NCBI RefSeq assembly: GCF_020091585.1 | Contig: NZ_CP083582.1 | Coordinates: 4,278,001-4,342,000, forward strand | From: Kovacikia minuta CCNUW1 | Lineage (GTDB): Bacteria; Cyanobacteriota; Cyanobacteriia; Leptolyngbyales; Leptolyngbyaceae | Direction: 5' to 3' | Length of the DNA: 64,000 nucleotides | Shown here: in pieces, positions 1 to 64,000 of the stretch | Layout of the letters: every line of letters begins with the position of its first letter | How positions within the stretch are numbered: the stretch's first letter is position 1 | Position numbers and translations under genes: made by a program | Notes under the pieces: generated by a model | Told to the model about the DNA's origin: nothing | Database searches by the model: none | Seen by the model: the letters and a program-made list of their open reading frames with translations, nothing else

Positions 1-252
1 AGACGATTCGCTGACTGCATTATCAAACACTAAAGTTTCTTGAGTGTGTTCTACCGAGTAAATGACGGAGGCAGGAATCGTTGCACAGTCGGCAACAGCA
101 ACTTTTTCCAGGTCATACGGTTTATTTCCGCTGCATTGAGCCACCACAGCAAGTTGATCCTCTTCCACGAGAATCAGAGCGCCAGTTTCAGTTCCTGAAT
201 TGTCTATCACCACCTGCATCAATGTGGCAATCAGCTGATCGAGACGGATCAT
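1..252 (-). pseudogene. GAF-domain sensor kinase fragment (runs off left edge)
   Basis: Reading leftward from an ATG at 252 gives an open frame to the window edge. Its start, MIRLDQLIATLMQVV, then ALILVEEDQLAVVAQC, matches the GAF domain of the very large cyanobacterial AAA-ATPase/GAF/histidine kinase proteins. In that family the GAF domain follows a long kinase-like and ATPase region, but here an in-frame TGA lies just upstream of the ATG and the usual preceding sequence is not recognisable in any frame. I read this as a 5'-truncated remnant of such a sensor kinase. The downstream kinase part, if present, lies outside the window. It could instead be a short stand-alone GAF gene starting at 252. 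Confidence 0.5.
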
Positions 253-791
253 TAAACTTTCCCCGACGAAGCACTGTCAGCCATCTCCCAAAGTATATCG
301 CTTGCCAAAATCCAGAAAATTAAGCTTCTGGGCAAATTTTTTGAAGGTTTTCCAAGGGTTGCATTAAAGCCTTGAATGATGAGATATGGTTTGTCAGATT
401 CTTAAGCCGTTAGCGAACCTACTTGGAGGTCATTCCAGTGAGGTTTGAACTGTTGTGTCAGATGGCTTTGACTAAAGAAACCAACTTGTAAGGCGATGCC
501 CGCGATCAACATCTCTCTAACGAAAGGGATTTTGCCAATCTGTGAGCAGATTATTCATCAAGGGCTGCTATTGTCTCAATCCAACTAATGTTTTGAGAGA
601 GACAAATGTGGTAACACCGATGTCAGCAAGTAGGGCATGAGTTTGCCAGAAACTTCATCCATTCTCACGCAGTTTCCGACGAGTTCGATACGATCGATAA
701 AGCAGCAACTCTTAAGACTCAAGCGATTGCTACCAGGTTTAAACTTCAAGATCACAATAAATCGACAACCTCACATATAGAGGAATCAGTC
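253..791. other. Intergenic region with no recognised gene
   Basis: No frame gives a convincing protein here, and no RNA gene or long repeat was recognised. It separates the truncated GAF gene from the small membrane protein at 792. It may contain decayed coding sequence and the promoter of the small genes. Confidence 0.5.
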
Positions 792-950
792 ATGCGAAAT
801 TCACAACGTAGTATGGGTACGAGTATTGCGCTGGGTTTATCCATTGGAGTTGCAATTGGATTGATCATAGAAAATCTAGTTTTTGGAATCGGCATTGGTT
901 TAGCCGTTGCGATCGCGCTTAACCTCGTGCTTGAACAACGTCAAAGATAA
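792..950 (+). CDS. Small glycine-rich membrane protein, 52 aa
   Basis: ATG at 792 is preceded by GAGGA at 780-784. The 52-residue product has a short basic, polar N-terminus (MRNSQRSMG) and then two hydrophobic stretches rich in Gly, Ile and Leu spaced like a glycine zipper, separated by a single Glu-Asn, and ends with charged residues (LEQRQR). This suggests a small two-helix inner-membrane protein. No family is recognised. A second mini-ORF of similar character follows 20 bp downstream, and a perfect hairpin closes the unit at 1077-1110, so the two may be co-transcribed. Confidence 0.55.
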   Translation: MRNSQRSMGTSIALGLSIGVAIGLIIENLVFGIGIGLAVAIALNLVLEQRQR

Positions 951-970
951 ATCTCAATGGAAGCTACATC

Positions 971-1078
971 ATGTTTCTTGCCATCGGACTGCTCCTTATT
1001 ACCCACCTGCTTTTTCCGGTTGCTGTTCTGGTGTGGCTATGGCGAGGAAATGAACGCAGCGTTCTTAATACCCTATAG
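971..1078 (+). CDS. Possible 35-aa single-span membrane peptide
   Basis: ATG at 971 has GGAAG at 959-963 at a suitable distance. The 35-residue product is mostly one hydrophobic segment (MFLAIGLLLITHLLFPVAVL) followed by a basic tail (WLWRGNERSVLNTL). The stop codon lies inside the left arm of the hairpin at 1077-1110. It resembles the small membrane peptides that bacteria often encode, but at this length an open frame can occur by chance. Its position after a ribosome-binding-like site and directly before a terminator-like hairpin is the main support. Confidence 0.35.
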   Translation: MFLAIGLLLITHLLFPVAVLVWLWRGNERSVLNTL

Positions 1079-1110
1079 TGGGCGATCGCAGGCAACTCAG
1101 ATCGCCCACT
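1077..1110. terminator. Perfect 11-bp hairpin between convergent genes
   Basis: AGTGGGCGATC (1077-1087) pairs exactly with GATCGCCCACT (1100-1110) around a 12-nt loop. It lies between the rightward small genes and the leftward MerR gene ending at 1116, a typical place for a bidirectional terminator. There is no long T-run. The left arm contains a HIP1 site. Confidence 0.55.
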
Positions 1111-1115
1111 TCTCA

Positions 1116-1856
1116 TTACTCAGTTTGCTCCAGAGCAGCCCTGGCTTTAGCCAGGTATTCCATCACCGCTGTATCGACCATTCCTCGGCTGACTACTTCA
1201 GGCTGCTCCTGTTGCCACATCTGGTTTAGGGATTGTGCAATTCCAGGATCACCCCCTGTAAATTCTTGGATCAATTCAATCGATCGGCGAGCGAGAGCTT
1301 GGACGGGTTCACTGGCTGGATCAGTGCCCTTCGCCATCTCTGCCCGTGCTTGCTCAAATAAATCTTGCCATTCGGCTTGAACTTGCTTAATCCGCTCTTC
1401 GCCGACCAATTCCTGACGTTGCCTGAGGGATTCCAATTGTTCAGGGGTGTAATATTTTCCCAACATGTTCATCACCTCAATGGTTTGAATGAGTGCTTCC
1501 ACAGATACGGGTTGCATCGAACTGGTCGCTTGAGCGATCGCTTCCAGGCGATTGAGCAATTTTTGAGAGAGTTCAATTTGCTCACGCAAGCGGGCAGTAT
1601 GGAGTTGAATCACGCGATCGAAGGAAAAGTTGCGTTGCTCTAAACACTCACGGATTTCTTCGAGGGAGAAGCCAATTTGCCGCAGCGATACGATTTGCTG
1701 CAAGCGAATGATGTCTTCCCTGCCATACAGTCGATACCCTGCTTCAGTGCGATGAGAGGGCGAAAGTAAGCCGATTTCGTCGTAGTAATGCAACGTCCGA
1801 ACCGAAACCCCGGTTTGTTTTGCAAGATCACCGACCTTGAGTGCGATCGATTGCAT
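1116..1856 (-). CDS. MerR-family regulator with TipAS-like ligand domain
   Basis: The N-terminal third is a MerR winged helix: KVGDLAKQTGVSVRTLHYYD, then RLYGREDIIRLQQI and a helix pair leading to a dimerisation coiled coil. The C-terminal part (about residues 125-245) is helical, with the pattern of a TipAS antibiotic-recognition domain (YYTPEQLESLRQR; QMWQQEQPEVVSRGM near the end). Such proteins activate transcription on binding peptide antibiotics or other drugs. The start was placed at ATG 1856, with GAGGGG just upstream; an earlier start at 1883 adds nine residues. The minus-strand genes upstream (aminoglycoside nucleotidyltransferase-like, hydrolase, reductase) make a role in drug response plausible but unproven. 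Confidence 0.8.
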   Translation of the reverse strand: MQSIALKVGDLAKQTGVSVRTLHYYDEIGLLSPSHRTEAGYRLYGREDIIRLQQIVSLRQIGFSLEEIRECLEQRNFSFDRVIQLHTARLREQIELSQKLLNRLEAIAQATSSMQPVSVEALIQTIEVMNMLGKYYTPEQLESLRQRQELVGEERIKQVQAEWQDLFEQARAEMAKGTDPASEPVQALARRSIELIQEFTGGDPGIAQSLNQMWQQEQPEVVSRGMVDTAVMEYLAKARAALEQTE

Positions 1857-1916
1857 CTTCCCCTCCCGACCCAGTGCAGACAACCTTAAGCTGTGAATGA
1901 ATCTATGGTACGAACC

Positions 1917-2477
1917 TCACGCTCCGTCAGGGTCAAGGGGTGAAGCAAAAAAGTTTTTGAACTGCTCATGTAAGTTTTGTGTTGAAGCTTCACCAAATGA
2001 TTCTTTGGCGATCGCAAAACTTGAAAAATCTTTAGGTCGCCACTCGCTCTGGGGAACTTCTTCAATATAGTAAAAATAATCCCAGAGAATCGCTTCCCAA
2101 CTGGTACAACGTAGTAATTTACCGCCAAGATTTCCTGTGGGTTCGGGCGGGCAGGTTCCCGGAGGTAAGCCTTCTAGCTCATAGCTTTCCCCAACGCGAA
2201 TACAGGGTTCACAATCCAGGAGAATGCCCTGCATTTCTGCCAGAAAACCATAGGAGGTTTGTTCTGTAATAACATCACCAAGGGAGTGCAGTAGCGCCAG
2301 AAATTCAGCGGTGCGATCGCTTGGATAGGCAATATCAATATCCTCATGCTCACGGGTGATGCGATTTAATTTGGCATCGATCGCCCAACCCCCTTGCAAC
2401 CACAGCGGCAGATTGATCTGGTCGGCTGCCGAAAATAGCTGATGAATTAACTCAATGTGGCGATCGTTCATACTCAC
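1917..2477 (-). CDS. Aminoglycoside nucleotidyltransferase-like protein
   Basis: The 186-residue product carries a nucleotidyltransferase signature, LQGGWAIDAKLNRITREHED followed by IDIAY. This is the GGWA and EHxDID pattern of the ANT(2'')-I (AadB-like) and LinB-like group, which transfer a nucleotide onto aminoglycosides or lincosamides. Length fits that group. The first in-frame start is GTG at 2477; ATG at 2471 is equally likely. The upstream hydrolase stops at 2484, so the two genes are only about 6-12 bp apart and probably translationally coupled. Activity on a drug is inferred from the family only. Many environmental homologues have unknown substrates. Confidence 0.7.
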   Translation of the reverse strand: MSMNDRHIELIHQLFSAADQINLPLWLQGGWAIDAKLNRITREHEDIDIAYPSDRTAEFLALLHSLGDVITEQTSYGFLAEMQGILLDCEPCIRVGESYELEGLPPGTCPPEPTGNLGGKLLRCTSWEAILWDYFYYIEEVPQSEWRPKDFSSFAIAKESFGEASTQNLHEQFKNFFASPLDPDGA

Positions 2478-2483
2478 AGTTTT

Positions 2484-3329
2484 TCATGATGCTGTGTGCT
2501 GCTGGATTGCTTCAATGATCACAGACCAATCATCAGGGTGTAGTTCGTGTCCTGTCCCAGACAGTGTGAGTAATTCAGCGTGGGGAATCTCTGCTTTTAA
2601 TGCCAGAGCATGGGCATAGGGCAAAACAAGGTCTTCTATACCATGAATGATCAGGGTTGGAGTCGTGATCTCGTCCAGCCGACCCAACCATTGCTCTCCA
2701 CCCCCAAGCAGAGCGTGGTTAAAGGCAGTAGTGGGGTTGGGGGTGCGATCGAAGTCTGCCCCTGCTAATTCACGAATCAGTGACTCATCAAAGGCATGGG
2801 CCGAACCAGACAGCAATCGCCATGCCCCAACCTGATATTCAATCACTGCCTCGCGGTTTGTCCAATCCAGTTCACCCGCTTTTGCATGGTAATTGAGAAC
2901 GGATGGATCAATCTCAGGTAGGGTAGGGTCTGCCTCAGCCAACCGTTCCGAAGCGATTAAGGTCAGACTGTTGACCCGTTGAGGATGTTTGAGTGCCATG
3001 AGTTGAGCCAGATAGCCTCCCAGCGACATCCCAACTACATGGGCACTCTGAATCCCATAACCATCCAGAACACAAAAGGCATCATCCGCTAAATCTTCAA
3101 CAGAATAGTGGCTCTGTCCAGGCTCGTAACTCGTGGATTGTCCAGTATCTCGGTGATCGTAACGAATTACATATCGTCCCACAGCCGCTAACTGACGGCA
3201 GAACGCTTCCGGCCACCAAATACCAGAAGACATCGCTCCCATTATTAACAAAATTGGAGCACCATCTGGAGAGCCAAAGGATTCTGAAAAAAGCTGAACT
3301 CCGTTATGGCTAATTTGCTTACTTTTCAT
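2484..3329 (-). CDS. Alpha/beta-fold hydrolase
   Basis: A classical alpha/beta hydrolase: oxyanion region [27 protein letters not shown] loop, nucleophile elbow GMSLGG (Ser in GxSxG), late acid in [10 protein letters not shown] and catalytic His in [10 protein letters not shown]. It resembles small-molecule esterases such as aclacinomycin methylesterase, but the substrate cannot be told. I chose ATG at 3329 ([10 protein letters not shown]), because the 26 residues upstream do not look like part of the domain and include cysteines unlike the family. It is followed closely by the nucleotidyltransferase gene on the same strand. Confidence 0.85.
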
Positions 3330-3518
3330 ATCAAGAGGGGCACACAAAGAACAAACATTCCTGTAGCAAATCCCCAAATCGTCTGGGTCGCGTTCAACAG
3401 GGGGCAAAGGTAGCGAAGCTGTGGTGGGTGGGTAGACTCACCCTCGAAACGGAAAAAGCTGAAAGCTACGAGAATGCTCAAAAACGCAGTGCGTACTCAC
3501 CGTCAACTAGACGCTGTG

Positions 3519-4091
3519 TTAGGTGGCTTTTCCTTGCCTGGTTCGATAACGGAGGAAAACCACGCCACTATCAAAGCGGCGTTTCTCCAAAAGATCGAGA
3601 TCCAATCGAATGTTGTTTGGGAGGGATGGTTTGCCGCCTCCTACAATGATCGGCAGGAGGAACAGATGACACTCATCAATCAATCCTGATCGAAAGGCGT
3701 GGGCAGCAAGCTCAGCACCACCGATGAGGACATCCTGTTCAACAGCCTCTTTTAATTGTCGAATTGCTTCTGGATCGAAGCTTCGCTCAAGCTGTGTTTT
3801 GCGAGTGGATACCCTCTCCAAGGTCTTGGAGTACACGATTTTATTGGCTGCTTGCCAAATCTCTGCGAAGTCGCGCCGAAGTGGAGACTCAGCAGCTAAG
3901 TTGGGGTCGGTCTCCCAAACCATCATGGTCTCATACATTCGACGTCCGTAGAGATAAGTGCTAGCTTCCCGTACAAGGTTGCTGATAAACCTGAAATATT
4001 CCTCGTCTGGCGCTGTCCAGTCAAATTTTCCCTCCCTATCCTCGATGTAGCCGTCGAGTGACGAGTTTGCTGTGTAGATCAAGTGAGCCAT
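3519..4091 (-). CDS. Dihydrofolate reductase / RibD C-terminal family protein
   Basis: Starts MAHLIYTANSSLDGYIEDRE, a typical DHFR-like (RibD_C) opening, and continues with YLYGRRMYETM and VLIGGAELAAHAF, the NADPH-binding pattern, ending LLPIIVGGGKPSLP. Members are NADPH-dependent reductases of pterin- or pyrimidine-like substrates; those outside the rib operon are of unknown function. Start at 4091 is supported by GGAGG four to six bases upstream; the longer frame to 4127 is not needed. It lies upstream of the hydrolase and nucleotidyltransferase genes on the same strand, about 190 bp away. Confidence 0.8.
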   Translation of the reverse strand: MAHLIYTANSSLDGYIEDREGKFDWTAPDEEYFRFISNLVREASTYLYGRRMYETMMVWETDPNLAAESPLRRDFAEIWQAANKIVYSKTLERVSTRKTQLERSFDPEAIRQLKEAVEQDVLIGGAELAAHAFRSGLIDECHLFLLPIIVGGGKPSLPNNIRLDLDLLEKRRFDSGVVFLRYRTRQGKAT

Positions 4092-4198
4092 ACTGACCTC
4101 CATCTGTGAGGAGTACCTGTAATTCAAATTCCTTCAGGTTGAGCCAGGTCTGCAATGAAGGGTTCTTTGCTAAAGATCTTACTCACCTCAAAGAGAAT

Positions 4199-4426
4199 TT
4201 AGCGATTAGAAAATCGTTTCTCTAACCATCGCCGCACCTCCTGCTCTGAGGGAAATTGGATGGAGCAACGACTAATGGGATCATAAACGTACCACCAAAC
4301 ATTACCGAATCTATCGCGCTTCTGCCAAATACGTAGCTCATCTGACACAGAGGTAAATAGAGCGTTCCAAATGCGAGATAGAGTTGATCTCAGTGTAAGA
4401 GCGATCGCTTTAAATTCTTTCTTCAT
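4199..4426 (-). CDS. Conserved-looking small protein, 75 aa
   Basis: Starts MKKEFKAIALTLRSTLSRIW and ends with EQEVRRWLEKRFSNR; the middle is aromatic (IWQKRDRFGNVWWYVYDP). It is basic and has no signal peptide or membrane span. The pattern resembles short uncharacterised cyanobacterial proteins, but no function is recognised. It is oriented away from the IS701-interrupted gene and shares its upstream region. Confidence 0.5.
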   Translation of the reverse strand: MKKEFKAIALTLRSTLSRIWNALFTSVSDELRIWQKRDRFGNVWWYVYDPISRCSIQFPSEQEVRRWLEKRFSNR

Positions 4427-4522
4427 TTTCTTTTCTCGATTAAAGCGGGAGACTTGACAAATGCTTTTGTCTTCTCAGCTTTACTTAAAGAAGTCGCAGA
4501 TCTTTATGAACTATTTCCTTAA

Positions 4523-5917
4523 CCCTCTTCCATCATTTAAGCAGAGTTAAATAAGATACGCCGTAGGAGCAGTTCGTGAATGATAGGGCAGTAAAATTGC
4601 TGCATTCGTTCAATCAATTGGGCAAATCCTTGCTCTAGAGTGGGAATGAAAAACACAGTTAACCACTGTTTGAGATGGTTAAAGGCAACCCACGGTTCAA
4701 TCACTAAACGTAAATTATTGAGCAGATTTTTCCACCCCCGTTGATTGTCCCACCAGGGATGCTGCGTGAAGACTTGCTGGGATAAAGGACACTCAGAATT
4801 GAACGCATCGGCAAACAAACTGACCATCGTAAACGCACTCATGACGATCTCCCACCAGCGTTCAATCTGCTTGTAGTTCGTCACCCGGAAATCCGCCCAC
4901 CCCAGGGCATCCTTGCTTTGCTTGAGTCCATATTCCACCCAAGTACGATCACCGTAAGCATCACCAATTTCATCAAGCTTGATGGCAGGTGCATTGCTCA
5001 TCACAAACACAGTTGAATTGTCCGGTAACGTTTCTGGGTCGGTGGTCAACTCCCAGTAACGGACACTGCCACGAGTGCCATAGATAATCTCACGTCGATA
5101 GCGGACTTCAGTTTCGCCGTTGCTAAAGGTGCGCTTGAACTGCTGCCAGGGTTCTGCCGTGACCTCCTGGTCTTGCGGCAACCAGACCCCGTGATTCGAG
5201 CGAATCGCCACAATGTAAGGCAACTTGAGCGCAACCAGCGTTGAAATAAAGTTGCAGTCACTCTCCCCATACAAACTATCGGCTAACACCAACTCAAACT
5301 GAAATCCCATTGCCATCAATTCACGGATCATCGTGGATGCAATTTGCGGTTTCGTCTGGTAGTTCTCTCCAGGTTTGAGTCGTTCTCTCGGCTTGTACAC
5401 CTCAAAGCACAACGGTAAAATCATGCCCTTGAATAGCCCGTATGCGGTGACGACCACAATGCCATTTTCTCGCTTGCCAACATTGCCGATGTATTGTCGT
5501 TTCACATAATCGGTACTGTTTCCCTTTTTACAATCCCCAGTCTCATCAATTAGCAGGATCATCGCTTGTTTCTGAGTCAACTCCAGTATCAGATTTAAGC
5601 GATGCTGCCGCAGACGACTCACTGACCAGGGAGACTCCGTTAACAAGTTGTGCAAGCCTTGTTCATTAGCTAGTCCAACTGCTTTGGCAATAGCTGGCAA
5701 AGTCTTGCGTTTGAGATCTGAAATCATCCCAATATGCAGGTATTTGAATGCTTCAAAGCTCCGCACCTCTGGAAATAAGTCAGCATACAGTTCACAATAC
5801 TCATCCACGAATCGCAGCGTTGGATGAGGTGCACGAGGCGTAACCATACCCTTCAAAATCGCAACAGGAACATATATCTCTATTTTATTTATTCCTCGCT
5901 AAAAGGATGGAAGAGGG
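4523..5917 (-). mobile_element. IS701-family insertion sequence, intact, 1395 bp
   Basis: Terminal inverted repeats CCCTCTTCCATC (4523-4534) and GATGGAAGAGGG (5906-5917) bound a single transposase gene. Both ends are flanked by TTAA (4519-4522 and 5918-5921), a 4-bp target duplication of the YTAR type known for IS701. Length about 1.4 kb matches the family. The element sits inside the first codons of an HTH gene (see 5923). Confidence 0.9.
4537..5856 (-). CDS. IS701-family DDE transposase
   Basis: 439 residues, full length and with no internal stop. DDE-type features are visible: ILLIDETGDCKKG (first Asp), LVLADSLYGES (second Asp) and WVEYGLKQSKDALGWADFRV towards the C-terminus, as in the DDE_5/IS701 group. 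The stop at 4537 lies 14 bp from the inverted repeat. It can start at 5856 or at the Met three codons later. The intact frame and perfect ends suggest the element is recent and possibly active. Confidence 0.9.
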   Translation of the reverse strand: MKGMVTPRAPHPTLRFVDEYCELYADLFPEVRSFEAFKYLHIGMISDLKRKTLPAIAKAVGLANEQGLHNLLTESPWSVSRLRQHRLNLILELTQKQAMILLIDETGDCKKGNSTDYVKRQYIGNVGKRENGIVVVTAYGLFKGMILPLCFEVYKPRERLKPGENYQTKPQIASTMIRELMAMGFQFELVLADSLYGESDCNFISTLVALKLPYIVAIRSNHGVWLPQDQEVTAEPWQQFKRTFSNGETEVRYRREIIYGTRGSVRYWELTTDPETLPDNSTVFVMSNAPAIKLDEIGDAYGDRTWVEYGLKQSKDALGWADFRVTNYKQIERWWEIVMSAFTMVSLFADAFNSECPLSQQVFTQHPWWDNQRGWKNLLNNLRLVIEPWVAFNHLKQWLTVFFIPTLEQGFAQLIERMQQFYCPIIHELLLRRILFNSA

Positions 5918-5922
5918 TTAAG

Positions 5923-6711
5923 GTGAAAGCTGGAGCCTGGGCGAAACACTTCCTGAATCAGCAGGGCGCGCGAGAAAGTACGGCATTTTACCAATACAGT
6001 AGTTTGCCAAAGTCGCTGCTGTTGACTGTTACGAGTCTCTGGCAGCAGCACGAAGGTGCTTGTCGGATGTTGCTGTGGCTGCTGTTCAAAACCAAGATGG
6101 GCAGCGAACAGCGGCTCACTCTGCCAACGCTGATGCGGATTGCCTATGGAGAAGCAAAAGTGTTGCAGGCTGCCACACAGCGAGAAGAGCGCAAACGGTT
6201 GGTGCGATCGTTTGAGAGCGATCTGGAAGTGCTGAATCACTATGGACTCAAACCAATCTTTGATCCCGTCACCTATCCACCTGATATTCAACCCCTGTGG
6301 GCAAAGCTGGCAGACTTGCCGGATGATGCTGAAGCTGCTCTGGAATTTTGGACAAATGACGGCAGTAAGGATAATCGCTTGACCGATGCTGCCCCCCGTG
6401 ACAAGTGGAATCGGCTGATGCAAGCCCGATTTTTGTGTTTTGAGTTGCCAGAAGGCTGGGACGTTCAAGCGACCCAATCCACCCAAAAGAAACAACGCAA
6501 AGCGCAACCTCAAGCAACGACGCTTCAGAAATCAACGCTCTCAAGTCAGCAGATTGTTACAGCGCGTAAGCACCTCCAAATTAGCCAGAGAGATTTGGCA
6601 AACCGCGTTGGCAAAAGTCAAAGCTGGGTGCGTGATATTGAAAACGGTCGTCTCCAAGTCGGCTTCAAAGAGCAACAGATATTATTAAAAGTGTTAGGTG
6701 TAAACCCATAG
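5923..6711 (+). CDS. HTH (Xre-type) protein, 5' end split off by IS701
   Basis: Removing the element and one TTAA copy rejoins an ATG at 4506 in frame: MNYFLKVKAGAWAKHF, so IS701 landed at about codon 5 (an upstream ATG at 4461 would add 15 residues). What remains is open from inside the IS right end; GTG at 5923 could restart translation, with GAAGAGGG of the IS end as a ribosome-binding site. The protein has an uncharacterised helical N-terminal region (LWQQHEGACRMLLWLLF; ESDLEVLNHYGLKPIFDPVT), then a basic linker and a C-terminal helix-turn-helix (ISQRDLANRVGKSQSWVRDI). It is probably DNA-binding; target unknown. The native promoter is now about 1.4 kb away. Confidence 0.75.
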   Translation: MKAGAWAKHFLNQQGARESTAFYQYSSLPKSLLLTVTSLWQQHEGACRMLLWLLFKTKMGSEQRLTLPTLMRIAYGEAKVLQAATQREERKRLVRSFESDLEVLNHYGLKPIFDPVTYPPDIQPLWAKLADLPDDAEAALEFWTNDGSKDNRLTDAAPRDKWNRLMQARFLCFELPEGWDVQATQSTQKKQRKAQPQATTLQKSTLSSQQIVTARKHLQISQRDLANRVGKSQSWVRDIENGRLQVGFKEQQILLKVLGVNP

Positions 6712-6796
6712 CATTCTCACAGCACTCGTTGTTTAACGGATAAGTTGATCAACTCAGCTCTTGCAGCAGTCTCGATAAGCCCAGTTGGGAAACGGT

Positions 6797-7068
6797 ATGT
6801 TGCCTCCATTTTATCAGGCTTGTCTAGCCGCTCAACTATCCTAGGTTCAACTAATTACCCTCCAGATGTTAGTGGAACTGCTGCAAAAAGAACGACAGGT
6901 ATCACTGGAACGATTAGCCACCCTGTTTGCTCAACCGATTCAATTTGAAAGCCGTCGGCGCAACCTGCAACGATTTTTGATGGTGCCTCAGTTAAGTGCC
7001 CAAGCGTTGTGGTTTCCGATTAGCAAGTATTGGCTCAAGCAACACTTTAAGCGAGGGCAACGATTACG
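6797..7068 (+). pseudogene. IS4-like transposase N-terminal remnant
   Basis: The frame from ATG 6797 reads MLPPFYQACLAAQLS, a TAG stop at 6842, then continues in the same frame with LVELLQKERQVSLERLATLF and FESRRRNLQRFLMVPQLS. This is the usual N-terminus of cyanobacterial IS4-family transposases. It ends abruptly where the IS1-like element begins at 7069. The stop codon and missing catalytic domain show it is dead. The IS1-like element probably inserted into it. Confidence 0.65.
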
Positions 7069-7595
7069 GGCGTTGCATAATGTAGGTATGAATTGAGGGT
7101 TTTTGCAATGGAGTGTCCGGCAGGAGAACGCCTGCCCGATGCTTATCAACCCGAAACCATTCCCCAAGTCGGTGAACTCGATGAACTCGAAACTTTTGTC
7201 GGCTAAAAAAAAACAAAATCTGGCTCTGGACAGCGGTTAACCACTTTAACCAAGGAATTTTAGGGTGGGTGCTTGGCGACCGTAGTGCAGAGGCGTTTCG
7301 TCCTTTATGGACGATTGTCGCGACTTGTCACTGTTATTTCTATGTCACCGATGGCTGGTCGGTTTATCCCAGTTTTATTCCGGATGGCGATCAGATTGTG
7401 AGCAAAACCTACATGACTCGTGTCGAGGGAGAAAACACCCGTTTACGTCACTATTTGGCGCGCTTGCATCGCAAGCCCCTTTGTTATTCCAAGTCCGTGG
7501 AAATGCTAGCACACTCCATTCGATTGTTACTTCACTACCTCAAGTTTGGACAAATGCCCCTTCCCTAAGGATTCATACCTTGATTCAGCAACGCC
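7069..7595 (+). mobile_element. Degraded IS1-like element, 527 bp
   Basis: Imperfect terminal inverted repeats: GGCGTTGCATAATG (from 7069) with AGGTATGAAT (7084-7093) on the left, and ATTCATACCT (7571-7580) with GCAACGCC (7588-7595) on the right, about 21 of 25 matching. The inside encodes a broken IS1-family transposase. It is shorter than a normal element of this family, consistent with an internal deletion, and no clear target duplication is seen. Confidence 0.65.
7108..7568 (+). pseudogene. IS1-family transposase, truncated and frameshifted
   Basis: From ATG 7108 the frame reads MECPAGERLPDAYQPETIPQ to ELDELETFVG, then TAA at 7204 just before a run of nine A. In the -1 frame it continues KIWLWTAVNHFNQGILGWVL, GDRSAEAFRPLW, VTDGWSVYP, GDQIVSKTYMTRVEGENTRL and RLHRKPLCYSKSVEML to a stop at 7566. 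That is a typical IS1 transposase C-terminal half. The N-terminal zinc-finger/HTH part is mostly deleted. IS1 uses a -1 frameshift at an A-run, but here the stop precedes the run, so simple decay is more likely. Confidence 0.7.
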
Positions 7596-7606
7596 GGAGA
7601 AAGCTG

Positions 7607-10600
7607 TTAGTGCGAATTTGGAGCTGGTCTAACTGCAAAGGTAAGGACTGTTTCATCCACCCCTTTGAGTTTGAGGGGGCTATATTTAGTAATTTCATCC
7701 TCTTCCAGGTAGTCGGCGATTGCTGCTGACACCAAAATTGAGTCGGGTTCAGCCGCTTCCTGAATGCGGGATGCAATGTTGACACTGGGACCGATCGCCG
7801 TATAGTCAGCCCGTTCCGCACTGCCAAACATCCCTACCACAGCCGTTCCCTGATGAATTCCACAACGAAACTGTACCTGACCAATTCCCTGCTCTTGCCA
7901 GCGCTGGTTTAACTCTTGTAGGGAGTGCCGCATTTGGCGAGCTGCCGCGATCGCCCGCCGTACCTGCTCGTTCGGCGTTAATTCTTCGGGTGCGCCGAAT
8001 AGCGCCAAAATTGCATCTCCCATGAATTTGTCGATCGTCCCGCCATTATCAAAAATAGCGTGGGTCATCTCCGCTAGATACTCATTCAGCAGTTCTGCTA
8101 CCCGCCGGGATCGCAGGGTATTCGAAAGTTGCGTGAACCCCACAATATCGCTAAATAACACAGTCACCATTCGTGGCTCTGGTCGCAAATCCAGAACCAA
8201 CTCTCCCTGGGCTGCCCGTTGCACTAATGAAGAGGGCAAAAAGCGTTTCAGAACGGATTCTGTCAGATAGGTATTGAGTTCAGCGACGCGCCGTTCATTT
8301 TCTTTCAGTGCCAGCAGGTTTCGAACCTCTGCCAGCAATTCGCGATCGCTAAACGGTTTTGATAGATAGGCATCTGCCCCCTTCTCAACCCCCTCAATCC
8401 GGGTATCCTCATCTGCCTTTGCAGTCAGCAAGACAATTGGAATTCCCTTCAGTCCTTCCTCCTCCCGAATCATCCGAATCATATCTAGACCGGATACTAA
8501 AGGCATCATCAGATCAGTAATAATCAGGTGTGGCACATAGGTTTGGGCAGCCCGAAAACCTTCAGCACCATTACGGGCAGTCCAGATCCGATAGCCCTGT
8601 TCCCGCAGAATGCTCGATACATAGGTGCGCAAGTCTGGATTATCATCCACAATCAGGATGCGAGAGATTTGAGCATCGGTGGTTGGAGCGGGGGTATCTT
8701 CCTCGCGACTCTCCTCCTGCAACTCCATTTCCACATCTGCCAACTCGATCGCGGCTCGACCGGGTTGCACCTCTGCCTGAACTTCGATTACCTGATCTGG
8801 CGGCAGATGGGAAACACCCGTTTGCAACCATACTGTAAAAGTCGTCCCCGCTCCATAGGTGGAATCCATTGTAATCTGACCACCATGAAGCTCAACCAGT
8901 TCCCTAACCAATGCCAGCCCCAGACCACTTCCCTCGTAACCCCGATTTGCAGATCCCTCTGCCTGCCGGAACCGTTCAAACAGATGGGGCATCTGGTCAG
9001 GGCGGATTCCAATTCCGGTATCGCTGACTTTGAGAAGACAGTGATCTCCGGCAGGTTGCAGGGTAACCATAATGCTGCCGCCCTCTGGAGTAAATTTCAT
9101 GGCGTTAGAGAGCAGGTTATAAAGAACCTTGTCAAACTTCTCCAGGTCCAGGTACACCGCAGGGCACGCTACCAGATCTGTCTTTAAAGAAATTCCCTTC
9201 TTTTGACAGTAAGCGCGGAAAGAGTCTACCGTTTGGCTAACAAAATCAACCAGATCACAGGGACGAAAACTCGGCTGCATGCGGCCAGCGTCCAACCGTT
9301 GCAGATCTAGCAATTGATTGACCAGGCGCAGCAGGCGACGGGAGTTACGCAGAGCGATCGTTGCCTGCTCATAGGGCAGCCCCTGCTTCTGGTTAACAGC
9401 AGACTCCAGGGGACCGATCGTTAGGGTCAGCGGTGTCCGAAATTCATGGGAAATATTTTGGAAGAATTCTGTTTTTTGGCGGTCTAGCTCCAATAATTGT
9501 TCAGCCTGCTGGCGCGTTTTTTGATAGAGGCGAGACTGATGCACCGCGATCGCCGCCTGTGCCGCAACTGCCTGTGCTAACTCCACCTCGGACGCTTGCC
9601 AGCGACGGGCATGTTGGTTTTGCCGTAAAGAAATACTGCCAATAATTTCTCCATCTAAAATCAGCGGTACGACCAACAACGCCCGTGCCGGATTCCGTAA
9701 CGGCAACTCAGGCACATTCATTTCTGGATACTTTGCCAGATCATTCAACACAACGGGCTGTTGCGTTAATAGTAATTGCCGTAAAACAGGGTTTCCTTCA
9801 ATTGGAACGGTTGACTGTGGCAGCAAGCGTGGTGCAATTTCATCCTGGGTTAGCAAGGGATGCTCAGAGATAGGTGGAAGAGTCTCCTGCCCAGACGTGG
9901 GAACCGCCCAACCCGAACGAGCTGCGTCATGCAATCCCACACATTGGACAAACTCATCCTCGCGGGTCCACAGAGAGAGCGCACATCCATCTGCGTGCAA
10001 AGCTTGCCCAAGCTGCTGGGTAATTGCCGCAAATATTTCCTGGGGATCAAGGCTAGAACGAATGGTTGTCGTAATCGTGTTAATCAAAGCTTCCCGCTTT
10101 GCCAGCGCCCGCACCTGTTCATAGGCCCGTGCCTGGGAAAGTGCCAGGGCAGCCTGGTCGGCAACGAGGGTTAACAACTGCACCTCATCTTCCTGCCAGG
10201 TACGCAAGTGATCGCACTGGTGCAATGCCAACACGGCTACCAACTCGTTCTGGCAAATCAGCGGCACAATCAGACTAGAGCGAATATTGGCTTCGGCATA
10301 GACCCGTTGGCGCTCCTGAGCGGCGGGATCATCTCCCTGGAGTCGATCGTCTGTTTCCGCATCTTGAATAATCTGGACACCGTGAGTTTCCCAAACTGCC
10401 CGGGCTAGTAGCGCTTTTAAGGCTTCGTCCGACTCAGAAGTAGGGGCTGTTTTCAAATTGATTGCCATCTCTGCCACTGCAACTGATGACTCTCCTACCT
10501 GCGTAGACAGTGGAGATAAACTCCCTTGACCATTCAACAGGTTTGTGCTGTCCGTTCCCCCATCCTCGCTACTGAGGTAAACAAACCACTCACTGTCCAT

Positions 10601-11170
10601 CCGTCCATCATGGAATGGACGCACCACGCAACTGCTAACCTCAAACATGCGTCCAACCGTTTCCCCGATCGTCTGGAGAATCTGGCGGTAGCTCAAGGCA
10701 CTGCGAATGGTGCTGGTAATCGCATTCAGTAAGGATTCTTGCCGCAGCGATCGCCGTAATTCACAGGTTCTTGCTTTCAGAACATTGTGGGTATCGACCG
10801 CTTGACGCACTACCCCCTTCAACTCCTCGTCGTCCCAGGGTTTGGTGACATATTTAAAGACTTTACCCGAATTAATTGCTTCGACCAGATCCTCAACATC
10901 GGTATAGCCCGTCAAAATAATTCGGATAATGTCTGGATACTGCGTTGCCGTCAAGCTTAGGAACTCCGTTCCACTCATGTAGGGCATACGCTGATCGGAA
11001 ATAATGACTGCCACATCTCCCTCTTTTGAGAGAATATCCAGCGCTGTGGGTCCGTTCTCGGCCTTTAAAACCTTAAACTCACGATGAAAAGTGCGATATA
11101 GCAGATCCAGGTTGTCCGGCTCATCATCCACAACCAGAAGTTTTGGCTTAATGTTTTGTTGCACTTTCAT
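7607..11170 (-). CDS. Hybrid sensor histidine kinase / class III adenylate cyclase
   Basis: A 1187-residue signalling protein. Order: receiver domain (about 8-125, phospho-Asp 59 in ISDQRMP), two GAF domains (about 150-350 and 360-550), histidine kinase (H575 in NISHEFRTPL; N-box NLLSNAMKFTPEGG; G-boxes DTGIGI and GSGLGLALV), a second receiver (about 835-950, Asp 886 in ITDLMMP) and a C-terminal class III nucleotide cyclase (1000-1150). The cyclase has both metal aspartates (D1008 in LFSDIVGFT, D1052 in KFMGDAIL), the adenine-selecting Lys 1048 and Thr 1124, and N1131/R1135 of the transition state, so it looks active and cAMP-making, of the IIIb type. No membrane span is seen, so it is probably cytosolic. 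GAF ligands are unknown. The first receiver means it can itself be the target of another kinase. Confidence 0.92.
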   Translation of the reverse strand: MKVQQNIKPKLLVVDDEPDNLDLLYRTFHREFKVLKAENGPTALDILSKEGDVAVIISDQRMPYMSGTEFLSLTATQYPDIIRIILTGYTDVEDLVEAINSGKVFKYVTKPWDDEELKGVVRQAVDTHNVLKARTCELRRSLRQESLLNAITSTIRSALSYRQILQTIGETVGRMFEVSSCVVRPFHDGRMDSEWFVYLSSEDGGTDSTNLLNGQGSLSPLSTQVGESSVAVAEMAINLKTAPTSESDEALKALLARAVWETHGVQIIQDAETDDRLQGDDPAAQERQRVYAEANIRSSLIVPLICQNELVAVLALHQCDHLRTWQEDEVQLLTLVADQAALALSQARAYEQVRALAKREALINTITTTIRSSLDPQEIFAAITQQLGQALHADGCALSLWTREDEFVQCVGLHDAARSGWAVPTSGQETLPPISEHPLLTQDEIAPRLLPQSTVPIEGNPVLRQLLLTQQPVVLNDLAKYPEMNVPELPLRNPARALLVVPLILDGEIIGSISLRQNQHARRWQASEVELAQAVAAQAAIAVHQSRLYQKTRQQAEQLLELDRQKTEFFQNISHEFRTPLTLTIGPLESAVNQKQGLPYEQATIALRNSRRLLRLVNQLLDLQRLDAGRMQPSFRPCDLVDFVSQTVDSFRAYCQKKGISLKTDLVACPAVYLDLEKFDKVLYNLLSNAMKFTPEGGSIMVTLQPAGDHCLLKVSDTGIGIRPDQMPHLFERFRQAEGSANRGYEGSGLGLALVRELVELHGGQITMDSTYGAGTTFTVWLQTGVSHLPPDQVIEVQAEVQPGRAAIELADVEMELQEESREEDTPAPTTDAQISRILIVDDNPDLRTYVSSILREQGYRIWTARNGAEGFRAAQTYVPHLIITDLMMPLVSGLDMIRMIREEEGLKGIPIVLLTAKADEDTRIEGVEKGADAYLSKPFSDRELLAEVRNLLALKENERRVAELNTYLTESVLKRFLPSSLVQRAAQGELVLDLRPEPRMVTVLFSDIVGFTQLSNTLRSRRVAELLNEYLAEMTHAIFDNGGTIDKFMGDAILALFGAPEELTPNEQVRRAIAAARQMRHSLQELNQRWQEQGIGQVQFRCGIHQGTAVVGMFGSAERADYTAIGPSVNIASRIQEAAEPDSILVSAAIADYLEEDEITKYSPLKLKGVDETVLTFAVRPAPNSH

Positions 11171-11750
11171 GCACCGCTCTCCTGCTGCGAGGGCAGATGG
11201 GTGAAAAATTGTCTGAATAGACAGCCTGTTCTAAGAATTGTTCTGAGAATAGATGCAAATGCCCCTTGACAAAACAGCACCATCTGCCGACCAAGATAGG
11301 ATGAGGGACAAAAAGGCTCAGCCCAGAATAGGACTGAAAGCCTCCAGAGCAGATGGTTAATCAGGACAGCCACAGGCAAAAAAATAGGTGATGGCGTGGT
11401 ACTCAACCCTAAAACAGTAGAATTCACGAGTTAATCTCTATTCATGTTGCCCCAAGCATGGAATTCTCTAACTCCTATGCACCAATCTTAGTCATAGCGG
11501 TCTGGTCTAGAGTAGAATTCATCCAGATTTAGAAATTAATTCTGAGAGCATGAATGGACATTGCTAGAAGAAAATTAATAAAACAAATCAGTCAGAATCA
11601 TCGATACTGATTAATGTAAAAGTAGAGGTTATATCTTAATCTAAACTGCATTCCTTTAGATTGGTATCCTTGAAGCGGTTGAAGTTTTTCCGGGCTAGCC
11701 GTAACTCAACCAACCTAATACCCACCCAACAGGCTCGGAGACTTTTCCCC
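11171..11750. other. Divergent upstream region of the cyclase hybrid and nrdR
   Basis: 580 bp holding the 5' regions of two divergent genes. A GTAGAATTCA decamer occurs twice (near 11419 and 11512). No classical NrdR-box pair or transcription factor site was recognised. A minus-strand 86-codon frame (11167-11427) overlapping the hybrid gene start by 4 bp was judged not to be a gene. Confidence 0.5.
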
Positions 11751-12323
11751 ATGCGCTGTCCTTTCTGTCAGTACACCGATAACCGTGTTCTTGAGTCGCG
11801 TTCAGCAGAGGCGGGACAAAGTGTACGGCGGCGGCGGGAATGTCTCAAGTGTGGTCGTCGCTTCACCACCTATGAGCGCATTGAATTTGTCCCAATTACG
11901 GTAATCAAGCGAAATGGAGATCGGGAATCCTTCGATCGATTCAAGTTACTGCGGGGAATTATTCATGCCTGTGAAAAAACAGAAGTTAGCGCCCCCCAGC
12001 TTGAAAATTTGGTCGATGAAATTGAGTCAGAACTGCAACAGCGGGCGGTTCGCGAGGTTTCAAGTTCTGAAATTGGGGAGCTAGTGTTGCAAAATCTGCG
12101 CGCGCTCAGCGAAGTCGCCTATATCCGATTTGCCTCTGTTTACCGAAAATTCCAGGGAATTAGTGACTTCGTAGATACCCTCAAACATCTTCAAAATACA
12201 ACAACCCAGGTTCAGAACAATTCGGGAGCAGTACCTTTTCCCCCAGAAGAATCTCCAGCAACTTCAGATACCGGCAATTCTGACCCCTTTCCAAAATCCT
12301 ACTCGTTGAGAGTACGGGGATGA
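11751..12323 (+). CDS. nrdR: Transcriptional repressor NrdR
   Basis: 190 residues from ATG 11751: [20 protein letters not shown], a zinc ribbon with C3, C6, C31 and C34 ([13 protein letters not shown]), followed by an ATP-cone ([20 protein letters not shown] and following). NrdR binds dATP/ATP through the cone and represses ribonucleotide reductase genes. The longer frame from 11661 adds 30 residues absent from the family. The C-terminal 35 residues beyond the cone are polar, rich in Thr, Gln, Asn and Pro, and longer than in most bacteria. It lies upstream of rpsA, a neighbourhood common in cyanobacteria. Confidence 0.95.
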
Positions 12324-12837
12324 GCGTACAAATAAAATCCCAGATTGAAGGGGTGGATGAGTGGATGGAGTGGATGGATGGATGGGGGATGGGGGGATGA
12401 AAGCAGGATGTTATTCTCAGTGAGTTCCATCGGTGAGGAGTAAGGGCGAAGGGGGGGAATTCAGAATTAACCCATTTCGACCAAAACTTCCGAGGTTTAA
12501 GCCCCAGTGTTGGTTATGATGCATGATTCCTGATTAGAGCCTCTGAGATTTGCGTAGGTTCTAAACTTGCAAGCGGGGATCGAGGGCTGATTAGTTTTTC
12601 CGTTTTTTGTCCTTTCCCACCTACCTGACAGCTGCGACCTGTCACCTCATCTGGAAAAGTTTGTGCTGAGACTACCCGATCGGGTTATGATGGTTCTTCT
12701 GAGACTAAATGAATTGATTTGAAATCTCCGACTACAATAGTTGAGAGGAATGTAGGTGTAGGCAGCACTTGCTTAACGTGCGTATACATCGACAGGAGGA
12801 AATTTATTAAGGAGACTGTTACCAGGAAATGATTCGC
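12324..12837. other. nrdR-rpsA intergenic region with GGATGGA-type simple repeat
   Basis: Positions about 12347-12400 are a degenerate purine-rich repeat (GGATGGA, GGATGAG, GGGGGATG). The rest holds the rpsA leader, including AGGAGG near 12794 and AGGA just before the chosen start. psbT, sometimes a neighbour of these genes in cyanobacteria, was looked for and not found. Confidence 0.5.
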
Positions 12838-13827
12838 ATGGTCAATCCGGATATAACTACAGAAATAGACGTTGGCTTTACCCACGAGGATTTTGCTGCC
12901 TTACTCGACAAATACGACTATCACTTTAGTCCTGGTGACGTTGTTGCTGGAACGGTGTTTAGTTTAGAACCGAGGGGCGCTCTGATTGACATCGGCGCTA
13001 AGACGGCCGCTTATATCCCAATTCAGGAGATGTCAATTAATCGGATTGACAATCCGGATGAGGTTTTGCAGTCTAACGAGACTCGCGAATTCTTTATCCT
13101 GGCAGACGAAAATGAAGATGGCCAACTGACGCTCTCCATTCGCCGGATTGAGTATATGCGTGCCTGGGAACGGGTGCGCCAGCTTCAGGCTGAAGACGCA
13201 ACTGTGCGCTCCATCGTCTTTGCCACCAATCGGGGTGGGGCATTGGTGCGCATTGAAGGCTTGCGCGGATTCATTCCTGGTTCTCACATCAGTACCCGCA
13301 AACCCAAAGAGGATCTGGTGGGGGAAGAACTCCCTCTGAAATTCCTGGAAGTGGATGAGGAACGCAATCGTCTGGTTCTCAGCCACCGTCGGGCACTGGT
13401 TGAACGTAAGATGAACCGTCTGGAAGTGGGTGAAGTGGTAATCGGAACCGTTCGTGGGATCAAACCCTACGGTGCCTTCATCGATATTGGTGGTGTCAGC
13501 GGTCTGTTACATATTTCGGAAATTTCCCATGACCACATTGATACGCCTCATAGCGTTTTCAATGTCAATGATGAAGTGAAGGTCATGATTATCGATCTGG
13601 ACGCAGAGCGAGGACGCATCTCACTGTCCACGAAGCAACTAGAGCCTGAACCTGGAGATATGGTTAAGAACCCCCAGGTAGTTTACGACAAGGCTGAAGA
13701 GATGGCAGCGAAGTATCGTGAGCAGGTTCTTGCTCAACAACAGGCAAAGGTTATGCCCTTGCCGGATGCGGAACCGGAACCAGAAGTTGAAGTGGACGAT
13801 CTTCCCCCAGCTACTGAGGATGAATAG
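12838..13827 (+). CDS. rpsA: 30S ribosomal protein S1
   Basis: About 329 residues from ATG 12838 (MVNPDITTEIDVGFTHEDFA), the usual cyanobacterial S1 opening; ATG 12829 would put AGGAA directly against the codon, whereas AGGA lies about nine bases before 12838. Three S1 domains are visible: PGDVVAGTVFSLEPRGALID, RSIVFATNRGGALVRIEGLR and VGEVVIGTVRGIKPYGAFID followed by GLLHISEISHDHIDTPHS. The three-domain form is standard in cyanobacteria and chloroplasts. The tail is acidic (EPEPEVEVDD). It binds mRNA on the small ribosomal subunit during initiation. Terminator hairpins follow at 13868 and 13939. Confidence 0.97.
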   Translation: MVNPDITTEIDVGFTHEDFAALLDKYDYHFSPGDVVAGTVFSLEPRGALIDIGAKTAAYIPIQEMSINRIDNPDEVLQSNETREFFILADENEDGQLTLSIRRIEYMRAWERVRQLQAEDATVRSIVFATNRGGALVRIEGLRGFIPGSHISTRKPKEDLVGEELPLKFLEVDEERNRLVLSHRRALVERKMNRLEVGEVVIGTVRGIKPYGAFIDIGGVSGLLHISEISHDHIDTPHSVFNVNDEVKVMIIDLDAERGRISLSTKQLEPEPGDMVKNPQVVYDKAEEMAAKYREQVLAQQQAKVMPLPDAEPEPEVEVDDLPPATEDE

Positions 13828-13867
13828 CATTACAGTGATGCTTTAAGTCTGGTGCTCTTATTTAGTA

Positions 13868-13890
13868 GGGACGTTCCTTTGGAATGTCCC
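13868..13890. terminator. Stem-loop after rpsA
   Basis: GGGACGTTCC (13868-13877) pairs with GGAATGTCCC (13881-13890) with one G-T pair and a 3-nt loop. It has no T-run and probably acts with the stronger hairpin at 13939. Confidence 0.45.
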
Positions 13891-13938
13891 TGCGAATACT
13901 AGTGAGTTTAGGTAAGCCAAATTAGCTAGTTCTGTTTT

Positions 13939-13963
13939 AAAGAGGGAAACTCCCTCTTTTTTT
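13939..13963 (+). terminator. Rho-independent terminator after rpsA
   Basis: AAAGAGGGA (13939-13947) pairs perfectly with TCCCTCTTT (13951-13959) around AAC, followed by further T residues to 13963. This is a classical intrinsic terminator. The remainder of the 331-bp gap to 14159 holds no recognised feature. Confidence 0.85.
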
Positions 13964-14158
13964 ATGGGATGTTCAATTCATGCAGCAATTTCTCATCTAG
14001 TGAGGTAGAGCATGCCACAACGGATGCTGAATGTTAATGAGTAGATACCACTCATAAAGATGTTCAGCTTTACAAGGTGTCCTATTATAAGGTGCCCTAA
14101 TTTAGGGGCTATGGCGATAGATGAACTTTCAAAAGCTCCAATCTAAATCTAAATCGGT

Positions 14159-14899
14159 ATGGCAATTATTCAATGTGGCGAGGTTCGTTTTCCAGGCGTC
14201 GAAGCGATCGTTTTTGACAAAGATGGGACACTGGCAGATTCTCAAAGCTTTTTAAGAAACCTGGGGCAGAAGCGCGCCCGGTTGATCGACGCGCAAATTC
14301 CAGGTGTGCAAGATCCCCTTTTGATGGCGTTTGGGCTGGATGGGAGTAATCTCAATCCGGCTGGTTTGTTAGCTGTTGGGACTCGCCTGGAGAATGAGAC
14401 GGCTGCCGCTGCCTATGTTGCGGAAACTGGGCGGGGTTGGGTCGAATCTTTAACGCTTGTACGATCGGCCTTTTTAGAGGCAGACAGGGTTCTGAAGCGC
14501 AAAGCCGACAGTACGCCGCTATTTCCTGGAGTTGTGGCGTTGCTACGATCGCTGGCTGCTGCTGGCGTGAAAGTCGGGATTCTATCCGCCGATACAACCG
14601 TAAACGTGCAGGATTTTGTTGCTCGGTATGAACTAGAGTCCCTGGTGCAACTCAAGATGGGAATTGATCTGGGTCCTCCCAAACCTGATCCCACCTTGTT
14701 TTCTCAGGCCTGTGCTGCTTTGGAAGTAACGCCAGAATCAACCCTGATGGTTGGTGATTCGGTTGCCGATTTAGCGATGGCACGGGCAGCAGGGGCAGCA
14801 GGGGCGATCGGTGCCACCTGGGGGTGGACTCAAGCAGCATCCTTGAAGCAAGCCGATGTTTTGATTCACAATTTGGCTGAAATTCAAATTGACGCTTGA
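14159..14899 (+). CDS. HAD-family hydrolase (phosphoglycolate phosphatase-like)
   Basis: 246 residues with the HAD motifs in order: nucleophile Asp 20 and acid Asp 22 in VFDKDGTLADS, motif II Ser in GILSADTT, motif III Lys in GPPKPDPTLF, and motif IV in MVGDSVADLAMA. A helical cap lies between motifs I and II, as in Gph-like phosphatases. It probably hydrolyses a small phosphate monoester; the substrate cannot be told. It sits between rpsA and metK, an arrangement common in cyanobacteria. Confidence 0.88.
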   Translation: MAIIQCGEVRFPGVEAIVFDKDGTLADSQSFLRNLGQKRARLIDAQIPGVQDPLLMAFGLDGSNLNPAGLLAVGTRLENETAAAAYVAETGRGWVESLTLVRSAFLEADRVLKRKADSTPLFPGVVALLRSLAAAGVKVGILSADTTVNVQDFVARYELESLVQLKMGIDLGPPKPDPTLFSQACAALEVTPESTLMVGDSVADLAMARAAGAAGAIGATWGWTQAASLKQADVLIHNLAEIQIDA

Positions 14900-15246
14900 C
14901 TTCTAAGTCCTGTATCCTTTCCTCTTACAGGAATCGTTTGACTGAGGTCGTTGCTGAAGGGGAATCGCTATCACTTATTTTGGAGCGGGCACATTAACAA
15001 AATTGTTCCTATACCCAGGGATGTGCTTGTCTCTCTTCTTCAAAATCACAAATCTATAAAGGTTGAGTAAAGATATCTACTAGTTGCTAACGAGGTTTTA
15101 TCACTGCTGGTTAACATACGAGCTAATTAGCGAGTAGAATTGCTTAAGCTCCTCTCGGTATCTGCGGCTTGCGCTTCACCTGCAAGCATTTCAAGCATTT
15201 AATTTTCTTCATGTAGTTTTCCTAGCAACAAGGAGAGGGTACCCAA
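14900..15246. other. Upstream region of metK
   Basis: 347 bp. A weak hairpin (TCCTGTA 14908-14914 with TACAGGA 14926-14932) may end the HAD transcript. No SAM riboswitch of a class I can recognise by eye was found. AAGGAG at about 15231 is the metK ribosome-binding site. Confidence 0.45.
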
Positions 15247-16506
15247 TTGTCTCGTCGCTATCTTTTTACCTCTGAATCTGTTACTGAAGGGCATCCGGAC
15301 AAGATTTGTGATCAAATTTCAGACACAATTTTGGATGCACTTCTCGCCCAAGATCCAACCAGTCGCGTTGCTGCGGAAGTTGTGGTCAATACTGGTTTGG
15401 TGCTAATTACAGGTGAAATTACCTCTAAGGCTCAAGTAAATTATATTGACCTGGTTCGACAAAAAGTTACGGAGATTGGCTACACCGGGGCAGATGGTGG
15501 TTTTTGTGCAACGAGCTGCGCGGTTTTGGTAGCTCTGGATGCCCAATCCCCCGATATTGCCCAAGGAGTCAATGCTGCCCAGGAAACCCGCGACCAGGCT
15601 AGCAATGAGGAATTAGACCGGATTGGTGCAGGTGACCAGGGAATCATGTTTGGGTTTGCCTGCAATGAAACGCCCGAACTGATGCCTCTACCCATTAGTC
15701 TGGCACACCGGATTGCTCGCAAGTTAGCAGCAGTCCGCAAGACGGGACAGTTACCCTACCTCCGTCCCGATGGGAAGACTCAAGTCACCATTTTGTATGA
15801 GGGCGATCGTCCGATTGGCATCGACACCATCCTGGTTTCGACTCAACACACACCGACGATCGGCAGTATTGAGGATGAGGCAGGGGTGCAAGCAAAAATT
15901 AAGGAAGATTTGTGGTCCCTGGTTGTGTTGCCTGTGTTCTCCGACCTGACCATTAAACCCGACCAAAACACCCGTTTCCTGGTCAATCCAACGGGTAAGT
16001 TTGTTATCGGTGGTCCCCAAGGTGATGCGGGTCTAACGGGACGTAAGATCATCGTGGATACCTATGGTGGCTATTCCCGGCATGGAGGGGGTGCTTTCTC
16101 CGGTAAAGACCCAACTAAGGTAGACCGAAGCGCTGCCTATGCCTGCCGTTATGTCGCCAAGAACATTGTTGCTGCTGGACTGGCGGATAAGTGCGAAGTG
16201 CAGTTGAGTTACGCGATCGGGGTTGCTCGTCCAGTCAGCATCATGATTGACACCTTCGGGACAGGTAAGATTGAGGACGATCGCCTACTTGATTTGGTGC
16301 AAAAGCACTTTGAACTGCGTCCCGCTGGGATCATTCAGGAATTCAACCTGCGTAAGCTAACTGCAAAACGTGGTGGTCGCTTCTACCAGGACGTTGCTGC
16401 TTACGGTCACTTTGGTCGTACCGATTTAGATTTGCCTTGGGAACAGACCGATAAGGCAGCTATTTTAAAGGAAGCGTTGACCGAATCTGTGTCAGTCAAG
16501 CGTTAA
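15247..16506 (+). CDS. metK: S-adenosylmethionine synthetase
   Basis: 419 residues, the normal length for cyanobacterial MetK. It makes SAM from methionine and ATP. Visible signatures: [18 protein letters not shown] at the N-terminus (His and Asp of the ATP/metal site), [16 protein letters not shown] (the GAGDQG loop) and [19 protein letters not shown] (phosphate/metal site). The start appears to be TTG at 15247 after AAGGAGAGGG, since the next residues [10 protein letters not shown] are the family start and no ATG lies nearby. A perfect long hairpin follows the stop at 16524-16577. Confidence 0.97.
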
Positions 16507-16523
16507 GCCAAGTCTCAATCAAT

Positions 16524-16577
16524 CATTAAGGGCGTCAGTAGCGGGAATAGAAACTCTCCCTACGGACGCCCTTAATG
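16524..16577. terminator. Long two-tier hairpin between metK and purH
   Basis: CATTAAGGGCGTC (16524-16536) pairs perfectly with GACGCCCTTAATG (16565-16577). Inside it GTAG and GGGA can pair with TCCC and CTAC to extend the stem. It probably terminates metK transcription; the inner tier also resembles dispersed palindromic repeats of cyanobacteria. Confidence 0.6.
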
Positions 16578-16662
16578 TTCATTTGGATAGCCTGTCCCAT
16601 CCTCACTCCTATTATCTGCCCCATCCTTAGTTAAACTAATGAGGGTTTACCGGAGTTGAAAC

Positions 16663-18238
16663 ATGGCAAGGCTAGCACTATTGAGTGTATCGGATAAGAC
16701 AGGATTGGTTGAACTAGCACGGAGTTTAGTCACCGAATTTGGGTTTGACCTGATTAGCAGTGGAGGGACAGCACAAGCACTAAAAGATGCTGGTTTACCT
16801 GTAACCAAAGTTTCTGACTATACGGGATCACCAGAGATTTTGGGGGGACGGGTGAAAACGCTGCATCCCCGGATTCATGGAGGAATTCTGGCTCGACGTG
16901 ATGTGCCGCAGGATTTGGCAGACCTGAAGGCACAGCAGATCCGCCCGATCGATCTTGTCGTTGTTAACCGTTTATCCCTTTGAACAAACGATCGCCCAGC
17001 CTAACGTGACCCTTGCCGAAGAGATCGAGCAGATCGATATAGGGGGGCCAGCATTGCTGCGAGCTTCGGCAAAGAACCATGCTCATCTAACAGTGTTGTG
17101 TAGTTCCGCTCAGTACGAAGGCTACTTAGAAGAACTCCGACAAAACAGGGGGGAAACTTCCCTGACATTCCGGCAACGATGTGCGCTCCAGGCTTTTCGG
17201 CATACGGGAAGTTACGATCGGGCGATCGCAGCTTATTTAGAAAGGCAGGAGGCAGAAGCCAAAGAGCAGGAGGTGGAAGCGAATGATCTTCCCGTAACCT
17301 TCACCCTATTTGGGCAGCAACTGCAAGCGTTGCGGTATGGGGAAAATCCGCATCAACCAGCCGCATGGTATCAGATGGCAGACACCACAACAGGATGGGC
17401 AGCAGCAACCAAACTCCAGGGAAAGGAGTTGAGCTACAACAATCTGGTCGATTTGGAAGCGGCGCGGCGGATCATTGCTGAGTTTGGAGATGCTCAGAAT
17501 TCGCCCGCGGCTGCCATTCTAAAGCACACAAACCCTTGTGGTGCGGCACTGGGAAGTACCCTGGCAGAGGCTTACGATAAAGCATACAACGCCGACCCAG
17601 TATCTGCCTTTGGCGGAATCGTGGCACTGAACCGCCCGATCGATGCACCCACAGCAATGGCACTAACAAAAATCTTTTTGGAATGTGTGGTTGCACCGGA
17701 CTGTGAACCGGAAGCAGCGGAGATTTTGGCAGCTAAGTCGAAGGTACGGGTATTACTGCTGCCTGATTTAACCAAGGGGCCCAATCAAACCGTAAAAGCG
17801 ATCGCTGGTGGGTTTTTGGTACAAACATCCGATGATATCCTTGCTGATCCAACTCAGTGGCAAGTAGTTACTAACCAGCAACCGACCTCTAATCAGCTAG
17901 AAGAACTGCTGTTTGCCTGGAAAATCTGTAAACATGTGAAATCTAATGCAATTGTTATAACCCGCGATCGCACCACGTTGGGTGTGGGTGCAGGGCAAAT
18001 GAATCGGGTTGGCTCTGTCAAAATTGCCCTGGAACAGGCGGGTGAAGCCGCTAAGGGAGCGGTTCTAGCGAGTGATGGCTTCTTTCCATTTGATGATTCA
18101 GTTAAAGCTGCCGCTGCGGCTGGGATTGGAGCGATCGTCCAACCGGGGGGGAGCCTGCGGGATCAGGATTCCATTAAAGCCGCCAACGATTTAGGAATCG
18201 TCATGGTCCTAACAGGCGTGCGACATTTCCTTCATTAG
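16663..18238 (+). CDS. purH: PurH (AICAR transformylase / IMP cyclohydrolase), one-base frameshift
   Basis: The last two steps of de novo purine synthesis. The N-terminal IMP cyclohydrolase (MGS-like) domain starts [20 protein letters not shown] and includes [20 protein letters not shown]. The C-terminal transformylase has [25 protein letters not shown] and [11 protein letters not shown]. The frame breaks near 16968-16971: the text gives VVVNRLSL and a stop, whereas dropping one base (the G at 16970) gives VVVNLYPFEQT, the family sequence. The corrected length is 524 residues, normal for PurH. Everything else is intact, so a sequencing or assembly error is as likely as a real mutation in this normally essential gene. 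Confidence 0.93.
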
Positions 18239-18297
18239 ACTTTATCGGAAATAGTGAAGCATTCTAAACCGAAGCACTCCCCTTAGGAGTTTCAAGT

Positions 18298-18831
18298 TCA
18301 AGCCGCTTTGAGTTGCCGATGGGTGAGCCGGAAGTTATGTAACCCACAAGCCGTTTCCATGACCTCATCGACAAAATACTCCGTCCGATTACGAAACGGA
18401 TGCACCAAAATATTGCAGCGTTTGATGCTGCTGATTTGATACCATACTTCTTCATCAGTTAGATCATTTACAAGCGCAACATTATGAATATCACTGTGCA
18501 AAACCTGTTGCACAGTTGATTGAGCAAATCGATCCGTTTGCTTGCAGCGATTACCGATAAAATTGAGGGTTTCACTGAACGGCTTGCCACAAGTTTGACA
18601 CTTGCATTGGCGACGATTAATCTTAAGAAATACGGTTCGCCCACTGATGCTTGAATCTCGCGCTAGATACCAATGATTCTGATGCAGATGATGACTTGTT
18701 TGTTGGCAACGTGGACAAATCGCTGCGGTCGTTCTTGCTTCCACATTGAGAATCAATTGTCCTGCCACATCGGTGTAGTCTTCAACCTCAATTCCAGGGA
18801 GATTTAGGATCTCAGTTGGAATTCGCTGCAT
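18298..18831 (-). pseudogene. Chimeric transposase remnant (ISL3 N-terminus plus another DDE C-terminus)
   Basis: Residues 1-130 match an ISL3-family transposase N-terminus, with a zinc-ribbon pattern ICPRCQQTSHHLH and CKCQTCGKPFSE. The last 45 residues (NRTEYFVDEVMETACGLHNF, then RLTHRQ) instead look like the C-terminus of an IS5-like DDE transposase. The whole catalytic core is absent. It appears to be two decayed insertion sequences joined by deletion in one open frame. No terminal repeats were located. Confidence 0.6.
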
Positions 18832-18993
18832 ATCTCAAACGCCGTATAACCTGATACATTAGCATACTAAAGCCGATAGACCCGGCAAAAAAACTAAGGA
18901 TGGTGGATTGGACAAACCACACAAAAGCAGAGCACGCTGAGACAAAGCTCTGACGTACTCTGCGACTATTCTGCCTGCCTAAATCTCTGTTGC

Positions 18994-19383
18994 CTATGCC
19001 AGGGTTTCCGGGCAATAGCCTAGCCCCTGCACAAACTGCTTACGAAATTCCTCGATTTCCTCGCGATCGGGGGTACCGTGGGAAACAACAGCAACCTGAT
19101 AACGATGCATCACGTCGATCGGCGATTGTCCCGTTTCTAATCCCCACAACGCCATCTGAACTCGAATCCCTGGCTCATAGGGAATTCCCACCTCATTCAT
19201 AAATGCCCGAAAATCACCATGTTGTTGAGGTTCGAGATATCGGCTCATCTTGACTCGAACAATCCAGCCATCAATCTGATGAATTACCGTGACGAACTCA
19301 ACGGGAATGTGGCTGGAAGTCAACAGGTGCTCCACAACCCTCAAGGTAAGACTGGCATTTGCAAGATAATAGAGGTAATCCAT
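18994..19383 (-). CDS. Conserved-looking protein of unknown function, 129 aa
   Basis: Starts MDYLYYLANASLTLRVVEHL with GGAGGA at a good distance before the ATG at 19383. It has no signal peptide or clear membrane span; the centre has an amphipathic, charged character (VKMSRYLEPQQHGDFRAFM). I recall no characterised family, although similar short proteins seem to occur in cyanobacteria. It is divergent from queA. Confidence 0.6.
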   Translation of the reverse strand: MDYLYYLANASLTLRVVEHLLTSSHIPVEFVTVIHQIDGWIVRVKMSRYLEPQQHGDFRAFMNEVGIPYEPGIRVQMALWGLETGQSPIDVMHRYQVAVVSHGTPDREEIEEFRKQFVQGLGYCPETLA

Positions 19384-19491
19384 GGAGATCCTCCCAACCC
19401 AAGGGCGTACATCTTTATGATTCCTTAACTATCCCCTTACGACTAGGGGAAAAGCCCCCGTTATAAGTAAGGGTTTTCACCCAATTTGCTG

Positions 19492-20709
19492 ATGAACCTC
19501 GATCGTCTCCTCAGTTCCTACGATTACAACTTACCCGCAGAGCGCATCGCCCAGATGCCTGCCGTTCCCAGGGACAGTTCCCGGCTACTCGTTGTGAAGG
19601 ATCAGACCCACCCGATCCACGCAGTTTTTCGAGATTTACCGGACCTGTTGCGACCAGGGGATTTACTTGTTTTAAACGATACCCGTGTCATTCCAGCACG
19701 ATTACATGGGTATAAACCAGGGGGATCAGCCGTTGAAATCCTGTTGCTGGAACCACAACCAGAACCCGATCGCTGGTTAGCCTTAGTTAAACCTGGTAAA
19801 CGATTAAAGCCAGGAGCGCAGATTGTGTTTGAAGGAGAGGGAGCAGAAGACATAAAGCAAGAAGTAGAGAGAGGAAGGGGAGATGCGGAGACGCAGAGAT
19901 GCGGAGACACAGAGACCTTAATTCAAAATTCAAAATTCAAAATTCAAAATTCTCCTACACCCCACACCCCACACCCCATACCCCATACCTCTCTTACAGC
20001 AACCGTTCTGGCAACCGACGCGGCAACAGGTGGGCGGATCTTGCAGTTTGATGTGCCACCCGGCGAATCGCTGGCATGCCTGATTGAACAATTGGGACAG
20101 GTGCCACTGCCGCCTTACATTACGGATACCAATGCCGAACCAGAGCAGTATCAAACTGTTTACGCCAGCCACTCTGGCGCGGTGGCAGCTCCTACTGCCG
20201 GATTGCATTTTACGCCAGAGCTATTGCAACAGTTAGAAGCACAGGGTATTAATCGGGCATTTGTAACGCTTCATGTGGGGGTTGGCACATTTCGTCCGGT
20301 TGAGACAGCGGAAATTACCGCACACCAGATGCATGCTGAGTGGGTAGATGTGCCTGCCCAAACGGTAGAACAAATTTACCAAACCAAAGCCAACGGCGGA
20401 CGGATCATTGCGGTCGGAACAACTGCTGTGCGATCGCTGGAAGCCGCTGCCCAACAGGGAACTCTGCAACCATTTCGGGGAAAAACCGAGCTGTTTATCT
20501 ACCCTGGCTACCAGTGGCAGGTTATTAATGGGCTGATTACCAATTTCCACCTACCCAAGTCCAGCTTATTGATGATGGTCAGCGCGTTAATCGGTCGCCA
20601 ACGCCTGCTCGATTTGTATCAGGTGGCGATCGAACAGCAATACCGTTTTTACTCCTTTGGGGATGCGATGTTGATTTTGCCAGAAGCGATCGTAGGTGTC
20701 ACGGGTTAG
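19492..20709 (+). CDS. queA: tRNA S-adenosylmethionine ribosyltransferase-isomerase, with in-frame repeat insert
   Basis: QueA moves the ribosyl group of SAM onto 7-aminomethyl-7-deazaguanine in tRNA to form epoxyqueuosine. Family sequences: [57 protein letters not shown], and [19 protein letters not shown] near the C-terminus. The product is about 405 residues against roughly 350 for the family. The excess is residues about 120-168, encoded by heptanucleotide repeats (peptide [11 protein letters not shown] followed by [12 protein letters not shown]), placed in the smaller inserted domain and leaving the frame intact. ATG 19492 ([12 protein letters not shown]) is preferred to an upstream TTG. 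Whether the insert disturbs activity is unknown. Confidence 0.95.
19857..19998 (+). repeat. Composite heptanucleotide repeat inside queA
   Basis: G-rich imperfect units (GATGCGGAGAC, GGAGACACAGAG) are followed by tandem AAAATTC units, then CACCCCA/CCCCATA units, all inside the queA reading frame. The same block order occurs at other sites in the window. Confidence 0.9.
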
Positions 20710-20736
20710 GTGTCAGGTGTCAGGTGTCAGAGAGAA
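20704..20736 (+). repeat. GGTGTCA heptamer array after queA
   Basis: Tandem AGGTGTC units follow the queA stop codon directly. The same heptamer recurs after the genes ending near 27932 and 53672. Confidence 0.8.
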
Positions 20737-21052
20737 AATTGCCCGTCTTCCCAGGGGGAGTTAGGGTGCGAGCGGTGGAGGGAAATGGGAAGGGAAAGGA
20801 AGATGGGAAAAAATCTGCTAGAACGCCTTGAATCTTGGGCAATCTCAATATCAGGAGATGCATTTTGCCCCTCTCCTTAAAGATGGGGCAAGGGGCAGGA
20901 AAAGGGTAAAGGTCTCGACCGTAAGGTTGGACTGAACGGATGAAGAACGGCTCTTCCTCCTTCCCCAATTCCCACCATGCCTTGCGTTCAACTCAAAACT
21001 CAAAACTTAAAACTCTCTTACTCCTCACCCCTCACCTCTTCAGGAGAAATTC
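20737..21052. other. queA-ferredoxin gap made largely of repeats
   Basis: G-rich units (about 20755-20810), an imperfect palindrome with GCCCCTCTCC and GGGGCAAGGGGC (about 20872-20899), and AAAACTC/AAAACTT heptamers at about 20988-21015. AGGAG at 21042-21046 is the ferredoxin ribosome-binding site. No gene seen. Confidence 0.55.
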
Positions 21053-21538
21053 ATGGCTAAACTTGTCAGACTTGAACCGATCGCCCAGGAAACCTCTGTT
21101 GAAACCAATGGCAATCTTCTATCTGTCCTGATTAACAAAGATCTCGATGTTCTCAAAGAGTGTGGTGGGAGAGGAATGTGCGCCACCTGTCACGTTTATG
21201 TTAGGGATGGAATGGAATCCCTTTCTCCCATCAATCGTCGAGAACAGCGCACTTTGGAGGTAATTACGACCTGCAAAACCAATTCTCGCCTAGCCTGCCA
21301 GGCTAGGGTTTTGCAGAATGGAGTGGTGGTTGAACTTCCTCCGGGTATGTATATCAATTCCTTAAAGGATATTGAAGCCCTAATTGGCAGACGAGCGGAT
21401 CAGGATCTTTTGCACCCCCTGACCGGGCAGGTGCTTGTAGAAACTGGCAAACTCATTACCCGCTCTACACTCAAGCAAATTGAAGACACAACCAGCTTCA
21501 AAATTGGCGAGTACTTCTCCCATACAACGGATGTTTAG
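21053..21538 (+). CDS. [2Fe-2S] ferredoxin-like protein
   Basis: 161 residues. The cluster cysteines are C37, C43 and C46 (KECGGRGMCATCHVYV) and C82 (SRLACQARV), with C-x5-C-x2-C spacing like adrenodoxin-type ferredoxins. The first about 100 residues form the beta-grasp domain; the last 55 (DLLHPLTGQVLVETGKLITR) are an extension not found in photosynthetic PetF. It is therefore an electron carrier of uncertain partner rather than the main photosystem I ferredoxin. SD AGGAG precedes the ATG. IS256 copy 1 inserted 137 bp after its stop. Confidence 0.88.
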   Translation: MAKLVRLEPIAQETSVETNGNLLSVLINKDLDVLKECGGRGMCATCHVYVRDGMESLSPINRREQRTLEVITTCKTNSRLACQARVLQNGVVVELPPGMYINSLKDIEALIGRRADQDLLHPLTGQVLVETGKLITRSTLKQIEDTTSFKIGEYFSHTTDV

Positions 21539-21675
21539 GACAGGTACCCCTGGTCATTTGCTGTTGTTTCTGCGACATTCGGTTGAACAGTGATTGTTTC
21601 ACGCGTAGGGGAGAATGGCGTTCGCCCTCAGTGCGCGTCATTATTCAAGCGAATTTCAGATTCAGTTGTTATTTG

Positions 21676-23053
21676 GTTAGTGTCACGAATTTTTCGCCAC
21701 GGTTTTACGGTCATGTTTGGCATGATCACGCTCAATCACGAGGAAAAAGACAGTGAGGCAACTCGTTTCATGCGGGAATGCCCCAATTTCATCTGACTTG
21801 GTGCGAAATTCTCGAAATAGCCGCTCCAAATGATTAGTGGTGCGAATATGCCGATGCAGGTTTGGTGCAAATTGATAGAAAGTCAGGGTCAACTCTAGAT
21901 CGCGTTGAAAGACTTGGATGGCTTTGGGTTCTTGTGTTTCCCATTTGGTGATGAATTGCTCTAACCGTTGCCTTGCCTGCTCCAAAGTCTCTGCATTGTA
22001 GATTTGATAAGCCTCAGAGGCAATTTCAAATCGACGCTGCCGTTTGGCATCTTCCCGCTTCAGGGGTTGTTCCTGCTCATCGGTTTTCGGCAAATCCTCA
22101 TAACTCAAATAGCGCTCAATCCCTCGGATTTTGTGCGTGATACAGCGTTGCTGTTGGGCCTGGGGCAAGGTCTTTTTCAACGCCTTGGGCAATCCCAAAC
22201 TGCCATCACTGACCACTAATTTCACCGCATCGGCTTGCAGTCCTCGGGCGATTAAATGCTCAAACAAGGCCTCCCACTCTGCTTCTCCTTCGTCGGAGGC
22301 AATCTCATAATGCAGGATTTCATAAGACCCATCCTCCCAGACGGCTAGAACTGCCAAAATTACCCGTTCTTCGGCCTGCCGACTTTGTCGCAGATGTCCT
22401 GCCCGGTCTAGCTTAAACGCTTCTCGGGTATATTGAATCTCTACCCACACCCCATCGACGATTAATATCGCAGGGGTTTTGCCAATCGGGGCTAAGCGAC
22501 GAGTGTCTAAGTGTTGCTGAATCTGGAGGGTGACTTGGTTCACAGCACTGCGGGAAAGCACATGTCCTATGAGAAAATATAGCGCCTCTTGCAAATCTCT
22601 CAACGACAGTCCCATCACATACAAACAACACAACCAGTTGAGCAGGTTGCCTAAGCCCCGTTGGTAACGTTGGAGAATCTGCCACTCTCGTTCTGGGTTG
22701 CGTTCTCGTAATTTCGGAACTCGCAAATCCTTCACCTGGCCATACTGGGTATCGAGTCTCCGTTGAAAATACCCGGAACGTCGAGGTCGATCGTCTCCCA
22801 TTTTGGCTAGTTCTGCCTTGAGTTCCTCTTTCAGTGCGCTCTCCAAGGTGATTTTGACGGCACTGATGACGGCCTCTCTGAGGGCCTGTTCTAACGCCTC
22901 ATCCAGTTCAGGTTGAAAACTGACGGCTTTGACTCGATGGATTTGTTGTTCTCGTTGGGCTATGGTCATGGGAAGCTCCCCTCTCGATGGAGTTCCTCTA
23001 CTGTCACTGAATCTTTTTTCTCTGTCTAATGGCGAAAAATTCGTGACACTAAC
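21676..23053 (-). mobile_element. IS256-family element, copy 1, 1378 bp
   Basis: Perfect terminal inverted repeats of 24 bp, starting GTTAGTGTCACGAATTTT on the left and ending AAAATTCGTGACACTAAC on the right. Flanked by 7-bp direct repeats TTATTTG (21669-21675 and 23054-23060). It encodes one intact transposase. A same-length copy, identical wherever I compared it, lies at 49389-50766. Confidence 0.92.
21683..22969 (-). CDS. IS256 (Mutator-like) transposase, copy 1
   Basis: 428 residues starting MTIAQREQQIHRVKAVSFQP. It has the IS256/Mutator DDE pattern: ILIVDGVWVEIQYT (first Asp), KLVVSDGSLGLPKALKKTLP (second Asp), QQRCITHKIR and, near the C-terminus, NHLERLFREFRTKSDEIGAF with the catalytic Glu. 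The frame is intact, so the element may be mobile. The translation is the same as the copy at 49396. Confidence 0.92.
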   Translation of the reverse strand: MTIAQREQQIHRVKAVSFQPELDEALEQALREAVISAVKITLESALKEELKAELAKMGDDRPRRSGYFQRRLDTQYGQVKDLRVPKLRERNPEREWQILQRYQRGLGNLLNWLCCLYVMGLSLRDLQEALYFLIGHVLSRSAVNQVTLQIQQHLDTRRLAPIGKTPAILIVDGVWVEIQYTREAFKLDRAGHLRQSRQAEERVILAVLAVWEDGSYEILHYEIASDEGEAEWEALFEHLIARGLQADAVKLVVSDGSLGLPKALKKTLPQAQQQRCITHKIRGIERYLSYEDLPKTDEQEQPLKREDAKRQRRFEIASEAYQIYNAETLEQARQRLEQFITKWETQEPKAIQVFQRDLELTLTFYQFAPNLHRHIRTTNHLERLFREFRTKSDEIGAFPHETSCLTVFFLVIERDHAKHDRKTVAKNS

Positions 23054-23231
23054 TTATTTGTAGGAATCCAATGACCCGTGACCAAATCATTTGTCATCCC
23101 TCAAGTTTCCCTGCCACAATGAACATAGAGAGGTGACACTTGATCAACAGGTCTACCTTTACGTAAGGCAGCCTGGTAGCCAGTGATACTGAATATATTA
23201 AGCCTATCTGGTGATGAGTGAGGTGAAACAC

Positions 23232-23654
23232 ATGAAAACGTCAGCACGTTGGTTAACTATCCCTACAACGTTGGCGATCGTGCTTGCGTCTACCGGAGCG
23301 GTTTTGAGTCAGGCAGTGGTTGCCATTACCCCCAATTCTCAGACGGTTGAGTTAAGGGGCAATTCTGGCGGCAGCAAAGCAGTGAGTAATTGCGCGGGGC
23401 ACATTTCTCCCGCTCCCAATCACGTCATCAAAGTTGCTGAAAACACCAATTTACGGATTACGCTTCAGGCGGGTGGGCAACCTGCCCTGCTAATTCGTAA
23501 TCCTTCCGGGCAAGAATTTTGCGTTCCGGCAGATAGCGGCTCTGGTGGGAAGATTTCGATTCCAGGACGCTGGACCCAGGGAGATTATATGGTTTACGTT
23601 GGCGATCGCTCCAATGGGCAATATCCCTACACCCTGTCGATCGCTCAAAACTAA
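23232..23654 (+). CDS. Secreted protein of unknown function
   Basis: 140 residues from ATG 23232, with GAGGTG six bases upstream. It begins with a signal peptide (MKTSARWLTIPTTLAIVLAS, cleavage probably after residues near VLSQAVVA). The mature part is a beta-rich domain with two cysteines (SNCAGHISPAPNHVIKVAEN; GQEFCVPADSG) and a final strand pair WTQGDYMVYVGDRSNGQYPY, reminiscent of pre-peptidase C-terminal type domains. It is probably periplasmic or extracellular. IS256 copy 1 ends about 180 bp upstream and may have separated it from older promoter sequence. Confidence 0.7.
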   Translation: MKTSARWLTIPTTLAIVLASTGAVLSQAVVAITPNSQTVELRGNSGGSKAVSNCAGHISPAPNHVIKVAENTNLRITLQAGGQPALLIRNPSGQEFCVPADSGSGGKISIPGRWTQGDYMVYVGDRSNGQYPYTLSIAQN

Positions 23655-23700
23655 GCGGAAAAGCGCAAGGATAAAGACTAGGCAGTGTTCTAAAACCCTT

Positions 23701-23779
23701 GATCCTCCCCAACCCTCCTTAAAAAGGAGGCAGCCAAACCATTCAAAGTCCACCTTTTTAAGGGGGATCTAGGGGGATC
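23701..23779. repeat. Palindromic dispersed repeat (CCCCCTT/AAGGGGG type)
   Basis: GATCCTCCCCAACCCTCCTT (23701-23720) is an imperfect inverted copy of AAGGGGGATCTAGGGGGATC (23760-23779). The left half itself holds CCTCCTT and AAGGAGG as a small hairpin. This looks like the small palindromic intergenic repeats common in cyanobacteria. It may end transcription of the secreted-protein gene. Confidence 0.6.
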
Positions 23780-23914
23780 ACCAAGAGTCAAGGAAACGAA
23801 TCCGAAGGCTTTAAAACACGCCCTAGAAATAGATTCCGAAGGATTGCTAAAATTTCTCAACAATCCTTCTTATCTTTTTACTTTTCGCCTTTATCCCTTC
23901 TCCTTTCCTCCCCA

Positions 23915-24310
23915 TTAATCCTCAATCTTTTGAGCTGGCACCTCAACCGCGCTAATATCAATCGTTCCAGGTGGGGTGAGACGGCTGAATTGCCCATTTT
24001 CGGCGAGCAACGGTTCACCACAACTGGGGCAAGAAAATTCAGTTTTATTCAAACTAATAAATTGGTGCTGGCAGACGGGGCAGGTGGACTCAATTAAATT
24101 GCGCTTTAGCCACCAGCGAAATCCTAGAAAGGCGATCACCGGGGTGACCAGAATAAGTGCCAGCAGGATAAAAAAAGACTTGACCAACCATCCCAGTCCG
24201 ATCGCGCCTAGCAGCCAAATAATAGCGAAGGGAAGAAGCAAACGGCTGATGTCGGCAAGCCCAAGTTGAAAATTTTTGAAGCTATCCTGATTCACGGTAA
24301 TCTCCGACAC
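23915..24310 (-). CDS. Membrane protein with C-terminal zinc ribbon
   Basis: 131 residues. Two adjacent membrane spans lie at about residues 22-65 (LLLPFAIIWLLGAIGLGWLV, then FFILLALILVTPVIAFLGF). A basic stretch (RWWLKRN) is followed by a rubredoxin-like knuckle pair, CPVCQHQF and CPSCGEP, which should bind one zinc in the cytosol. Function unknown. No partner gene is evident nearby. Confidence 0.65.
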   Translation of the reverse strand: MSEITVNQDSFKNFQLGLADISRLLLPFAIIWLLGAIGLGWLVKSFFILLALILVTPVIAFLGFRWWLKRNLIESTCPVCQHQFISLNKTEFSCPSCGEPLLAENGQFSRLTPPGTIDISAVEVPAQKIED

Positions 24311-24487
24311 GTGACCAATTTGAAAGTTTTCTCTTAATAAGAAAGTTTTAGATGCTTATTATGAGCTTCCAATTATAGCAATTTCAGGGTGGTTGAAGCG
24401 TGAGTGGGCGGCGATGCTTCCCATTAACCTGGCGGCTGCGTGTGCTGCAACAACAAACCGGTGGGTCTTTTTGTCAAAGCCTTTCCT

Positions 24488-25591
24488 CTACTCGATCGCC
24501 GCTCCCTGAGCCTGGTGGTCATCTAACGCCTGGGCAATAAACCATTTCAATTTCGACGTAAAGACTGGCTCCGCAAATTCCTCGGCTCTTTGAATGCAAG
24601 CATTGGCAAAGAAACGGAGACCTTCAAACTGGGTGATTGCCTGACACAGGCTTTCCACCGTTGGTTCTGGAAAGAGCAGCCCAGTGCGGTAGTTCAGGAC
24701 AATTTCTCGAATGCCGCTCTGCTCGGAAGCAATCACGGGAATGCCATGCCCCATTGCTTCTACGGGCGGAAACGCAAAATCTGCATCTACACGGGGAAAA
24801 ATCAAGGCTCTGGCATCGGCGTAAATTTTCGCCATTTCGTCTTCTGGTACTGTTTTCAGGAAACGGGTCGTTGGGTTGGCAATCCCCTGCAACCGCTCAG
24901 CATCATCACCCGTGCCAATAATCCATAGGGGACGATCGAGGCGGTGACAAGCTTCAATGACCAGATCGACCTGATGGGAACGGGTCAGAGGCCCTACGTA
25001 AAGGTAGTACTGATTTCCGATTTGCCCTTCTGCTTCAACTTTGACGGGAGGTGGAATGACTTCTACCGGACGGCGATAAAACTTTTTGATGCGGCGGGCA
25101 ACAATTTCTGAGGTGGTAACGAAGCGATCAACCCGTTGGGCAGCCTGAAAGTCATACTGCCTCAGGCTGCTGTCTACCCAGATGTCATACCAGGTGCGAT
25201 GGGGAGCATGGGTAGCGGGTTCCCATAGATAACGGGGAGGGGTGTGGCAATAGCTAACATGCAGGGTATCTGGGCGTGTTAATACCGCTTTGCTCAGGTA
25301 GTTGCTGGAGGAAGAGATAACCAGATCAAAGCTAGATAAATTCAGGGATTCCCAGAAAAAGGGCAACAGGGGACGCAGCCTGTGATGTTGATGCGTGATG
25401 GCGGGTAATCGCTGTGCCCAGGTAGGGCGAATATCCCAATCCTTGAAATGGGCGATCGCGCTTCCCAACTCTTGTCGATCAATAAATGCCGTATAGACAG
25501 GCGCATCGGGATACATCCGGTGCAGCACTCGCAAAATCCGCTCGGCGTCTCCATACTCCTGGAGACAGTCGTGAACTAACGCAACTCTCAT
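24488..25591 (-). CDS. GT4-family glycosyltransferase
   Basis: 367 residues from ATG 25591 (MRVALVHDCLQEYGDAERIL). GT-B fold features: N-terminal VALVHD strand and the GDAER loop, central YLYVGPLTRSHQVDLVIEAC (start of the donor domain) and the GT4 donor site FAFPPVEAMGHGIPVIASEQ with its two conserved acidic residues. It probably transfers a sugar from a nucleotide donor in surface polysaccharide or glycolipid synthesis; acceptor and sugar unknown. The longer frame to 25618 adds nine residues. The neighbouring universal stress gene is upstream on the same strand, 107 bp away. Confidence 0.85.
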   Translation of the reverse strand: MRVALVHDCLQEYGDAERILRVLHRMYPDAPVYTAFIDRQELGSAIAHFKDWDIRPTWAQRLPAITHQHHRLRPLLPFFWESLNLSSFDLVISSSSNYLSKAVLTRPDTLHVSYCHTPPRYLWEPATHAPHRTWYDIWVDSSLRQYDFQAAQRVDRFVTTSEIVARRIKKFYRRPVEVIPPPVKVEAEGQIGNQYYLYVGPLTRSHQVDLVIEACHRLDRPLWIIGTGDDAERLQGIANPTTRFLKTVPEDEMAKIYADARALIFPRVDADFAFPPVEAMGHGIPVIASEQSGIREIVLNYRTGLLFPEPTVESLCQAITQFEGLRFFANACIQRAEEFAEPVFTSKLKWFIAQALDDHQAQGAAIE

Positions 25592-25697
25592 AGCAATTGA
25601 TGCCTCCAGATCGAGCACCCGGATCGCAATTTTTTGGAAAAAACCAGGAAGCTTACCTGTCCTAACTCATTCTTAAATCAGTATCTTTCGGTTTAGG

Positions 25698-26195
25698 TCA
25701 GCTTTCTGATTCAAAGAGTTTTCCCTGTAACGCCAGAACCGAGCAAGGCGCATGGTGCAAAACGTAGTTACTGGCACTGCCTAAAAATAATTCGCTCAAC
25801 CCAGAGTGCCCTCGACGCCCCACCACAATTAAATCCGCTTCCCAGGTAGTCGCAACCTTACAAATGACCCGACCCGGATCACCCGTATTTTGACTGAACT
25901 CCGCAGTTACTCCCGCTGCCAACGCCCGATCGCTGAGCTGTTGCAACAGCTTCAAACCTGATTTCTCTAAGTCTTTCCATTGCTGAGCAAACAGCATCAC
26001 CGCTTCTTCATTTCCTAAATAAAGGCTATCTGTTCTGGGGAATATGGCTGGCAGGGGGTAGCCTTCCTCCATTGGGGTAAGAACATGCAATAAAAGCAAG
26101 GCTGCATTCATTGTTTTTGCTAGGGATAATGCTTCTTCAAAGATGTGATCACCGATCGGTGAGTCATCTAACGCAACGAGAATCTTTTGAAACAT
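25698..26195 (-). CDS. Universal stress protein (UspA family)
   Basis: 165 residues. Opens MFQKILVALDDSPIGDHIFE, with the ATP-binding Asp, and carries the nucleotide loop VGRRGHSGLSELFLGSASNY (G-x2-G-x9-G-S). It therefore belongs to the ATP-binding type. The family is cytosolic and induced by stress; specific role unknown. Confidence 0.9.
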   Translation of the reverse strand: MFQKILVALDDSPIGDHIFEEALSLAKTMNAALLLLHVLTPMEEGYPLPAIFPRTDSLYLGNEEAVMLFAQQWKDLEKSGLKLLQQLSDRALAAGVTAEFSQNTGDPGRVICKVATTWEADLIVVGRRGHSGLSELFLGSASNYVLHHAPCSVLALQGKLFESES

Positions 26196-26858
26196 AAATC
26201 TCCTGAAAAAGTTTTGAGATGAAATGCAATGGGTGGTGTAGCGCTTAAGAGCAGGAATCCTGGTAGAGACGTGATTAATTGTATCCCCACAAGATAGAAT
26301 CGTGTCTTTACAAAGGATGCGTCGATACGGGTGGAGGGGGATAAATTTTAGAGGCGATTATTTATACCATTTTAGATTGTAAATTCTAGACCGTTGTTTG
26401 TGTAAGCCCTCAGAACTAAGCCTTTCAAAGAATTATCTAAAACATCGGTGATTCAAATTCCAGAAATTGAGTTGCTTCAGGTTGAGCTTACAAGGCTGTG
26501 GTACTTCCAGAATAGAAAACCGACTTCTTGACCGCCGTTTTAGGGATTGCTTTAAACCCCTTAGGAACAAGAATTAAATAACATCGACTTTTGTAGGTTG
26601 GGTTGAGTCTGCGAAACCCAACATCTGCGGGGGGGTTGGGTTTCATACTTCAACCCAACCTACGCAGGTTATTTAATTCGCGATCCTTAGATGCTAGTTG
26701 AGGCAATCCTGAGTATTAAACTGGGAGCGCGATCGGAGGGGGTAATCCTGAATACGATTCTTATACGGAAGTCCATCTTTCGAGCGCGTAGTTGTAATTG
26801 TAGACAAATAGCAATCCGTATCTTTCCCTTTATCCTTCATGCTCCATCCCGTTTCTTT
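26196..26858. other. Long intergenic region holding a nested palindrome
   Basis: 663 bp between divergent genes. Apart from the repeat at 26571-26679, no gene or known site was recognised. The frame upstream of the PstS-like start (from 26691) is open but does not resemble protein. Confidence 0.5.
26571..26679. repeat. MITE-like nested palindrome, 109 bp
   Basis: Three inverted-repeat layers: outer GAATTAAATAAC / GTTATTTAATTC (26571-26582 and 26668-26679), middle GTAGGTTGGGTTGA / TCAACCCAACCTAC (26593-26606 and 26650-26663), and inner GAAACCCAAC / GTTGGGTTTC. It has no coding capacity. Its size and structure fit a non-autonomous miniature element; similar GGTTGGGTT palindromes are widespread in cyanobacterial genomes. 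Confidence 0.75.
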
Positions 26859-27932
26859 ATGACGCAAAAAAATGACACCCCTGCTTTGCTTCTGGCATTT
26901 TTGATTACAGCGGGACTGGTTGGCGGTGGATTTTGGTGGTTCACCCAAAGGTCTGGGATTGGCTTAAAATCGGGGCAAACGGGGCAAACCTCCGCTTCAG
27001 ACGATTCAACTGCATCTAATCGTTCCAGCAACTCACCAACCCAGGGCACCGTTGAAGGCTTTGCTTCTGTTCAGAGTGTTCCATCTGGTTTATTCAACTA
27101 CGGGGGTAGCACCTCCTGGGCACCGCTCCGGTTGGCCGTTGATCCAGCCATTCAGCAAGCCCGTCCAGAATTTCGCCTGCGCTATGTGGAACCGATCGGA
27201 AGTCCTCCTGGTTCAAGCACAGGGATTCGCATGCTGATTCGAGATGAATTGGCATTCGCCCAATCTTCTCGCCCCTTGTTAAATCAGGAATATCAGCAGG
27301 CAGAACAACGGGGCGTAAAGCTGAAGCAGATTCCTGTGGCGATCGATGGGCTGGCGGTAGCGGTTAACCCCAGTTTGAATATTCCAGGTTTAACGATCGC
27401 TCAGCTTCAGGGAATTTATCGGGGGCAGATCACCAATTGGAGCCAGGTGGGAGGTCCAGATCTAAAGGTTCAACCGTTTACCCGCCCAATCCAGGCAGGG
27501 GGAACGATCGAGCTATTCGTCGAGGAGATTTTGCAGGGGGGCGCATTTGGAGCCAATGTCCAGACGGTTTCGACGACGACGGAGGCATTACGCAAATTGG
27601 CTGCTAATCCTGGTGGAATTTATTTTGCGTCGGCACCAGAGGTTGTCCCCCAATGCACAATCAAACCCCTACCATTAGGACGGAGATCGGGGGAATATGT
27701 CCCTCCTTACCGAGAAACCCTGGTTGCCCCTTCCCAGTGTCCGGGGCAACGCAACCAGTTGAATGTCGAGGCTTTCCAGAGTGGGCAGTACCCGATCACC
27801 CGCAGTTTATACGTTGTTGTGAAACAAAATGGTCGGGTTGAAGAACAAGCGGGTGAGGCGTATGCCAATTTTTTGCTGACCAATCAGGGGCAGGAATTAA
27901 TTGCCAGATCTGGGTTTGTCAAAATTCGCTAG
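26859..27932 (+). CDS. PstS-like phosphate-binding protein
   Basis: 357 residues from ATG 26859 (MTQKNDTPALLLAFLITAGL). An N-terminal hydrophobic segment of about 20 residues is followed by a Ser/Thr/Gly-rich linker, then a periplasmic binding fold: LFNYGGSTSWAPLRLAVDPA at the phosphate loop, RDELAFAQSSRPL, AIDGLAVAVNPSL, and ITNWSQVGGPDL. This is the PstS family pattern, but no pst permease or ATPase is next to it, so it may be a stand-alone binding protein anchored by its N-terminus. It could also bind another anion. It converges on trpS. Confidence 0.82.
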   Translation: MTQKNDTPALLLAFLITAGLVGGGFWWFTQRSGIGLKSGQTGQTSASDDSTASNRSSNSPTQGTVEGFASVQSVPSGLFNYGGSTSWAPLRLAVDPAIQQARPEFRLRYVEPIGSPPGSSTGIRMLIRDELAFAQSSRPLLNQEYQQAEQRGVKLKQIPVAIDGLAVAVNPSLNIPGLTIAQLQGIYRGQITNWSQVGGPDLKVQPFTRPIQAGGTIELFVEEILQGGAFGANVQTVSTTTEALRKLAANPGGIYFASAPEVVPQCTIKPLPLGRRSGEYVPPYRETLVAPSQCPGQRNQLNVEAFQSGQYPITRSLYVVVKQNGRVEEQAGEAYANFLLTNQGQELIARSGFVKIR

Positions 27933-27958
27933 GTATAGCAGGTGTTTGGTGTCAGGTG

Positions 27959-28969
27959 TCAGGTGGGCAGGGAATAACCTAAGGCGACTTTGACTCTTCG
28001 GAGTGTTTGATTGGCGATTTCGGATGCCTTCTGCCGTCCATCGTGCAGGACGGATTCCAGATATCCTGGTTCATCCATGATTTGCTTGTACTTGTCCTGG
28101 ATGGGTTGGAGGTGGGCGATCGTTGTTTCCGTCAGCAGGGGTTTAAACTGGCCCCAGCCCATGTCCTGACATTCTGCGGCAACGTCCTGCTTTGACTTGC
28201 CCGACATCAGCATATACAGGGTCAGCAGGTTATTACATTCGGGACGTTCTGGGTCGCCGAAAACCAATCCCCGCACCGGATCGGTTTTGCACTTCTTAAT
28301 TTTGTTCCGAATTACATCCGGTGGGTCTAGCAAATTAATTCGACTTAAATCCGATGGGTCAGACTTGGACATTTTCCTGGTGCCATCGGTCAGACTCATG
28401 ATGCGAGCACCGTCTGTCGAAATCAGGGGAGCGGGGGATTTCAAAATCGGCTGGTTGGGCTTGCCATACTGGTGATTCAGGCGATCGACGATATCGCGGG
28501 TCAATTCAATATGCTGCTTCTGGTCCTCACCTACAGGCACTTTGTCTGCATCGTAAAGCAGAATGTCCGCTGCCATTAGCACCGGGTAGTCCAGCAGCCC
28601 CACGCCAACGTTCTCGCCCTGCTTCACGGCTTTTTCCTTAAACTGAATCATGTCGGTCAGCCAGTTGAGGGGAGTGATGCAGTTGAGCAACCAGGTGAGT
28701 TCGCTGTGAGCTGAAACGTGGGACTGGACGAAGATCGTAGAGCAATCCAAATCAATGCCACAGGCAAGGTAGAGGGCAGCGATCGCATGGGTATCAGCTG
28801 ATAACGTAGCGGGATTATGGGGCACAGTAATGGCATGCAAATCCACAACACAAAAGAAATTGTCGTACTGGTGCTGCCCCTTAACCCAATTGCGGATGGC
28901 ACCCAGATAGTTGCCCAGATGGAGATTGCCTGTTGGCTGGACTCCAGAAAGAACGCGTTGCTTAGCCAT
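27959..28969 (-). CDS. trpS: Tryptophanyl-tRNA synthetase
   Basis: 336 residues, standard length. Class I signatures: SGVQPTGNLHLGNYLGAIRN (HIGH-like HLGN) and DGTRKMSKSDPSDLSRINLL (KMSKS). VPVGEDQKQHIELTRDI is also typical of TrpS. It charges tRNA-Trp. The last codons are followed by GGTGTCA heptamers between this gene and the convergent PstS-like gene. Confidence 0.97.
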   Translation of the reverse strand: MAKQRVLSGVQPTGNLHLGNYLGAIRNWVKGQHQYDNFFCVVDLHAITVPHNPATLSADTHAIAALYLACGIDLDCSTIFVQSHVSAHSELTWLLNCITPLNWLTDMIQFKEKAVKQGENVGVGLLDYPVLMAADILLYDADKVPVGEDQKQHIELTRDIVDRLNHQYGKPNQPILKSPAPLISTDGARIMSLTDGTRKMSKSDPSDLSRINLLDPPDVIRNKIKKCKTDPVRGLVFGDPERPECNNLLTLYMLMSGKSKQDVAAECQDMGWGQFKPLLTETTIAHLQPIQDKYKQIMDEPGYLESVLHDGRQKASEIANQTLRRVKVALGYSLPT

Positions 28970-29094
28970 GATGTTCAGAGATGTTTGATGATCAATCCGT
29001 CGTTTGACGCCACTCGTTTCTTCAGCGATACTTTAGCTACACTTTAGAAGTGTAAAGATTAACGCGCCTACTGTAATAATTCTTCCTATTAATT

Positions 29095-29394
29095 ATGACC
29101 CAATCCCTAAACCACGAGCAGACAGCCCAATTGCAAGTATGTCTTGATTTGGCGCATGACCCAAAACAGCACGCCGACGCGAGACAAACGTTTGCCCAAC
29201 TGCAAAATAGCCTGGTTGATAAATCCGCAACCATAGAGTTGCTGGAAACCCTGTGGAATGAGGTGCTGGCAGCCCGCCGCTCAGCGGCGCTTTGGGAGCA
29301 AGCCAATAATCTTGAGAAGGAACTAACCAAACGCATGGCAGAACATCACGTCCAGTTGAATCAAAACTACCTGCGGTTGATTCAGGAGCAGTAG
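29095..29394 (+). CDS. Small helical protein of unknown function, 99 aa
   Basis: MTQSLNHEQTAQLQVCLDLA to RLIQEQ. Almost entirely alpha-helical and charged, with heptad-like spacing in ANNLEKELTKRMAEHHVQLN, which suggests a helical bundle or coiled coil. No signal peptide or motif is visible. It is transcribed divergently from trpS and ends before a strong hairpin at 29405. Confidence 0.6.
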   Translation: MTQSLNHEQTAQLQVCLDLAHDPKQHADARQTFAQLQNSLVDKSATIELLETLWNEVLAARRSAALWEQANNLEKELTKRMAEHHVQLNQNYLRLIQEQ

Positions 29395-29404
29395 TGCAAT
29401 CTTT

Positions 29405-29467
29405 GTAGGGGCAGGTTTGGTAGATAATTTGTGAATTCTACAGTCCTTTGGCAGAACCTGCCCCTAC
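29405..29467. terminator. Hairpin between convergent genes (dispersed GTAGGGGC repeat)
   Basis: GTAGGGGCAGGTT (29405-29417) pairs perfectly with AACCTGCCCCTAC (29455-29467) around a 37-nt loop. It lies between two convergent genes and could terminate both. The GTAGGGGC arm is a common cyanobacterial dispersed palindrome. Confidence 0.55.
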
Positions 29468-29497
29468 GTCACCGAAAAATTTAAAGCAGGCAATTGT

Positions 29498-31213
29498 TTA
29501 AGCCTCAAACCCTTCTGCGGCATTGTGGATCATAAATTCCATCGCTTCATTTTGAGAGCTACCAAATTTAATTTGTGCGCCCGACTTGAGGGGGACTTCC
29601 TGACGGTGGATTCGTTGCCAGGCATTTGCGTCCAAGCCTGGCTCCAGGAGCCATGTCCCGAAACGAGAAAAGTCTTCTAAAAAATAGGTGGTTTCGCCGC
29701 TGTTGTTTTGCTGTGTGTGACGATAGAAAATGACGGCGTGTTTGCGGGAAACCCCTGCCTGCTCCTCGTGAATCACCAGGTCATTTTCAATCCGATCGCG
29801 CCCAACCCGAATCAGCCCCCCCTGAATATGCCAAACTTTTGCGGTTTTGAGCGATCGCAAAGAAGCATTGGAGGTTTGCCTGCCCAGTTGTGTGATGGGA
29901 CCGGGCATTTCAGTTGGGCTACCTTCAATGGGCTTTAGCAATTCGCCATCAAATTCAGGATGCATATAGAGGACGGGCAAGGTCCAGGCTTGCTGGTTAA
30001 ACCGATAGAGTGTCAACAGATGCTGGCGAGCAACGGCGACGGCCTGATCGATCGGCAACCGTTCCGCCAGGGCTTTAGCAAATGCCTGAATAAAGCTGAA
30101 GGCTTCCTCATCCGTAATGGTGTCGCGCATTCCCAAAACAGCAGGAACACCGTGATGGATTAACACCTCTGCCAAACTACTGCGTGGGATCGCCTGCGAA
30201 GCCTGGGATTCTGTAACCCCAGCCCTCAGGGTGTGGTCAGGTTGGGCACCCCAGCAGGCATTAAACACCGCCAGTTTAACCTGACGACGAGTCAACACCT
30301 GCGCCAGTTCGGTGCCATTTAGGGTCATATCTGGACGCAAAAATAATAACCCCCCATCGGGAGCAGGCACCCCATGCCCGGAATAGAAAAAGACGTTATA
30401 GTTCTGCATTTCCAGGCTGTGGAGCAAGTCTGCTGGAGTCGGCTGAACCAGAGTATCTACCTGGCAGGGGGTGCCGGTTGTGCGCCCAATGCCTGTGCTT
30501 CCAGAGGTCTTCAAAACCCGCGCCAGTGCCTGCGCTTCTTGCTGAAGCTGAAGAATATGGAGCGCATCATAGCGGGAACTGGTGGTTGCCGTAGTGCTGC
30601 TTTCCTCAGCCGGGTCTGAATCCTGCCCCAATACCAGCAGGATTTTTAGCATATAGTCCGATCGCAGAGGCGGCAGCATATGGACATCACTGGTGGTGCG
30701 GCTAAACAAGAGTTGCTGGCTGAGGGAAATCGCTTGCTTACCCGCTGCATCCTGCATAATTTCCCAGGGCAACGCAATCAAATCTGGATCACGAATTTCC
30801 AGCCGCATCCGGAGGGGTTTTGTCTGCCCCATTGCAATTCCCTGGCTATGGTTGAGACTCCCCTGAATCGGTCCATCAAATAACCATTGCCAGAGACCAA
30901 TCCCCAAATTCTGCATTAACCGACCGGCACGACTAACAGGTTGGTCCGGGGAGGGGAGGGAAGGGTCGATCGGCAACACGGGATCAACCAGGGGAGCATC
31001 CACCTGAGACACCTGGGGCACGCTGGGTAAAACTCTGGTAGAAAACATCTCCTGCCAGCCCTGCCAAAGTTGAGTCAAGCTGTCAGACCAAACGCAATCG
31101 TGTAAGACATATCCGCCCGGGTAGGGAGCTTTGGTGACATGAACAGCAAAGTGCCCTGCGGTTCGGAGGGGAGCGATTGCCAGACTCAGACAAGGAATTT
31201 CAGACAAGGACAT
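29498..31213 (-). CDS. CHAT-domain (caspase-like) protein with C-terminal FHA domain
   Basis: 571 residues. A CHAT peptidase domain occupies about 100-425, with the likely dyad His 280 (FFYSGHG) and Cys 320 (LAVFNACWGAQ). A C-terminal FHA domain (about 455-565) has LIRVGRDRIENDLVI, SRKHAVIF and FSRFGTWL, the loops that bind phosphothreonine. Residues 1-95 are an uncharacterised domain. The family suggests a caspase-like protease docked to phosphorylated partners, perhaps from a Ser/Thr kinase pathway. Both catalytic residues are present. A 2H phosphoesterase gene lies 71 bp upstream on the same strand. Cytosolic, with no signal peptide. Substrate unknown. Confidence 0.85.
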   Translation of the reverse strand: MSLSEIPCLSLAIAPLRTAGHFAVHVTKAPYPGGYVLHDCVWSDSLTQLWQGWQEMFSTRVLPSVPQVSQVDAPLVDPVLPIDPSLPSPDQPVSRAGRLMQNLGIGLWQWLFDGPIQGSLNHSQGIAMGQTKPLRMRLEIRDPDLIALPWEIMQDAAGKQAISLSQQLLFSRTTSDVHMLPPLRSDYMLKILLVLGQDSDPAEESSTTATTSSRYDALHILQLQQEAQALARVLKTSGSTGIGRTTGTPCQVDTLVQPTPADLLHSLEMQNYNVFFYSGHGVPAPDGGLLFLRPDMTLNGTELAQVLTRRQVKLAVFNACWGAQPDHTLRAGVTESQASQAIPRSSLAEVLIHHGVPAVLGMRDTITDEEAFSFIQAFAKALAERLPIDQAVAVARQHLLTLYRFNQQAWTLPVLYMHPEFDGELLKPIEGSPTEMPGPITQLGRQTSNASLRSLKTAKVWHIQGGLIRVGRDRIENDLVIHEEQAGVSRKHAVIFYRHTQQNNSGETTYFLEDFSRFGTWLLEPGLDANAWQRIHRQEVPLKSGAQIKFGSSQNEAMEFMIHNAAEGFEA

Positions 31214-31284
31214 GAAGAGAAACAGGTAACCCGTGACGATATTGATACTGACTTAACAGTCTAGTCTTTGTTTGCGGTTAGTTG

Positions 31285-31845
31285 TTAGGGGATGGAAAAG
31301 AAGGGAAATTCATGGCAAATAGTCCAGCGCTGACCATTGTGAATTAACAGGGTGAGGTTCGCAACGGTAAATTTGAATTGCACCGGACAATCCTGAAACT
31401 CTGCCCAGGCAGCCCGAAAATTCTGCCTGGTCAAATCTCGAAAGCCAACGGTGAGATGGGGGGCAAAGGGACGGGTTTTTGAGACTGGATCAATGATGCC
31501 CAAAGTTGATTCCATAGCAGTCATCAGGTCTGCCTGTAATCCGAGTAATTCCGGAGTTTTTTGGACATTGATGTAAATGACACGCGGCGCAAAGGCTGCA
31601 AACCCCGACAGGGTGATGGGAACCGACGGATGCTGAAGCGCGAACTCACTTAAGGTGTGATTCAAACTTGACAAATCTTGCTCCAGCCATTCAAAGGGGG
31701 GCTGAAGCGTAATGTGGGGTGGAGATTTGAGGGCAGCCTGACTGTTGTAGCGATCGACAAAAACCTGCTGCACTCCCCTGGCATATTCCTGCACCTCCTG
31801 GGGGGGCAAAAGCGCAATAAAAAAACGATGTTTAGAAGAATTCAA
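31285..31845 (-). CDS. 2H phosphoesterase (2'-5' RNA ligase / LigT family)
   Basis: 186 residues with two HxT motifs: PPHITLQPPF and PHLTVGFRD, the paired catalytic histidines of the 2H superfamily. Start MNSSKHRFFIALLPPQEVQE is typical. Members hydrolyse or ligate 2'-5' phosphodiester or 2',3'-cyclic phosphate bonds in RNA or nucleotides; the actual substrate is unknown. It precedes the CHAT-FHA gene by 71 bp on the same strand, so the two may be one operon. A second, frameshifted 2H protein lies about 1 kb upstream. Confidence 0.85.
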   Translation of the reverse strand: MNSSKHRFFIALLPPQEVQEYARGVQQVFVDRYNSQAALKSPPHITLQPPFEWLEQDLSSLNHTLSEFALQHPSVPITLSGFAAFAPRVIYINVQKTPELLGLQADLMTAMESTLGIIDPVSKTRPFAPHLTVGFRDLTRQNFRAAWAEFQDCPVQFKFTVANLTLLIHNGQRWTICHEFPFFSIP

Positions 31846-31961
31846 GGCTCTGAAAATTAGAGTTTGATAGCTTTAGAGAATTGGTTTGACTTAATTCTTT
31901 TGTAACAGTGTTAGGAATTGACTAATATTTGTTTTATTTTTTGAAGGACTAATATCTAGCG

Positions 31962-32336
31962 ATGCAAGAGGTTATGCAAGAAGCAGACTTAACTGGTCTA
32001 GCTTGGGCAGGTTTAGCCACATTTGCACTATATGGATGGGGATTGGGTTTAGCTGTTGCAGCTTTGGTAGGTTTTACCAGCCTTGTAATTACACGATTTA
32101 GCAAACACAGAAATAATAACCAAGCTTATGCAGCATTTGTTCTAGCGATTAGTGGGGCGACAATTGGTCTACTGGTAATACTGCCAGTAGCCGCCACAGT
32201 TGTTTATTTCACCGATGTTTTTCAAAAATGTGGTTATTTTGAATGCAACATGTTATCGGGATTAGTGATTCAAACGGTTAGAGCTGCCCCGTCTGTAGGA
32301 GGAATTGTTGCAGTCATAGGATGCTTGAGATCATAG
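31962..32336 (+). CDS. Small integral membrane protein, 124 aa
   Basis: About three membrane spans: LAWAGLATFALYGWGLGLAV with AALVGFTSLVI, AAFVLAISGATIGLLVILPV, and a C-terminal LVIQTVRAAPSVGGIVAVIG. A basic loop (TRFSKHRNNN) lies between the first and second. Two cysteines (KCGYFEC) sit in what would be an external loop and might form a disulfide. The A+T content is higher than in neighbouring genes. No family recognised. Confidence 0.55.
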   Translation: MQEVMQEADLTGLAWAGLATFALYGWGLGLAVAALVGFTSLVITRFSKHRNNNQAYAAFVLAISGATIGLLVILPVAATVVYFTDVFQKCGYFECNMLSGLVIQTVRAAPSVGGIVAVIGCLRS

Positions 32337-32445
32337 TTACAACTTCTCGTTTATTTCATTCGATCTCTATCCCTCACCAACTATTGTATTTTCCAAATAC
32401 CCTCTCAACAATCCATAACTCATAATTCATCATTCAAAACTCTCT

Positions 32446-32727
32446 ATGCCCTGGTTTGTCAAAATTGAGGAAGGAACGGTCGATAAAGCTACCTTCGATC
32501 GCTACGTTCCGGCTCACAAAGCCTATGTACAAGAACTCATTGCCAAAGGACATCAGGCAAAAACAGGCTATTGGGCTTGTTTTGGGGGTGGGATGCTGTT
32601 GTTTCAGGCAGCATCAATGGCGGAGGCAAAGGCGATCGTTGCCCAAGACCCGCTGGTTGCCAATAACTGTGTGAGCTATAAGCTTTACGAATGGCGAATT
32701 GTGGTAGGGGAAGAGGGGGAGGGATGA
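32446..32727 (+). CDS. YciI-like protein
   Basis: 93 residues: MPWFVKIEEGTVDKATFDRY, VPAHKAYVQELIAKGHQAKT and ASMAEAKAIVAQDPLVANNC, the ferredoxin-like alpha/beta fold of the YCII family with its conserved His (PAHKAYV) and Asp (QDP). The family includes small enzymes and domains of mostly unknown activity. The last residues (VVGEEGEG) are encoded by the beginning of a G-rich heptamer array, so the native C-terminus may have been altered by the repeat. Confidence 0.75.
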   Translation: MPWFVKIEEGTVDKATFDRYVPAHKAYVQELIAKGHQAKTGYWACFGGGMLLFQAASMAEAKAIVAQDPLVANNCVSYKLYEWRIVVGEEGEG

Positions 32728-32892
32728 GGGGAGTGGGGAGTAGGAAGTAGGGAATGGGGAGTGGACAGGCGGAGAGCAGAGGGGGAAACAGATAGCTTTT
32801 ATCTTTTATCCTTTATCCTTTCCCTGACACCTAACCCCTGACACCTGACACCTGACCCCTAACCCCTAACCCCTAACCCCTACCCCCCTCCC
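32706..32892 (+). repeat. Composite heptanucleotide array
   Basis: G-rich units (GGGGAGT, GGAAGTA, GGGAATG) to about 32785, then TTTATCC units, then CCTGACA and CCCCTAA units to about 32892. The order is G-rich followed by C/T-rich on the plus strand, as at other arrays. It overlaps the 3' end of the YciI-like gene. Confidence 0.85.
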
Positions 32893-33679
32893 CTAAAACT
32901 CAAACGTTGCCCAGTCAGGTTGTCGGTAGTAATGGGTCATGTCATCAAACTTATGTAACTCAGCCTTGTAAACCCAAAACGCCTGAGTTTCATTGTCAAC
33001 CCACTGTTGGTTAAGCTCTGTGAAGTGGTTGCTGAGGATAGGGAGGTCTTCGCTGGAAGGAATTGCCCCAAAGTACCCCAGGGTGATGTGGGGGGTAAAG
33101 TAATACTGCTGTTCAATGCCCAGCCCAATCAAGTCGTGATTTTGGTAGATGGCACGGCGAAACTTGAGGATACGATCGTAGGAGTATTCATCGGTTGGCA
33201 CCAGACAGAGGGCGATCGCCCGCGTCATTACCATTAGCCCAAGGGCTTGAAACTCGATCGGTTTCGTCTCCGTCAGAGGCTGGCACTGCTCAAAAATATT
33301 GCTAACACAGGTTTGAAGTTTCGTTTCAAAGTCGGGATTTTCTCCGCTGGCTGCTTTAAAGGTACTGTCCCAAACTCAGGTCAGCCAGGGTCAGGTGAAA
33401 GCTATCCGGTGGCACCGGGGCAAAGAGATTGGCACCTAACTTTTGCCCAAGCCGTTGCTGGTAATCCGTCAGATTCTCATAAAGCGTGGCGTTTTTGGAA
33501 TCCTCATTACCAGGGGGTGTCACGATGGTGTAACCAGGAAAAGGAACGGGTTCCCGCCCCCCCTCTGGATGGGGACGGAACTTGGGCGACTCCTGAACAT
33601 ATTGCACCTGCGTTTGATAGGTTTCTGGCAGGATCAGACGCATTGCCCGGTTTAGATAAGTCTGATAATTTTCGTCCAA
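32893..33679 (-). CDS. DUF1868-like 2H phosphoesterase, one-base frameshift
   Basis: Two abutting frames make one protein. The upstream part (33679-33356) reads MDENYQTYLNRAMRLILPET, FRPHPEGGREPVPFPGYTIV and DSFHLTLADL, then shifts. The other frame takes over with VWDSTFKAASGENPDFETKL and runs through MVMTRAIALCLVPTDEYSYD and FTPHITLGYFGAI. The two HxT motifs (HLTL and HITL) mark a 2H phosphoesterase of the DUF1868 type. One extra base in CTGAGTTTGG (complement of about 33371-33380) accounts for the break; the corrected length is about 261 residues. It may be a pseudogene or an assembly error. Confidence 0.75.
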
Positions 33680-34033
33680 TTTTGATCGCCTCGTAATGCA
33701 ACTTGACAGATTCTAGTCTTCGTCAATTCTAAAGTTGACGAACAGGTAAGTGGGGATGCATGAATAAACTGGGGAGCGCTGACCTTTAACCGCTGATGGT
33801 TGATAGCTTTCAGCTTTCGGCAAGTTTGATTTAATTGGGTCCACCTACTTCAGGTTGGTTTAGAGATATTTTAGAATCCTCATCTCCTTCTCTCTAGTAG
33901 TGCATCGCGGAAACAAGCCCACAATTTTTACTCAGTCCCCAGTCTCCACTTCGCCAAACCGCTATGGATGTTTTCTAGTCTGACAGGACTGATAGGACAA
34001 TACAATTACACGAAAGGGCGAGGGGTATTCTAA
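33680..34033. other. Intergenic region between divergent genes
   Basis: 354 bp between the DUF1868-like gene and holA, with AGCTTTC-like heptamers near 33805 and no other recognised feature. It must contain both promoters. Confidence 0.45.
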
Positions 34034-35017
34034 GTGCCAATTTATCTTTATTGGGGAGAAGATGAATTTGCGATCGCCCAGGCGGTTGCTGCCCTGCGTC
34101 AACGGGTCCTGGATTCGGATTGGAGTAGCTTCAATTTTGACAAAATTTCTCCTGATCAGCCAGATGCGGTACTTCAGGGTTTGAATCAGGCGATGACTCC
34201 CCCCTTTGGGACAGGTAGCCGCCTGGTGTGGCTGGTCAATACCACCCTCTGCCAGCGTTGCCCTGAGGATCTGCTGGCTGAAGTAGAACGAACACTGCCT
34301 GCCATTCCAGAGCATAGTGTGTTGCTGTTAACGAGCAGCAGCAAGCCAGATGGACGGCTGAAATCCACTAAACTGCTGCAAAAACACGCGCAGATCCAGG
34401 AGTTTTCAGTCATTCCCCCCTGGAAAACGGAGTTGCTGGTAAAACAGGTGCGGCAGGTTGCCCAGGTGGTTGGGGTGAAGCTGACGGAAACCGCAACCGA
34501 GTTACTGGCGGAGTCCGTTGGAAATGACACCCGACAACTCTACAGTGAACTGGAAAAATTGCGATTGTTTGCAGGCGATTCAAAAAAGCCGATCGATCAG
34601 GGGGCGATCGCGACCCTGGTAACCACCAGCACCCAAAGTGCTTTCCAGCTTGGTGCTGCCATCCGTCAGGGTGAAACGGCTGAGGCACTTGACCTGATTA
34701 CCGCTTTGTTGCGTCAAAATGAGCCTGCATTACGAATTGTGAGTAGCTTGATCAGCCAATTTCGCCGCTGGACCTGGGTTAAAACAATGGTAGAAGCAGG
34801 CGAACGGGATGAACGGGAAATTGCCAAAGCAGCCGAGATCGACAACCCCAAACGCCTCTACTTCCTCAAACAGGAGGTTCAATCCCTCTCCTTACCCACC
34901 CTGCTGCAAACCCTCTCCATCTTGCTGGAACTGGATGCCAGCCTCAAACGGGGAGCCGATGAACTAGCGACGTTGCAAATCAAAGTTATCGAGCTGTGTG
35001 AATTGTGTCGCCTGTAA
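34034..35017 (+). CDS. holA: DNA polymerase III subunit delta
   Basis: 327 residues, starting with GTG at 34034 (MPIYLYWGEDEFAIAQAVAA). The opening Y-L-Y-W-G-E-D-E-F matches HolA, followed by NFDKISPDQPDAVLQGLNQA, PPFGTGSRLVWL and the clamp-loader helical region (LLRQNEPALRIVSSLISQFR). The delta subunit opens the sliding clamp in the clamp-loader complex. holB, its partner, is about 10 kb to the right. Length and order are normal. Confidence 0.93.
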   Translation: MPIYLYWGEDEFAIAQAVAALRQRVLDSDWSSFNFDKISPDQPDAVLQGLNQAMTPPFGTGSRLVWLVNTTLCQRCPEDLLAEVERTLPAIPEHSVLLLTSSSKPDGRLKSTKLLQKHAQIQEFSVIPPWKTELLVKQVRQVAQVVGVKLTETATELLAESVGNDTRQLYSELEKLRLFAGDSKKPIDQGAIATLVTTSTQSAFQLGAAIRQGETAEALDLITALLRQNEPALRIVSSLISQFRRWTWVKTMVEAGERDEREIAKAAEIDNPKRLYFLKQEVQSLSLPTLLQTLSILLELDASLKRGADELATLQIKVIELCELCRL

Positions 35018-35078
35018 TCAGATGAGGGTACTCCCTCATTCCCATACCGTTAGGGACTGATCATTCTGGTAAAACCTG

Positions 35079-35178
35079 ATACCAAATCAAATAGTCTTCG
35101 TGGCATATCAACATCCTGTAAGGGCGTTTGGCCAAACGCCCTTACCCGATCTGTCACGTTTTCAATTCAAATTGGTAT
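35079..35178. repeat. Nested palindrome with perfect 28-bp core
   Basis: The core at 35118-35145 is a perfect palindrome with arms GTAAGGGCGTTTGG and CCAAACGCCCTTAC. ATACCAA near 35079 and TTGGTAT near 35175 form an outer inverted pair. It lies in the gap between convergent holA and the binding-protein gene and may serve as terminator or be a miniature element. GCGTTTGGCCAAACGC-type palindromes are known dispersed repeats in cyanobacteria. Confidence 0.65.
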
Positions 35179-35251
35179 GAGAGTTTTGCCGCTGAGCCAT
35201 GAGGTGCAGTTTTCGGTTAAAAACTTCGATGCTTGCGTAAGTCCTAATCTC

Positions 35252-37042
35252 CTAATTCTCAGCAATTTTTAGTTCGTAAATATTCCAAAGGGAACCACGG
35301 CGATCGGCACTGGAGTATTGAACCCCTTGCACAAAATTCCGAATGGCAGAGATTCCCAGTGGGTTGATTAGATGAATAGCAGGTAATTGTTCTTGCACGA
35401 TCTGTTGGTATTTCGCGTAAATTTCCTTCCGCTTCTGTTCATCAAATTCGCGTGCACCTGCAATAAATAGGCGATCGATTTCTTTTTCCCAGTCAGACGC
35501 TTGCCAACCAATTAGGGGCGGCTGACCAGCCTGCGAACCTTGATTAAAACTGTGTAATCCACCTGTACTTTTCCAAACATTTGAACCATCATTGGGTTCA
35601 ACCCCACCGGTAAACCCTAATAGATAACAATCCCAATTCCTTGATACAGAAAGTTTTTCGACCAGCGTCCCAAAGCTAATGGGGGTGAAATCAACCTGCA
35701 TGCCAATTTTGCTCAAGTCTTGCTTAATTTGAGCTGCCATTTCTACCCGCGTTCTATTTTCTGCATTGGTTATCAGGTTAAACCGGATACGGTTCCCTTC
35801 TGCGTCCAACAGTTGACCACGGGAATTGTATTTAAACCCTGCCCCCAGGAGTAACTCTTTTGCTTTTTGAAGATTGTAGTCGTAAACCTTTAACCCTTCT
35901 TTTGGGGAAAGATAGTAGGGGCTTTGAACCGAGACGGGGGAGTTTTGGAGTTGGCCAATGCCCCGAAATGTATTATTCAACATTCTGGGGCGATCGATGG
36001 CGTAGGCAACAGCCTGACGGAATGCCAGTGTATTAAACCAGCCTGATTTAACTGGATCAACCAGTGGTTGATTTCTAGAATTTTTTGCCCGATTCAGGTT
36101 AAAAGAAATAAAGTTTGTCCCAGACGCAGGACCTCCACTATAGATCCTAAAATTACCCCGCTGTTCTTCCCGTTTCAGTAATGAAAAGTCGTCCGGACCT
36201 AAACCGAGTGCATCCAGTTCAGCAGAGCGAAATTTCAGCAGTTGCGTGTCCGTATTTTCGATAATTTGCCAGACAATTCGTTCGATATAGGGGAGTGGGT
36301 TACCCTGATTATCTCGCCGCCAGTAATGAGGATTGCGACGAAAAACAAGACGCTGGCTAGTTGTATAGTTTTCAATAAAGTAGGGACCATTTACAACCAA
36401 TTTTTTAGGATTTGTATCGGTTCCCCAAACCGATATGAATTGGGGGTTTCCTTTTGAATCATTCGTTGTGACGGATTCCCGTAAAACATGAGCCGGTAAA
36501 ATTGAGGTGCCTACCAGGGTGCGAAGAAAGGGAGAGAAGGGTTCTGGTAAAAGAAATTCAACCTGGCGATCGCTCAGTTTTTGTACCTTTGGAAGTGCCC
36601 CTTTTTCACCAATCCGTAAGCCATCCCGGACATCGGAGGGAATTTTTTCGTTTAAATAAATGTCATTAAAGGTGAAGGCAACATCCTCTGCCGTCAGGGG
36701 TTGTCCGTCTGACCATTTCAGTCCTTCCCGTAAGGTAAAAATATATTTTAATTTGTCATCAGAAAGGGTCCAGAATTCAGCCAGTTCCGGTTCAAGGTCA
36801 CTGGTAATTCCATTTTGATCCACCAAAAAGTCATCCGTAAAGATTGATACTGCGGGCCATTCCTGGCTCAAGGCGGGGTTAAATGTTTTGGGGTCTGACA
36901 GGGTCGTGACAACGTATTGAGAAACCTGTGCCGCATTAACTTTGAATGGTTGAAGACTACAGGCAGTCAGGCCGATCGCGCCAAACAAAATCAGTAGCAA
37001 CAAAACACTCCGCCTGACCACGTGAGAAATCAATGTAACCAT
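35252..37042 (-). CDS. Oligopeptide-type ABC transporter binding lipoprotein (copy B)
   Basis: 596 residues of the SBP_bac_5 (OppA/DppA) family. N-terminal lipoprotein signal VLLLLILFGAIGLTACSLQP, with the lipobox Cys. Domain features: LKWSDGQPLTAEDVAFTFND, FRRNPHYWRRDNQGN and AFRQAVAYAIDRPRML. It should be anchored outside the membrane and bind peptides or similar ligands. It is the downstream member of a tandem pair with the gene at 37119; their sequences are closely similar throughout. No permease or ATPase gene is next to them, so the transporter core is elsewhere. Confidence 0.88.
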   Translation of the reverse strand: MVTLISHVVRRSVLLLLILFGAIGLTACSLQPFKVNAAQVSQYVVTTLSDPKTFNPALSQEWPAVSIFTDDFLVDQNGITSDLEPELAEFWTLSDDKLKYIFTLREGLKWSDGQPLTAEDVAFTFNDIYLNEKIPSDVRDGLRIGEKGALPKVQKLSDRQVEFLLPEPFSPFLRTLVGTSILPAHVLRESVTTNDSKGNPQFISVWGTDTNPKKLVVNGPYFIENYTTSQRLVFRRNPHYWRRDNQGNPLPYIERIVWQIIENTDTQLLKFRSAELDALGLGPDDFSLLKREEQRGNFRIYSGGPASGTNFISFNLNRAKNSRNQPLVDPVKSGWFNTLAFRQAVAYAIDRPRMLNNTFRGIGQLQNSPVSVQSPYYLSPKEGLKVYDYNLQKAKELLLGAGFKYNSRGQLLDAEGNRIRFNLITNAENRTRVEMAAQIKQDLSKIGMQVDFTPISFGTLVEKLSVSRNWDCYLLGFTGGVEPNDGSNVWKSTGGLHSFNQGSQAGQPPLIGWQASDWEKEIDRLFIAGAREFDEQKRKEIYAKYQQIVQEQLPAIHLINPLGISAIRNFVQGVQYSSADRRGSLWNIYELKIAEN

Positions 37043-37118
37043 AAGCCAACACCTGTAGAATTTAGCTGTTTAGATTCCTGACGCTCTAATCAACCAGGGA
37101 TCTTGGGAAGTAACCTGT

Positions 37119-38897
37119 TTACTTCTTCACGAGCTTTAATTCATAAACATTCCAGAGTGAACCCCGGTTGTCTAAACCAGAAAACTGAATTCCTTCGATA
37201 AAATTGCGGGCAGCGGAAAGGGCGATCGGGGTAACTAAATGAATCACTGGCACCTGGTTTTGAACGACTTCCTGAAATTCAGCGTAGATCTTTTTCCGCT
37301 TATTCTCATCGAATTCTTTCGCCCCTGCAATGAATAGGCGATCGATCTCCTTCTCCCAATCAGACACGACCCATCCTTTAATCGGAGGTTGGCCGGGTTG
37401 GGGACCTTGATTAAAGTCGTGGGAAGCACCCGTGCTCATCCAGAAATTTGCCCCATCATTCGGCTCAACCCCTCCGGAGTAACTCAAGAAATACATGTCC
37501 CAACTCCGGTTGCCAATCTTTTCCACCAACACGTTGAAATCGACCGGATCTAAATCAAGCTGAATTCCAATTTGTTTCAAGTCCTGCTGCATTTGGGTTG
37601 CTATTGCCTGCCCATTTCTACTCCCTGCGGGCAACAGGAGCCTGAAACGAACCCGATTCCCTTGATCATCAAATAATTGTCCATTGGCGTTGTACTTAAA
37701 CCCAGCAGCCTGCAACAATTCCCTGGCTTTTTGAGGGTTGTGGTCGTAAACTTTTAGACCCTGTTTGGGAGAAAGGTAAAACGGGCTTTGTACGGAAATG
37801 GGAGAATTTTGTAACTCACCGATTCCGCGAAAAATGCTATCAATAATTTGTTCGCGGTTAAGGGAATAGGCGATCGCCTGCCGAAAAGCTTGAGTATTAA
37901 ACCAGCGAGATTTGATCGGATCAACGAACGGTTGTCCCTTAGAGTTTGTGGCTTTGTTTAAGTTAAACGCAATAAAGGTGGTACCGGATGCAGGTCCACC
38001 ATTGCGAATCGTAAATTCGCCCCGGTTTTCCTCATGCTTCAGCAGGGAAAAATCCTCCACCCGGAGTCCCAACAGATCCAACTCACCGGAACGAAATCGC
38101 AACACACGGGCATCGCTATTATCAATAATCTGGGCAACAATTCGCTCAATATAGGGCATCGGATTCCCCTCAGCATCTTTTCGCCAATAGTGAGGATTGC
38201 GTCGGTAAACCACCCGTTGACTGGTGGTATAACTTTCAAGCACGTAGGGGCCATTCGTTACGATCTGGGTTGGGTCAGTGCCCGTGTCCCAGGTGGAAAG
38301 AAATTTCAGATTTCCCTGGCTATCTTTTGTCAGGACTGAATCTCGCAATTTATGGGCAGGCAAGATATTTGCAACGGCGGTTGCCAAAAACGGAACAAAC
38401 GGTTCTGGCAAGGTAAACTCTACCTGGCGATCGCTGAGCTTTTTCACCGTTGGCAACGCCTGTTTTACCCCAATCCGCAGCGTATCGCGAGTTGGAGACG
38501 GAATTTTTTCGTTCAGGTAAACATCCTGATAGGTAAACACCACGTCGTCTGCTGTAAGCGGGTGGCCGTCCGACCACTTTAATCCTTCTCGCAACGTAAA
38601 AGTGATATGGGTTTTGTCTTCTGAAATCTTCCAGGACTCTGCCAGGGCAGGCATGACATCAGCCGTAAGCCCGTTTTGGTCAACAAGCCCCTCATAAGTT
38701 AGACCAAAAATGTTGGGAAAGGAACTATTGAGGGCGGAGTTAAACGTTTTGGGATCGGTGGTAGTACTAACAATCAATTGGGGAACCTGAGCCGCCTGAG
38801 TCTTAAAGTCTTGAGGATTGCAGGCTGTCAGGACGATCGCCCCTAGCAACACCAGCACCATCAAAAACCCCCGTTTGACCCAATTTGCCCAAGCCAT
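37119..38897 (-). CDS. Oligopeptide-type ABC transporter binding lipoprotein (copy A)
   Basis: 592 residues. Lipoprotein signal FLMVLVLLGAIVLTACNPQD with the lipobox Cys, then the SBP_bac_5 fold: LKWSDGHPLTADDVVFTYQD, YRRNPHYWRKDAEGN and AFRQAIAYSLNREQIIDSIF. It shares long identical stretches with the next gene (for example RGIGELQNSPISVQSPFYLS against RGIGQLQNSPVSVQSPYYLS), so the two arose by tandem duplication and have since diverged. The gap is 76 bp and they are probably co-transcribed. Ligand unknown. Confidence 0.88.
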   Translation of the reverse strand: MAWANWVKRGFLMVLVLLGAIVLTACNPQDFKTQAAQVPQLIVSTTTDPKTFNSALNSSFPNIFGLTYEGLVDQNGLTADVMPALAESWKISEDKTHITFTLREGLKWSDGHPLTADDVVFTYQDVYLNEKIPSPTRDTLRIGVKQALPTVKKLSDRQVEFTLPEPFVPFLATAVANILPAHKLRDSVLTKDSQGNLKFLSTWDTGTDPTQIVTNGPYVLESYTTSQRVVYRRNPHYWRKDAEGNPMPYIERIVAQIIDNSDARVLRFRSGELDLLGLRVEDFSLLKHEENRGEFTIRNGGPASGTTFIAFNLNKATNSKGQPFVDPIKSRWFNTQAFRQAIAYSLNREQIIDSIFRGIGELQNSPISVQSPFYLSPKQGLKVYDHNPQKARELLQAAGFKYNANGQLFDDQGNRVRFRLLLPAGSRNGQAIATQMQQDLKQIGIQLDLDPVDFNVLVEKIGNRSWDMYFLSYSGGVEPNDGANFWMSTGASHDFNQGPQPGQPPIKGWVVSDWEKEIDRLFIAGAKEFDENKRKKIYAEFQEVVQNQVPVIHLVTPIALSAARNFIEGIQFSGLDNRGSLWNVYELKLVKK

Positions 38898-39286
38898 AAA
38901 CCAGAACCCTTAGCATTCCTGTGCTATTCTCGCGCAAACTGATGGGGATTGGACGGATTTAGGAATGAGTGTACAAATAAATCCCAGGTTGAAGGGGGAT
39001 GGGGTGTGGGGTGTGGGGATGTTATTTTTCAGCGAGTCCCCTATTGCCGGAGGCAGGTGGTAGACGGCAGAGGGGCGGCGCAAATGTGGTATCTCAGGTA
39101 TCACCACTACGGAAAAATACTTGGTATAATCCATTCCGCTTGAGTCCAGGTTAGAGAAAAAGTTTTCCTGAAAGAGTCCTTAGTTCTAGTTCGTTTATTG
39201 ATTGATTCCAGATCTCGGTTGCCTCAAAAATCTGGAGATTTGAGCAGCAACTGCTACCGTATACTTCGCTTCCTTGCTTCGAGTGA
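38898..39286. other. Intergenic region with GGGGTGT repeat
   Basis: 389 bp between divergent genes. About 38992-39020 contains GGGGTGT heptamers. No gene or other site recognised. Confidence 0.5.
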
Positions 39287-40744
39287 ATGATGATGCAGGA
39301 AAAACGCTTGGACAAAACCTATCTTCTTGCTGCGATCGAAAAACTCAACCTCCGAATTAATCGATTAACCGTCACTCTGGCGCAGGTTCAGCGGGAAAAA
39401 GCGGAACTGGAAACGCTGTTAGAAGACTCGCAGGAACCCAACCCCGATGAACCAGGGGTAGAGGAACACTTGGAAGAAGTCCTACAGCACCAGGAAGATC
39501 CAGGTGAAGAATCGTTTGAACTGATTCTGGAAGCAGCACCAGTTGCCATCCTGGTGACTGAAATGGTTGATGGTACGGTTCTATACGCCAACAGTTCCTT
39601 TGCCAAAACTTTTGACGTTGCTCCCGAAGCTGTTCTGGGTTCCCGAACGGTCGATTTCTACTTCGATCCCACAGAACGACAGAAAGTACTGGCGATTTTT
39701 GCCAAAGAAAGGCGGGTGCAAAATTATGAGCTTCAGTGCAAAAAACCAGATGGCACACCTGTTTGGGTCATTTTTTCGCTGCGTCCGTTTCTGTTCCACG
39801 GCAAGCCAACGCTCCTGATTGCCCTCTGCGACATTACCGATCGCAAACAGGCGGAGGAAGCGCTCAAACAAACCAGGGATGAACTCCAGGCAATCCTCAA
39901 TGCGATCCCTGGAGCAGTCTCCTGGATTGACTCCAACGGGTGCTACCTGGGTGTGAAACAACAGTTGGCAGATACCTTTAACCTCTCTCCGATGACATTT
40001 GTGGGCCAGGAAGTCGGTTTTTTGGGCAGCAGCCCCCAGTACGTGAACTTTATCCGCCAGTTCCTGGAGAGCCAGGAAGCGTCTGCATCCCAGGTAGTCG
40101 AGATGCAGGTAGACCAGGGACAACAGTATTATTTGATCGTTGCTCAAAAATATCGACAGGGAAAAGAAATTGTTTCCGTTGGGATTGATATCACAGAACG
40201 AAAACAAGCGGAGGAATCCCTGCGAATTGCGGAGGAGAATTATCGCAGTATTTTTGAAAATGCGGTAGAAGGAATTTTCCAGACGACTCCCAATGGGCAA
40301 TATATCCGGGTGAACCCAGCGATGGCAAGAATGCATGGGTACGACTCGCCCCAGGACATGATTGCCAACATTACCGAAATTGATCAACAAATCTACGTCC
40401 ATCCCCAAAAACGACAGGAGTTTAAGCGTCTGCTGGAGGCACAGGGCGAAGTGAAGGGGGTGGAATATCAGGTTTACCGTCGGGATGGCAGTATTTTTTG
40501 GGTTTGCGAGTCGGCGCGGGCAGTGCGCGATGCCAATGGCAAAGTGCTGTACTACGAAGGAACCAGCATTGAGGTGACTGAGCGCAAGCTGCAAGAAGAA
40601 GCCCTGAAGCGCCAGTTAGAACTGCTGCAACTCGAAATTGACCAGACAAAGCGGGAACGCCAGGTCGCTGAAATTATTCAGTCCAATTACTTTAAGGAAT
40701 TGCAAGCAGAAGTCGATCGCCTGCAACGGTGGGATAACGACTGA
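39287..40744 (+). CDS. PAS-domain protein with three PAS modules and no output domain
   Basis: 485 residues. An N-terminal coiled coil (about 8-50, INRLTVTLAQVQREKAELET) and an acidic linker lead to three PAS/PAC units: about 75-190 (FELILEAAPVAILVTEMVDG to LLIALCDITDRKQAEE), 195-305 (ILNAIPGAVSWIDSNGCYLG to VSVGIDITERKQAEE) and 310-435 (YRSIFENAVEGIFQTTPNGQ to YYEGTSIEVTERKLQEE). A final coiled coil ends the protein. No kinase, GGDEF or other catalytic domain follows, so it is probably a sensor or scaffold that signals through a partner. Any of three adjacent ATG codons (39287, 39290, 39293) may start it. Confidence 0.88.
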   Translation: MMMQEKRLDKTYLLAAIEKLNLRINRLTVTLAQVQREKAELETLLEDSQEPNPDEPGVEEHLEEVLQHQEDPGEESFELILEAAPVAILVTEMVDGTVLYANSSFAKTFDVAPEAVLGSRTVDFYFDPTERQKVLAIFAKERRVQNYELQCKKPDGTPVWVIFSLRPFLFHGKPTLLIALCDITDRKQAEEALKQTRDELQAILNAIPGAVSWIDSNGCYLGVKQQLADTFNLSPMTFVGQEVGFLGSSPQYVNFIRQFLESQEASASQVVEMQVDQGQQYYLIVAQKYRQGKEIVSVGIDITERKQAEESLRIAEENYRSIFENAVEGIFQTTPNGQYIRVNPAMARMHGYDSPQDMIANITEIDQQIYVHPQKRQEFKRLLEAQGEVKGVEYQVYRRDGSIFWVCESARAVRDANGKVLYYEGTSIEVTERKLQEEALKRQLELLQLEIDQTKRERQVAEIIQSNYFKELQAEVDRLQRWDND

Positions 40745-40753
40745 AGGGAAACA

Positions 40754-42673
40754 TTACTTTCGCCCATTTGTAGGGGCAAGTTTGGCTGGCGGCGGTTGCC
40801 CCTTCATGCGTTCAAAACTAAGGGCAGTGACTCCCCCCGTTACCAGCAGAATGCCAATAATTTGAACCCATTGCAGCGGGCTTTGAATGATCAACCAGGC
40901 AAGGAAAGCGGTCATCACAGGACCGCTGGAGGCAATAATGGAAGCGCGGGCGGCTCCCATAAACCGAACACCAAAGTTATTGGCCAGGTAACCAACCAGC
41001 GTCAGGGCACCCAAAATAACCCCACCCCAGAAGAACCCCTGCGGATCGGTAACCTGAACCCCCAGATCAACGGGAGATAGGGTCAGAATCAGGCTGGTGA
41101 GAACGAAAATGGTAAAAAACTGAACCAGACTGACCGGAATTGGGTGCAGCTTTTTGAACCCCAGTTGCATGAACACCAGGTATAAAGCAAAGGCAATCCC
41201 CGCCAGGACGGCAGTCATTACCCCAGCCCCAGTCGCATTGCTGGACAGGGAGGAGTTTGGCAGTGCAGTCAGAATCACACCCAGGGAAATCGTCCCCATG
41301 ACGATCCATCGCAGCGTCGTGGGACGATCGCCAAACAAAAACCACGCCAGAGGGACGGTCACAATCGGGTACATAAACAGAATGGTTACCGCTGGACCTG
41401 CTCCAATCTTGCCGATCGCAATATAAATCAGAATTTGGGACAGAAACAAAAAGAAACCACTGCCCAAAACATTAAACAAAGGCCCACGATCGGGGTTTGA
41501 AGTAAATCGCTTGATGTCTCTCCAAACTGCCGGGTAAAGAAACATGGCAACCGGAATCATCAGTGGCAACACCACCAACATCCGCAACCATAGGATTAAA
41601 AGTGAATTTCCTAAGGAAGTGATATTAATCACTCCGCCCAACTGAAACGATCGCAGAACCGTACTTTCATTGCCAATAATCCGAACTACCACATTGTGAA
41701 CCGAAAGTGCCACCGTTGAAAGCAGCACCAGAGCCAATCCCAACTGGAAGTGGGAGATTTCCCTTTTAGCTTTTTTGGGGAGTGGTAGGGGGGCACCTGG
41801 AAACTCCAGGGGAATGGGTGTAGCGGTTTGGGGCAGATCCTGAGAATCCCGCAACTGGGTTCGATTGTCATCTACCAGATGAGCCGGAGAACCATTTCTG
41901 GGGTCGTCCAGGTTGTCAAATTGGGAAGGAACTGAATAACTATCCCTGGGAGACGCAGAGGGATAGGGAGGCTCTGAAGAGGGATAATTTTCCTCCACCG
42001 CTGAAGGATAGCGCGTCTCGGTCGTTGAATTGCTATCTCCTCTCAGGACGGTTGGAGCCGAGCCAGAGAAGTCCATGGACTCAGCCTGAAGTTGCTCCCG
42101 CAGTCGGGTAATCAACGCTTCTAGAATGGTTTCTCCCTGCTGCTCCAGACTATGCATCCGGCTAATTTGCTGGGAAAGAGAACTCTGGTAGCTGTCCAGT
42201 TCCTGCTGGAGCGTCTTGAAGGTATTGCTGAAGGTTGTATCTAAGGATGCCAGTAAGCGATGGGCATTCTCGCTATACCCATTCGCCGCCGAAATTGCAG
42301 TTGGACTTGCCGCCGGGTTGACTGACGCCTGCTGGGGAACGGCAATTTGATTCAGCCGCTCCATAATTTGAGCCTGCAAATGAACTGCCAAAATCTGAGC
42401 TAATTGCTTTGCCCAGAGCTGCTGCTGGGCACTTTGTTGCTGGGACAAAGATTCTAGCTGCCGAGATTGCAACGCCCGATGATAGGCTTGCAGTTTCTCA
42501 ATATCCGACATCAGACGGGACTTTTCCGCCTGTAACCGTGTAACTTCTTGAGAAAGCTGGACAATCAATCCCTGATGCAGGCTCTTCAAATCTTGACTAA
42601 CCGTTTGCAGGATTTTTTCGACTGTCCGAGCATCCTCAATGCCTGTTTCCGATCGATCACCCAGTTGCCCCAT
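40754..42673 (-). CDS. EamA/DMT-type transporter fused to an N-terminal coiled coil
   Basis: 639 residues. Residues about 15-190 are soluble and coiled-coil forming (LSQEVTRLQAEKSRLMSDIE; QTLQQEL-like heptads), 190-290 are Ser/Pro-rich and disordered, and about 300-630 contain about ten membrane spans in two EamA repeats (LALVLLSTVALSVHNVVVRI; GAARASIIASSGPVMTAFLA). The transporter half resembles drug/metabolite exporters. The long cytosolic coiled coil is unusual for this family and may attach the transporter to another protein or to itself. The last codons overlap a GTAGGGGC repeat motif. Substrate unknown. Confidence 0.85.
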   Translation of the reverse strand: MGQLGDRSETGIEDARTVEKILQTVSQDLKSLHQGLIVQLSQEVTRLQAEKSRLMSDIEKLQAYHRALQSRQLESLSQQQSAQQQLWAKQLAQILAVHLQAQIMERLNQIAVPQQASVNPAASPTAISAANGYSENAHRLLASLDTTFSNTFKTLQQELDSYQSSLSQQISRMHSLEQQGETILEALITRLREQLQAESMDFSGSAPTVLRGDSNSTTETRYPSAVEENYPSSEPPYPSASPRDSYSVPSQFDNLDDPRNGSPAHLVDDNRTQLRDSQDLPQTATPIPLEFPGAPLPLPKKAKREISHFQLGLALVLLSTVALSVHNVVVRIIGNESTVLRSFQLGGVINITSLGNSLLILWLRMLVVLPLMIPVAMFLYPAVWRDIKRFTSNPDRGPLFNVLGSGFFLFLSQILIYIAIGKIGAGPAVTILFMYPIVTVPLAWFLFGDRPTTLRWIVMGTISLGVILTALPNSSLSSNATGAGVMTAVLAGIAFALYLVFMQLGFKKLHPIPVSLVQFFTIFVLTSLILTLSPVDLGVQVTDPQGFFWGGVILGALTLVGYLANNFGVRFMGAARASIIASSGPVMTAFLAWLIIQSPLQWVQIIGILLVTGGVTALSFERMKGQPPPAKLAPTNGRK

Positions 42674-42965
42674 GAATGGCTCCTATCCTCTGCCAGATCT
42701 AGTGACAGTTAAACGTACAAGTAAGAATTTTCAGCATACTGCTGTCAGTATTCCCAGGTGAATTGTCAAACTCATGCTTCAATTCAAACGATCCGTTCCT
42801 ACGTTACTCTCCCTGACAAGAAACGAACGTCAAATTTGGCAAAATCTTAAACCGGAAGCCCTGACAGAGAACAAGCAAGTCGCAGGAATTAGGAGACAAT
42901 TCCTGTGGCTACTTCTATATCAGAAGGATATATCTAAATTCCGGTGATCGCACCGCGAATTCACG

Positions 42966-44360
42966 CTAATTCAGAAAATCGCTCAAGAACTGGAGCATCA
43001 CAAATATTCCGGCTCCCAGGGCAGCGGCGATTGGAATCGTAACAACCCACGCCAACCCGACTGATCGTAACGTCCCAAAGCTGATCGCTCCCGAATTTTG
43101 AACCAACCCGATGCCAACGACACCACCCACCAGCGCATGGGAAGTGGAAACCGGCAAACCCAACCGGGATGCTACCAGGATGGTAACTGCCGTTGCCAGT
43201 TCGGCGCAAAAGCCCCCACTCGGTTGCAAGGGAATAATTCCTTCACCAATCGTGGCGATCACTTTTTTGCCCCAGACTGCAAGCCCTGCAACAATTCCGA
43301 TCCCCCCCAGAACCAGAATCCACAGCGGCACCTGAAAGCCAGCCAGGGGAACAGAATCGGTGCGATGGATGTACGCGATCGCCGCTAGCGGTGCGATCGC
43401 GTTTCCCACATCATTAGAGCCGTGAGCAAAAGCAACGAAGCAGGCACTCAGGAGTTGATAGCGGGCGAACAGAGGTTCGGGGGATGGGGCGTAGGGTGGG
43501 GGGTGTAGGGTGGGGGGTGGGGGGGAATCTTGAATTTTGAATTTTGAATTTTGAATTGAAGCTAAATAGGGAGTGGGGAGTAGGGAGTGGAGAGTAGGGA
43601 ATGAATTGTCTCCCCCATCTCCCCCACCTTCTGCCTCCTGCCCTCTGCCCTCTGCCCTCTGCCTTCCTTCCAACTGTCTCCAGCTATTCAACGTCAGCCC
43701 GATCGCTGCGATCGCTCCAATTCCCAATGAAACCGTGTGGGAGGGTAACCGTAGGGATGCAAAGAATCGCGTCTCCACCAGGGTAGGCAGAACAATCACA
43801 CCAAAGGCAGCCAGGAGAGCCACACTCAGCCAGGGAATCCATTCCTGAAGCTGGGCGATCGGATCGGTTTGGTCGAGAATCCAGCGTTTGATCTGGCTGT
43901 AGATGAGGGCTGCGATCGCTCCGCTGACGACTGGCGTAACCACCCATGTCAGAGAGATCACTCCCAGCGACTGCCAATCGACTGCCTGGGTTCCGACTGC
44001 AATGCAGGCAAATCCAGCGATCGCGCCCACCACCGCATGGGAAGAGGAAACAGGCAAACCCAAGAATGTGGCGATATTGAGCCAGACTCCACAGGCAATT
44101 AATACCGCAACCATGCCCATCAACAAAACCTGGGGAGTTTCAACAAACAGGTTTGGGTTGGCAATTTGGGTGGCGATCGTCGCAGACACCTGCTGCCCAA
44201 ACAGCACGGCTCCTGTGAACTCCAGCACACCCGCAATCACCAACGCCTGCCGCAGGGTGACTGCCTTCGACCCAACCGAGGTGCCCATCGAGTTGGCAAC
44301 ATCATTTGCACCAAGATTCCAGGCAAGATAGAAGGCAACCAGGCTGGTGAAAAATAGCAT
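42966..44360 (-). CDS. PiT-family inorganic phosphate transporter with in-frame repeat insert
   Basis: 464 residues. Both PiT signatures are present: LAWNLGANDVANSMGTSVGS in the N-terminal half and FVAFAHGSNDVGNAIAPLAA in the C-terminal half, each followed by helices with LPVSSSHA or LPVSTSHA. It is an inner-membrane symporter for phosphate. Residues about 229-298 of the central cytoplasmic loop are encoded by heptanucleotide repeats ([39 protein letters not shown]). Hydrophilic central loops vary in this family, so activity may be unaffected. There is no pst or pho gene next to it; the PstS-like gene lies 15 kb left. Confidence 0.92.
   Translation of the reverse strand: MLFFTSLVAFYLAWNLGANDVANSMGTSVGSKAVTLRQALVIAGVLEFTGAVLFGQQVSATIATQIANPNLFVETPQVLLMGMVAVLIACGVWLNIATFLGLPVSSSHAVVGAIAGFACIAVGTQAVDWQSLGVISLTWVVTPVVSGAIAALIYSQIKRWILDQTDPIAQLQEWIPWLSVALLAAFGVIVLPTLVETRFFASLRLPSHTVSLGIGAIAAIGLTLNSWRQLEGRQRAEGRGQEAEGGGDGGDNSFPTLHSLLPTPYLASIQNSKFKIQDSPPPPTLHPPPYAPSPEPLFARYQLLSACFVAFAHGSNDVGNAIAPLAAIAYIHRTDSVPLAGFQVPLWILVLGGIGIVAGLAVWGKKVIATIGEGIIPLQPSGGFCAELATAVTILVASRLGLPVSTSHALVGGVVGIGLVQNSGAISFGTLRSVGLAWVVTIPIAAALGAGIFVMLQFLSDFLN
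43475..43680 (-). repeat. Composite heptanucleotide repeat inside the PiT gene
   Basis: Reading in the gene's direction: CAGAGGG units, CTCCCCA/CTACTCC units, AAAATTC units, then CACCCCC/CACCCTA units. Block order (G-rich, AAAATTC, C-rich) and polarity relative to the gene are the same as in queA. Confidence 0.9.
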
Positions 44361-44445
44361 GTTACAGCCATCCGATTTAAATCATGAACATCGTTGATTT
44401 CGGGAGTTATTAACCCGGCAATATTTGATCTGGCACTCCGAACCA

Positions 44446-44540
44446 GCCCTCATCCCCCAACCCCTTCTCCCACAAAAGGAGAAGGAGAGCCGGATTGAAA
44501 GTCCTTCTCCCATTTTGGGAGAGGGATTTAGGGTGAGGGC
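44446..44540. repeat. MITE-like palindromic repeat
   Basis: GCCCTCATCCCCCAACCCC at the left is an imperfect inverted copy of GGGATTTAGGGTGAGGGC at the right. Inner hairpins CTTCTCC with GGAGAAG, and TCTCCCA with TGGGAGA, lie between. This type of repeat is widespread in cyanobacterial intergenic DNA. It has no coding capacity. Confidence 0.65.
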
Positions 44541-44774
44541 AGATGTCGTCACAACAGTTGCCAGGTTAATAGGAGCCAGGAGCCAGGGTTTTGTACAAAT
44601 TATTCAGGACTGCCATCAGAGCTTGAATAAAGAATAGCGCCATACCTTGAAGCGGTCAGCGGTCAGCAATCCGTCAATCGCTAATCGCTAATCGCTCATC
44701 CAAAAGTGTAAAGTTGTTCTCTAATCAGCCTCCCATGCACGAACGCACCTCCAACCACACGAAAATCCTTTTTC

Positions 44775-44848
44775 CCACACCCCATACCCCATACCCCACA
44801 CCCCACACCCCACACCCCACACCCCACACCCCACACCCCACACCCCAT
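44775..44848 (+). repeat. CACCCCA heptamer array upstream of holB
   Basis: About ten tandem units of CCCCACA/CCCCATA, ending 20 bp before the chosen holB start. It may replace the usual 5' leader of the gene. Confidence 0.9.
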
Positions 44849-44869
44849 TCTCTAACCCCTGAAACGTCC

Positions 44870-45841
44870 ATGTCGCCATTTTCTCCCCTCATCGGTCAGC
44901 CACAAGCAGTTGAACTTTTGACCCAGGCAGTGACCAGAAACCGGATTGCCCCTGCCTACCTGTTTGCAGGACCAAGCGGCGTAGGGCGCGGGTTGGCGGC
45001 AGAATGTTTCATTGAGCTGTTGTTTCATCGTGAGCGTTCTAACCTAGAAAATTCGGCGATTCTACGCCATCGAATTTTGGCACGCAACCATCCCGATTTG
45101 CTCTGGGTAGAGCCAACCTATCTGCATCAGGGGAAGAGGCTATCTGTGGCAGAGGCGATCGCCGCAGGCATTCGGCGCAAATCAGCTCCTGTGATCCGTC
45201 TGGAGCAGGTGCGGGAGATTGCCCGTTTTCTTGCCCGTGCCCCCCTGGAGGCTCCCCGTTCCATCGTGGTAATTGAACAGGCTGAAACGATGGCAGAGGG
45301 AGCGGCAAATGGATTGTTGAAAACCTTAGAGGAACCCGGACAGGCAACCCTGATTTTAATTGCGCCAGGGGTGGAATCCCTTTTGCCAACCCTGGTTTCC
45401 CGTTGTCAGCGGATTCCATTTTACCGACTGCCCTCAGAAGCGATGGCAGAGATTCTCCAAAAGGCGAATCAGGCAGAAATTCTCAACCAACGAGAAGTGC
45501 TGCACCTAGCTCAGGGCAGCCCCGGAGCAGCGATCGCCCACTGGCAACAACTCCAGGAAATTCCACCCGATTTGCTCCAAACATTGAGCCAACCTCCCCG
45601 CTCTTACCGGGCAGCCCTTGACCTCGCCCGCCAGATTGACAAAACCCTGGAGCCAGAAACCCAACGCTGGCTAATTGACTACTTACAACAAACCTACTGG
45701 CAGCAAATGGTTTCAGATTCCCAGCTTACTTCCCGTCTGTTGCCCATTCAGCTGCTCGAAAAGGCGCGTCAGTATTTGCTGCAAAGCGTGCAACCTCGCC
45801 TTGTTTGGGAGGTTATGCTGGTCAAAATGGTGCAGGTTTAA
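44870..45841 (+). CDS. holB: DNA polymerase III subunit delta prime
   Basis: 323 residues from ATG 44870 (MSPFSPLIGQPQAVELLTQA). The AAA+ clamp-loader fold is visible: YLFAGPSGVGRGLAAECFIE at the P-loop position, where the Walker Lys is replaced by Arg (GVGRG) so nucleotide binding may be weak, as is usual for delta prime. SRCQRIPFYRLPSEAM carries the SRC motif. ANGLLKTLEEPGQATLILIA is also typical. It forms the clamp loader with HolA and DnaX. The longer frame to 44714 is repeat-derived and rejected. Its stop overlaps the stop of the convergent next gene. Confidence 0.92.
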   Translation: MSPFSPLIGQPQAVELLTQAVTRNRIAPAYLFAGPSGVGRGLAAECFIELLFHRERSNLENSAILRHRILARNHPDLLWVEPTYLHQGKRLSVAEAIAAGIRRKSAPVIRLEQVREIARFLARAPLEAPRSIVVIEQAETMAEGAANGLLKTLEEPGQATLILIAPGVESLLPTLVSRCQRIPFYRLPSEAMAEILQKANQAEILNQREVLHLAQGSPGAAIAHWQQLQEIPPDLLQTLSQPPRSYRAALDLARQIDKTLEPETQRWLIDYLQQTYWQQMVSDSQLTSRLLPIQLLEKARQYLLQSVQPRLVWEVMLVKMVQV

Positions 45842-46353
45842 TAGCCCGGTGGATTTTTGAACCGGACTCCATATTGCGGATCAACCACCACCTCCGGGCT
45901 GGGACGGGTATAGCTTTGTACCGTCAGGATGTTCAGGTTGGGATAGTAAGCCGGATAATAGGATGCGGGCGGGTAATAGGAAGAATTGACGATCGTCGGA
46001 TTGATCAGCGTCGAATTCCGAATCGAACTATTGATTACCGTTGGATTCACCAACACAGAGTTGGAGATTCCAGGGTTGGAGCGCCGATAACGCTGCGACC
46101 CGCTATGTCGGTAGGGTTGCGGATTAACGTAGGTAGAGGGCGCTGGATAATAATAACCAGAACGGGGCGATCGAGTTCCTGAAACTGGAGCGCTATAGGG
46201 AACAGAGGAACCTCCAATCATGCGATCAGCCCCCGGAAAAGGAACAGAGTACGTGATCCCAACCGGATTTGCACTGGCAGGAACAGCTCCCAGGCTTGTT
46301 CCGATCAAACAGGGAATCACAACACTGAGGGAACGAAAATACTTCAGGGACAT
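45838..46353 (-). CDS. Secreted Tyr/Pro/Asn-rich protein
   Basis: 171 residues from ATG 46353 (MSLKYFRSLSVVIPCLIGTS), with a signal peptide ending near VPASA. The mature protein is low in charge and rich in Tyr, Pro, Ser and Asn. It has a run of about 10-residue units carrying Asn-Pro-Thr or Asn-Ser-Ser turns (VLVNPTVINSSIRNSTLINP), which could form a short solenoid, and a Tyr/Pro block (SSYYPPASYYPAYYP). No family recognised; probably periplasmic, cell-wall or sheath associated. It converges on holB with overlapping stop codons. Confidence 0.6.
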   Translation of the reverse strand: MSLKYFRSLSVVIPCLIGTSLGAVPASANPVGITYSVPFPGADRMIGGSSVPYSAPVSGTRSPRSGYYYPAPSTYVNPQPYRHSGSQRYRRSNPGISNSVLVNPTVINSSIRNSTLINPTIVNSSYYPPASYYPAYYPNLNILTVQSYTRPSPEVVVDPQYGVRFKNPPGY

Positions 46354-46392
46354 CACAAAGGAACTCCAGCCTCAATATTCTTAGAACTTCCG

Positions 46393-46459
46393 AGAAACCG
46401 GGTTTCTGATCGGAATACACAACGGGACATGAGCATCTTACGGAAGAAACCCGGTTTCT
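46393..46459. repeat. Two copies of an AGAAACC-GGTTTCT palindrome
   Basis: AGAAACCGGGTTTCT (46393-46407) and AGAAACCCGGTTTCT (46445-46459) are each palindromic and can also pair with each other. This is a known kind of dispersed cyanobacterial palindrome. It lies upstream of the secreted-protein gene. Confidence 0.65.
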
Positions 46460-46600
46460 GTACCGACGCTCTAGCTATCTTTCAGATACTCCTAGCGTAA
46501 CCTGTTTCAGTTAAGACGTTTGCTTTGTGCCAGAGGTTCCCTCAAGGGCTTCCGGTTCTCTTATCATGGGCAGTAGTGTCTACAGGTTGATTGCAATACC

Positions 46601-47137
46601 GTGAGTTCAGAGGATAACTTAGAAATTCTCCAGGCAGAGTACCAATCTGGCAAAACCGCATTTGAACGGGGAGAATATCGCAAATCGGTCAAACATCTGG
46701 AAACAGCAAATACTTTGTCCAATCCCCAATCTCGGTTGGGAGGGGAGATCCAGACCTGGTTAGTAACCGCCTATGAGGCTGCGGGGCAACGATCGGAAGC
46801 GATCGCCCTGTGCAAACAAATCACCCGCCACCCCGACTACACTACCCGCAAACAGGGGAAGCGCTTGCTGTATATCTTGGAAGCCCCCAAACTCAAAACC
46901 CGCCCAGAATGGCTGACTCAAATTCCCGATTTAACAGAACTGGCAGAAAGTGATCCGCAGGATCGACGGGGAAGTTCTCTGGGTGGTTCTTCCAGCAAAC
47001 AACCTGAAAAACCTGGCTTTCAACTGGAACCCATCGATCTGAGCCAAGCCAATACACGGGATAATCGCTTTATTTGGGTTGCCCTGGGAGCGGCTGGTTT
47101 GGCGCTGCTAAGCCTGATCTGGTTAGCGCAAGGGTAA
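46601..47137 (+). CDS. TPR-like protein with C-terminal membrane anchor
   Basis: 178 residues starting with GTG at 46601. The N-terminal half resembles tetratricopeptide helices (AEYQSGKTAFERGEYRKSVK; TAYEAAGQRSEAIALCKQIT), the middle is a polar linker, and the last about 20 residues form a membrane span (FIWVALGAAGLALLSLIWLA). This would put the TPR part in the cytosol. The architecture is common in cyanobacteria; function unknown. It converges on the HlyD gene, with AAGTTTT heptamers in between. Confidence 0.7.
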   Translation: MSSEDNLEILQAEYQSGKTAFERGEYRKSVKHLETANTLSNPQSRLGGEIQTWLVTAYEAAGQRSEAIALCKQITRHPDYTTRKQGKRLLYILEAPKLKTRPEWLTQIPDLTELAESDPQDRRGSSLGGSSSKQPEKPGFQLEPIDLSQANTRDNRFIWVALGAAGLALLSLIWLAQG

Positions 47138-47171
47138 AAGGAGGAGAGTTTTAAGTTTTAAGTTTTGAGTT

Positions 47172-48395
47172 TTATTGCAAAATAATCTCTCCATCGGCGG
47201 GCATGCCGGGTTTGGCAAAACCAGCAGGATTGTCGATCGCCAATTTGACGCCAAATACCTGCCGGACGCGATCGTCCCGAAAGTAGATATTTTCTGGGGT
47301 AAAAGAGGCTTGCGGATCGATCGCCACAACTTTGGCATTGAGCGGCTGTTGATGGTCTGGGTCGGAGTCGAGAAACACCTTTGCCTGTTGTCCCACCCGC
47401 ACCCTGCCAATCTCTCCTTCGGGAATAAATCCTCGCAGGTAAACGGTGTTGAGATTGATCAGCGACAGGACGGTTTTGCCCGTCGCAACAACGGCTCCTG
47501 GTTCTACGCTACGGGCAGTCACCACTCCATCAATTGGACTGGCAATGTTGAGGTAGGTAATCTGGGCTTGAATTTGTTGCTGGGCTGCCAGGGCATTTTT
47601 AATATCCGCCTGGGCAGCCTGCAATTGGGCGTATGCCTGTTTCCGCTGCTGGTTCAAAGCTGACAACTGGGAACCTCGAATGGCGGGGTTAAAACTGGAA
47701 GACTGAGCCAGGGCAAGCGCGCCTCTGGCTGCATCCACCTGTTTCTGGGTGGATTCTACGGTTGCCAGGGCGGTTTCGTAGTTGGTCTGCGCCTGATCAA
47801 ACTGTTGCTGGGTTACGGCTCCTTCTTTAAGCAGTTGGCTGTAGCGATCGCGATCAATTTTTGCCAGCCGCAATTGGGATTGGGTTTGCTTTAGTTGGGC
47901 TTCTGCTGTTGCCTGATTGGATTGGGCTTGATAAACCCGCCCCTGGTTATCTTGCTGGGATTGCAACACATTCAATTCTGATTCCCGCATCTGATTTTCA
48001 ATCACAGCAATTTGCAACTGGGCCTGCTGTGCTTGCTTCTGAGCCGCTGCAACCCTGGCGGCTGCACCCTGCAACTGTGCCTGCACCTCATCATCATTAA
48101 TCCGCACCAGCAACTGACCTCGCTTGACGGCATCCCCCTCCCGCACCGCAATAAAATCAACCCTTCCCCCGGTTTTTGCGCCAATATCCGTCTCGTATCC
48201 TTCAATGCGCCCACTCACCTCCAGATCAGCGTTAATTGGACGCCCCAAAAAGTACCAGATGGCAGTCCCGATCGCAACCAGGGCAACAATTCCTCCCCCA
48301 ATTAAAATACGAGGATTGGGTTTACGTCGATGTTTCGATTCCAGAACGGGAGTATCTGAAGCGCCCTCTGCGGAACTGGGAATACTTTGGGTCAT
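47172..48395 (-). CDS. HlyD-family membrane fusion protein (YbhG/EmrA-like)
   Basis: 407 residues. A single N-terminal membrane span (about 31-50, ILIGGGIVALVAIGTAIWYF), then a lipoyl/barrel-sandwich half (GRIEGYETDIGAKTGGRVDF, VREGDAVKRGQLLVRI), a long coiled-coil hairpin rich in Ala and Gln (about 105-285), the second lipoyl half (ASPIDGVVTARSVEPGAVVA) and a beta-barrel domain. It is a periplasmic adaptor linking an inner-membrane exporter to an outer channel. It is divergent from a TetR gene with a perfect palindrome between. No ABC or MFS partner is adjacent; the tandem-ATPase gene at 62030 is a candidate of the right type. Confidence 0.9.
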   Translation of the reverse strand: MTQSIPSSAEGASDTPVLESKHRRKPNPRILIGGGIVALVAIGTAIWYFLGRPINADLEVSGRIEGYETDIGAKTGGRVDFIAVREGDAVKRGQLLVRINDDEVQAQLQGAAARVAAAQKQAQQAQLQIAVIENQMRESELNVLQSQQDNQGRVYQAQSNQATAEAQLKQTQSQLRLAKIDRDRYSQLLKEGAVTQQQFDQAQTNYETALATVESTQKQVDAARGALALAQSSSFNPAIRGSQLSALNQQRKQAYAQLQAAQADIKNALAAQQQIQAQITYLNIASPIDGVVTARSVEPGAVVATGKTVLSLINLNTVYLRGFIPEGEIGRVRVGQQAKVFLDSDPDHQQPLNAKVVAIDPQASFTPENIYFRDDRVRQVFGVKLAIDNPAGFAKPGMPADGEIILQ

Positions 48396-48440
48396 AACAG
48401 CAGCCTGTGAAGAACGGTCACAGAATACAAGGAGTCAAAG

Positions 48441-48469
48441 AAATCATACTAGACAGTCTAGTATGATTT
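48441..48469. promoter_or_regulatory. Perfect 29-bp palindrome, probable TetR operator
   Basis: Arms AAATCATACTAGAC (48441-48454) and GTCTAGTATGATTT (48456-48469) are exact inverted copies around one A. It lies in the 110-bp gap between the divergent HlyD and TetR genes. TetR-family repressors usually bind such a site next to their own gene and control both directions. Confidence 0.85.
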
Positions 48470-48505
48470 ACGACAAACGCCGGAAAAATTAAATATCTAA
48501 TTACC

Positions 48506-49195
48506 ATGCTTGAAAGCTCTACATCTCAGTTTGTAAATTCATCGACTACTCTACTAGAGGGTTTTTCACCCCCCATCAACCAGAAGCAGGAACAGATTTT
48601 GCAAGGAGCCATGCAGATATTTTTGAAATCTGGCTATGCGGAAACCAGTATGGATCGGGTAGCGGCAGAGGCAGGGGTTGCCAAACAAACAATCTATAGC
48701 CACTTCCAAGATAAGGAGGGGCTGTTTAAGGCACTGATGGAACGGGTCACAATTAACCGCTTCCAGACACTTTTTATGGATAAAGGGCAGTTATCGGAGG
48801 AAGCTTTTGAGCAACAACTGGCGCGTGAACCCGCGATCGTATTGCGCCAGGTTGCAGAGACATTCCTGACATTGAAATCTGATCAGGAGTACACTTCTCT
48901 GCTGAGAATTATCATTGCGGAGTCGGCACGCTTCCCGGAACTGGCGAAACTCTATACACGCAGTGTCATTCAACGGGGACGGCAATTGCTCTGTCGCTAT
49001 TTTGATGCTCATCCAGAACTGGACATCAAAGATTCGGAAGCCATGGCTCAGATCTTTATTGGTTCACTGGTTTCCTATATCCTGGCGCAGGAAATTTTGC
49101 ACGGCAAAGAAACCATTCCCCTGGCCAGCGATCGTCTGGTCAGTAGTCTCGTCAATCTGGTCGTCAGTCAAATTAAGCCGGATGAAGAGCGTTAA
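48506..49195 (+). CDS. TetR-family transcriptional regulator
   Basis: 229 residues. The helix-turn-helix is SMDRVAAEAGVAKQTIYSHF after a helix starting KQEQILQGAMQIFLKSGYAE; the start has an unusually long polar N-terminal extension of about 25 residues. The C-terminal domain (AETFLTLKSDQEYTSLLRII; ESARFPELAKLYTRSVIQRG) resembles the AcrR/CecR-type ligand domain. It probably represses itself and the divergent HlyD gene through the palindrome at 48441. Inducer unknown. Confidence 0.88.
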   Translation: MLESSTSQFVNSSTTLLEGFSPPINQKQEQILQGAMQIFLKSGYAETSMDRVAAEAGVAKQTIYSHFQDKEGLFKALMERVTINRFQTLFMDKGQLSEEAFEQQLAREPAIVLRQVAETFLTLKSDQEYTSLLRIIIAESARFPELAKLYTRSVIQRGRQLLCRYFDAHPELDIKDSEAMAQIFIGSLVSYILAQEILHGKETIPLASDRLVSSLVNLVVSQIKPDEER

Positions 49196-49198
49196 GGA

Positions 49199-49345
49199 TT
49201 GAGGGGGAAGGGGAAAGGGGAAGGGGGAAGGGGAAAGGGGAAGGGGGAAGGGGAAGGGGGAGGGGGAAGGGCGATCTGTTCTTGGTGTTGGGTCTTCATC
49301 CCTCATCCCTCATCCCTCATCCCTCATCCCTCATCCCTCATCCCT
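49199..49345 (+). repeat. GGGGAAG and TCATCCC heptamer arrays
   Basis: A purine array of GGGGAAG/GGGGAAA/GGGGGAA units (about 49203-49272), a short spacer, then seven or so TCATCCC units (about 49298-49345). G-rich precedes C/T-rich, as elsewhere. It fills the gap between the TetR gene and IS256 copy 2. Confidence 0.9.
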
Positions 49346-49388
49346 TATTCCTCAGCTTTCATTTCCGGCGAAAGCGGTATTGAATTTG

Positions 49389-50766
49389 GTTAGTGTCACG
49401 AATTTTTCGCCACGGTTTTACGGTCATGTTTGGCATGATCACGCTCAATCACGAGGAAAAAGACAGTGAGGCAACTCGTTTCATGCGGGAATGCCCCAAT
49501 TTCATCTGACTTGGTGCGAAATTCTCGAAATAGCCGCTCCAAATGATTAGTGGTGCGAATATGCCGATGCAGGTTTGGTGCAAATTGATAGAAAGTCAGG
49601 GTCAACTCTAGATCGCGTTGAAAGACTTGGATGGCTTTGGGTTCTTGTGTTTCCCATTTGGTGATGAATTGCTCTAACCGTTGCCTTGCCTGCTCCAAAG
49701 TCTCTGCATTGTAGATTTGATAAGCCTCAGAGGCAATTTCAAATCGACGCTGCCGTTTGGCATCTTCCCGCTTCAGGGGTTGTTCCTGCTCATCGGTTTT
49801 CGGCAAATCCTCATAACTCAAATAGCGCTCAATCCCTCGGATTTTGTGCGTGATACAGCGTTGCTGTTGGGCCTGGGGCAAGGTCTTTTTCAACGCCTTG
49901 GGCAATCCCAAACTGCCATCACTGACCACTAATTTCACCGCATCGGCTTGCAGTCCTCGGGCGATTAAATGCTCAAACAAGGCCTCCCACTCTGCTTCTC
50001 CTTCGTCGGAGGCAATCTCATAATGCAGGATTTCATAAGACCCATCCTCCCAGACGGCTAGAACTGCCAAAATTACCCGTTCTTCGGCCTGCCGACTTTG
50101 TCGCAGATGTCCTGCCCGGTCTAGCTTAAACGCTTCTCGGGTATATTGAATCTCTACCCACACCCCATCGACGATTAATATCGCAGGGGTTTTGCCAATC
50201 GGGGCTAAGCGACGAGTGTCTAAGTGTTGCTGAATCTGGAGGGTGACTTGGTTCACAGCACTGCGGGAAAGCACATGTCCTATGAGAAAATATAGCGCCT
50301 CTTGCAAATCTCTCAACGACAGTCCCATCACATACAAACAACACAACCAGTTGAGCAGGTTGCCTAAGCCCCGTTGGTAACGTTGGAGAATCTGCCACTC
50401 TCGTTCTGGGTTGCGTTCTCGTAATTTCGGAACTCGCAAATCCTTCACCTGGCCATACTGGGTATCGAGTCTCCGTTGAAAATACCCGGAACGTCGAGGT
50501 CGATCGTCTCCCATTTTGGCTAGTTCTGCCTTGAGTTCCTCTTTCAGTGCGCTCTCCAAGGTGATTTTGACGGCACTGATGACGGCCTCTCTGAGGGCCT
50601 GTTCTAACGCCTCATCCAGTTCAGGTTGAAAACTGACGGCTTTGACTCGATGGATTTGTTGTTCTCGTTGGGCTATGGTCATGGGAAGCTCCCCTCTCGA
50701 TGGAGTTCCTCTACTGTCACTGAATCTTTTTTCTCTGTCTAATGGCGAAAAATTCGTGACACTAAC
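49389..50766 (-). mobile_element. IS256-family element, copy 2, 1378 bp
   Basis: Same 24-bp terminal inverted repeats, length and orientation as the copy at 21676. Flanked by a different 7-bp direct repeat, GAATTTG (49382-49388 and 50767-50773), so it is an independent insertion. It lies 106 bp before the P-type ATPase start and may affect its promoter. Confidence 0.92.
49396..50682 (-). CDS. IS256 (Mutator-like) transposase, copy 2
   Basis: 428 residues from ATG 50682 (MTIAQREQQIHRVKAVSFQP), the same translation as the copy at 21683. The frame is open further upstream to 50817, but those 45 residues are partly outside the element and are not part of the protein. Catalytic motifs are intact. 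Confidence 0.92.
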   Translation of the reverse strand: MTIAQREQQIHRVKAVSFQPELDEALEQALREAVISAVKITLESALKEELKAELAKMGDDRPRRSGYFQRRLDTQYGQVKDLRVPKLRERNPEREWQILQRYQRGLGNLLNWLCCLYVMGLSLRDLQEALYFLIGHVLSRSAVNQVTLQIQQHLDTRRLAPIGKTPAILIVDGVWVEIQYTREAFKLDRAGHLRQSRQAEERVILAVLAVWEDGSYEILHYEIASDEGEAEWEALFEHLIARGLQADAVKLVVSDGSLGLPKALKKTLPQAQQQRCITHKIRGIERYLSYEDLPKTDEQEQPLKREDAKRQRRFEIASEAYQIYNAETLEQARQRLEQFITKWETQEPKAIQVFQRDLELTLTFYQFAPNLHRHIRTTNHLERLFREFRTKSDEIGAFPHETSCLTVFFLVIERDHAKHDRKTVAKNS

Positions 50767-50872
50767 GAATTTGCTGTACGAGATCCGGAACTTTAGACTA
50801 TGCTGACCAATTAGCACCGATCCGGTTACCTCCCGTAGGAATGTTCACGCACCTGAGAAAAACGCTGTCATC

Positions 50873-53672
50873 ATGCAAAGCTGGTATCAAATTGAAGCTG
50901 CTGAAGTTCTCCGCCAACAGGGAACCAATGAAAAGTCTGGATTGAGTTCTGGGGAAGTCACTCGCCGACTGGAACAGTATGGTCCCAATGAATTGAAAGA
51001 GCGTCCGCCCAAAAGCCCCTGGCTCATGCTGTGGGAGCAATTGATCGCGACGACAGTTCTGGTCTTGATTGTGGCGGCGGTCGTTTCGGCAATCTTGGGA
51101 GATTACAAAGATGCGGCAGCGATTATGGCGATCGTCATTTTTAACGCGATTCTAGGCTTCTCTCAGGAATATCGGGCTGGAAAGGATTTTGCTGCCCTCA
51201 AAAAAATGGCAGTACCCAAAGCGCGGGCAGTGGCGGGAAGGGGAATGGCAGCAGGTTCTCGCTTCCGAACTGGTACCCGGAGATATTATCCAGCTTGAGG
51301 ATGGGGATCAGGTGCCCGCCGATGCCCGCCTGCTGGAATCGGTTAACCTGCGCACCCAGGAATCCGCATTTACCGGGGAATCGGAATCGATCGAAAAAAG
51401 TATCTCGCCGATCGGGGGGGAGAAGTTGCCCCTGGGTGATCAGCGCAACATGGTTTTTATGGGCACGATCGTCACCTACGGACGCGGGCAAGCCATCGTG
51501 ACCGAAACCGGCATGCAAACCGAACTCGGCAAGATTGCCGACTCCATGCAATCCGTAGAACAGGAGCAAACCCCCCTGCAACGCCGCCTCGATCAGGTTG
51601 GGCGGAAACTGGCACTGGTTGCCCTGGTTCTGGTTGCAATCATTTTTGGCTTTGGGCTGTTCCGGGGCGAAAATTTTGAAGACATGTTCCTGACAGCGGT
51701 CAGCCTTGCGGTTGCCATCATTCCCGAAGGGTTGCCAGCGGTTGTGACTATTGCCCTGGCGTTGGGTTCCCAGCGGATGCTCAAACGGAGGGCGCTGATT
51801 CGCAAATTGCCAGCGGTGGAAACCCTTGGCTCAGTTACCACCATCTGTTCTGACAAAACAGGCACCCTGACTGAAAACCGGATGACGGTCACGATTCTGT
51901 CCCTGGCAGGTCAACGGGTCGATTTGCGCGAGTCCTATGCCGAGATCACCTCGCGTTTGGATGGAAACAAGTCCATCTTTAAACCAGGGGAAGGCAGCCC
52001 CTTGCCTCCACCGATGGCCATTACTCTGGTGGGGAGTGCCCTTTGTAATAATGCTCTGGTGCCCGATCGCTGCGATATCGAGGCTGCACCAGAGGATAAA
52101 TCCTTGAGTGATTCGGATATGCCGAAGGCGATCGGTGATCCAACGGAAATTGCGCTGGTGGTTGCTGCCGATCGGCTGGGGTTGGACAAAGACGAGCTGG
52201 AGGATCTGTTTCCCCGGCGAGCAGAAGCCCCCTTTGATTCCGATCGCAAACGCATGACTACCATCCACCAGATCGAACGCGAAAACGGGCATTGGAAGCA
52301 GGAAAATGCGTCTTCCCATCTGCTTCCTGATATTTCCACCTTTGCCCCTGCACGCTACATTGCCTTCACCAAAGGATCGGTGGATGGTCTGCTGCAAATC
52401 TGTAGTCAGGTCTGGAACGACAACCAATTGGAACCTCTCGATGCCGCATGGGATGAGAAAATTCGCGATCGCAACGATCGACTGGCATCATCGGGAACCC
52501 GTGTCCTGGGGGTTGCCTTCCGTCCGTTGGAGAACTTGCCCCCATCGGGCACCGAAGTTGACCTGGAGCAAAACCTGGTCTTTGCTGGGCTGATTGGGAT
52601 GCTCGACCCTGCCCGACCAGAAGCCAAAATCGCTGTCCAGACCTGTAATGCAGCAGGGATTCGGACTGTGATGATTACGGGCGACCACCCCTTGATGGCA
52701 AAACACATTGCCGAAGAACTGGAAATTTCCAGAAATGGTCAATACCTCACGGGACAGGATCTCAACAAGCTTTCCCTGCCGGAGTTAGAAAAAGAAGTAG
52801 AAACTGTCTCCGTTTACGCGCGGGTGTCGCCCCAACAAAAACTGACGATCGTGGAAGCCCTCAAAAATCGGGGACACATCGTTTCGATGACCGGCGACGG
52901 AGTGAACGATGCTCCCGCCCTAAGCAAAGCGGATATCGGTGTGGCAATGGGGATTACGGGCACCGACGTTGCCAAAGAGGCGGCAGATATGGTGTTGCTA
53001 AACGACAATTTCGCCACGATCGTGGCTGCGGTAGAAGAAGGACGGGTGATCTACGACAACATCCGCAAATTCATCCGCTATAACCTGACGGGTAACACCA
53101 GCGGCGTGGTCATCATGCTGCTGGCTCCATTTCTAGCCATGCCCCTGCCCCTCAAACCGACTCAAATTCTCTGGATTAACCTGTTGGCAGATGGGCTGTT
53201 GGCACTGGCACTGAGCGTTGAACCCGCCGAAAGCAACGTCATGCAGCGCCCCCCTTACCCCCCCAATGAAAGTGTATTCAGCCGGGGCGTGGGCAGAGAC
53301 ATCATTTGGGTCGGCTTGCTGATGGGCCTGGTATTTCTGGGAGTCGGCTATTACTTCTGGTCAACCGGATGGGAGAACTGGCAAACGATGGTATTCGCGA
53401 CCCTGGCATTTTCCCGCATGAGTTTGGCACTGGCAATGCGATCGGAGCGCGATTCCCTGGTCAAGCTAGGGCTGTTATCGAATAAGCCAATGCTAGGGGC
53501 AGTTCTGTTGACCTTTGGATTGCAGATGGCTGTCGTTTATGTCCCCTGGCTACAGGGCATTTTTGAAACGAGAGCCTTAACAAACCAGGAGTTATTGATT
53601 AGTTTGGCAGTCAGTACGGTTGGCTTTTGGGCGGTGGAGATTCAAAAGTTGATCATTAGAAGTCGAAAGTAG
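50873..53672 (+). CDS. Ca-type (P2A) cation P-type ATPase, PacL-like, one-base frameshift
   Basis: ATG 50873 ([20 protein letters not shown]). Signatures: actuator loop [15 protein letters not shown]4 site [16 protein letters not shown], phosphorylated Asp in [15 protein letters not shown], the hinge [20 protein letters not shown], and TM6 [12 protein letters not shown]. The PEGLP and NxxD motifs fit calcium pumps of the SERCA/PacL type. The frame breaks at about 51232: the text gives [14 protein letters not shown], but dropping one G of GTGGCGGG gives [14 protein letters not shown], joining the two parts into about 932 residues. Everything else is intact. IS256 copy 2 lies directly upstream. 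Confidence 0.9.
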
Positions 53673-53692
53673 GTGTCAGGTGTCAGGGGATA
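53673..53692 (+). repeat. GGTGTCA heptamers after the P-type ATPase
   Basis: Short tandem AGGTGTC units directly after the stop codon, the same unit and position relative to the gene as behind queA and the PstS-like gene. Confidence 0.7.
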
Positions 53693-53852
53693 GGAAAAGA
53701 TAAACGATAAAAATGCTTCTTACCCCATTTCCCTATTTTCCTCAGCCATCCCCCATTGTTTTCCCGGTAAGTCTGCGGCAAATTTGCTCAGGCTCATAAT
53801 CTATTGGCGTTCACGTCCCGCGAGGTAGTCAGCTACCTGATTCCGTAAGCTT

Positions 53853-54939
53853 CGCCAATTCAAATCTGAAGTGCACCATCACCTGACTGACCCCAGAATA
53901 CCTCATGAGGAGTTCGATAACCTAACGATTGTCTCGGTCGATGATTAATCAATTCAACTACTTGATCGACTTCATCTTGCTTGACGATTCTAAAATTCGT
54001 TCCTTTTGGGAAAAACTGTCGAATCAATCCATTCGTATGCTCATTCAACCCACGTTCCCAAGAATGATATGGATTGGCAAAATAACATTGCACTCCCAAC
54101 CTCGCTGTTAGTTGCTCATGCTTGCTAAACTCCTTGCCATTATCAAACGTCATCGTCTTACGTCGCTCTTTTGGAATCGACTCAAACGCTGCAATACTGA
54201 CACGGTTCATCTCCCCTGCTGTTCGGTCTTTCATCACTCGTGCAACCAGAAACTTTGAGGCTTTGTCTACATGCGTCGCAATCGCTCCCAAATGATTACC
54301 CCCGACGATCGTATCGCCTTCCCAATGCCCAATTTCACTCTTTTGTTCTGCAATCACAGGTCTGTGTTCAATCCCAACTCGATTGGGAATCAATCCTCGT
54401 TTCTGTCGCTTGGCGCTCCGATGCTGCCGTCGGATGTGAGAGTGCCGTAAATAGCCACGATAGGCACCCATATCGGCATAGTTGTGATAAATCATCTGAT
54501 AGATGGTCTCATGGCTCACCCACTCCAGTCCTTTGAGCTTGAGTGAACCGGCAATCTGTTGCGGGCTATGGTACTGCCGAAGTTGCGCTTTCACCCTCGC
54601 CAAACAACCCTCAGAGATGCCCACAAACGGTTGCTTGGACTGCTGCCGACGAACGTGCTGCTGAGCTTGAGCCAAGTCCGGTAGATAGATCTGCTCTGAG
54701 CTTTGGTTGCGTTTGAGTTCACGAGAAATGGTGCTGTGGGAACGTCCCATTCGAATGGCAATTGCCCGCAGGGACAAATCACCCCTTTGTCTCAATCGAT
54801 AGAGTTCCAGGCGCTCATCTGCGCTAAGCTGCGTATAGCTCATTAGGGTTTCCTGTTGTTGTGATAAATGCCAGGTTACCCTTTTGAGTCCCTCTAGGGG
54901 AAGCTTCTAGAGGTGGTGCACTTCAGATTTGAATTGGCG
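53853..54939 (-). mobile_element. IS30-family element, 1087 bp
   Basis: Perfect 26-bp terminal inverted repeats beginning CGCCAATTCAAATCTGAA on the left (53853) and ending TTCAGATTTGAATTGGCG on the right (54939). They enclose one intact transposase gene. A short target duplication could not be assigned with confidence. Confidence 0.88.
53860..54843 (-). CDS. IS30-family transposase
   Basis: 327 residues, full length. N-terminal helix-turn-helix SLRAIAIRMGRSHSTISREL, then the DDE core: EIGHWEGDTIVGGNHLGA (Asp), MTFDNGKEFSKHEQL (Asp) and YHSWERGLNEHTNGLIRQFF (Glu), ending RPRQSLGYRTPHEVF. All catalytic residues are present, so the element may be mobile. Confidence 0.93.
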   Translation of the reverse strand: MSYTQLSADERLELYRLRQRGDLSLRAIAIRMGRSHSTISRELKRNQSSEQIYLPDLAQAQQHVRRQQSKQPFVGISEGCLARVKAQLRQYHSPQQIAGSLKLKGLEWVSHETIYQMIYHNYADMGAYRGYLRHSHIRRQHRSAKRQKRGLIPNRVGIEHRPVIAEQKSEIGHWEGDTIVGGNHLGAIATHVDKASKFLVARVMKDRTAGEMNRVSIAAFESIPKERRKTMTFDNGKEFSKHEQLTARLGVQCYFANPYHSWERGLNEHTNGLIRQFFPKGTNFRIVKQDEVDQVVELINHRPRQSLGYRTPHEVFWGQSGDGALQI

Positions 54940-54998
54940 CTCTCTTAATCTCTACCCTTTCCTCGGATTACCGAAAACCTGAGGAATCACAAAGGATT

Positions 54999-55436
54999 TT
55001 AGCGAGTAGATGTAGACGTTTGTCCTCCACTGGTAGTGCGGCAGCGCGCATAGTTGCAATAGCCAGAATTGGAGCTAGGAAAGTAGATTGGGCGCGATCG
55101 AGGATTAGAAACGCGATCGGGTGCTGAGTAGACGGTTGTTGTCACCCCCCCACGAACTGTTGTACTCACAGAACTTACACCCGTGTTGTAACCTGATGAT
55201 CTGGGCGTGTCACTCGATCGACTTCTTGCAGGTGAATTTGCTTTGCCAGAGCTAGTGCCGCACAGCTTCGTCAAGTTGACTAAGCTCCCTGACGCGGTTC
55301 TCATATAGCAAGTGTTGTCTGGTGCAATGGGTGAAGCAGAAGCCTGAAAGGACGAGAGTAACAATGAAGCGAGTATAGACGGTGCAATAGCCCAGCGGAA
55401 AGAATACATGATCGATGAAAAAAGGTGTTCTCTCAA
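54999..55436 (-). CDS. Secreted Ser/Thr-rich small protein
   Basis: 145 residues, or 136 if started at MYSFRWAIAPSILASLLLSS. A signal peptide ends near FQASA. The mature part has four Cys in two pairs (NTCYMRTASGSLVNLTKLCG; GYCNYARCRTTSG), probably disulfide bonded outside the cytoplasm, around a Ser/Thr/Arg-rich centre (SRSSDTPRSSGYNTG). The TCYM...L..LCG pattern occurs in many uncharacterised secreted cyanobacterial proteins. Confidence 0.6.
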   Translation of the reverse strand: MREHLFSSIMYSFRWAIAPSILASLLLSSFQASASPIAPDNTCYMRTASGSLVNLTKLCGTSSGKANSPARSRSSDTPRSSGYNTGVSSVSTTVRGGVTTTVYSAPDRVSNPRSRPIYFPSSNSGYCNYARCRTTSGGQTSTSTR

Positions 55437-55590
55437 GATTTACCCGGTCAATGGCAAATTCAGCAGCCAAACCGGATGTTCATTAAATCAAAATTTATTT
55501 ATGAAGGATAGATATCAGACGAATAGGCGGGACAAGATAACGGTTGAACCATGAAGGTGGTATTTTCGGATAATTCCATGTACAGCACTT

Positions 55591-56337
55591 ATGGCAAAAC
55601 AGCGTTCCCAACTCAAAATTCTCTTGCTACAAATTCGCGACGATCGAGTTACTTGCCTGGAAGAATTGGATGAATTCGTCCGTTTTAGCCGTTTGGGTAG
55701 AGAGCAGTTTGGAGTGCTAAATACCTTTGCAACCCCCGAATTTGAGCCGACCTGTATGGTGGGGTACGATGCCCTTTTCGTTGGGGGTTCCAGCGATGCG
55801 TCTGTGACCCAACCCGATAAATATCCGTTTGTGGAGGATGCGAAGCGGTTGCTGGTTTACTGTCTCAAAGAAGAAATCCCTGTATTTGCTTCCTGCTTTG
55901 GTTTTCAGGCAGCAGTAGAAGCGTTGGGTGGACGGGTGGTTGTGGACAAACCCAAGATGGAAATTGGAACGTTCCCCCTACAACTGACCGAAGCAGCGGA
56001 GCACGATATTCTGTTTCATGATGTGCCGGATGGATTTTGGGCTGTGTGCGGCCACAAGGAACGGGCGATTTCTTTGCCCCAGGACGCCATTCTGCTGGCA
56101 TCTTCGGAGCTTTGCCCTTACCATGCCTTCCGGATTGCCAACCAGCCATTCTACGGATTCCAGTTTCATCCAGAAGTCGATCCGGCGGATCTCGTCTCTC
56201 GCATTACCCGGTATCAGAGCCGTTACCTGGATAGTGCTGATACCCTGACAGAGCTTTTGAAAGACTTACAGGACACAACGATCGCCAATCAGCTAATTGG
56301 CAAATTCGTCGACCGCATTTTATTGGGTGGGGAGTAG
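55591..56337 (+). CDS. Class I glutamine amidotransferase-like protein
   Basis: 248 residues starting MAKQRSQLKILLLQIRDDRV. The GATase triad is visible: Cys in IPVFASCFGFQAAVEALGG, and His and Glu in FYGFQFHPEVDPADLV. It resembles stand-alone GATase-1 proteins rather than the GuaA or CarA subunit. It probably releases ammonia from glutamine or cleaves a gamma-glutamyl bond; the partner or substrate is unknown. The 3' end is followed at once by a G-rich heptamer array. Confidence 0.82.
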   Translation: MAKQRSQLKILLLQIRDDRVTCLEELDEFVRFSRLGREQFGVLNTFATPEFEPTCMVGYDALFVGGSSDASVTQPDKYPFVEDAKRLLVYCLKEEIPVFASCFGFQAAVEALGGRVVVDKPKMEIGTFPLQLTEAAEHDILFHDVPDGFWAVCGHKERAISLPQDAILLASSELCPYHAFRIANQPFYGFQFHPEVDPADLVSRITRYQSRYLDSADTLTELLKDLQDTTIANQLIGKFVDRILLGGE

Positions 56338-56508
56338 GAAGTGGGGAGATGGGGAAAGTGAGGGGGTGAGGGAGTGAGGAAGATGGGGAAGGTGGAAAGA
56401 CCAACCAATGACAAATTACAAATGACGGACTTCAAACCTTTATCCTTTATCCTTCATCCTTTATCCTTCATCCTTCATCCTTTCTCCAACACCTATCCCT
56501 CACGCCTG
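56326..56508 (+). repeat. Composite heptanucleotide array
   Basis: G-rich units (GGGGAGT, GGAAGTG, GGGGAGA) to about 56395, ATGAC/AAATTAC-type units, then TTTATCC and TTCATCC units to about 56487. The order G-rich, A-rich, C/T-rich repeats that of other arrays. It lies between two convergent genes. Confidence 0.85.
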
Positions 56509-57534
56509 ACTTAACTTGTTCTCAGCCACAATCTGTTCTTCAACGATGCGATCGCGTCCATTTGCTTTTGCCCGATAAAGCGCCTGATCTGCTGCGGCAA
56601 TGAGTGCTGCTGGGGAAACTCCCAATCGGGGAATAATCATCGCCACTCCCAGGCTGAGGGTGACATAGGGACTGATCTGGGAATCTTGATGAACGATTTG
56701 AAGCTGCTTTACCCCTGCCTGAATCTCCGCTGCAACCTGCATTGCACCCTCCAGAGCGGTATTGGGCAGGATGATGGCAAATTCTTCTCCGCCATAGCGG
56801 GCAACGACATCAGCAGGGCGGGTGGCAGCCGTTTGCAAAACGTGGGCAATGCTTCGCAGGCAATCATCCCCTGCCTGGTGCCCGTAGGTATCGTTGTAGG
56901 ACTTAAAGAAGTCTACATCGCAGAGAATCAAAGAGAGGGGGGATTGCTCGCGGTTGAGCCTGCGCCATTCTTGCTCCAGGTATTCGTCAAAGCGGCGGCG
57001 GTTGGCAACCTGAGTTAAACCGTCCAGGTTAGCGAGGCGTTGGAGTTCCTGGTTTGCTGCCTGAAGGGCTGCTTCGGCTGCCAGGCGATCGCGCACCTCC
57101 TGCTTTAGCAGTTCATTTTGCTCCTTGAGTTGCAGTTGCAGCCGCCGCAGGGTGAGATGAATGGTGACCCGTGCCATCACCTCTGGAATCCGGAAGGGCT
57201 TGGTGATATAGTCCACCGCCCCCACATCAAAGGCTCGCAATTTATCTAAAACCTCATCCAGGGCACTAATGAAAATTACCGGGATGTCTTTGGTTTGGGG
57301 ATTTGCTTTTAACGACAGACACACCTCGTAACCATCCATTCCGGGCATACAAACATCTAGCAGCACCAGATCTGGGGATGCCTGTTCGATCGTTGCCAGT
57401 GCCATTTCGCCACTATGAACCGCCCGCACCTCATAACCCCGGCGGTTTAACATCCTGGACAAAAGATGAAGATTGTCGGGGGTGTCATCCACAATTAGAA
57501 TGGTTCCCGGAGTATGCCCTGGTTGCACGCTCAT
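56500..57534 (-). CDS. Response regulator with GGDEF diguanylate cyclase (PleD-like)
   Basis: 344 residues. A receiver domain (about 10-130; phospho-Asp in LVLLDVCMPGMDGYEV; Lys in DYITKPFRIPE), a coiled-coil linker (about 135-175) and a GGDEF domain (about 175-330) with LANLDGLTQVANRRRFDEYL, LILCDVDFFKSYNDTYGHQA and the active-site loop RYGGEEFAIILP. RPAD, five residues before GGEEF, matches the RxxD inhibitory site. It should make cyclic di-GMP when phosphorylated. There is no cognate kinase gene beside it. Confidence 0.93.
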   Translation of the reverse strand: MSVQPGHTPGTILIVDDTPDNLHLLSRMLNRRGYEVRAVHSGEMALATIEQASPDLVLLDVCMPGMDGYEVCLSLKANPQTKDIPVIFISALDEVLDKLRAFDVGAVDYITKPFRIPEVMARVTIHLTLRRLQLQLKEQNELLKQEVRDRLAAEAALQAANQELQRLANLDGLTQVANRRRFDEYLEQEWRRLNREQSPLSLILCDVDFFKSYNDTYGHQAGDDCLRSIAHVLQTAATRPADVVARYGGEEFAIILPNTALEGAMQVAAEIQAGVKQLQIVHQDSQISPYVTLSLGVAMIIPRLGVSPAALIAAADQALYRAKANGRDRIVEEQIVAENKLSQA

Positions 57535-58019
57535 TTATCTGGCTTCCCTGCCGGATTGCTCCTGCTGTTTAATAAGTGTTCCGATAAATATTGCTACACC
57601 CAACATTTGACTTTTTACTTAAATGCTGGATTGTCGCACAAAGGATGCCTGAATTGAAGAAAATCATTTTCCGAGGAAAATGGTTTTTACTCTGCTTGCA
57701 GGGCTGATCAGAAATTCACTGCATACCTGGATGAACGATCAGCGGTGAGCCATCAGCTATCATTTTTTCGCTGGCTGCTGAAAGTACAGGGGATGCCTTG
57801 ATTCCTTTACAACTCTTAACAGTGTCGATTGCTGTCTAATTGGCTAACATAGCTTGAGTCTAGAATCTGGAGTTTAGACTATGACCTGAAAGCTTCAACT
57901 TAAGACCTGGCCAAAACTGGTGGTTGCCAGTTTGAACTCCTCTCAGTCCATTGTCTAAAGTCTTGAGTCGAAAGTCCAATCAATGGCAAAGTCAAAAGTG
58001 CCTGTTCGTGAGGTTGATC
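57535..58019. other. Region upstream of the ABC-2 transporter operon
   Basis: 485 bp between divergent genes. GAGTC-type short repeats occur near 57855-57975; GAGG at 58010 is the ribosome-binding site for the ABC ATPase. The open frame from 57951 upstream of it is judged non-coding. No other feature seen. Confidence 0.5.
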
Positions 58020-59014
58020 ATGATTGAAGTTGAGCATTTGGGTAAGGTTTACGGCTCAACCCCGGCGATCGAGGATGTCACGTTTGCGGTGGAACCGGGG
58101 GAAATTTTGGGGTTTTTGGGACCGAATGGAGCCGGAAAAACCACCACAATGCGAATTCTGGCAGGCTATTTGCCAGCCACCGTTGGTACGGCAAAGGTTG
58201 CCGGATATGAGGTGCATGAGAACTCGATGGCAGTTCGGCAACGAATTGGCTATTTACCGGAAACACCCCCACTTTACCCAGAAATGACAGTAGAAGGCTT
58301 TTTGCACTTTGTTGCCCGGATTAAGGGTGTCAGTGCGGGCGATCGGGGCAATCGAGTGGAATCCTCAATGGAACGCTGTAGCCTGCTGGATAAGCGGCGT
58401 GTCCTGATCCGCAAGTTGTCGAAGGGCTATCGTCAGCGGGTGGGCATTGCCCAGGCGATCGTTCACGATCCCCCTGCCATTATCCTGGATGAACCCACCG
58501 TTGGGCTTGACCCGCGCCAAATTATCGAAGTTCGGAATCTGATCAAAAACCTGGCAGGTAGCCATACGGTCATCCTCTCAACCCACATCCTGCCAGAAGT
58601 CAGCATGACCTGTAACCGGGTTGCGATCATCAATCGGGGGCGTGTCGTTGCCACTAACACTCCAGACAGCCTGACCAATCAGCTCACTGCTGGTTCTGGC
58701 TATGAACTAGAGGTGGAAGGTGAAGCAGAGGATATTGAAACCCGCTTAGTTACCTTTCTAAAAGGGTTGCCTCAGGTCAAACTGGTAGAACAGATGACGG
58801 CAGACTTACCAGAAAATCGCTTAAAGCTGCGTGTCGTCGCCGAGCAGGGAGCGAATTTGGTTGGACGAGATATTGCTGCAACCGTTGTGGGATCGGGCAT
58901 CGGATTGTACGAAATGCGTCGCACCCAGGCAAGTTTAGAAGAAGTATTCCTGCAACTGACCACTGAAGAAAAGCCCCCCGATGCTAGTTCGGAGGATGCC
59001 AGTTTAGAGGCAGA

Positions 59015-59230
<216 letters not shown>

Positions 59231-59264
59231 CAAAGACGCCCAGTTAACAGGAGAAACACCACCC

Positions 59265-60077
59265 ATGCGAATTATTCTGGCGAACATTGTGGCGATTTAC
59301 CGCAGAGAGCTACAGAGCTACTTTGCCTCACCGCTGGCATACGTGGTTGCCGGGATCTTCTGGGTGCTGGCGGGAATTTTCTTTGTCCAGATTTTGCTGG
59401 GACCCAATGGGGTGATCCAGGGGGCAGCGCTTGCTGATCTTCAAAGTCAACAGTTGGGCACTCCAGCACCGCCGATCGATGCGGCTGCGATCCTGCTGCG
59501 ATTCTTTTTGCAAGCTCTGGGGTTCATTGCTCTGTTTATCCTGCCCATTCTGTCAATGGGACTCTATGCCGAAGAACGTAAGCGGGGCACGCTGGAGCTG
59601 CTAGCTACCTCGCCAATTACGAACTGGGCAGTGGCATTGGGTAAGTTGCTGGCAGTTGTGACCTTCTTCGCCACAATGGTGCTGCCGTTGCTGGTTTATC
59701 AGGCGATCGCCCTGAGTGCGACCAATCCCCCTTTCAATCCGGTTGTCGTTCTGCTAGGCTACGGCGGACTCCTGTTGCTAGCCGCGTCTGTCCTGTCTCT
59801 GGGGATGTTTATCTCCTCTCTAACCAGCAGCACCATTCTGGCAGCCATCCTCACCTTTGCCCTGGTTTTGCTGTTGTGGATGGTTGATAGCCTCTCGAAG
59901 GGGGTGGGCGGGCCTGTGGGAGCTGTTCTAGGGCATCTCTCCCTACTCAAGCATTACGAAAATCTGACCCAGGGAATTCTGGACACCAGCAGCCTGGTTC
60001 TATTTGCCAGTTACATTATTTTGGGGTTGTTTTTAACTGCCCAGTCGATCGAGGCGTTTAAGTTTCAGAGGTCTTAG
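59265..60077 (+). CDS. ABC-2 permease (GldF-like)
   Basis: 270 residues, starting MRIILANIVAIYRRELQSYF. About six membrane spans are visible (PLAYVVAGIFWVLAGIFFVQ; FIALFILPILSMGLYAEERK; TFFATMVLPLLVYQAIALS; LLLLAASVLSLGMFISSLTS; AILTFALVLLLWMVDSL; LFASYIILGLFLTAQSIEAF). AEERKRGTLELLATSPI is the ABC-2 intracellular loop. It is encoded between the ATPase and a GldG-like protein, as in gliding-motility type or related exporters. Function in cyanobacteria unknown. Confidence 0.9.
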   Translation: MRIILANIVAIYRRELQSYFASPLAYVVAGIFWVLAGIFFVQILLGPNGVIQGAALADLQSQQLGTPAPPIDAAAILLRFFLQALGFIALFILPILSMGLYAEERKRGTLELLATSPITNWAVALGKLLAVVTFFATMVLPLLVYQAIALSATNPPFNPVVVLLGYGGLLLLAASVLSLGMFISSLTSSTILAAILTFALVLLLWMVDSLSKGVGGPVGAVLGHLSLLKHYENLTQGILDTSSLVLFASYIILGLFLTAQSIEAFKFQRS

Positions 60078-60180
60078 GTGGTAGATGGTAGGTGGTAGGG
60101 GTCAGAGGTCAGTTACAAATGACCAATGACCAATGACGTAACTCAAAACTTAAAACTCAAAACTTAAAACTCAAAACTCC
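60078..60180 (+). repeat. Heptamer array between permease and GldG-like genes
   Basis: GGTGGTA units, GAGGTCA units, ATGACCA units (about 60118-60138), then AAAACTC/AAAACTT units to 60178. The gap is almost entirely repeat, ending 4 bp before the next ATG. Confidence 0.9.
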
Positions 60181-60183
60181 CTC

Positions 60184-61878
60184 ATGAAGACTCTCAAAGT
60201 TAACTGGAAATACCTGAAATATCTCTTCTGGCTGGGTCCGATGCTGATTCTGGCAGGATTGACGGCTGGGGTGGTTGCGGGCACCTGGGGAGCAGTGCCG
60301 CTGGGGTTAATGATTGCCGGGATTGTGGTGATCGGGCTGTGGTTCTTGTTCCTCTCCAGGCTTGAAACGGGTTCGCTTCAGCCGGGATTTTGGGGCCGGC
60401 GATCGACCCAGGCAGGAACCAATGCTTTTGTGGCAACGCTGGCTGTACTCACGATTCTGGGGCTAATCAACTTTTTGGCGAGCCAATCTGTTGGGCGACT
60501 GGATCTGACGGAGAACCAGGTTTTTACGCTGGCTCCAGAAACACAGCAAATTGTCCGGGATCTGAAGCAGCCGGTGAAGGTATGGGTCTTTGATCCGCAG
60601 CAGAATAATCAGGATCGGGAGTTGCTTGAGGGCTATCAACGTCTAGATAAGCGATTCAGCTTTGAGTTTATCAATCCCAATGCTCAACCGACGCTGGCAC
60701 AGCAGTTTGGCGTCAAGAAAGTCGGGGATGTTTATGTTCAAATTCCAGCCAGCCAACGTCAGCAGTTTGTCCAGAATACCAACGACCAGGAGCGTCTGTC
60801 AGAAGCAAAGTTAACCAATGCGATCGCCCAGGTTACCAACACCGGACAGGCACACGTTTATTTCACTCAAGGGCATGGAGAACGCCCGACGGAAGCCAGC
60901 CAGGAATCCATTTCTTTAGCAGTTAAGGGGCTACAGGATCGGAATGATGTCGTCAAACCCTTAAATTTGGCGGAAACGTCAAAGTTTCCCACGGATGCCA
61001 GTGTAGTGGTGGTGGCAGGACCACAGAAATCTTTCCTGAAACCTGAAGTCGATGCCCTCAACACCTACCTTAACCGGGGTGGGCATGTTCTGTTGCTGCT
61101 CGACCCAACTTCAAATCCAGGCTTAGAGAGTTTGCTGTCTCCCTGGGGTATTACCCTGGATAAGCGAATCGTGATCGATGCTTCCAATCGCGTTGCAGGG
61201 CTAACGCCTGCGGATGTGACCGTGACCCAATATGGAGATCACCCGATTACCAAGGACTTTTACAACAAACTTTCCTACTTTACGGGAGCGCAGGCGGTCG
61301 ATGTCAAGAAGGTAGCTGGGGTGGAATCTACACCGCTATTGTTTACCAGCGATCGCACCTGGGCAGAAAGCGATATCAAACAGCAACCTTTAAAGTTTGA
61401 CCCCCAGAGCGATCGGCAAGGTCCGCTGGTCTTAGGATTCGCCCTCAGCCGTCCGATTGCCGAAAAGCCTGCTCCCACTCCCCAAACATCTCCCAACTCC
61501 AAGACTTCTCCCAGCCCCCAAGCCTCACCCAGTCCGACCCCATCCGCTTCAGCCAGCCCTTCACCCAGTCCTTCTCCCGGTGAAGCCAACAAAGAATCTG
61601 CCCAAAAACCAGAATCTCGCCTGGTTGTGATTGGTAATTCCAGTTTTGCTGCCGATGGTTACTTTAACCAGGTTGTAAATGGTGATGTATTCCTCAACTC
61701 CGTTCGCTGGTTAAGCCAGGAAGACAAACAAACCCTTTCCGTGCGCCCTAAGGAAACCAAGAATCGCCGGATCACCCTCTCCGGGCAACAAGCCAATCTA
61801 ATCGCCTGGACATCCCTAGTGATTCTGCCGTTGATCGGTTTTGGAACAGCCTTTGCCGTGTGGTGGAAGCGGAGGTAG
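60184..61878 (+). CDS. GldG-like ABC transporter auxiliary protein
   Basis: 564 residues. N-terminal membrane spans at about 17-60 and 78-97 (VATLAVLTILGLINFLASQS), then a large extracytoplasmic part with LDLTENQVFTLAPETQQIVR, the opening of the GldG/IFT52-like domain. AHVYFTQGHGERPTEASQES and GGHVLLLLDPTSNPGLESLL also fit. A Pro/Ser/Ala-rich low-complexity segment (about 427-470, SPSPTPSASASPSPSPSP) precedes the final beta segment, and a C-terminal span (LIAWTSLVILPLIGFGTAFA) ends in WWKRR. It probably works with the two upstream gene products as one complex. Substrate unknown. Confidence 0.88.
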   Translation: MKTLKVNWKYLKYLFWLGPMLILAGLTAGVVAGTWGAVPLGLMIAGIVVIGLWFLFLSRLETGSLQPGFWGRRSTQAGTNAFVATLAVLTILGLINFLASQSVGRLDLTENQVFTLAPETQQIVRDLKQPVKVWVFDPQQNNQDRELLEGYQRLDKRFSFEFINPNAQPTLAQQFGVKKVGDVYVQIPASQRQQFVQNTNDQERLSEAKLTNAIAQVTNTGQAHVYFTQGHGERPTEASQESISLAVKGLQDRNDVVKPLNLAETSKFPTDASVVVVAGPQKSFLKPEVDALNTYLNRGGHVLLLLDPTSNPGLESLLSPWGITLDKRIVIDASNRVAGLTPADVTVTQYGDHPITKDFYNKLSYFTGAQAVDVKKVAGVESTPLLFTSDRTWAESDIKQQPLKFDPQSDRQGPLVLGFALSRPIAEKPAPTPQTSPNSKTSPSPQASPSPTPSASASPSPSPSPGEANKESAQKPESRLVVIGNSSFAADGYFNQVVNGDVFLNSVRWLSQEDKQTLSVRPKETKNRRITLSGQQANLIAWTSLVILPLIGFGTAFAVWWKRR

Positions 61879-61879
61879 G

Positions 61880-62095
61880 GATTAGGGGTTAGGAGCTAGG
61901 AGTTAGCGGCTAGATAGGGGGTGGGAGACACGGGGATACGGACTTCGGCGTGAGCGCTCAGTCGAACGGGACGCGGAGAATTCAAAATTTAGAACTTAAA
62001 ACTCAAAACTCACCCCCCCCTCCATCCCTATGGTTACCACCCCACGCGATAGTTCCACCCCACACCCCACACCCCATACCCCACACCCCACACTC
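61880..62095 (+). repeat. Composite heptanucleotide array entering the tandem-ATPase gene
   Basis: TTAGGAG/CTAGGAG units, GACACGGGGATACGG, AAAATT/AAAACTC units (about 61980-62010), a C-run, then, inside the next gene, CACCCCA/CCCCATA units (about 62053-62093). The order matches the other arrays. Confidence 0.88.
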
Positions 62096-64000
62096 ATTAC
62101 CGTCCAGGGGTTGCACAAACGCTATGGCAGAGTCGCAGCGGTGCAGGGAATTGACTTTTCGGTGCAACAGGGAGAAGTGTTTGGGCTGATTGGGCCTGAC
62201 GGAGCCGGGAAGACAACCACGTTCCACATCCTGGGTGGGGTGATGGAAGCCACAATGGGAACGGTGCAGGTTTTGGGACGGGCACCCCGCGATGCCCGCT
62301 TAGGGATTGGTTATTTAACTCAGCAGTTTTCCCTTTACCTGGATTTGAGTATTGACGAAAACCTGCGTTATGTCGCGGGCTTGCGGAATGTTAGCGATCG
62401 CCTGTTTGCCGAACGCTGGGATAAATACCTGCGGTTGATGAACCTGGAGAAGTTTGGCGATCGCTTAGCGGGTCAATTGTCTGGGGGGATGAAGCAAAAG
62501 CTAGCCCTCTGTTGTGCCCTGATCTATAAACCGGAGGTGTTGCTACTAGACGAACCCACCACAGGCGTGGACCCCGTTTCCCGGCGAGAATTTTGGGATG
62601 TTTTGGCAGCCCTTGCGAGTGAAGGCGTGACGATCGTGGTTGCCACGCCCTATCTGGACGAAGCCGAACGTTGCAATCGGGTTGCGCTCATGTACAACGG
62701 ACAAATCCAGCAGATTGGCACTCCCGCCGAACTAAAAGCCAGCTTGGGATTGCATCCATTAGAGGTGAGAACTGGCGACCTGGCAGCAGTGGAACGGGTT
62801 TTGTTAGCCGCAGGTGAGAAGGCAGAAGGCAGAGGGCAGAGGGCAGAAGGGGAAGACGCGGAGAGGGGGAGACACGGGGACACGGAGAGTTCTTTAATTC
62901 AAAATTCAAAATTCAACACTCAAAATTCAACACTCAAAATTCAACACTCAAAACTGTCCCAAATTGCCGATGTTCAAACCTTCGGCGATCGCCTCGATAT
63001 TCTCGTCAGTGATGCCCAGGCTGGAGAAACCGAGGTTCGCAACCTGCTGAATCAGCACCATCTCCCCTTCGATCGGATTGACCCGATGCAACCCACCCTG
63101 GAAAACGTCTTTGTCAACCGCCTGCGCCAACAGGGATTGGAACCCCCGTTTATTCCGTTCCCGCAAACAAGGTCAGGCAGTGGGGAGTGGGAAGTAGGGA
63201 GTAGGGAAAAAGCTTCCATTCAAAACTCAAAACTTAAAACTCAAAACTCTTCTCCCACACCCCACACCCCACACCCCACACCCCCTTTTGCCATCTATGC
63301 CCGCAAACTCAACCGTGTTTTCGGCAATTTCCAGGCAGTCAAAAACGTCAATGTAGAGGTTCGTTATGGCGAAATTTTTGGGCTACTAGGTGCCAACGGA
63401 GCTGGAAAAACAACGACGATTAAAATGCTTTGTGGTTTGTTGGAAGCCAGTTCTGGTGAGATTTCTTTGGGTGGGGAAACGGGCAATTTGCGAAGTGGTA
63501 ACCTGCGGCGGCGAATTGGCTACATGAGCCAAAAATTTACACTTTATGATGACCTCAGTATTCGTCAGAATTTGGAATTTTATGCGGGAGTTTACAGCAT
63601 TCCCCAACGGTTACGACGATCAAAAATTGACTGGGTGTTGACCATCTGTGGGCTGGAAGGGCAGGAAGACCTGATTACAGGACAACTTCCCGGTGGCTGG
63701 AAACAGCGGGTGGCATTTGGCGCTTCTGTGATGCATGAACCAGAGATTCTATTTTTAGATGAACCCACTTCAGGCGTCGATCCGCTGGCAAGACGACAGT
63801 TTTGGCGACTGATTAATGATTTTGCTCGTCGAGGAACGGCTGTACTGGTCACCACTCACTACTTAGAGGAAGCGGAGCAATGTAATCGGATGAGTTTTTT
63901 GGTGGCAGGTGAAACCGTGATCGAAGGTTCTCCCAGTCAGATTAAAGCGGCTCAATCCGGCAAGTTGATGGAGATCGTGCCCGATCAAAACCAGACTGCC
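62030..64000 (+). CDS. Tandem ABC ATPase (YbhF-like), 3' partial, with in-frame repeat inserts
   Basis: Open from ATG 62030 to the window edge: 657 codons without a stop. Domain 1 has GLIGPDGAGKTTTFHILGGV, signature QLSGGMKQKLALC and Walker B VLLLDEPTTGVDPV. Domain 2 has GLLGANGAGKTTTIKML, QLPGGWKQRVAFGAS and LFLDEPTSGVDPLA. Two ATPase domains on one chain is the YbhF arrangement, an exporter working with a HlyD-type adaptor. Three repeat-derived segments interrupt it: residues about 8-22 ([12 protein letters not shown]), 262-309 (IQNSKFNTQNSTLKIQ) and 381-418 ([23 protein letters not shown]), the last exactly in the linker between the domains. All catalytic motifs remain intact. The permease genes would lie beyond the window. 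Confidence 0.9.
   Translation, partial: MVTTPRDSSTPHPTPHTPHPTLITVQGLHKRYGRVAAVQGIDFSVQQGEVFGLIGPDGAGKTTTFHILGGVMEATMGTVQVLGRAPRDARLGIGYLTQQFSLYLDLSIDENLRYVAGLRNVSDRLFAERWDKYLRLMNLEKFGDRLAGQLSGGMKQKLALCCALIYKPEVLLLDEPTTGVDPVSRREFWDVLAALASEGVTIVVATPYLDEAERCNRVALMYNGQIQQIGTPAELKASLGLHPLEVRTGDLAAVERVLLAAGEKAEGRGQRAEGEDAERGRHGDTESSLIQNSKFNTQNSTLKIQHSKLSQIADVQTFGDRLDILVSDAQAGETEVRNLLNQHHLPFDRIDPMQPTLENVFVNRLRQQGLEPPFIPFPQTRSGSGEWEVGSREKASIQNSKLKTQNSSPTPHTPHPTPPFAIYARKLNRVFGNFQAVKNVNVEVRYGEIFGLLGANGAGKTTTIKMLCGLLEASSGEISLGGETGNLRSGNLRRRIGYMSQKFTLYDDLSIRQNLEFYAGVYSIPQRLRRSKIDWVLTICGLEGQEDLITGQLPGGWKQRVAFGASVMHEPEILFLDEPTSGVDPLARRQFWRLINDFARRGTAVLVTTHYLEEAEQCNRMSFLVAGETVIEGSPSQIKAAQSGKLMEIVPDQNQTA
62815..62957 (+). 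repeat. Composite heptanucleotide repeat inside ATPase domain 1 C-terminal region
   Basis: CAGAGGG units, GACACGGGGACACGG, then AAAATTC and AACACTC units, all in frame. Same block order as in queA, but lacking the CACCCCA block. Confidence 0.9.
63174..63285 (+). repeat. Composite heptanucleotide repeat in the inter-domain linker
   Basis: GGGGAGT/GGAAGTA units, AAAACTC/AAAACTT units, then CACCCCA units, in frame between the two ATPase domains. Confidence 0.9.

Follow-up and report, generated by a model that had tools for sequence, protein, structure and literature searches.

Composite tandem-repeat cassettes lie in frame within queA and other protein genes of the cyanobacterium Kovacikia minuta CCNUW1

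Bacterial protein sequence derived from repeat DNA has already been documented for the Rickettsia palindromic elements (RPEs) and for some MITEs, according to excerpts of two reports (PMC2229807, PMC10969869). In these excerpts, RPEs are described as in-frame repeats whose open frames are fused into many unrelated conserved protein genes. They measure 105-146 or ~150 bp, form palindromic stem-loops, and encode a conserved peptide, and the copy in gmk is reported to be translated and active with a changed substrate affinity (PMC2229807, PMC10969869). The ERIC and Correia/NEMIS 107-bp MITEs, which are small and non-autonomous, likewise have open frames that are fused in frame to host genes, and the excerpted text describes the stop-free MITE form as genic and the stop-containing form as almost exclusively intergenic (PMC2229807). 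In cyanobacteria, the available sections of two reports describe heptamers as mostly intergenic or promoter-associated, alongside some intragenic ones for which the coding strand is under-represented (Nostoc, PMC4692102; PMC2670836). The TAACTGA repeats of marine Beggiatoaceae form abundant heptamer arrays with a few inside open frames; as described in the excerpt of that report, they lie mostly upstream of genes, those within genes are mainly at protein ends, and their forward reading has stops in all frames (PMC4679880). We found no report of in-frame heptamer cassettes in cyanobacterial protein genes in a literature search that covered mostly open-access papers.

The window analyzed here, a stretch of 64,000 nucleotides, includes the queA gene on the plus strand at 19492..20709 (ATG at 19492, stop codon at 20707-20709). 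Its product is a full-length match to the NCBIfam family NF001140 (E 7.8e-142, 472.3 bits versus a cut-off of 324) and also matches Pfam PF02547 (E 4.7e-133, 443.7 bits versus a cut-off of 25). The protein used in these searches (P0001, 404 aa) begins one codon after the ATG. A sequence-only reading of this DNA had proposed that queA carries an in-frame insert, and this is borne out by the single open frame that runs across the segment and by the family sequence on both of its flanks. We place the foreign segment at 19843..19992 on the plus strand, where ~50 codons have no counterpart in 25 of 29 relatives. These edges are only approximate, as loop length differs among relatives, and the relatives, with best-segment identities of 47-83%, are too distant to reveal exact insert edges or target-site duplications. 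Family sequence resumes on the 3′ side with LTATV from 19993 (LTATVLATD), and the right edge proposed earlier, 19998, overruns it by ~6 bp.

The segment begins with purine-rich DNA that has no clear unit. This is followed on the plus strand by a period-16 array at 19880..19915 (found with TRF; by eye, two octamers that are GAGATGCG/GAGACGCA-like), a 33-bp AAAATTC heptamer array at 19920..19952 (TRF unit AATTCAA, 100% match, 4.7 copies), and a CACCCCA heptamer array at 19957..19989 (TRF unit ACACCCC, 96% match). The insert had been described as consisting wholly of heptamers, but the two heptamer arrays cover only 66 of its ~150 bp, and the remainder is the period-16 array and purine-rich DNA. 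Near the end of the gene, AGGTGTC heptamers are found at 20694-20730, at and past the queA stop; in contrast to the cassette inside queA, they belong to a class of which none of 23 arrays is genic. Approximately 1 kb downstream of queA is a 428-aa ORF (21683-22969, minus strand) whose product, we presume, resembles a Mutator/IS256-type transposase.

Alignment with relatives and modeling of the fold were among the checks that had been suggested for the proposed insert. QueA was aligned with 29 of the 56 relatives that have a QueA match. The span that follows ALVKPGKRL is 94 residues long in this QueA, 45-58 residues in 25 of the 29 relatives, and 73-83 residues in the other four. As judged from this alignment, the repeat cassette is absent from most of the relatives compared, and the segment as a whole from 25 of the 29. 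This loop thus has 36-49 residues more than those of the 25 relatives. No conserved domain occupies the position across the 29 aligned relatives, and a conserved native QueA domain was ruled out accordingly. The long loops of L002 and L003 (both of genus g17), L004, and L012 are unrelated in sequence by eye and show that the site is generally tolerant of inserts. Solved QueA structures (1vky, 1yy3) align on both flanks without the segment. The best named relative among the matches listed is the QueA of Leptolyngbya sp. SIO4C1. The QueA of an uncultured Prevotellaceae MAG (L064, 2001-3236) has a repeat-like stretch at a site other than the one here. Judging from this sequence, AAAATTC-type heptamers may occur in protein genes of its non-cyanobacterial phylum as well, but L064 was found using QNSKFKIQ among the search seeds and therefore is not an independent count.

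The AlphaFold model of QueA places the segment between strands 109-113 and 166-174, which is informative at best about topology because the model, built on five sequences, is poor (mean pLDDT 49.5). Although the insert has a pLDDT of 23-34, family stretches are equally low (most of residues 331-404, blocks of 23-40), and thus the score of the insert is not evidence of disorder. The modeling therefore locates the segment between two strands but shows nothing about its disorder. In the predicted protein, the insert forms a hydrophilic and probably floppy loop.

The queA insert is one of many. The source genome (G000) comprises 8.56 Mb on 3 contigs, of which we sampled three 400-kb blocks (1.2 Mb). 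This sample contains 400 period-7 arrays versus 0 in one first-order Markov resample per block, and a chance origin of the heptamer arrays was thereby ruled out; other periods from 5 to 11 give 0-8 arrays per 400-kb block. The 400 arrays group into 261 clusters. Genes were called with our own hexamer model, which yielded 1008 genes, a set in which stop-free repeats lengthen open frames. Called genes make up 78% of the sample and wholly contain 76 of the 261 clusters, so that heptamer clusters overall are depleted in genes. Fifty-six of the 261 clusters are embedded in frame with coding signal on both flanks, and their hosts are 35 of the 1008 genes, from which we extrapolate to perhaps ~250 host genes genome-wide. 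Seven of ten hosts that were scanned (recF, pyrD, glmS, bioF, pdxA, nadE, and ileS) match an NCBIfam equivalog above its cut-off. A Pfam scan of ten hosts, including two others from the window, left one without any family.

The second host in the window is a PHO4-family phosphate transporter gene (42966..44360, minus strand; Pfam PF01384, E 2e-112), whose in-frame cassette at 43486..43663 (minus strand) consists of GGCAGAG-like, period-14, AATTCAA, and CACCCTACACCCC-like arrays in the sense direction. The third is an ABC transporter ATPase gene on the plus strand (62030..64000, continuing beyond the end of the window to C1:4342213; Pfam PF00005 in two stretches, two ABC domains). It holds two in-frame plus-strand cassettes, one at 62817..62953 with AGAAGGC, octamer-like, and AATTCAA/AACTCAA arrays, and another at 63220..63284 with TCAAAAC and then CCCACAC arrays. 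CCCACAC/CACCCCA arrays are also found at 44774-44847 and 62056-62093, near the starts of the gene at C1:4322735 and of the ABC ATPase gene, respectively. These arrays are possible N-terminal extensions; the start codons are uncertain.

Heptamer classes differ greatly in where they reside. AAAATTC arrays lie inside genes with coding flanks in 20 of 33 cases (26 of 33 over all called genes), ACACCCC arrays in 29 of 48, and AAGGCAG plus AGAGGGC arrays in 18 of 32. The share falls to 8 of 40 for AAAACTC plus AAAACTT and to 2 of 33 for AAGGATG plus AAAGGAT, and it is 0 of 27 for ACCACCT and 0 of 23 for ACACCTG (jointly 0 of 50). Thus, the earlier label of a normally intergenic repeat is not supported for queA, where two of the units, AAAATTC and ACACCCC, are of mainly genic kinds. 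The difference between AAAATTC with ACACCCC and ACCACCT with ACACCTG gives a Fisher p of 1.3e-14, where arrays within a cluster are not independent. A genic location is not explained by openness alone, since ACCACCT likewise has one open direction.

Genic cassettes share, by eye, an order of modules in which GGCAGAAG-like heptamers are followed by GAGACGCG-like octamers or another heptamer, then by AAAATTC, and then by CCCCACA. In various other genes, a period-16 (octamer) module like that of queA precedes the AAAATTC array, and an ACACCCC array is a common 3′ module, both again by eye. Copies nevertheless differ in the kind, order, and number of their modules. The AAAATTC array is 33 bp long in 11 of 20 genic cases versus 1 of 7 intergenic cases. 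The five best DNA copies of the queA cassette, at C1:6146412, 4903225, 6619775, 6066685, and 3807832, are 80-87% identical to it over 94-130 bases, and the longest covers 19860-19989 of the window. The protein search also matches all five places, in open frames that measure 429-949 aa; for the third, this applies to the reading that ranks second. Furthermore, the cassette peptide has 93 matches in G000, and 54 of the places matched, queA included, are in uninterrupted frames of at least 200 aa.

A stem-loop was considered as a defining trait and dropped, as only one of three folded copies beats its shuffles. The queA copy has no significant RNA fold (z -1.04) and the glmS copy has a DNA z of 0.10, whereas the pyrD copy folds well (DNA z -3.83) and is the only one of the three with visible terminal inverted repeats, its two ends carrying GGGGTGT and CCCCACA. 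Some intergenic clusters have the form AGGTGGT .. AAGGATG .. ACCACCT, in which the terminal arrays are complementary to each other; these may be a separate hairpin-like composite.

The orientation of genic arrays is strongly biased. AAAATTC arrays in genes are sense in 20 cases and antisense in 0 (26 to 0 over all called genes). For ACACCCC (27 versus 2) and AAGGCAG plus AGAGGGC (18 versus 0), which are stop-free both ways, "sense" denotes the majority direction. Clusters composed only of units that are open both ways are in the majority direction in 12 of 14 cases and reversed in 2. A milder bias in the same direction is observed between same-strand genes, where numbers are small: 4 to 1 for AAAATTC, 6 to 2 for ACACCCC, 5 to 0 for ACTCCCC, and 8 to 4 for AAAACTC, with none for ACACCTG (9 to 9). 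Because two of these 14 clusters are reversed and the sense bias also exists between same-strand genes, selection on the peptide may not be its sole cause, and the copying step may favor one strand.

In the antisense reading, 38 of the 56 embedded clusters have stops in all three frames. The earlier point that a stop-free 7-nt unit is open in every frame is upheld by 35 of the 56, which are stop-free in all three sense frames. Mean hydropathy is -1.33 for the inserts, -0.19 for their flanks, and +0.55 for the antisense reading, and the coding score per codon is 0.025 for the inserts versus 0.261 for the flanks. The data fit selection for open, hydrophilic readings at loops.

The preservation of reading frame was assessed independently of open frames by using the coding signal in the 120 bp on each side of a cluster. 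Frame is kept in 41 and lost in 7 of 48 cluster-and-strand cases, where chance would keep one third. Five of the seven losses are at or close to the point where two called genes of one strand meet, another (C1:4426687) separates a gene from one on the opposite strand, and the remaining one is in a gene that we take to be LarB-like, in which the Pfam AIRC domain is in the C-terminal half (C1:3773256-3774159, L113:13256-14159, minus strand). In this LarB/AIRC-like gene, the frame breaks ~45 bp beyond an in-frame AAAATTC cassette; its counterpart in another genus (G003) has a cassette at the same loop and an intact frame.

Two other genes of G000 exhibit frame breaks. The menD gene (C1:3641523-3643272, L107:1523-3272) is in two frames, with the change near C1:3642144-3642208 in a weak, sub-threshold ATCCGCT-like repeat stretch. 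Its halves match TIGR00173 at profile positions 2-182 (272 bits, above the cut-off) and 210-434 (209 bits, below it), making menD a candidate for a gene that is broken, switched, or misread at a repeat. An apolipoprotein N-acyltransferase (lnt)-like gene (C1:6015728-6017180, L085:15728-17179) has three in-frame cassettes, and its frame breaks ~340 bp past the third, with coding seeming to continue in another frame. The three breaks may be sequencing errors, decayed genes, or switches. Truncation by its cluster was also considered for a decarboxylase-like gene at C1:6041239 and was ruled out because the upstream half of this gene is in the same frame. Among 8 of the 43 tight same-strand gene pairs, chosen for genic-type units, 0 are halves of one Pfam family; two of the eight have a member with no family, and in two more the only match of one member is below the cut-off. 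The menD break had escaped this pair test.

In the seven genes compared with relatives (queA and six others), the inserts are located at length-variable loops. The six, recF, pyrD, glmS, bioF, pdxA, and nadE, were each searched in 20 genomes (19 relatives and G000), and relatives covering at least 70% of the query were aligned. Rows L144, L164, and L244 of these alignments repeat a genome that is already represented, and the bioF set contains likely paralogs (L200-L202, L204). For each of the six genes, the insert is at a loop that is short in most aligned relatives. Different repeat-like inserts, as identified by eye, are present at the recF loop in G003, G008, G011, and G012, at the pyrD loop in G003, G008, and G012, at the pdxA loop in G003 and G011, and at the nadE loop in G003, and the bioF loop of G008 reads as the peptide of the AAAATTC heptamer. 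These alignments suggest repeated gain at the same loops across genera. In 400-kb samples, embedded clusters are present in 13 of 296 genes of G003 and in 3 of 312 genes of G025, where the arrays are short. The queA cassette peptide has 11 matches in G003, 6 of them in uninterrupted frames of at least 200 aa. The suggestion that repeat DNA gives rise to new protein segments, made from queA alone, therefore holds at the level of predicted proteins for 35 of 1008 genes here and 13 of 296 in G003, and in this cyanobacterium repeat DNA seems to have supplied such segments repeatedly. The sequence-only reading had not noted that the cassettes are composites with a typical order, that their orientation is sense-only, or that other genera also bear inserts at these loops.

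Three exact tandem AAAATTC units occur at 65 forward and 44 reverse overlapping sites in the 8.56 Mb of G000 versus 28 and 13 for a reversed-letter control; with one mismatch the values are 110 and 82 versus 136 and 88, and this control is itself the AAAACTT heptamer family of G000 and hence not a clean null. Across the phylum, 29 of 386 genomes have exact matches to the three units, 23 of these belong to a single other family (f28) that is perhaps Nostoc-like, and three genomes exceed G000 in the number of matches. Six f28 genomes with 30-149 exact matches contain 0, 0, 2, 0, 0, and 1 matches to the cassette peptide, none of which is in a frame longer than 80 aa. Because arrays are abundant in f28 and yet the cassette peptide is near absent, array abundance and genic presence are separate traits.

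Given these findings, it is likely that the queA segment belongs to a family of composite tandem-repeat cassettes, restricted to this lineage, whose members have been copied into protein genes. Unit lengths of 7 and 8, not being divisible by three, take an array through all three frames and make it encode a 7- or 8-residue repeat. Read in the sense direction, a cassette is therefore usually open whatever the frame, and the sole requirement is an overall length divisible by three. Under this model, copies that shift the frame, that are inserted the wrong way (yielding stops or a hydrophobic peptide), or that land in a structured core would mostly be lost, and the survivors would reside in flexible loops as hydrophilic, probably disordered extensions. 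We infer that the inserts are translated, that the host enzymes retain their function, and that recombination or template switching copies the cassettes between genes, with slippage presumably serving only to tune array length. The frame breaks described above have led us to lower our confidence in this insertion reading very slightly.

It is more tentative to propose that the cassettes represent a class of DNA element that is specialized for coding sequence and passes between genes in sense orientation, a proposal that we currently consider somewhat doubtful. The 26 of 33 AAAATTC arrays in called genes are about equal to the 78% coding share, while we estimate that ~37% would remain in genes if insertion were random and copies in the wrong frame or direction were then lost. 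This excess lends support to a coding-specialized element beyond tolerance alone, but faster loss of intergenic copies could also produce it. If such an element does exist, it would have added disordered loops to hundreds of proteins (by extrapolation), including core enzymes.

Slippage is the usual source of change in array length, and hydrophilic hypervariable loops might have become heptamers in place by replication slippage, with no insertion at all. Consistent with this idea, host loops vary in length in relatives that have no recognizable heptamers, as in the QueA proteins of L002, L003, L004, and L012. However, the same multi-part cassette is present in unrelated genes at the 80-87% identity noted for the five best copies; its modules share an order (by eye), and 33 bp is the modal length of the AAAATTC array (11 of 20). 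Because independent slippage would not yield a shared composite, we consider an origin in place to be unlikely.

Tandem arrays are also a classical phase-variation switch, and the gain or loss of one 7-bp unit shifts the frame by one, as would be needed if these were contingency loci that switch genes. The menD gene, whose frame changes over a weak heptamer-like stretch, might be an example, and the frame breaks have caused us to raise our estimate for this explanation marginally. Against it, hosts such as recF, glmS, ileS, pyrD, and nadE are expected to be needed always, genic AAAATTC arrays are narrow in length, and none of the 8 pairs tested splits one Pfam family, with two of them uninformative and two more weak. 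Moreover, the LarB/AIRC-like and lnt-like genes break in family sequence beyond the insert. Phase variation is therefore quite improbable.

Even less probable, in our estimation, is the removal of the element after transcription or its skipping in translation, by intron, bypass, or intein-like processes. Translational bypass elements exist in other systems, core housekeeping genes bear long inserts, and excision of the repeat-like stretch of menD could reconcile its frame change. However, removal would make frame, stops, and strand irrelevant, and this is opposed by the 41 of 48 cases that keep frame and by genic arrays that are sense and hydrophilic.

An assembly or sequencing artifact is very hard to credit: repeats are error-prone and three hosts break frame at or near inserts, possibly through base-call errors, but the frame is intact at dozens of loci with different cassettes within a single assembly, and such inserts are found again, along with an intact LarB/AIRC-like gene, in the separate genome G003. 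We give as little weight to the idea that the segment is simply a native loop or domain that QueA has in this lineage, because the loops that are long in 4 of 29 relatives share no evident sequence (by eye) with one another or with this QueA, inserts have a coding signal near zero, and the segment matches cassettes in other genes.

Here, predicted protein sequence derived from repeats occurs in a cyanobacterium and on a larger apparent scale (35 of 1008 sampled genes). There is also a simple reason for its tolerance, in that 7- and 8-bp units have no closed sense frame and give hydrophilic peptides. Many of the hosts are enzymes with well-known assays, and several are expected to be essential; as a result, the cost and use of random loops is directly testable. 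For annotators, low-complexity inserts in proteins of this group need not be errors.

How these cassettes relate to the systems described previously can now be considered. As far as the excerpts of that report extend, they are unlike TAACTGA repeats in that they are interior to proteins and mostly stop-free. They resemble the ERIC and Correia/NEMIS MITEs, as portrayed in the consulted passages, in that the stop-free kind is genic and other kinds are intergenic, but they are tandem arrays rather than one element sequence, and terminal inverted repeats were seen in just one (pyrD) of the three copies folded.

The cassettes also resemble the short tandemly repeated repetitive (STRR) heptanucleotides of cyanobacteria, which Vioque (1997) reportedly found inside an RNase P RNA gene. 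Both comprise several tandem heptanucleotide copies dispersed through the genome. Compared with STRRs as characterized in the available sections of the literature, however, the present class is mainly inside protein genes (20 of 33 AAAATTC arrays and 29 of 48 ACACCCC arrays), sense, and composite. STRRs supply the units from which cassettes are built.

RPEs, as presented in the excerpted reports, share with the cassettes the in-frame insertion into many unrelated conserved genes (35 of 1008 called genes here, seven of which were compared with relatives). The cassettes differ in being modular 7-/8-bp arrays of variable make-up that are mostly open in any sense frame. The stable stem-loop of RPEs has no counterpart in queA (z -1.04) or glmS (z 0.10), with only pyrD folding, and their conserved sequence of fixed length is replaced by modules that vary between copies. 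On the basis of these comparisons, RPEs can be regarded as the closest known kind, and the cassette would seem to work like an RPE without being one.
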